This document shows, piece by piece, positions 1-20,033 of a stretch of 20,033 nt of DNA. The translations under genes were made by a program, and so were the position numbers. Each line of letters starts with the position of its first letter. The first letter of the stretch is position 1. The notes beneath the pieces are model-generated. The model saw nothing but the letters and a program-made list of their open reading frames with translations. It was not told the DNA's origin and searched no databases. Source of the DNA: a virus. The DNA lies in the IMG/VR virus record IMGVR_UViG_3300030329_000060, positions 3,876-23,908 of that record. One strand, 5' to 3'.

Positions 1-1141
1 GAGTATTTATATCTTCTACAATAGAATTACCTGAAGCTGATGTTCCTGCTAGTATAGCCATATCAGCAACACAATCAGCAGTACCTAACAATGCCATATC
101 TGCTACACAATCGGCAGTACCAAGTAAACCCATGTCCTCAACTACTGCCGCAGTACCAAGTCTAGCTAAGTGACCAGTTGTGGCATGTGCCATAGCACTT
201 GTACCAAGTAAACCTACTTCTGTAGCCTTTGCCGCTACTGCATTAACATCTGCTACATTAGTTGCAACTGTATTAACTAGTGCTATATTCTTAGTTGTAC
301 CACCTGTACCTGCTGTACCATCTGTACCATTTATAAGTGTGTTTACTTCTGTTGAATCTCCTGCAACTGTTGCTACTTCACTAGATATTCCTGCTACAGT
401 AGCGGAATTAGTCTTGTCAGCAGAGGTAAGCCATGTGTTCTCAAGGTACGTCTTAGTAACTGCATCATCATTTGCAGTAGGTGCGGCTACCTGTGTAATC
501 CTCTTCTTAGTAGTAGTTCCCGGCTGGTATGCTTCAAATACACCTGTACCTGTATTAAATGGTAAGGCTTGATCAGCAGTTACAATAGCTTGCTGTGCCA
601 TGTGGAATACGTTGAGACTTGAGTTATCTAAGTCTTGCTCTGTTAGAATAGAGGCATTAGAGAAGTCAACTGAAGGAGAGTTTTCATTCTGTATAGATCT
701 ACGGACTTCAATAATAGTGGAATCAGTAAATGTTAAATTAGAGTTCCCTGCTCCAGAAGGATATATACCACCATTTTTATAAAGATTTGTTGCTAGTATT
801 TCTCCTGTATCAACCTTTATTAACTGGTTAGCAGTATCAATTTCCCATACAGTATTACTTGTGTCACTCCATGTTGCTGATACTCCGTTTAATGTTGTGG
901 CAGTATTACCATCTTCAAGGAAACCTGTACCACTGGCATAGTTGGAATCATCTGTTCTATATATTCTTACACCACCAACGTATACCTTAAATACATCTCC
1001 ACTTGTAGACTTGTAAGAATCACCAGCAGAAGGTGTGAACCCAAGAGTACTATAGTCAAACTCTATTTTATCTCCATCAGCATATGTACTACCATCAAAG
1101 GGATTCCATATCTTACTAGTTAATGTGGTTTCTAATGCCAT
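1..1141 (-). CDS. Tail fibre protein, T7 gp17-like N-terminal part (3' end cut by window edge)
   Basis: The frame opens with ATG at 1141 (protein start MALETTLTSKIWNPFDG) and stays open for 380 codons to the window edge, so only the N-terminal part is present. A good ribosome site (AAGGATAAT) precedes the ATG. Residues about 1-175 look like the virion-anchoring domain of T7-type tail fibres. The diagnostic stretch is RRSIQNENSPSVDFSNASIL, followed by TEQDLD and a helix LNVFHMAQQA (about 145-185). After it comes a linker (LPFNTGTGVFEAYQ) and then, from about residue 240, a repetitive region rich in V, A, T and G. This includes three 12-residue repeats of the form LLGTADCVADMA near the edge, probably the start of a trimeric shaft. 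The fibre attaches to the tail and recognises the host. It follows gp16, as in T7. The tip domain is not in the window, so receptor specificity cannot be judged. Confidence 0.88.
   Translation of the reverse strand, partial: MALETTLTSKIWNPFDGSTYADGDKIEFDYSTLGFTPSAGDSYKSTSGDVFKVYVGGVRIYRTDDSNYASGTGFLEDGNTATTLNGVSATWSDTSNTVWEIDTANQLIKVDTGEILATNLYKNGGIYPSGAGNSNLTFTDSTIIEVRRSIQNENSPSVDFSNASILTEQDLDNSSLNVFHMAQQAIVTADQALPFNTGTGVFEAYQPGTTTKKRITQVAAPTANDDAVTKTYLENTWLTSADKTNSATVAGISSEVATVAGDSTEVNTLINGTDGTAGTGGTTKNIALVNTVATNVADVNAVAAKATEVGLLGTSAMAHATTGHLARLGTAAVVEDMGLLGTADCVADMALLGTADCVADMAILAGTSASGNSIVEDINT
56..163 (-). repeat. Three tandem 36-bp repeats coding a 12-residue fibre repeat
   Basis: Units lie at 163-128, 127-92 and 91-56. 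They encode RLGTAAVVEDMG, LLGTADCVADMA and LLGTADCVADMA. The last two units are identical in protein but differ at 7 of 36 bases, all synonymous. Degenerate copies flank them (LLGTSAMAHATTGHLA before, ILAGTSASGNSIVEDIN after). They lie in the shaft region of the tail fibre. Confidence 0.85.
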
Positions 1142-1165
1142 ATTATCCTTATTTAATTAGTTTAA

Positions 1166-1190
1166 TCCGTAAATGTCCATTTATTGATTA
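1166..1190 (-). promoter_or_regulatory. Candidate phage RNA polymerase promoter upstream of the tail fibre gene
   Basis: On the minus strand the core reads TGGACATTTACGGA, 25 nt upstream of the fibre ATG, in the 39-nt gap after gp16 and overlapping its stop codon. A near-copy (13/15 in the core, 20/25 over the longer window) lies at 19626-19650. It ends in an AT-rich segment followed by GGA, which suits initiation by a T7-family RNA polymerase. The position equals that of T7 promoter phi17. This is inferred from repetition and position only. Confidence 0.5.
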
Positions 1191-4100
1191 AAGAATGAAT
1201 CATATCCTTCAGCTTTTTGATCCTCAAATTTTGGAAGTGTACCTTCTCCATGTTGTAGTTGATACTGTGTTAGTCCTCTTTGCCTTTCTTCAACTCGCTT
1301 TGCAAGTTTAGGATACTTTTCTAACAATAAGTTCCATGCGTTATCTTTATAAGCCCTTATAATCTTAGAAACCTTTTTTAATCTCCAATTTTTAGGGCCG
1401 GGATTATCTGGATATACTCTATTAGCATCATAAGCATATTTACTTGATCCCATAAGTATACGGAGAGACTCAATCATCTTCATTCGTTTACCTGTGTTTG
1501 GGTGTCTGAACATAGGTTGAGTACCTATGTACATCTTATAGTCAGCAAACTGTTCTGGTGTTAATTGTATACCTAATTCAGTTCTCCATCTTTGAGGAGC
1601 AGTGACAGAAAATCCCATACGTACTAGCTCTTGTATAACAGGATCTATTTCTTCATAGGTTTTCCAAGCATAACCAGACCAATAAGAAATATCTCTTTCT
1701 ATCTTTTCTCCAGTTATCCAGTTCCACTTTTCTCCTCCAAGACTTTCCCAATTACCAGTTAGATTAGCTATATCAACATCCCATTGTTCACCTATATTAG
1801 CAATCTCTTTATAGTCATCATGTCCTTGAATTGCATGGAATCCTTGTCCTATTATCTTCGGGAGTCTTGCATTTTTAAGAATAGGTTTATCAACTAAGGC
1901 TGTTTGAATTTCACCAGTTCTTCCTGCTTCCTCCATCATCTTAAAGAAATTATAGAAGTTACTAATAAAATGCATATCACCAAGTGACTGCATTATAGCT
2001 AATAACATTCGTTCACCAATCTCTTCTTTATTATTATTGTATTTCCATGAGTTTTCATACACATTAGCAACCATCATAAGTGGGCCTGAGAATGGAGCAA
2101 GTCTATCATAAGGATACCAGTTATCTCCAAACTTACAAGAGTATGGTTCATATCCAGCAGCTTCCCATAGTGCACGTTGTTTAGGATCACTTGGCCCTGC
2201 TCCGGTACACTGTCCTGAAGTAATTAGTGATGCGGTTGCTCCTAACAATGTAGTAGATATTGTAACATCTCCTAATACTTCTGCTTGTTCTTCTGGAGTT
2301 CCATTCCATTTTCTCCTAACTTCTGATCTCATGGCAGACATACCTACTGTCCTTTCAGTAAGACGTTTGACCACGTTTGCGGGAGTTCTCATAATAGGAA
2401 CGTATAGTTCAGCAGGAGGATGGCTCTTAATAAAAGCCTGTAAATCAGCACTTAAACTTCCGGGTACTAAGTCCTCTTGGAATACTATTTTTCTAGCATA
2501 GTTTAATCCTTCTTCACTAGTTGCTCTTCCTAGTCTATCATAATACTCTGATAGCTGTTGTTTAGCCCATACTCTTCTTACTTCTGGTGCTGCCTTTCTA
2601 ATATCATCAGGCATTCTCATCATTACTTTACCATAAGCCCACGCACCATAATTTATCTGTTTAAGAAATTCATCTATTGATCCTATACCTCTAGTAGTAA
2701 GTCTAATTGCTTGGCCTGTTAGGTTAAGTGTTCTAGCTAAAGGATCAGAAGCATTTGGATTAGCCGCAATAGCGAACTGTCTTTTTAATTCGTGTTCTCC
2801 TTTTAAATTCTTTAGTTGTTTATTTGTTTCATCTACTACTGATCGTAATGGATCTAGTACATTTCTTTCATGCATTAGGGCATATAAGGCTTGCTTTGCC
2901 GCTCTAGGATAGTGAAGCATTATACCTCTAGCACGATGTGCTGATTCAAGTAAGGTATCCATTTGTGCTGGTTTTCCCATTAATGTACGAACCCCACCAA
3001 TCATAGCATTTCCTATCATATCTCTTGCCATAGGATAGAATGTTTCTACTGTGCCTGATACAATAGCGGTTTCAAATACTGTTGTAGAACCTAGTATTAT
3101 ATTCCTATACACTTCCATTACACCATCAAATATCCTACCATTTACTGCTTTAATACCACGATCAATTAATGCTATAGCTTTTAGTGGATCATCTGCCTCT
3201 CTCATAATCGTTCCGATTGTGCGTACCATATCAGGATTCCACCCGTTCTTACTCATCTGTGCGGAGATAAAAGCATTTCTTAAACCTTCTTCTTCTTTAC
3301 TTAACTTTTTCAATGCTCCACCCTTATCTAACCACTTAGGAGGAACTTCTATTTTAAAGCTGGTTACAGCCCTACCTAATTCTCCTCTAATGTTACCATA
3401 GTAAAAGTAGAGATCAGATATTTGTTGGAAGTCATTTTGTAATGCTAGTAGTACCTGAGGATCATGGAGTCTATCTAAGTTACTATCAATACTATTAGCT
3501 AAGTCTAGGGATAGATCTCTTAGTACTACTCTATAAGCAAACATATGTGCCCCTGCATCCTTCACATCCTTATACTTCTTTAACATTGCTTTCTTAAGTT
3601 TGTTACTAGACTCACCTCGTAAGGTTGCCGCTACTTCAAACTCAGTCATCTCATCATAAATATCCTCACCCTTTTTCTGAGTAGCTGTTTGTCTCTCTCT
3701 TTCAATTAAACCTGTGGATGCTTTCTTCTTACCTTTATGTTTGCCCGACTGTATAGTATGATATGTCCTTTTAAATACATTCCTCTTTTTATATACAGCA
3801 GCAATAGCTCCTATTACCTGTTCCCACCCTAGTTCCTGTGAAGCTCCAATGTTTAATACTCTCTTACTTTTATCTAGTTTACCAGTCAACATAGCTGTGA
3901 TTGCTGTTTCAATATCACTATCACCTAAAGCTACAGCTTTTAATACTAACTCCTCTTCAGGAGTCATTCCCTCCTTGTATACTTTTGTTGCTGGCTTTCC
4001 CTTTTGGGTTTTCTTTGATTCAGCCCTTTCTAATTTCTTTCTAAGTTTTTCCAGTTTTTCTAGAGCCGCTTTATTTTTACTAGTTTTAGTAACACCATCC

Positions 4101-5182
4101 ATATATTCTTTAATATCGGCTGCTCCTATCTGTGAAATCTTAGCTAACTCCCCTTCAGATGCACCTAAGTCTTTTGCGTGATACCATTTTTTTGCTAATC
4201 TATATGTTTTCATTGAGAGTTCAACCATCTCATTACCTAACTTACCAATAGCAGTACCTTCAATAGCGATCTTTAAGTATCCTTCTGCGGCTGAGTCGTT
4301 GGGATTAGACTTTAAGAAGCTGATGACAGGCTCAAGTAGTGGTATAGGAGTATCCTCAACATACTCATGTAAAGCGTCTGACAATCTTGGTTCATGAGGT
4401 TTAAATGTAAGCATAGTACCAGCCACATCTCTAGCTATTCCTGTAGGATCGTACTGAAACTTATAATTTAATGTGGGGTGTGTAACTGTACCTGTCGGAA
4501 TCAGGGCTCTTGTCATAAGAATACCACTTAGGTATCTTGATAGAGGTTTTAATACTTTATTGATGCCATACTCAGGTTCAGGATACTCAGGTAAATGAAA
4601 GGCTTCCCCCTTTTCAATCTTATCTTCTAGGTAGCCATCTGAAGATAGAAAGACTAAGGGTCTGTCCTTATCAAATCCCTTAAATCCCGGTAGATTAAAA
4701 ACTAAATTATGATCTAAACCTAAGTAATCTAATGCTTTACTTCCTTCTTCATATATTTGTTTAAAACCAAAGAACTCTCCTGCATTCTTTATACCACTAA
4801 ACAAACCTCCACCAAAACCTCTTACAAGCGTGTCTGTCATATAACTAGGTTTATCAGGAGGCTCACCCTCTCCTTTAGTATTTATTGTGTATGGTTCACC
4901 TTCTCCAACAAATAAATTTGTCATACCTTCTTCAGCCCATTCTCCTATTTGTTCTCCCTTTTTCTTAACAACTTTTTCTAGAGAAGGTTCAACTGTAGTA
5001 CCTCCATAATCCTTTAGACCAAGAGACTGCTTATCCATTGCTCCTCCTTGAACTAAGTCACGAGGAGGATCATAAGGCATCTCATGTTCACTTCGTTTAT
5101 ACTCAGTTTCTTCTGGAGTAACCTCAAGACCTAATTCTTTTGAGAGTCTTTCTAACCAATCTTCTTTTAGTTCTTCAGCCAT
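1181..5182 (-). CDS. Internal virion protein, T7 gp16-like (1333 aa)
   Basis: This is the largest gene in the window, and its length (1333 aa) is close to T7 gp16 (1318 aa). It is the last ejection-protein gene before the fibre, as in T7. In T7 this protein forms part of the internal core and is ejected to help move DNA across the cell envelope. Features seen: a charged, acidic N-terminus; a short coiled-coil-like stretch near residues 367-390; a segment near 700-760 containing IGNAMIGGVRTLMGKP; a hydrophobic stretch near 971-989 (TISTTLLGATASLI); and next to it GYEPYSCKFGDNWYPYDRLA and PFSGPLM (about 1010-1033), a block I associate with gp16-type proteins of marine podoviruses. The T7 protein has a lytic transglycosylase domain at its N-terminus; I see no matching Glu-Ser/Gly-Met-Gln type motif here. 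The ATG at 5182 follows the upstream stop by one base (TAAtATG), with AGGA upstream. Confidence 0.82.
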   Translation of the reverse strand: MAEELKEDWLERLSKELGLEVTPEETEYKRSEHEMPYDPPRDLVQGGAMDKQSLGLKDYGGTTVEPSLEKVVKKKGEQIGEWAEEGMTNLFVGEGEPYTINTKGEGEPPDKPSYMTDTLVRGFGGGLFSGIKNAGEFFGFKQIYEEGSKALDYLGLDHNLVFNLPGFKGFDKDRPLVFLSSDGYLEDKIEKGEAFHLPEYPEPEYGINKVLKPLSRYLSGILMTRALIPTGTVTHPTLNYKFQYDPTGIARDVAGTMLTFKPHEPRLSDALHEYVEDTPIPLLEPVISFLKSNPNDSAAEGYLKIAIEGTAIGKLGNEMVELSMKTYRLAKKWYHAKDLGASEGELAKISQIGAADIKEYMDGVTKTSKNKAALEKLEKLRKKLERAESKKTQKGKPATKVYKEGMTPEEELVLKAVALGDSDIETAITAMLTGKLDKSKRVLNIGASQELGWEQVIGAIAAVYKKRNVFKRTYHTIQSGKHKGKKKASTGLIERERQTATQKKGEDIYDEMTEFEVAATLRGESSNKLKKAMLKKYKDVKDAGAHMFAYRVVLRDLSLDLANSIDSNLDRLHDPQVLLALQNDFQQISDLYFYYGNIRGELGRAVTSFKIEVPPKWLDKGGALKKLSKEEEGLRNAFISAQMSKNGWNPDMVRTIGTIMREADDPLKAIALIDRGIKAVNGRIFDGVMEVYRNIILGSTTVFETAIVSGTVETFYPMARDMIGNAMIGGVRTLMGKPAQMDTLLESAHRARGIMLHYPRAAKQALYALMHERNVLDPLRSVVDETNKQLKNLKGEHELKRQFAIAANPNASDPLARTLNLTGQAIRLTTRGIGSIDEFLKQINYGAWAYGKVMMRMPDDIRKAAPEVRRVWAKQQLSEYYDRLGRATSEEGLNYARKIVFQEDLVPGSLSADLQAFIKSHPPAELYVPIMRTPANVVKRLTERTVGMSAMRSEVRRKWNGTPEEQAEVLGDVTISTTLLGATASLITSGQCTGAGPSDPKQRALWEAAGYEPYSCKFGDNWYPYDRLAPFSGPLMMVANVYENSWKYNNNKEEIGERMLLAIMQSLGDMHFISNFYNFFKMMEEAGRTGEIQTALVDKPILKNARLPKIIGQGFHAIQGHDDYKEIANIGEQWDVDIANLTGNWESLGGEKWNWITGEKIERDISYWSGYAWKTYEEIDPVIQELVRMGFSVTAPQRWRTELGIQLTPEQFADYKMYIGTQPMFRHPNTGKRMKMIESLRILMGSSKYAYDANRVYPDNPGPKNWRLKKVSKIIRAYKDNAWNLLLEKYPKLAKRVEERQRGLTQYQLQHGEGTLPKFEDQKAEGYDSFFNQ

Positions 5183-5183
5183 A

Positions 5184-7367
5184 TTATTGTCCTATTTGCT
5201 TTAAAAGTGTGTAGTGTTTTACAATCTCAGTTAGTAATAATTTTTTCCTCTCTTCAATAGATTTAGGAATCTTGCTAGTAGGAAGTATTTTTACAAATAT
5301 TTCCCGCATCTCACTATTGTCAGTTATACTCTTAATATCATTTGCAAGAGTCTCTCCCATGTTACTTAAGTCACTATCTTTATAATCAGGAAAAGCCTCT
5401 TTTAACCTTGAGTCTGTCATCTCTACAACATCTTCTGGTTTTTCTTTTGTTGACTCTTTATCGGGAGCAAGGGCTTTCAAGTTCTTAATAATGTTAGAAT
5501 CTTCTTTTAAGAACTTCTCCATAATTTCAGCATCCAACTCTTTATTAAAATCTTCTCTTTGCTTATTAGACCATAGTGTTCCGTAGGGTACATTAAGACC
5601 TTCTTTTCCTTTTTCGCCTAAGATTTTTGCCTTAAGTTTTTCTTTAATAAAATCTTTAATATCATTTCTATTCTCTCTTATCATATAGAATGCTTGCATT
5701 GGAAAGGTAGGTACTCTCTTTACTACATCTGCAAACTTTAACGCCATTAGTCCGGGCTGGTAGCCGGGGAATATGGAGGTAAGTAGTTCATCAAACAAAT
5801 CAAGAGAATCCTTAGTAGTAGGAATATCCTCTAGTTTAGTTCCACTTTGCTTAAATCTATCTATCTCTGCTTGAGCCTCTGAATCCGGTTTAATCTTCTC
5901 CTTATTAGTATACTCATCAATTTTCATCTGCATGTACTGAGGAGTCTCAAGAGAGTGTTCTGCAAGGATACTTCTTATTTCCTGTGTATGTTCAGGATCA
6001 GCATCTTTAGCAAAACTAATCTCATCTTTTTCAGGCTCATCTCTTTGTATCTCTGACTTCCTATGTTCCTCCCACTTTTGAGGCCATTTGTATTTTAATT
6101 CTAATTCTAAGTTTTTCCGTCTTTCTTCTTGAGCATCAGTTAAAGGTACACCAGTTCCAACTAGATAATTAAGAGTACCTAACTCTGTGTATACTTTGTT
6201 ATACTCATCATTTGTTTTAGGATCATTAGGTATTGGAGTATTTTCATCATAAGCCTTTTTAATTGCAGTACGAGCAGTATTTAAGTAAGCATCTCGTACT
6301 GTAAGTAAGTCTTGATGTAACTTAGCTTTCTGTTCTGTTGACCATGAGCCGTAAGGTATGTACTGTCCTTCCTTACCTTTTATTTCTAGTCTATGCTCAT
6401 TAAATACTGTGCGGAATCGTTTTATTAAATTTGCTTTCTGATCTATTGAAGCTGTTCTTGCTTGATCTGGTATATATTTTGCATTAATACTTAGTTGTTT
6501 AAGATAGTCATCTCCAAATTTATCTATTGAATCATTTAATTCTTTGAATTCATTAATACCTTCTAATGGTGTATAGGCTTTTAGTAGTTTATCTATTTTA
6601 CTTTGTTGGTTCTCATTTACCTTTATATTGTTTTGAGCTAGAAATGTTGTAACACCCGCAGTCATAGTCTCAAAAGTTCCGAAATTCCCCGGTGCATTGA
6701 GATACTCTAAAATCTTAGGCATCATCTCCTTATCACTTAGTATCTGTGGTTCTCCCTCTCTTTTATTTATCAAGTCATAATCCTTATATATACCTTGATA
6801 TATATTACTAAGACCCATATTAAAAGCGTTTTTCTTAGCTTTTTGTATTAAAGCCTCTTTTTCTGGCCCTTCTTCCATACCTAAAATTCTATTGAATCCA
6901 ACAGTGAATTCATATTTTAGTTCCTCTTTTCCTCTTGATCTCCTTTTGTATTCCCTATCCTCATTCTCATTAGCTTTTCTTTCTATTTCATTTATAGTAT
7001 CTCTAATAATCTTTCTACCCTTCTGAGTTTGGGAATAGTTTCCACCTCCATATGTTTCTACTTTACCTATTAGATCCAACCAATTTTTATTACCAGTTGT
7101 TAATGCTTTATTAGCTATATTTCTCGCAGACTTCTCAAGTACCCATGAAGGGGCATGTCCCTGATCAATATACTCCTCATTATCAGCGTTTATATTATGG
7201 ATAAAATTTGTTAAAGCATTGCCAGCTAGTTTTTCTCTGTGGAGTCTTTGAGATATTTCAGCAATCTCTGTTTTACCTATTGGTCTGGTTTTTTTCTGTA
7301 ATCCTAATTTAAAACCTACACCAGTTCTTTCATTCTGCTCTATATCAAATTCTGTTTTTGGTTTCAC
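5184..7367 (-). CDS. Internal virion protein, gp15-like, second of two ORFs (727 aa)
   Basis: This is probably an internal core/ejection protein, lying between a shorter gp15-like ORF and gp16. Its length is close to T7 gp15 (747 aa). Residues 91-131 (TGNKNWLDLIGKVETYGGG, then QKGRKIIRDTINEIERK) resemble a segment I know from gp15-type proteins of T7-like phages. The protein is highly charged and mostly helical in character, with no signal peptide or obvious membrane segment. Two segments are alike: KGKEGQYIPYGSW at about 330 and KGKEGLNVPYGTLW at about 586, each followed by a Gln-containing helix ending in DL or EL, which suggests an internal duplication about 256 residues apart. The start is GTG, immediately after the previous stop (TAAGTG), with AAGGA upstream. 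Such contact suggests translational coupling or a gene split in this lineage. The family assignment rests on position, length and short motifs. Confidence 0.68.
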   Translation of the reverse strand: MKPKTEFDIEQNERTGVGFKLGLQKKTRPIGKTEIAEISQRLHREKLAGNALTNFIHNINADNEEYIDQGHAPSWVLEKSARNIANKALTTGNKNWLDLIGKVETYGGGNYSQTQKGRKIIRDTINEIERKANENEDREYKRRSRGKEELKYEFTVGFNRILGMEEGPEKEALIQKAKKNAFNMGLSNIYQGIYKDYDLINKREGEPQILSDKEMMPKILEYLNAPGNFGTFETMTAGVTTFLAQNNIKVNENQQSKIDKLLKAYTPLEGINEFKELNDSIDKFGDDYLKQLSINAKYIPDQARTASIDQKANLIKRFRTVFNEHRLEIKGKEGQYIPYGSWSTEQKAKLHQDLLTVRDAYLNTARTAIKKAYDENTPIPNDPKTNDEYNKVYTELGTLNYLVGTGVPLTDAQEERRKNLELELKYKWPQKWEEHRKSEIQRDEPEKDEISFAKDADPEHTQEIRSILAEHSLETPQYMQMKIDEYTNKEKIKPDSEAQAEIDRFKQSGTKLEDIPTTKDSLDLFDELLTSIFPGYQPGLMALKFADVVKRVPTFPMQAFYMIRENRNDIKDFIKEKLKAKILGEKGKEGLNVPYGTLWSNKQREDFNKELDAEIMEKFLKEDSNIIKNLKALAPDKESTKEKPEDVVEMTDSRLKEAFPDYKDSDLSNMGETLANDIKSITDNSEMREIFVKILPTSKIPKSIEERKKLLLTEIVKHYTLLKQIGQ

Positions 7368-9143
7368 TTATGTCCTTTTCTTCTTTTTAGGTTTAATTCG
7401 GGCTGGTGAAATTACTTGTACATAATCCTTATCTTTTACTTTGTCATCCCAACGAGCATTTAAGTTGCCCATCTCTCCGGGGTACTCAGAAGCTAATGCA
7501 TCAAAGAAAGCCTTGTGTTGATTATCTGTTATAGTAGAGCCTCCTTGAGTTTGTACTTGGTATACATCTCCCACCTTTTTAATGGCAAACTCCCAAGTAC
7601 CAGTGGTATCTCCTACAACATTATCTCTAATATTATCAACTATTTTCTGTGCTTCTTCTTCTGTATTATATGCAACTAATCCGTAACTAGTTTTTGCAGG
7701 GTCAATACCTTCAATAGCCAATTTCATTGCATCTTCTATTTGAGTAGGTTTAGGTGCTAAAGATTCAATAGGCTGTGATACTGGTGCATCTTCAACCTGA
7801 TCTGGTTCTCTATCAATGTACTCAAGTTCTCCTTCAGCAATAACAATTTGTTTATTAGAAAAGTCTTTACCGCCTATCTCTCTTGATGCAAGTACTATAG
7901 AGGTTGGTTCTGGTTCATCTATAGGAGGTGGAACTTCTGCTGGAGGAGGTGACATTGCTACTACTCCTTCGTTTATATCTGGCTCAACAAAAGATGCTAT
8001 ATCTAACATACTTTCTTGAGCATTTTCTATAGGAGTTAATTCTAATTCTGTAGGATGTGGAGACTTAGTATACTTTGTATCTCCTTTAGAACTAGTTGAG
8101 GCTATATAACTTCTATCTTTCTTACTTTCTTTTTTAAAAGCCGCTAAACTAAATACATTTTTTGCCCCATCTTTTCCTATTACCTTTGTGATATGATGTT
8201 CTAAGGAGGCTTCTATATTGCCTACTTGTCTATTATATTCATTCTCAGCCGTTTTATCATGGACTGCAAGTGGAGCTCTAGGATCATCAGATTTATTAAT
8301 ATAGTTCTGTATAAATTTAGATTTAGCACTAGTATCTAATGGTACACGTTTACTAGGATCTAACATATTTAATCTACGTGTAACTGAACTAGTTATTAAT
8401 CCTTCTTTTGCTAAAGTACCATCTACATCCCCACTCTGTAATAAGTTACTTATAGTAGGATCTTCAAATTTCTTACTTTCAGAAGAATAAATAAGATCTT
8501 GTGCTTTCTTTTTGTACTCACTTCTCTGATGCTCTGAGTGCATCTGCATCAACTGTCTTTTAATTGCATCTGCTCTAGGTTGAAACTCTTCATTAGCAAC
8601 GTGTTCACCTAAGTCACCCACACGTTCTTCCCATGAACGATTTTGTCCCGGTGGGCCATCAGCTTTATGTTGGAACTCGTCTAGAAAATTAGTAAATGCC
8701 TGTGGATCTGAGCTATTCTTTGCATCACTTTGTTCCCAAGCAAGCATTACTTCATTACCATACTCTAAAGCCATTGCATCAGCTTGTGCTCGTTTTAAAC
8801 CTTCTCTAAAGTATGGGCTCTCACCTCCAGATATTGCTCCACTTCTAATAGCTTCTTTAAATTGTCTCCTTTGTTCAGGAGTTGCATTCTTATAAGTTGC
8901 TTCACCTTTTGCAACTAACTTCTTATTCTCCTCATTTGTTTCTTTATTATGTGCATCGAGAATACCCGGCCCTATATTAAGTAATGTACCTAGAAAATCA
9001 GATACCTCCTTTGCTCCTCTACCTGCGTCTGGACTGGCACTAGCCTGTCTAACACCAGTATTAGTACCCCGACCTCTACGAAAGATTTTCTGTTTTTGTA
9101 CTCTCTTTCTAGCGGAAGCTAATAAGTCTGCTTTTGAAGCCAT
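7368..9143 (-). CDS. Internal virion protein, gp15-like N-terminal ORF (591 aa)
   Basis: It follows the gp14-like gene, where T7 has gene 15. The first 60 residues are basic (ARKRVQKQK, RRGRG), as in many gp15 N-termini. Residues 70-140 contain ATPEQRRQFKEAIRSGAI, which parallels the LTPEQRREALNNGTL stretch I recall in T7 gp15. A proline-rich linker (PPPAEVPPPIDEPEP, about 399-413) separates a helical N-terminal part from a small C-terminal domain (about 470-575), which has alternating strands and helices (YGLVAYNTEEEAQKIVDNI, FAIKKVGDVYQVQTQGG). The C-terminus is strongly basic (KPKKKKRT). That C-terminal domain faintly recalls a SPOR-like fold, but this is speculation. The gene ends in TAA directly joined to the GTG of the next gene. 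Together the two ORFs may represent what is a single gp15 elsewhere. Confidence 0.65.
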   Translation of the reverse strand: MASKADLLASARKRVQKQKIFRRGRGTNTGVRQASASPDAGRGAKEVSDFLGTLLNIGPGILDAHNKETNEENKKLVAKGEATYKNATPEQRRQFKEAIRSGAISGGESPYFREGLKRAQADAMALEYGNEVMLAWEQSDAKNSSDPQAFTNFLDEFQHKADGPPGQNRSWEERVGDLGEHVANEEFQPRADAIKRQLMQMHSEHQRSEYKKKAQDLIYSSESKKFEDPTISNLLQSGDVDGTLAKEGLITSSVTRRLNMLDPSKRVPLDTSAKSKFIQNYINKSDDPRAPLAVHDKTAENEYNRQVGNIEASLEHHITKVIGKDGAKNVFSLAAFKKESKKDRSYIASTSSKGDTKYTKSPHPTELELTPIENAQESMLDIASFVEPDINEGVVAMSPPPAEVPPPIDEPEPTSIVLASREIGGKDFSNKQIVIAEGELEYIDREPDQVEDAPVSQPIESLAPKPTQIEDAMKLAIEGIDPAKTSYGLVAYNTEEEAQKIVDNIRDNVVGDTTGTWEFAIKKVGDVYQVQTQGGSTITDNQHKAFFDALASEYPGEMGNLNARWDDKVKDKDYVQVISPARIKPKKKKRT

Positions 9144-9150
9144 ATCTCTC

Positions 9151-9726
9151 CTATGCTGCCTCTGTTACTTTAGTATAACTCTTATAACCAGCGTATCCTT
9201 GAAAACCGGAGCTTACTAATTGAAGATTTCTCTCATTTTGAGAAGCGTAAGAACTAGTTGGTAAACTTTTAAGGCCACTCTTATATGATATACGTCTACT
9301 TATTCTATCTCTAGTGATTCCTTCCCTCTCTTTTCTTCTTGAAGTTACTCCTCTCTGATAGTTATCCTCTAAATCTCTTGTATTACCAGCAATATGTCGT
9401 CTTAGATTTCCCATAATAGCATCAGCAGTTTGTCCTCCTCCTATTGTTTCCATATTCTGTGAGCGTAATCGAGCTTGATCTTCTCTTGCCATTATAAGCA
9501 TATCTAGTTTAGCACTAGCGGCATCTTCGGCACTTTTAAATCCTTCTTCTTCTATATTTATTTCTTCTGCATATGCTGAAGCCATATCATTTTGATAGGC
9601 TTCTCCTTGCATTTTAGCATTTTCTTCAGCAGCCGCATTCATAGCACTAACTTGTGCATCTTGTGCTTGTTGTGCTTGCTGTGCTTGGATTAATGCTGTT
9701 GCTACAAATACTGCTGGATGACACAT
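9151..9726 (-). CDS. Internal virion protein, T7 gp14-like (191 aa)
   Basis: Its length (191 aa) is close to T7 gp14 (196 aa), and it holds the same place between gp13 and gp15. In T7-like phages gp14 is ejected and forms a channel in the outer membrane. The N-terminus has a short hydrophobic stretch (CHPAVFVATALIQ) followed by a Gln/Ala-rich helix (QAQQAQQAQDAQV) and long helices with many Glu and Ala. Residues about 90-105 (SQNMETIGGGQTADAIMGNL) fit the conserved hinge seen in gp14-type proteins. The C-terminal third is Arg/Lys-rich and ends with a Ser/Tyr/Gly-rich tail. The ATG at 9726 lies one base after the previous stop (TAAtATG), with a GGGAGA ribosome site. Confidence comes from order, length and composition together. 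Confidence 0.78.
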   Translation of the reverse strand: MCHPAVFVATALIQAQQAQQAQDAQVSAMNAAAEENAKMQGEAYQNDMASAYAEEINIEEEGFKSAEDAASAKLDMLIMAREDQARLRSQNMETIGGGQTADAIMGNLRRHIAGNTRDLEDNYQRGVTSRRKEREGITRDRISRRISYKSGLKSLPTSSYASQNERNLQLVSSGFQGYAGYKSYTKVTEAA

Positions 9727-9727
9727 A

Positions 9728-10186
9728 TTATCTCCCTATCATAAATAAATTAAATGGTATTTTATCTTCTCCAAATTCAGGTTCTTGCTGAATAAATGAG
9801 AATCCTAACTTCTCCAACCACTTAGCTGTTTGTTTATTACGATCATCTACATAATTAAATAATAAACTAAACTCTTTCCTAAATAGTCTAAGATACTTTT
9901 TTGATACTTTATAAAATCCTGACTTATGTGAAGTCATATTATTAGAACCCATTAGCCATACCACTCCTGATTCATTATCTACTCTATTCACTCCAAATAT
10001 ACCTACTACTTCTTCATTGAGTAATAAGGTATAACAAAAGTCTCCTGATTCATTTAGCCCTTGTTCAAGAGCTTCAATAGGAGTTGCCCTATGTGAACTC
10101 CATATTTCATTCTTATCCGACTGTCTCAGCTTTATAGCTAGAATCTCACAATCTTTTTTAATAGTCTTTCTTACTATATATCCCAT
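9728..10186 (-). CDS. T7 gp13-like internal virion protein, GNAT-like fold (152 aa)
   Basis: The start is taken at the ATG at 10186, which overlaps the tail tubular B stop (TAATG), and not at a further upstream ATG (10255) that would overlap that gene by 70 nt. The protein begins MGYIVRKTIKKDCEILAIKL. The C-terminal part, LLFNYVDDRNKQTAKWLEKL followed by GFSF and NLFMIG, parallels T7 gp13 (LWNYVWVGNTSHIRFLKTIG, ending in QLFTI). The central EEVVGIFGV and VVWLMGS match its strand region. T7 gp13 is needed for proper assembly of virions with the internal proteins. The overall pattern is that of a GNAT acetyltransferase fold, but no acetyl-CoA P-loop (R/Q-x-x-G-x-G/A) is evident, so an enzymatic role is doubtful. 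Translation is likely coupled to tail tubular protein B. Confidence 0.82.
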   Translation of the reverse strand: MGYIVRKTIKKDCEILAIKLRQSDKNEIWSSHRATPIEALEQGLNESGDFCYTLLLNEEVVGIFGVNRVDNESGVVWLMGSNNMTSHKSGFYKVSKKYLRLFRKEFSLLFNYVDDRNKQTAKWLEKLGFSFIQQEPEFGEDKIPFNLFMIGR

Positions 10187-13100
10187 TAAATTCTTTGATT
10201 CCTTAATACTTGAAGTGCTTCCCAGTCTGCTGATTGTAAAGCAACTGGATACCATGAGTTACTAGTAACTGTTATTTTAACATCCTTACTGTTACAGTAT
10301 ACAGGAACTCTAAATACTCCAGTTGCAAGTTCCTTCTTTCCTAGTAGTGATGTACCAACAATAACTCCGGTAAACTCTCGTATATTAACATCTCTATATA
10401 AGGCATCAAATGGTCTAGGTGAAATCTCTACAGTAAATGCTCCAGTTTTATCGTAAGAGATCTCAAAGTTTCTCATTTGTAATCTACCAGAGTTAATGGA
10501 GTTATCATTACTTTTAACAAACTGTTCTGAGAACTGATACTTAAATTCATAAGGTATACCTGCGTAAACTATGGGAGTACCATTGCCCCTGGAATTAGAT
10601 AATTGAGTACCATTGTTTAAAACTCCAGTTAGCTGACTTGCTTGAATTTTTTCTCCAGTCTCTACTATATACTCTACTTCCCTCTCATCAAAAGTTAAAA
10701 CTTTTCCATCATCCCATTTACTAGATTCAGAGATAGAGGGAGTTATTTTAATTGTACAGGTATTATCACTTGCAAGTTCCTCTGTATCAATCACTTTATA
10801 TTTAGTACCACTTACTCCTGATGCAGAGAATGTTTGACCTACTCTTGGAGAAAAGTTACCAGTTGTATTTAGATTCTTTAATTTTAATCGTGATCCAAAC
10901 TGTCCATTACCACTTACTTGTACTGAAGAGGTAGTTAGTTTATCATAATCTGCATCTGTGTAAGGCATTGAGGATGTTCCGGTTTTAGATAGTTTAACTC
11001 TTCTATCTAATCTTACACCTATGGAGTCATCAAGCACTGCTGTAGCACTATCTACGGATAAATTAAGTTTTTCTAAATAAACTGGATCATTAGTACCACT
11101 ACCCCTTCTAAATAATATAAAAGCAACTGAGCCGATAAACTCTACATCTATAATATCCGCATCAAATCTCCATTTAGACCATGCAGACTGTAGTTTTTCT
11201 TTGTCATTATAATAGTACTTATAAACTACAAGTTCCTTTCTGTCAGTATCAGATAACACAAGTAACACTTCTTCGTTGGATGATACTGCCATCTTCTTTA
11301 CTGTGCCTTTAATATACTCTGGTACATGAGCGGTTACTTCATTTGCATCATTAGTCTCAGATGCGACATCAATGAAGTACTCTCGGATACCTGAGTATGC
11401 TCCACGTTGAAAAGGGAAGAAGATTGTTTTACCAGCCGGAACTGGCTTTGTGTCTGAGGATACTTCAAAGTTAGTTGCAACATCAACAGTTACAGAAGTA
11501 GGGGTAAGGAACTGTGCTGAAGTTAATTTGAACTGCTGGAGATCTGAGAACAATACAAGGTTCTCTTGAAATGGTATAGCAGATTTCAATATAGCTACTT
11601 GGTTATTACTAACTGCTACATCAATAACTGCTGTATCTAGTACAGACAATACAGTATTATGCCAGAAATTAAAATATTCTCCAGCCTCAGATAATATCAC
11701 GTTTTCGTCAGATACAAATCCTAACCTATTTCTATGAAAGAATATATCATTTATCGTATAAGTAGAATCGGCTGTATCATCTGGAGGAGTAGTAGCATTT
11801 CCACTTAATGAGTAATTTGCAAAGGAAGGGAATGGATTAGTACCTAAGTCACCGCAAGTACGAGTTGACCAATCTACTGTAGAAAGAATATAATATATTT
11901 GATTAGCTGTACCATTCACTGTACCAAATGCTTTGAAAAGATTTACAGGCATTGTAGCTGCATTAAATGAGGTTCTAGCATTCCTCTTAACTATTTCGTG
12001 GTCGTGGCCTGTTTTACCTCCGGGGTACACAGGTCTAATAGTTTCTTTCCATACATTACCTTCCCATTTAACAAAGTAATCATCCTGTCCACTAGATTTA
12101 TCTCCTGAAATTTTTGCTATAAATCCGTCTGCTTCTGGAGATGGGAGACCAGATCCCGGTAAGTATCCGAATTGTGCTACTTCATCACTACCATTAATAG
12201 CTCTCATATAGGCATCTCCTTTACCATCTGTAACTTCTACTGTAAAAGGAAACTTATTATTACTAATATGTATTATACTTTCACCAGCTACATATTTAGT
12301 AGTGAATGTGTCTCCATCATGAGCAGCTAAAGATTTTAATGCAACACCGCTAAATGAACCATTATTAATAACGCCAGTTGTACCCCCATATACTGAGGTA
12401 GGATTTCCACTATCCGATACTTGATGAACGTATGCATCTTTAGATCCAGTTGTAGATTTTTTTATTTCAACTGGATGGGTTTTTACAGAAGCCATTCCAT
12501 CATATAAATTCCATGCTATATTACTTACTACAACAGCCGCTTGATTATTAATTGACTCCGTATTCTCATCTCCACTTCTACTCTTAGTTTTATTATCTGG
12601 AGTTGTAAAGGTAGCTGACTGTGTTTTTAATGGGTTTCCACTCATATCAGGTTCACCATTAGAGTCAACAGGCCATGTCTTAACTTCTATTTTATAGTCT
12701 GCACCAAAGTCTCCTATCTTAAAATATATAAGTGATTCATAATCTCTATTCGGTGCAGTAGTAGTAGATTGTTCTACATAAACTGACTTATTTAAAAGGA
12801 ATGTAAAGTCGGCAATAGTAGTAGCAGAGAGTTTACTAGGTTCAAATGCGTTAGAAGAGGTGAAGTTACCTAAGTAATTTCGTACATCAGTATTAGAGGA
12901 TGCACTTAGTGGGTCTGATGCAGTTATGTTATTAGTTCCTTGATCTTCCTTTTTTATATACACTTCACTGCCAGCAGTACCAGTTGCATAGCCTGTAAGA
13001 TCAACCATTTTAACTGAGGGTTGAGCACTAGCTTTATCAGTCCCTTTTACAAGTAATGCATATGCTTCATCTTCTGATCTTCTAATAGTATGTATGAATA

Positions 13101-13290
13101 CATCATTACTGTTGTTTGAAGTTACACCAGTAGTAGCTACATGTTCAGTACATGGTCTCTTCTCTAGTCCTCGTGCAATGTGGGATAATCCATTTTCCTG
13201 TATCTCACCCTGTGTAGGCAACCTAAGTGTTGCTGGTTGTTGTGAGACTCCATTTATTAGACTAGGGATTGTTCCTGAAATTAATGCCAT
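10186..13290 (-). CDS. Tail tubular protein B (nozzle), T7 gp12-like (1034 aa)
   Basis: The N-terminus (ALISGTIPSLINGVSQQPAT, then LRLPTQGEIQENGL and GLEKRP) is the hallmark of T7-type tail tubular protein B. A second hallmark lies at about residues 517-543: FFHRNRLGFVSDENVILSEA followed by GEYFNFW. In between, residues around 470-490 contain WSTRTCGDLGTNPFPSF. The product forms the tail nozzle below the gp11 ring and connects to the fibres. At 1034 aa it is longer than T7 gp12 (794 aa); the extra length appears spread through the Ser/Thr/Asp-rich strands of the N-terminal half and the 780-900 region. The ATG at 13290 lies one base after the stop of the gp11-like gene, and its own stop overlaps the start of the gp13-like gene. 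Identification is firm. Confidence 0.95.
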   Translation of the reverse strand: MALISGTIPSLINGVSQQPATLRLPTQGEIQENGLSHIARGLEKRPCTEHVATTGVTSNNSNDVFIHTIRRSEDEAYALLVKGTDKASAQPSVKMVDLTGYATGTAGSEVYIKKEDQGTNNITASDPLSASSNTDVRNYLGNFTSSNAFEPSKLSATTIADFTFLLNKSVYVEQSTTTAPNRDYESLIYFKIGDFGADYKIEVKTWPVDSNGEPDMSGNPLKTQSATFTTPDNKTKSRSGDENTESINNQAAVVVSNIAWNLYDGMASVKTHPVEIKKSTTGSKDAYVHQVSDSGNPTSVYGGTTGVINNGSFSGVALKSLAAHDGDTFTTKYVAGESIIHISNNKFPFTVEVTDGKGDAYMRAINGSDEVAQFGYLPGSGLPSPEADGFIAKISGDKSSGQDDYFVKWEGNVWKETIRPVYPGGKTGHDHEIVKRNARTSFNAATMPVNLFKAFGTVNGTANQIYYILSTVDWSTRTCGDLGTNPFPSFANYSLSGNATTPPDDTADSTYTINDIFFHRNRLGFVSDENVILSEAGEYFNFWHNTVLSVLDTAVIDVAVSNNQVAILKSAIPFQENLVLFSDLQQFKLTSAQFLTPTSVTVDVATNFEVSSDTKPVPAGKTIFFPFQRGAYSGIREYFIDVASETNDANEVTAHVPEYIKGTVKKMAVSSNEEVLLVLSDTDRKELVVYKYYYNDKEKLQSAWSKWRFDADIIDVEFIGSVAFILFRRGSGTNDPVYLEKLNLSVDSATAVLDDSIGVRLDRRVKLSKTGTSSMPYTDADYDKLTTSSVQVSGNGQFGSRLKLKNLNTTGNFSPRVGQTFSASGVSGTKYKVIDTEELASDNTCTIKITPSISESSKWDDGKVLTFDEREVEYIVETGEKIQASQLTGVLNNGTQLSNSRGNGTPIVYAGIPYEFKYQFSEQFVKSNDNSINSGRLQMRNFEISYDKTGAFTVEISPRPFDALYRDVNIREFTGVIVGTSLLGKKELATGVFRVPVYCNSKDVKITVTSNSWYPVALQSADWEALQVLRNQRI

Positions 13291-13291
13291 C

Positions 13292-13915
13292 TTATGTTGT
13301 TGTTGTGGAAGTTTGTCTTACTTGACCATTGTTTCTTTCTATTACTCTATAAACATCGTAGTCATCAAAGATTGTATAATCTCCAACCTCCGATTCATAC
13401 TCTAATAATTCAGTCCATGCCATTTGTTCATCTTCCTGAAAAAATCTATGTAGTTCACCTGATCCCACTACTCTATCATGGAATACTCTAGCTGCTCTAG
13501 TTGCTATGTATCTCCTTGCTGCTTCAGGTAAGTCATTAAAACTTAATACTATTACTCTATCTACAACCACATCATCTGTAAATACACTAGTATTATTCTC
13601 TCTATCATATAACTTACCTCCCCTTTCAACTATATCTTTAGTTGATTTACGGACTTTAGAAGTAGTATCAATTCGTAAAACATTAGATCCTAATATAATT
13701 TCTCCATTTGTATTAGGAGAGTATGTAACTTGCAAGTCTAAATTGAATACCCATCCCTTAGATTGTACTGTGCGTGATATATTAGTAAGAATTTGTCTAG
13801 CGATACTAGCATCTTGAAGTCCTGCTAAGTTATCTAAACTAGAAACAGGTTGTTCACCAATAGTTGTAAGCATGGTATTGACTGCTTCTAACTCAGTCAT
13901 TCTATTTAGACTCAT
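13292..13915 (-). CDS. Tail tubular protein A (gatekeeper), T7 gp11-like (207 aa)
   Basis: The N-terminus MSLNRMTELEAVNTMLTTIG followed by EQPVSSL is typical of T7 gp11 proteins, and the length (207 aa) is close to the T7 protein (196 aa). Residues about 40-60 (ISRTVQSKGWVFNLDLQVTY) and 135-150 (ARRYIATRAARVFHDRVVG) are the conserved strands and helix of the family. The product forms the ring below the portal that receives the nozzle. The gene starts 16 nt after the capsid terminator with an AGAGGAAT ribosome site, so it is translated from terminator read-through or from RNA made by the phage polymerase. It ends one base before tail tubular protein B. Confidence 0.94.
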   Translation of the reverse strand: MSLNRMTELEAVNTMLTTIGEQPVSSLDNLAGLQDASIARQILTNISRTVQSKGWVFNLDLQVTYSPNTNGEIILGSNVLRIDTTSKVRKSTKDIVERGGKLYDRENNTSVFTDDVVVDRVIVLSFNDLPEAARRYIATRAARVFHDRVVGSGELHRFFQEDEQMAWTELLEYESEVGDYTIFDDYDVYRVIERNNGQVRQTSTTTT

Positions 13916-13930
13916 TATTCCTCTTACAGT

Positions 13931-13966
13931 AAAAAAAAGGGAGTACCCTAGTTAAAGGATACTCCC
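13931..13966 (-). terminator. Rho-independent terminator after the major capsid gene
   Basis: On the minus strand a 10-bp stem (GGGAGTATCC pairing with GGGTACTCCC, one G-T pair) with an 8-base loop is followed directly by eight T residues. It lies 18 nt after the capsid stop and 16 nt before the next start. T7 has its main late terminator (Tphi) at exactly this place, between genes 10 and 11. It should lower transcription of the tail genes relative to capsid. Confidence 0.93.
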
Positions 13967-13983
13967 AAAGTTAAACTTTAATT

Positions 13984-15225
13984 CTACAAACCTTGAATTA
14001 AAGCGACAGCACACGCAGGTCGTAACACGTTATGACCCATTGCATACTTAGATACCATTAATGTACCCTGTCTGTTAATCTGATATTCAGATTCAACTGA
14101 GAGATCCATTAATTTAACAGTAGCAACTGCATCCATAGTCATAACTAATCCTATTACACGATTAGCTATAGCAGATATTTTTGCTTTGATTCTATTACCA
14201 GCAGTTCCATTATTGTTAGTAACTTCTGTAGTCCACGCATCATGCTCTGTACTTCCAGTGTCGTACTGAGTAGCTCTGTTGGATTCAGCAGCTAGAGGTT
14301 GTTCACTACCCCAAGTTGCAGTACCAGTTTTAGATTGGCCTACATCACCAGACATTGTCCATAGAGATGTACTCCAAGTATTAGTTCCTACAGCGAATGA
14401 ACCTAAGTGGTTAGTTACGTACACAGGCATACCTAATATTTGAGGTACTGTACCTGAAGCAACGCTTCCTGTTCCACCAAGATCCCGATTAAAGATAACC
14501 AGATCATTCAAGTTACTAGTTCCAGATACCTTAAACATATCGAAATATGTATCGTTGTTAAGTACAACAAAAGGTTCTCCGGGTACATCTGCATTGGACA
14601 GGATACGCTTTGCATCCATGATCGCTTGAGCTATTGCTTTAGGATCACGAGATGCAGCAATATCAGATGATGTACCGGAAGTTGCTCCGATAACAACATT
14701 AGAAGTAAAATCTTCATCTGCAAATGCTGTGTACTCTTGAATCATTGGTGCACCTGTGGTAAGAGCAGCCATAGCTGAACTTTCACAGAGTGCGGCTTTG
14801 ATTGCGAGTCTCAATATATTTTGGTCAGCAACTTTACTTAAACCGAATCCGGCCTCTTGAGTGTAGATTGAACGTACATCGTAGTGAGACATTGCTTCGT
14901 CAATGTTCGGAATGAACTGAGCATTAACTAACAGGTCATCAATCGAAACGATCCTCTCACCCTGCTTGGAGGCAGTTGGAACGATTTCCTTTCCGGGTGT
15001 ATGGTAGCCCGCATCTCGGTACTTACCAGTCATCGGAAATTGTGCTGACTTACCTTTTGAAATTGTTCGCACACGATGCAAAGGCATCATGATATTCTTA
15101 GACTGGAAGGCTGTAAGCACTTCTCCTGCGTACAGCTTTAGAAATAACTGCCTTCCTCTTCCATCTCCTGAGGATGCAGCATTGTCTAAACCAGCCCGAT
15201 GAATTGCGGTATAGTCAGTAGCCAT
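13984..15225 (-). CDS. Major capsid protein, T7 gp10-like (413 aa)
   Basis: The product builds the icosahedral head shell. Residues 1-80 contain the family signature: TAIHRAGLDNAASSGDGRGR, then LFLKLYAGEVLTAFQ, and KGKSAQFPMTGKYRDAGYHT with PGKEI (about 57-81), matching the T7 gp10 region with its SGKSAQFPVLG stretch. This region carries the N-arm and the E-loop of the HK97-like fold. Length is 413 aa against 345 for T7 gp10A; the extra residues seem to be a Thr/Ser/Asn-rich insert at about 280-350. I saw no sign of a frameshifted longer form, since the protein ends at TAG and a terminator follows. The ATG at 15225 has an AAGGA ribosome site and a 127-nt leader, the longest non-coding stretch of the window. 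It lies between scaffold and tail genes, as expected. Confidence 0.95.
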   Translation of the reverse strand: MATDYTAIHRAGLDNAASSGDGRGRQLFLKLYAGEVLTAFQSKNIMMPLHRVRTISKGKSAQFPMTGKYRDAGYHTPGKEIVPTASKQGERIVSIDDLLVNAQFIPNIDEAMSHYDVRSIYTQEAGFGLSKVADQNILRLAIKAALCESSAMAALTTGAPMIQEYTAFADEDFTSNVVIGATSGTSSDIAASRDPKAIAQAIMDAKRILSNADVPGEPFVVLNNDTYFDMFKVSGTSNLNDLVIFNRDLGGTGSVASGTVPQILGMPVYVTNHLGSFAVGTNTWSTSLWTMSGDVGQSKTGTATWGSEQPLAAESNRATQYDTGSTEHDAWTTEVTNNNGTAGNRIKAKISAIANRVIGLVMTMDAVATVKLMDLSVESEYQINRQGTLMVSKYAMGHNVLRPACAVALIQGL

Positions 15226-15352
15226 ATTGTTTTTCCTTAGATTAAGGGTTATTGATTAATAACTCAGAAATCTAGTCTCACAAAGTTCGGTACAAAGTTA
15301 TCCCACGCATGGGGCAAGGTCTTACTTTTTGGTCTTGTCCTTTATTTCTTTG
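15226..15352 (-). promoter_or_regulatory. 127-nt leader region of the capsid gene, with inverted repeats and possible degenerate promoter elements
   Basis: This is the longest gap between genes and sits where T7 has promoter phi10. It holds an inverted repeat GTTATT-GATT-AATAAC (15248-15263) and a short one around CCCACGCATGGG (15302-15313). Two partial likenesses to the repeated promoter-like motif are present: AATAAAGGACA (15346-15336, one base short of AATAAATGGACA) and a 10/16 match at 15288-15273. Neither is convincing alone. A role in starting or stabilising capsid mRNA is likely from position. Confidence 0.4.
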
Positions 15353-16180
15353 TTAGAGCACATTTGAAAATCTCAGCTTTTGTGCCACACGTGCACGATA
15401 AGCTGGATCTTTCTCATACTTCGGATCGCTCATTGCCGAAGTAAGTTCTGCCAGAGATTCAAAACGGGGAGCTATATCACCCGTTACTTCACCCGACATA
15501 AGGTTAGGAGGAATACCCTCCGCATTCTGATACCTAGCTTTTAATCCTAATACAGCAAAATTAGTATTAGCATCTAGGTTTTCAATCTGTTTATTATAGG
15601 CTTCAATTTCCCACGGCTGTAGGTTATCTCCTGCCCATTGCATCATTAAATCATAATTCTCTTCACCACCCACTTCATTATACAAGTGTTCAACAGCTTG
15701 TTCTGCTAATGCTTCTTGACCTTGTAGCCAAGTAGTAACCATTTGTTCAGATATACCTTGTTCTGAAAGGGCATCCATAGCTTCTTTAGATAGAGTACCT
15801 GTCTCATTATACTCTTCTTGGAATACGCTGAAGTCTAATCCTTTTTCATCTAGTAATTTATGAACTTGTGAAGGTGTGGTCTGTAATATTTCAGGTACTT
15901 CTTCATTCTGAAACCTTTGTACCTCTGCTTCCTGCTCAGTCTGTTGTGTGTTAGCATGGAATTCTCGTTCTAAATTCTTATACGCATTTGCTAATTCTTC
16001 AGGAGAACTGAATTTTTCAGGTAGCCACTCAGGTCTATCACTATCCTTAATGTATGTCTCTTCTTCTACATCACTAGGATTAATAGGTTCTTCCATAGCG
16101 GCAAACATATTATGTACATGTTCTGGTGAGCCTACTTGATTTGTTCCTTCTCCTTGATATGTTTGAACTTCGTCAGTCAT
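15353..16180 (-). CDS. Capsid assembly scaffolding protein, T7 gp9-like (275 aa)
   Basis: The protein is strongly acidic, Gln- and Glu-rich and mostly helical, and lies between portal and capsid genes, all typical of T7 gp9 (307 aa). It directs capsid assembly and leaves the head before packaging is complete. Residues about 48-72 (RPEWLPEKFSSPEELANAYK, then NLEREF) match a stretch common near the N-terminus of podoviral scaffolds. The middle is a helical region with many Gln and Glu. The C-terminus is basic (YRARVAQKLRFSNVL), in keeping with the shell-binding end of scaffolds. ATG at 16180 has an AAGGAAACATA ribosome site, 26 nt after the portal stop. Confidence 0.9.
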   Translation of the reverse strand: MTDEVQTYQGEGTNQVGSPEHVHNMFAAMEEPINPSDVEEETYIKDSDRPEWLPEKFSSPEELANAYKNLEREFHANTQQTEQEAEVQRFQNEEVPEILQTTPSQVHKLLDEKGLDFSVFQEEYNETGTLSKEAMDALSEQGISEQMVTTWLQGQEALAEQAVEHLYNEVGGEENYDLMMQWAGDNLQPWEIEAYNKQIENLDANTNFAVLGLKARYQNAEGIPPNLMSGEVTGDIAPRFESLAELTSAMSDPKYEKDPAYRARVAQKLRFSNVL

Positions 16181-16206
16181 TATGTTTCCTTCTTACTGTG
16201 TGTTGA

Positions 16207-17856
16207 TTATGCATTACCCATCTGTTGAGCCATAGCTTCTTGCATAGCTTCTGCCATCTCAGGATTATTAGCCATTTGTTCATTCATACCCTTGACCATA
16301 TTTGGCGTTGCTCCTTTAATAACATCAGCTTGCATCTGTGCTTGTTGTTGTTCTTGCATCTGAGCTTGCTGTGCTTGTTGGGCTTCCATTTGTTCCTGTT
16401 GAATCTGTTCATCAGTTTTAATTAAACCACCTGTATCAATACCAAGAGATGCACCAAGTCGATCCATATAGTCATCAATGTTTAACTTCTGTGACAACAC
16501 TTCTGGGCCTAATGGAGTTAGATACTCTAAGAATTGAGATAGTTTGTTTAGATCCTGACCACGACCTAATGCTTCCATACCAGTTACAACCTGAGGTTTA
16601 ACTTTTTCTTTTGGAAACTTAGGCATCTTTCTCTGCTTAACCATTCTACCTAATAGAATATTAATAAGTGGTAATTGAAACTCCTGAGAAAGAACAGAAT
16701 AGACACCACCTAGAGCACTCTCTAGTTCTTGTGCCATGAAACGTATTTCTTCTGCTGTAACTCTTTCAGCGTTTCTTTGAACAGAGGAATTAAGAAGGAA
16801 AGCCGCAGCTAACCTATCTTGTATATCTCTTGTCATATCCTGTGCAATTCTAAAGTCATTAAACTTATCAACTTGCAATGTGGATACATCATTTTTATCA
16901 CCCTGTACTATAGCACCGCTAGGTGCATCAGCTATAGTTTTTATTCTAGTAGTACCATTAGGTCTAACTAAGAATAAAACTTTTGAAGCTGCCGCAGAAC
17001 CTTCAACAATAGCTTGTGATAATGCTTCAAGAGATTTTAAATCCCCAAGATATTCTTCTACTAATCCTCGACCATAAGATTCCCCATCCACTCTACTAAA
17101 GCGTAAAGGGATAAAAGGATTCTTATCAATAGGGTACTTGCCGTAGGATTCAGGGATAATAGTAGTTCCTATTTCTTGATGTATGTGCCAGTATTTACCT
17201 TTGTTACATACGTAAGTGTATAGCTCATAGGGCTTATCAGGATACTCAGGGGAAAGCTCCTGTGGTGAAGGAAGCCCTAGAGCTACTCTTGCATTCTCTG
17301 GTACAGTTCTTGCATCCAATGTTTCTTTAGTTATTATATGGAGAAGATTACCCATTGGGTCACGTTTACAAACGTACCTATCTAAGTGAAACACACGCAT
17401 ACCTCCCTCTTCCGGAAGATAAAGCAAACAATTACCAGTAGTTATAAGATGTTTGAGTGCTTCAAATACAGGAACACGGAATGCTTCTGTTTCAATCTCA
17501 CTCATTGCGGATCGTTCAATCCTAGCAAACCCTTCTTCAACTGCTCCTCGCTGTTCTGGCCCTACTAGTTCTTCTATATCAAAGTCGTCTATTGTCAGTC
17601 TAAAGAAAGGAGAATTTGGAGGTAGCAATGTAAGTAAAAGTTTACTCGCTAGGTGATTGACTCCTCTAGCTCCTATACTCTGGAAGGGGGTAGGAAATGT
17701 GGTAGACCAATTTGCTCCTTGATCTTTTAATAATGTAGGTATCGTTAGTTTAACACACTCTCTCGCTCTATTAAGGTATGACTCTCTCTTAGTAAAGGCT
17801 TGATCATACATACTTTTTAATTGACCAGCTTGTTGAGAGTCAACTATCTCATTCAT
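16207..17856 (-). CDS. Portal (head-tail connector) protein, T7 gp8-like (549 aa)
   Basis: The product forms the dodecameric ring at one vertex of the head through which DNA is packaged and ejected. Length (549 aa) is close to T7 gp8 (536 aa). Residues about 60-100 (SIGARGVNHLASKLLLTLLP, then PNSPFFRLTID) are the conserved early block of T7-type portals. Other family stretches are PLRFSRVDGESYGRGLVEEY (about 250) and RVTAEEIRFMAQELESALGG (about 368-390). The C-terminal 70 residues are very rich in Gln and Met (QQEQMEAQQAQQAQMQ, ending MANNPEMAEAMQEAMAQQMG), a tail I associate with marine T7-like portals. The start overlaps the previous gene by ATGA, indicating coupling. Confidence 0.95.
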   Translation of the reverse strand: MNEIVDSQQAGQLKSMYDQAFTKRESYLNRARECVKLTIPTLLKDQGANWSTTFPTPFQSIGARGVNHLASKLLLTLLPPNSPFFRLTIDDFDIEELVGPEQRGAVEEGFARIERSAMSEIETEAFRVPVFEALKHLITTGNCLLYLPEEGGMRVFHLDRYVCKRDPMGNLLHIITKETLDARTVPENARVALGLPSPQELSPEYPDKPYELYTYVCNKGKYWHIHQEIGTTIIPESYGKYPIDKNPFIPLRFSRVDGESYGRGLVEEYLGDLKSLEALSQAIVEGSAAASKVLFLVRPNGTTRIKTIADAPSGAIVQGDKNDVSTLQVDKFNDFRIAQDMTRDIQDRLAAAFLLNSSVQRNAERVTAEEIRFMAQELESALGGVYSVLSQEFQLPLINILLGRMVKQRKMPKFPKEKVKPQVVTGMEALGRGQDLNKLSQFLEYLTPLGPEVLSQKLNIDDYMDRLGASLGIDTGGLIKTDEQIQQEQMEAQQAQQAQMQEQQQAQMQADVIKGATPNMVKGMNEQMANNPEMAEAMQEAMAQQMGNA

Positions 17857-18461
17857 ACTTTAGCACCTGATTTACTAATTTGTCTTAATCGTCTTTTACC
17901 ACCAGCACCCGCAGTAGTTTTTTTAACTTTCTTACCTAACTCTGCACCTTTCATTCCTATTTGTCCACCCTGTCCCATTGTCTCAAACCTATCTCCTTTT
18001 TCTTTTCCGGGTGCAGATGCTCCTCCACTATCATCTTTACCGGGTGCAAGTAAACTAGTAAGTTTTCTTCCTGCCGCTCCTAATGTTGAGTCTAGTCCTT
18101 TCTCAACTAATCCTAATCCTGATTCAATATTTGTTGATAAGGCACTACCAGCATCACTCAGAGTTGTATTAATACCACTAGTAATCTGTCCAAGTGTACC
18201 GCCTTGCCCTGTCCCAATTTTAGGAGGTGTTATCTTAGGAGGTTTCGGAAGGTCAGGAGGTTTAAAATCAAATTTAGGTACTTCAATTTTAGGTAGAGAA
18301 ATTTTAGGAGGCTTGGGAGGTTTAGGTGGTCTAAACGTATACCCTCCAATTTTAATACACTGATCTACTTCACCTTCATAATCAAATGATTTTTCAGATT
18401 CCTTAACGAGTTCATTCTTCTCGTCATCCCATGTATAATTTACTTCAGTATATATTTTCAT
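17853..18461 (-). CDS. Proline/lysine-rich small protein of unknown function upstream of portal (202 aa)
   Basis: I do not recognise this protein. Residues 1-42 form a compact, charged start (MKIYTEVNYTWDDEKNELVK). Residues about 43-85 are a Pro-Lys-rich repeat region with PPKPPKPPK and recurring PKI or PPKI units. Residues 88-140 are helical and Gly/Ser/Thr-rich, with some amphipathic character (LGQITSGINTTLSDAGSALS). The end is strongly basic (GKKVKKTTAGAGGKRRLRQI). It overlaps both neighbours by ATGA (18461 with the 131-aa gene, 17856 with the portal), so it is very likely expressed with the portal. The low-complexity, basic make-up could suit a minor virion or assembly protein comparable to T7 gp6.7 or gp7.3, but this is inference. 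The forward-strand frame across it is a shadow. Confidence 0.8.
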   Translation of the reverse strand: MKIYTEVNYTWDDEKNELVKESEKSFDYEGEVDQCIKIGGYTFRPPKPPKPPKISLPKIEVPKFDFKPPDLPKPPKITPPKIGTGQGGTLGQITSGINTTLSDAGSALSTNIESGLGLVEKGLDSTLGAAGRKLTSLLAPGKDDSGGASAPGKEKGDRFETMGQGGQIGMKGAELGKKVKKTTAGAGGKRRLRQISKSGAKV

Positions 18462-18853
18462 ACTGTACCTGCCTTCTTCTGTTTAGCGGTTAATTGTTTA
18501 GAAGCTCCTTGAGCTTTCTTCCTATCTTGTCCAGATAAATCTGCTTTCTTTCCTTTTCCTGAACTTGTTTGGGCTGTAGAAGTTGATGAGTAGTTTGCTT
18601 CAGATACATCAGAAACATCACCACTACCTCCACCTCCTCCTGATATGGACTCAGTATTTCTAGATATAAATTCTCCTACTCCCTCAGTGTTCTCTCTCAT
18701 AGCAGTTTCAAATCCTGACATTGCATCTCCACTTGCTTGACCTACTCTGGCTTGAGCTTCTCTAGTAGTAGGATCTAACTTCTCTCTTTTATACTGTCTC
18801 ATTCTTTGTTGAGAACTTGCTATTCCTTCTTTTACTGCTTGTGTTGCTCCCAT
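18458..18853 (-). CDS. Small low-complexity protein of unknown function (131 aa)
   Basis: No family is recognised. The first 55 residues are charged and helical (KEGIASSQQRMRQYKREKLD), the middle is a Ser/Gly/Thr-rich flexible part with GGGGGSG at about 72-78, and the end is basic (DRKKAQGASKQLTAKQKKAG). There is no signal peptide or membrane helix. The ATG at 18853 comes 3 nt after the stop of the GNAT-like gene, with only a weak ribosome site (GGATAAT), and its stop overlaps the next start as ATGA. The tight overlap argues that it is a real gene. A virion accessory or assembly protein is plausible from its neighbours. Confidence 0.75.
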   Translation of the reverse strand: MGATQAVKEGIASSQQRMRQYKREKLDPTTREAQARVGQASGDAMSGFETAMRENTEGVGEFISRNTESISGGGGGSGDVSDVSEANYSSTSTAQTSSGKGKKADLSGQDRKKAQGASKQLTAKQKKAGTV

Positions 18854-18856
18854 ATA

Positions 18857-19234
18857 TTATCCATTAATAAATAGTCTCCAGTCACCTCCGTCTGTGCCCG
18901 GATAGTAACCTAGTTTATTTGATAGTAAAGAGAAGTATGGAGACTCAGGTTCACATGGTAGAATAAATTTATGTATACCATCTTCAGATAGCAAGGCACT
19001 CATTGCTTGGAATACTGAATATGAATCTCTTCCTCTTATTTTTTTAGTATGCATCCACCAGTAAACTGTTGGACTAGTTAAACAAAATGCACCTACAATA
19101 TTATCATCCTTTCTAACTACATGTGAAGGCATAATAGGATGTCTACCTCCATCCTTATCAGCTTCCTCATAAATCTGTAGTCTCTCTTCTTCTGATATTA
19201 TTGGTCTTATGTTTAATTGCGTTAATGTTCCCAT
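18857..19234 (-). CDS. GNAT-like small protein (125 aa), function uncertain
   Basis: The layout resembles a shortened GNAT acyltransferase: an N-terminal strand and helix (LNIRPIISEEERLQIYEEAD), then strands with a turn (HVVRKDDNIVGAFCL, about 38-52), a helix (YSVFQAMSALLSEDGIHKFI) and a C-terminal segment typical of GNATs (SPYFSLLSNKLGYYPGTDGG followed by DWRLFING). A clear acetyl-CoA P-loop is not seen, so it may be a structural relative, as for the gp13-like protein in this same window. Small GNAT-like proteins near the head genes are, to my knowledge, frequent in marine podoviruses. The ATG at 19234 follows a 20-nt gap without a strong ribosome site. Substrate and role are unknown. Confidence 0.7.
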   Translation of the reverse strand: MGTLTQLNIRPIISEEERLQIYEEADKDGGRHPIMPSHVVRKDDNIVGAFCLTSPTVYWWMHTKKIRGRDSYSVFQAMSALLSEDGIHKFILPCEPESPYFSLLSNKLGYYPGTDGGDWRLFING

Positions 19235-19254
19235 AGTGTGTGTATATATTAAAG

Positions 19255-19467
19255 TTATACTTGTACTCCTCCACCCTTATAATTAGAATGGGATTGTCCT
19301 TTAGCTTTACCTTTTCTTTTCTTCTTATACTTCGATGCTGACTCCTCTGTTTTAGGAGCATCCAATACTGCCATCTCTGCTTCTGCTACATTAGGAGTAT
19401 CCATTTGTGCAGGAGGTGGTGGGGGAGGAGGCATCTTAATCTGTGGTGCTGCTCTACGTGCTCCCAT
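19255..19467 (-). CDS. T7 gp7.3-like small basic protein (70 aa)
   Basis: The protein has a Pro run (KMPPPPPPPAQ, about 11-21), an acidic middle (VAEAEMAVLDAPKTEES) and a Lys-rich end (KYKKKRKGKAKGQ) finishing with YKGGGVQV. T7 gp7.3, a virion protein involved in tail assembly, has the same plan as I recall it: a run of helix formers, acidic centre, Lys/Arg stretch and a final GGGINI. The matching terminal Gly-Gly-Gly-hydrophobic signature and the location ahead of the portal support this call. The start has the best ribosome site of the window (AGGAGG, 6 nt away), placed inside the end of the 58-aa gene; the two overlap by 14 nt. A different-frame reading at 19167-19361 is rejected in favour of this one. 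Confidence 0.72.
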   Translation of the reverse strand: MGARRAAPQIKMPPPPPPPAQMDTPNVAEAEMAVLDAPKTEESASKYKKKRKGKAKGQSHSNYKGGGVQV

Positions 19468-19630
19468 ATTGATCCTCCTCGTATAACTGTGTAAGTCTAT
19501 CCACCACAGACTGTTGTCCTTGAAGGTATGCCAATTCTACTATATCACATCCTTTAGGTGGTAGTTTATTAGGAAACATCTCTTCTAAATATTGTATTAA
19601 TTCTTTTGAAACCAAGTTGTTATAGTCCAT
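19454..19630 (-). CDS. Small T7 gp6.5-like protein (58 aa)
   Basis: This short frame reads MDYNNLVSKELIQYLEEMFP at its start and ELAYLQGQQSVVDRLTQLYE near its end, closing at TAG. The C-terminal pattern, aromatic-x-Q-G-x-Q followed by a helix rich in V, I, L and E, resembles the end of T7 gp6.5 as I remember it, and the gene holds the same place. The function of gp6.5 is not known to me. The start codon lies inside the repeated promoter-like motif at 19626-19650, and no clear ribosome site precedes it. Translation may depend on read-through RNA from nrdJ, or an internal codon such as Met18 may be used. The overlap of its end with the well-supported next gene is normal for this compact genome. 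Confidence 0.6.
   Translation of the reverse strand: MDYNNLVSKELIQYLEEMFPNKLPPKGCDIVELAYLQGQQSVVDRLTQLYEEDQYGST
19468..19479 (-). promoter_or_regulatory. Strong Shine-Dalgarno site for the gp7.3-like gene
   Basis: On the minus strand AGGAGG is followed by ATCAAT and then ATG at 19467. This perfect six-base site lies inside the coding end of the 58-aa gene and fixes the start of the 70-aa gene. It suggests high expression. Confidence 0.8.
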
Positions 19631-19650
19631 AAATGTCCACTTTTGTATTA
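19626..19650 (-). promoter_or_regulatory. Candidate phage RNA polymerase promoter at the start of the late genes
   Basis: The minus strand reads TAATACAAAAGTGGACATTT then ATGGA, starting at the nrdJ stop codon. Its core matches the copy before the fibre gene at 13 of 15 bases. It marks the border between DNA metabolism and virion genes, where T7 has phi6.5. The AT-rich end followed by GGA fits initiation by a T7-type polymerase. Inferred from repetition and position only. Confidence 0.5.
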
Positions 19651-20033
19651 TATCTCACAAGAACCACTAGTACACGCTAGTTCTTGGGAAGAAATTGTGT
19701 TATCAAGTACCTCATAATCTTTTAAAGAACCCCAATTAATATCAGGTATTTGTTTAGTTAAGTTATTGAATTCTTTCTTTGAACACTCAGTGTATGGAGC
19801 TTGTTCATAAACATAATCAGAGTAAGGTAAGAAAGATACTCCTGATATACCTTCAAAATTCTTATACACAAATGCTCCAACTTCTATCCATTCGTTTTCC
19901 TTAACTGAAATTGTCTGACTGACTTTATGTTCAGCCCAGAACTGAGAGTACAATCTATGGAGTTCCAACTGACTGATAGCAGAGAAATCTTTTCTAGTTA
20001 GAGATGACTCAGGGGATCTCATGGGGAATGAAA
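19648..20033 (-). CDS. nrdJ: Ribonucleotide reductase class II (adenosylcobalamin-dependent), C-terminal part; 5' end outside window
   Basis: This enzyme reduces ribonucleotides to deoxyribonucleotides for phage DNA synthesis. The frame is open to the window edge (SFPMRSPESSLTRKDFSAIS), so the visible Met at 20022 is internal. The stretches QLELHRLYSQFWAEHKVSQT, NEWIEVGAFVYKNFEGISGV and SFLPYSDYVYEQAPYTECSK match the C-terminal part of the monomeric B12-dependent enzymes I know from marine phages and bacteria. The end, SSQELACTSGSCEI, carries the C-x4-C pair that serves as the redox shuttle regenerating the active site. No NrdB-like partner is seen, as expected of class II. The catalytic barrel and finger-loop Cys lie outside the window. 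It is the last metabolism gene before the late genes, a place known for marine T7-like phages. Confidence 0.92.
   Translation of the reverse strand, partial: SFPMRSPESSLTRKDFSAISQLELHRLYSQFWAEHKVSQTISVKENEWIEVGAFVYKNFEGISGVSFLPYSDYVYEQAPYTECSKKEFNNLTKQIPDINWGSLKDYEVLDNTISSQELACTSGSCEI

Follow-up and report, generated by a model that had tools for sequence, protein, structure and literature searches.

The window analysed here is a 20,033-nt stretch (positions 3,876-23,908 of the IMG/VR record IMGVR_UViG_3300030329_000060) from an uncultured T7-like virus of bacteria. Its main genes all lie on the minus strand in a T7-like order, running from the end of a ribonucleotide reductase gene through small ORFs, the head-tail connector, the major capsid protein, tail tube genes and internal virion proteins to the tail fibre (Table 1). 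The gp16-like gene, for which several tblastn matches are annotated as internal virion protein D, is separated by a gap of 39 nt (1142-1180) from the fibre gene, whose ATG begins at 1141. The original prediction placed a repeated motif at 1166-1190, stating that it overlaps the gp16 stop codon, leaves about 25 nt to the fibre ATG and lies mostly inside this gap. The coordinates agree: the motif covers the stop codon and 24 nt remain to the ATG. The same stop codon (1183-1181) falls within the promoter that we propose here, whose core GACATTTACG occupies 1177-1168, and we propose the G at 1168 as its candidate start, which leaves a leader of 27 nt to the fibre ATG.

Table 1. Features of the window discussed in the text, with coordinates counted from its first letter.
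Feature	Position	Strand	Remarks
Tail fibre, 5' part (continues beyond the window)	1..1141	(-)	Pfam Phage_T7_tail, E 4e-11
Proposed fibre promoter (-17 to +6)	1163..1185	(-)	GACATTTACGGA identical in 17/17 gap sequences; place as T7 phi17
Internal virion protein (gp16-like)	1181..5182	(-)	PHROG 6651 internal virion protein, E 1e-28
Small ORF (58 aa) after the second copy	19454..19630	(-)	Listed ATG (19630) inside the motif
Second copy, proposed late promoter before the virion genes	19623..19645	(-)	Same junction in relatives
Ribonucleotide reductase, C-terminal part, upstream of the second copy	19648..20031	(-)	Equivalent full-length gene in G003

The two copies within the window

The motif was also said to match a site 18 kb away, and we do find 20/25 equal bases between (-)1190-1166 and (-)19650-19626, about 18.5 kb apart. 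The best common part, TGGACATTTA[C/T]GGA[C/T]TA (TGGACATTTAYGGAYTA), agrees in 15/17 positions at (-)1179-1163 and (-)19639-19623, and since it reaches 1163 the real shared core extends three bases past the span first described. When searched with up to three mismatches the 25-mer recovered only itself in the window, and the 14-mer pattern occurs at chance level (3 matches vs a shuffled mean of 1.97). A 15/17 match between gaps arose in 7/300 simulations covering 8 intergenic gaps (648 nt including margins). Judged from the record alone, the two-copy match is suggestive of more than chance; the decisive evidence on this point is conservation in relatives, which indicates that the motif is far more than a chance repeat.

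The second copy (core GACATTTATG at 19637-19628) follows the end of the reductase gene, the full-length counterpart of which in the relative G003 matches PHROG 367 ribonucleotide reductase (E 2e-172). The start G proposed for this late copy falls within the listed ATG of the next ORF, which counts against it, although the true start of that ORF may be further downstream: in divergent relatives its counterpart begins downstream and the motif is still present. The claim that coding constraint cannot explain the distant match needs one correction, as the distant copy, with the ORF as listed, overlaps coding sequence. The reductase-virion junction in relatives also bears the motif core, with GCCATT instead of GACATT at the late site of G021. 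When this junction was examined without using the motif, 80 loci were retained from 591, and between 30 nt ahead of the match end and 90 nt beyond it the motif was present in 6/80, namely the five most similar loci (77-100%) and L195 (65%). Most of the 74 loci without it are presumed to be phages with other gene orders. At four reductase loci (L174, L175, L176 and L178) a common ACAACCTTTATAGAG stands after the reductase stop, right past the match end, and is perhaps the equivalent promoter of another T7-like group.

Conservation in relatives and sites at other gene blocks

The gp16-fibre gap was compared across relatives found independently of the motif: an alignment of the fibre N-terminus, used as the query against viral contigs, gave 16 loci between 91 and 49% identical. 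We found that the motif is kept in 16/16 of these loci while the remainder of the gap changes: in the 17 aligned sequences (the window and the 16 loci) all 12 bases of GACATTTACGGA are identical, the flanks are variable, and conservation reaches beyond the core into GGAYTRAM. In this gap the close loci read TGGAC, eight distant loci TAATACGAC and one AAAGAC. The 20-nt form GACATTTACGGATTRAACTT is exact in 13 viral contigs, all among the 16 from the fibre-protein search, and in 0 records of genome_contigs; the window, L140, L144 and L145 do not match it, their differences lying after the core. A first scan made with the motif itself gave 58 stretches (29 reductase-junction, 6 fibre-gap and 23 other), which we do not count as conservation evidence. 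A third context of the motif, seen in L037, L044, L047 and L053, was rejected as the coding C-terminus IYGLRR of other phages.

The window's own record, a 23.9-kb fragment, contains no polymerase gene. The relative G003, on a 33-kb contig, encodes a T7-type RNA polymerase (PHROG 414, E 9e-254; Pfam RNA_pol, E 1e-111), and a polymerase similarity search gave 27 loci. Among relatives 67-85% identical overall, the region [RK]R[IV][TS]THIDNVLIKP is nearly constant; it is the presumed specificity loop of the polymerase, placed by analogy with T7. We observe TGGACATTTACGWAGTAAA before the polymerase operon in 20/22 assessable loci, 5/27 being too short, and, in 23/27, TGGACATT-NNN-G in the polymerase-SSB gap right behind the polymerase gene; in L122 it lies about 120 nt further on. 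The misses at these polymerase-side sites fall in the group L129-L131: L130 and L131, whose polymerase is 68% identical and has the same loop, lack the sites both before and after the gene, and L129 lacks the site after it on a contig too short for the site before. The polymerase-SSB sites were chosen by GGACATT alone, so that their last G is not there by construction, and in 15/15 distinct forms a G stands four bases after the box. Over 54 distinct sites the per-position counts give an A/T-rich stretch followed by GACATT, three variable positions and a G; parts of the motif served to collect these sites, so that their fixed bases are partly by construction. Relatives with longer contigs carry GACATT-NNN-G upstream of the polymerase operon, downstream of the polymerase gene, and in front of both the virion genes and the fibre; it is thus a short motif repeated at gene-block starts in one direction, as are the promoters of T7-type polymerases. 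In G016 only the late and fibre sites are among the noncoding matches. An additional copy, TGGACATTTACGTARTTAAA, occurs in G006 and G020 at the gp12-gp13 junction, before the gp13-like gene, and was not seen in the window's record.

Location was also assessed over 12 contigs, six of which (G002, G003, G004, G006, G012 and G013) came from the motif scan, G003 also from the protein searches. With at most one mismatch to TGGACATTTACG, 17/18 matches lie in noncoding gaps, which make up 2.8% of the DNA, and in the six protein-search contigs (G003, G016 and G018-G021) the figure is 5/6. With at most two mismatches there are 38 matches, 21/38 of them in gaps. This total is not high, a reversed control pattern giving 56 on both strands vs 38 for the motif, and what sets the motif apart is its location, not the number of its matches. 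On the coding strand the 38 matches compare with 12.5 expected (sd 3.5), and on the opposite strand 0 matches with up to two mismatches compare with 7.3 (sd 3.0), both expectations from 15 Markov simulations of the 12 contigs, which are related, so that the strand counts are not independent. Antisense promoters may be selected against.

A proposed promoter for the phage polymerase and the alternatives to it

Taken together, these data make it very likely that the phage's own T7-type single-subunit RNA polymerase uses the fibre-gap site as a promoter, in the phi17 position and with a core unlike the CACTATAG discussed below. Directly observed are the sequence and position of the site, its conservation, its recurrence at block starts and the T7-type polymerase of relatives, from which we infer polymerase binding, the start site and an effect on fibre level. 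Promoters of T7-type polymerases have an A/T-rich upstream part, fixed recognition bases, a weak melting stretch and a G start, and the 54 sites display this layout, in part by construction and with the start as we have placed it. The polymerase would read the A/T-rich upstream part together with GACATT (-9 to -4), the three bases before the last G would melt, and RNA would begin at that G. A start there is preferred because the G is kept in all site classes; the +1 position is uncertain, as an alignment anchored on TAATACGAC or the Syn5 promoter would move it two bases further on. The transcript would then run through the fibre, the subsequent tail genes and probably the lysis and packaging genes, by which the last gene block would gain its own mRNA supply, as from T7 phi17. 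In G019 endolysin and terminase are among the genes after the fibre, which suggests that transcription from the site probably covers the whole right-hand block. Extra fibre expression, which the original prediction had expected of a separate promoter, may be a consequence. After its terminase gene the G019 contig (L156:6083-7225) also carries IscA-like (Fe-S_biosyn) and NifU/IscU-like genes, which on a T7-like phage contig are either auxiliary genes or a sign of a host boundary within the contig.

A promoter for the phage polymerase would explain the place, direction and repetition of the motif, its A/T-rich upstream part and its invariant G, and we weighed other explanations against it. One is that the motif acts in RNA, as a processing site or a translation signal within a long read-through message, in keeping with which 20/21 noncoding matches in the 12 contigs are followed 9-45 nt later by a listed same-strand ORF, and conservation continues past the core into GGAYTRAM. 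However, we found no stable structure (z 0.35), the biased part takes in the A/T-rich bases upstream of the core, and the phages HTVC168P and CRP-125 (see below) combine a different polymerase loop with motifs of unrelated sequence at the corresponding junctions, all of which makes a role in RNA improbable. We consider it very improbable that the motif is a DNA site for some other phage function, be it regulation, replication or recombination: an orientation-specific repeat at the DNA level would fit this in principle, but the noncoding copies stand at gene-block starts along the direction of transcription, and the junctions match those of another T7-like phage's motif.

A host sigma-70 promoter in the gap, or a repeat arising by chance, seems more improbable still. 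A sigma-70-like pair (9/12) does lie just upstream at (-)1227-1199, but the 501-nt stretch has two such matches, no more than shuffled sequence has on average (2.0), and the pair's TATGAT is absent between -60 and -16 in 16/16 fibre loci; likewise the p of about 0.02 for the match within the record leaves some room for chance, against which the 17/17 identity in the fibre gap speaks. There is next to no probability that a tiny reading frame, [A/G]TG GAC ATT TAY GGA YTA (MDIYGL), is being kept for its peptide. The differences between the window's two copies are synonymous or start-codon exchanges, as such a frame would have it, but we dropped it on account of relatives with AAG at the start and altered codons behind TAY, and of distant loci with ACGAC or AAGAC. 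Points against the proposed phage promoter are also its lack of the CACTATAG core, its uncertain start, the GCCATT of G021, the mere two noncoding sites of G016 and the fibre gap of CRP-125, which has no copy of that phage's motif. The overlap at the start of the late copy, the polymerase missing from the record and the gaps in L129-L131 weaken details more than the main conclusion.

Comparison with promoters of other T7-like phages

The T7 annotation places the start of phi17 at 34566, the stop of gp16 at 34549-34551 and the fibre ATG at 34624. Similar to phi17, the proposed fibre promoter sits at the gp16-fibre junction, points to the fibre and overlaps the gp16 stop, and this shared place, together with the 16/16 conserved loci, supports the separate fibre promoter at the phi17 position that had originally been suggested. 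However, the gp16 stop lies at -17 to -15 in T7, where phi17 begins with the stop codon itself, and at -15 to -13 here; the leader to the fibre ATG is 58 nt in T7 and 27 nt here; and the sequences are TAATACGACTCACTATAGGGAGA and AATAAATGGACATTTACGGATTA, respectively. A T7-like stretch does occur in eight more distant fibre loci, which read TAATACGAC from the gp16 stop on. According to the available part of one source, the T7, T3 and SP6 promoters have a common core CACTATAG at -7 to +1 (PMC13029058). This core is absent at the present site, which reads CATTTAYG and equals it in 4/8 positions. Since the Syn5 promoter is also without CACTATAG, this core would seem to be a mark of the T7/T3/SP6 promoters and not of the kind as a whole.

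The promoter of the Syn5 cyanophage RNA polymerase is given as ATTGGGCACCCGTAA in the part of the source at hand (PMC3950665). Syn5 is likewise a marine T7-like phage with a short promoter, and both its promoter and the present site fit TGGRCAYYYRY; another likeness is that G016 has only two noncoding sites. They differ in exact sequence, and in G003 and G020 further sites stand before and after the polymerase gene. The T7-like phage LUZ100 is described, in the available text, as having its own 17-bp promoter motif, partly like that of T7, at eight sites (PMC10134795); the likeness to our case, a phage-specific promoter motif, is one of description in that text and not of letters (PMC10134795). 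Two gap sequences, compared by BLAST with named phages, gave weak matches only, with E at least 6 (4/4 records and the best 15 of 32), and a letter search of the open-licence literature with TGGACATTTA and GACATTTACGG gave no title on phage promoters among the matches listed. For the group's polymerase, identity to the best phage record among the matches listed does not exceed about 39%. What results for this group of uncultured T7-like phages is a testable promoter consensus, together with a way of finding promoters without assuming CACTATAG, through short repeats at the fixed junctions of the polymerase, reductase, gp16 and fibre genes. In the portion available to us, a published CACTA screen reports no matches for some of its metagenomic polymerases (PMC13029058).

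Two phages whose polymerase loops differ from those of this group, HTVC168P and CRP-125, each have another repeated gap motif, first spotted by eye in their gaps. In Pelagibacter phage HTVC168P (OR420735; L163) GTnCCCnTnnTAG occurs at 2635, 5143, 14841 and 29043, on one strand and nowhere else; these copies are probably pelagiphage promoters. They lie before the polymerase gene and at the polymerase-SSB, reductase-virion and gp16-fibre junctions, four junctions that correspond to those of the present lineage, whereas the motif sequence and polymerase loop are different and the polymerases are 38% identical. The first HTVC168P site is directly before the polymerase gene, and that of this lineage before two small ORFs. 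In each of the two, virion and fibre sites have a common sub-type of start region that is absent from the polymerase-side sites (GGAYTA here, CCYTTTTAG in HTVC168P). CRP-125 (L164) has five exact copies of GGTTGCACCATAG, on one strand at the block starts 3393, 5934, 7558, 16908 and 36552, with no copy of this motif in its fibre gap; they are probably promoters of this roseophage, and the motif is, we presume, close to the SP6 promoter. With four junctions shared between this lineage and HTVC168P, and motif and loop differing, it is possible, if rather doubtful, that promoters keep their positions as the recognition code is exchanged; a split into middle and late classes would then predate the recognition sequence and not depend on it. 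Polymerase-promoter pairs from such lineages would offer a natural series on how recognition changes with promoter places constant.
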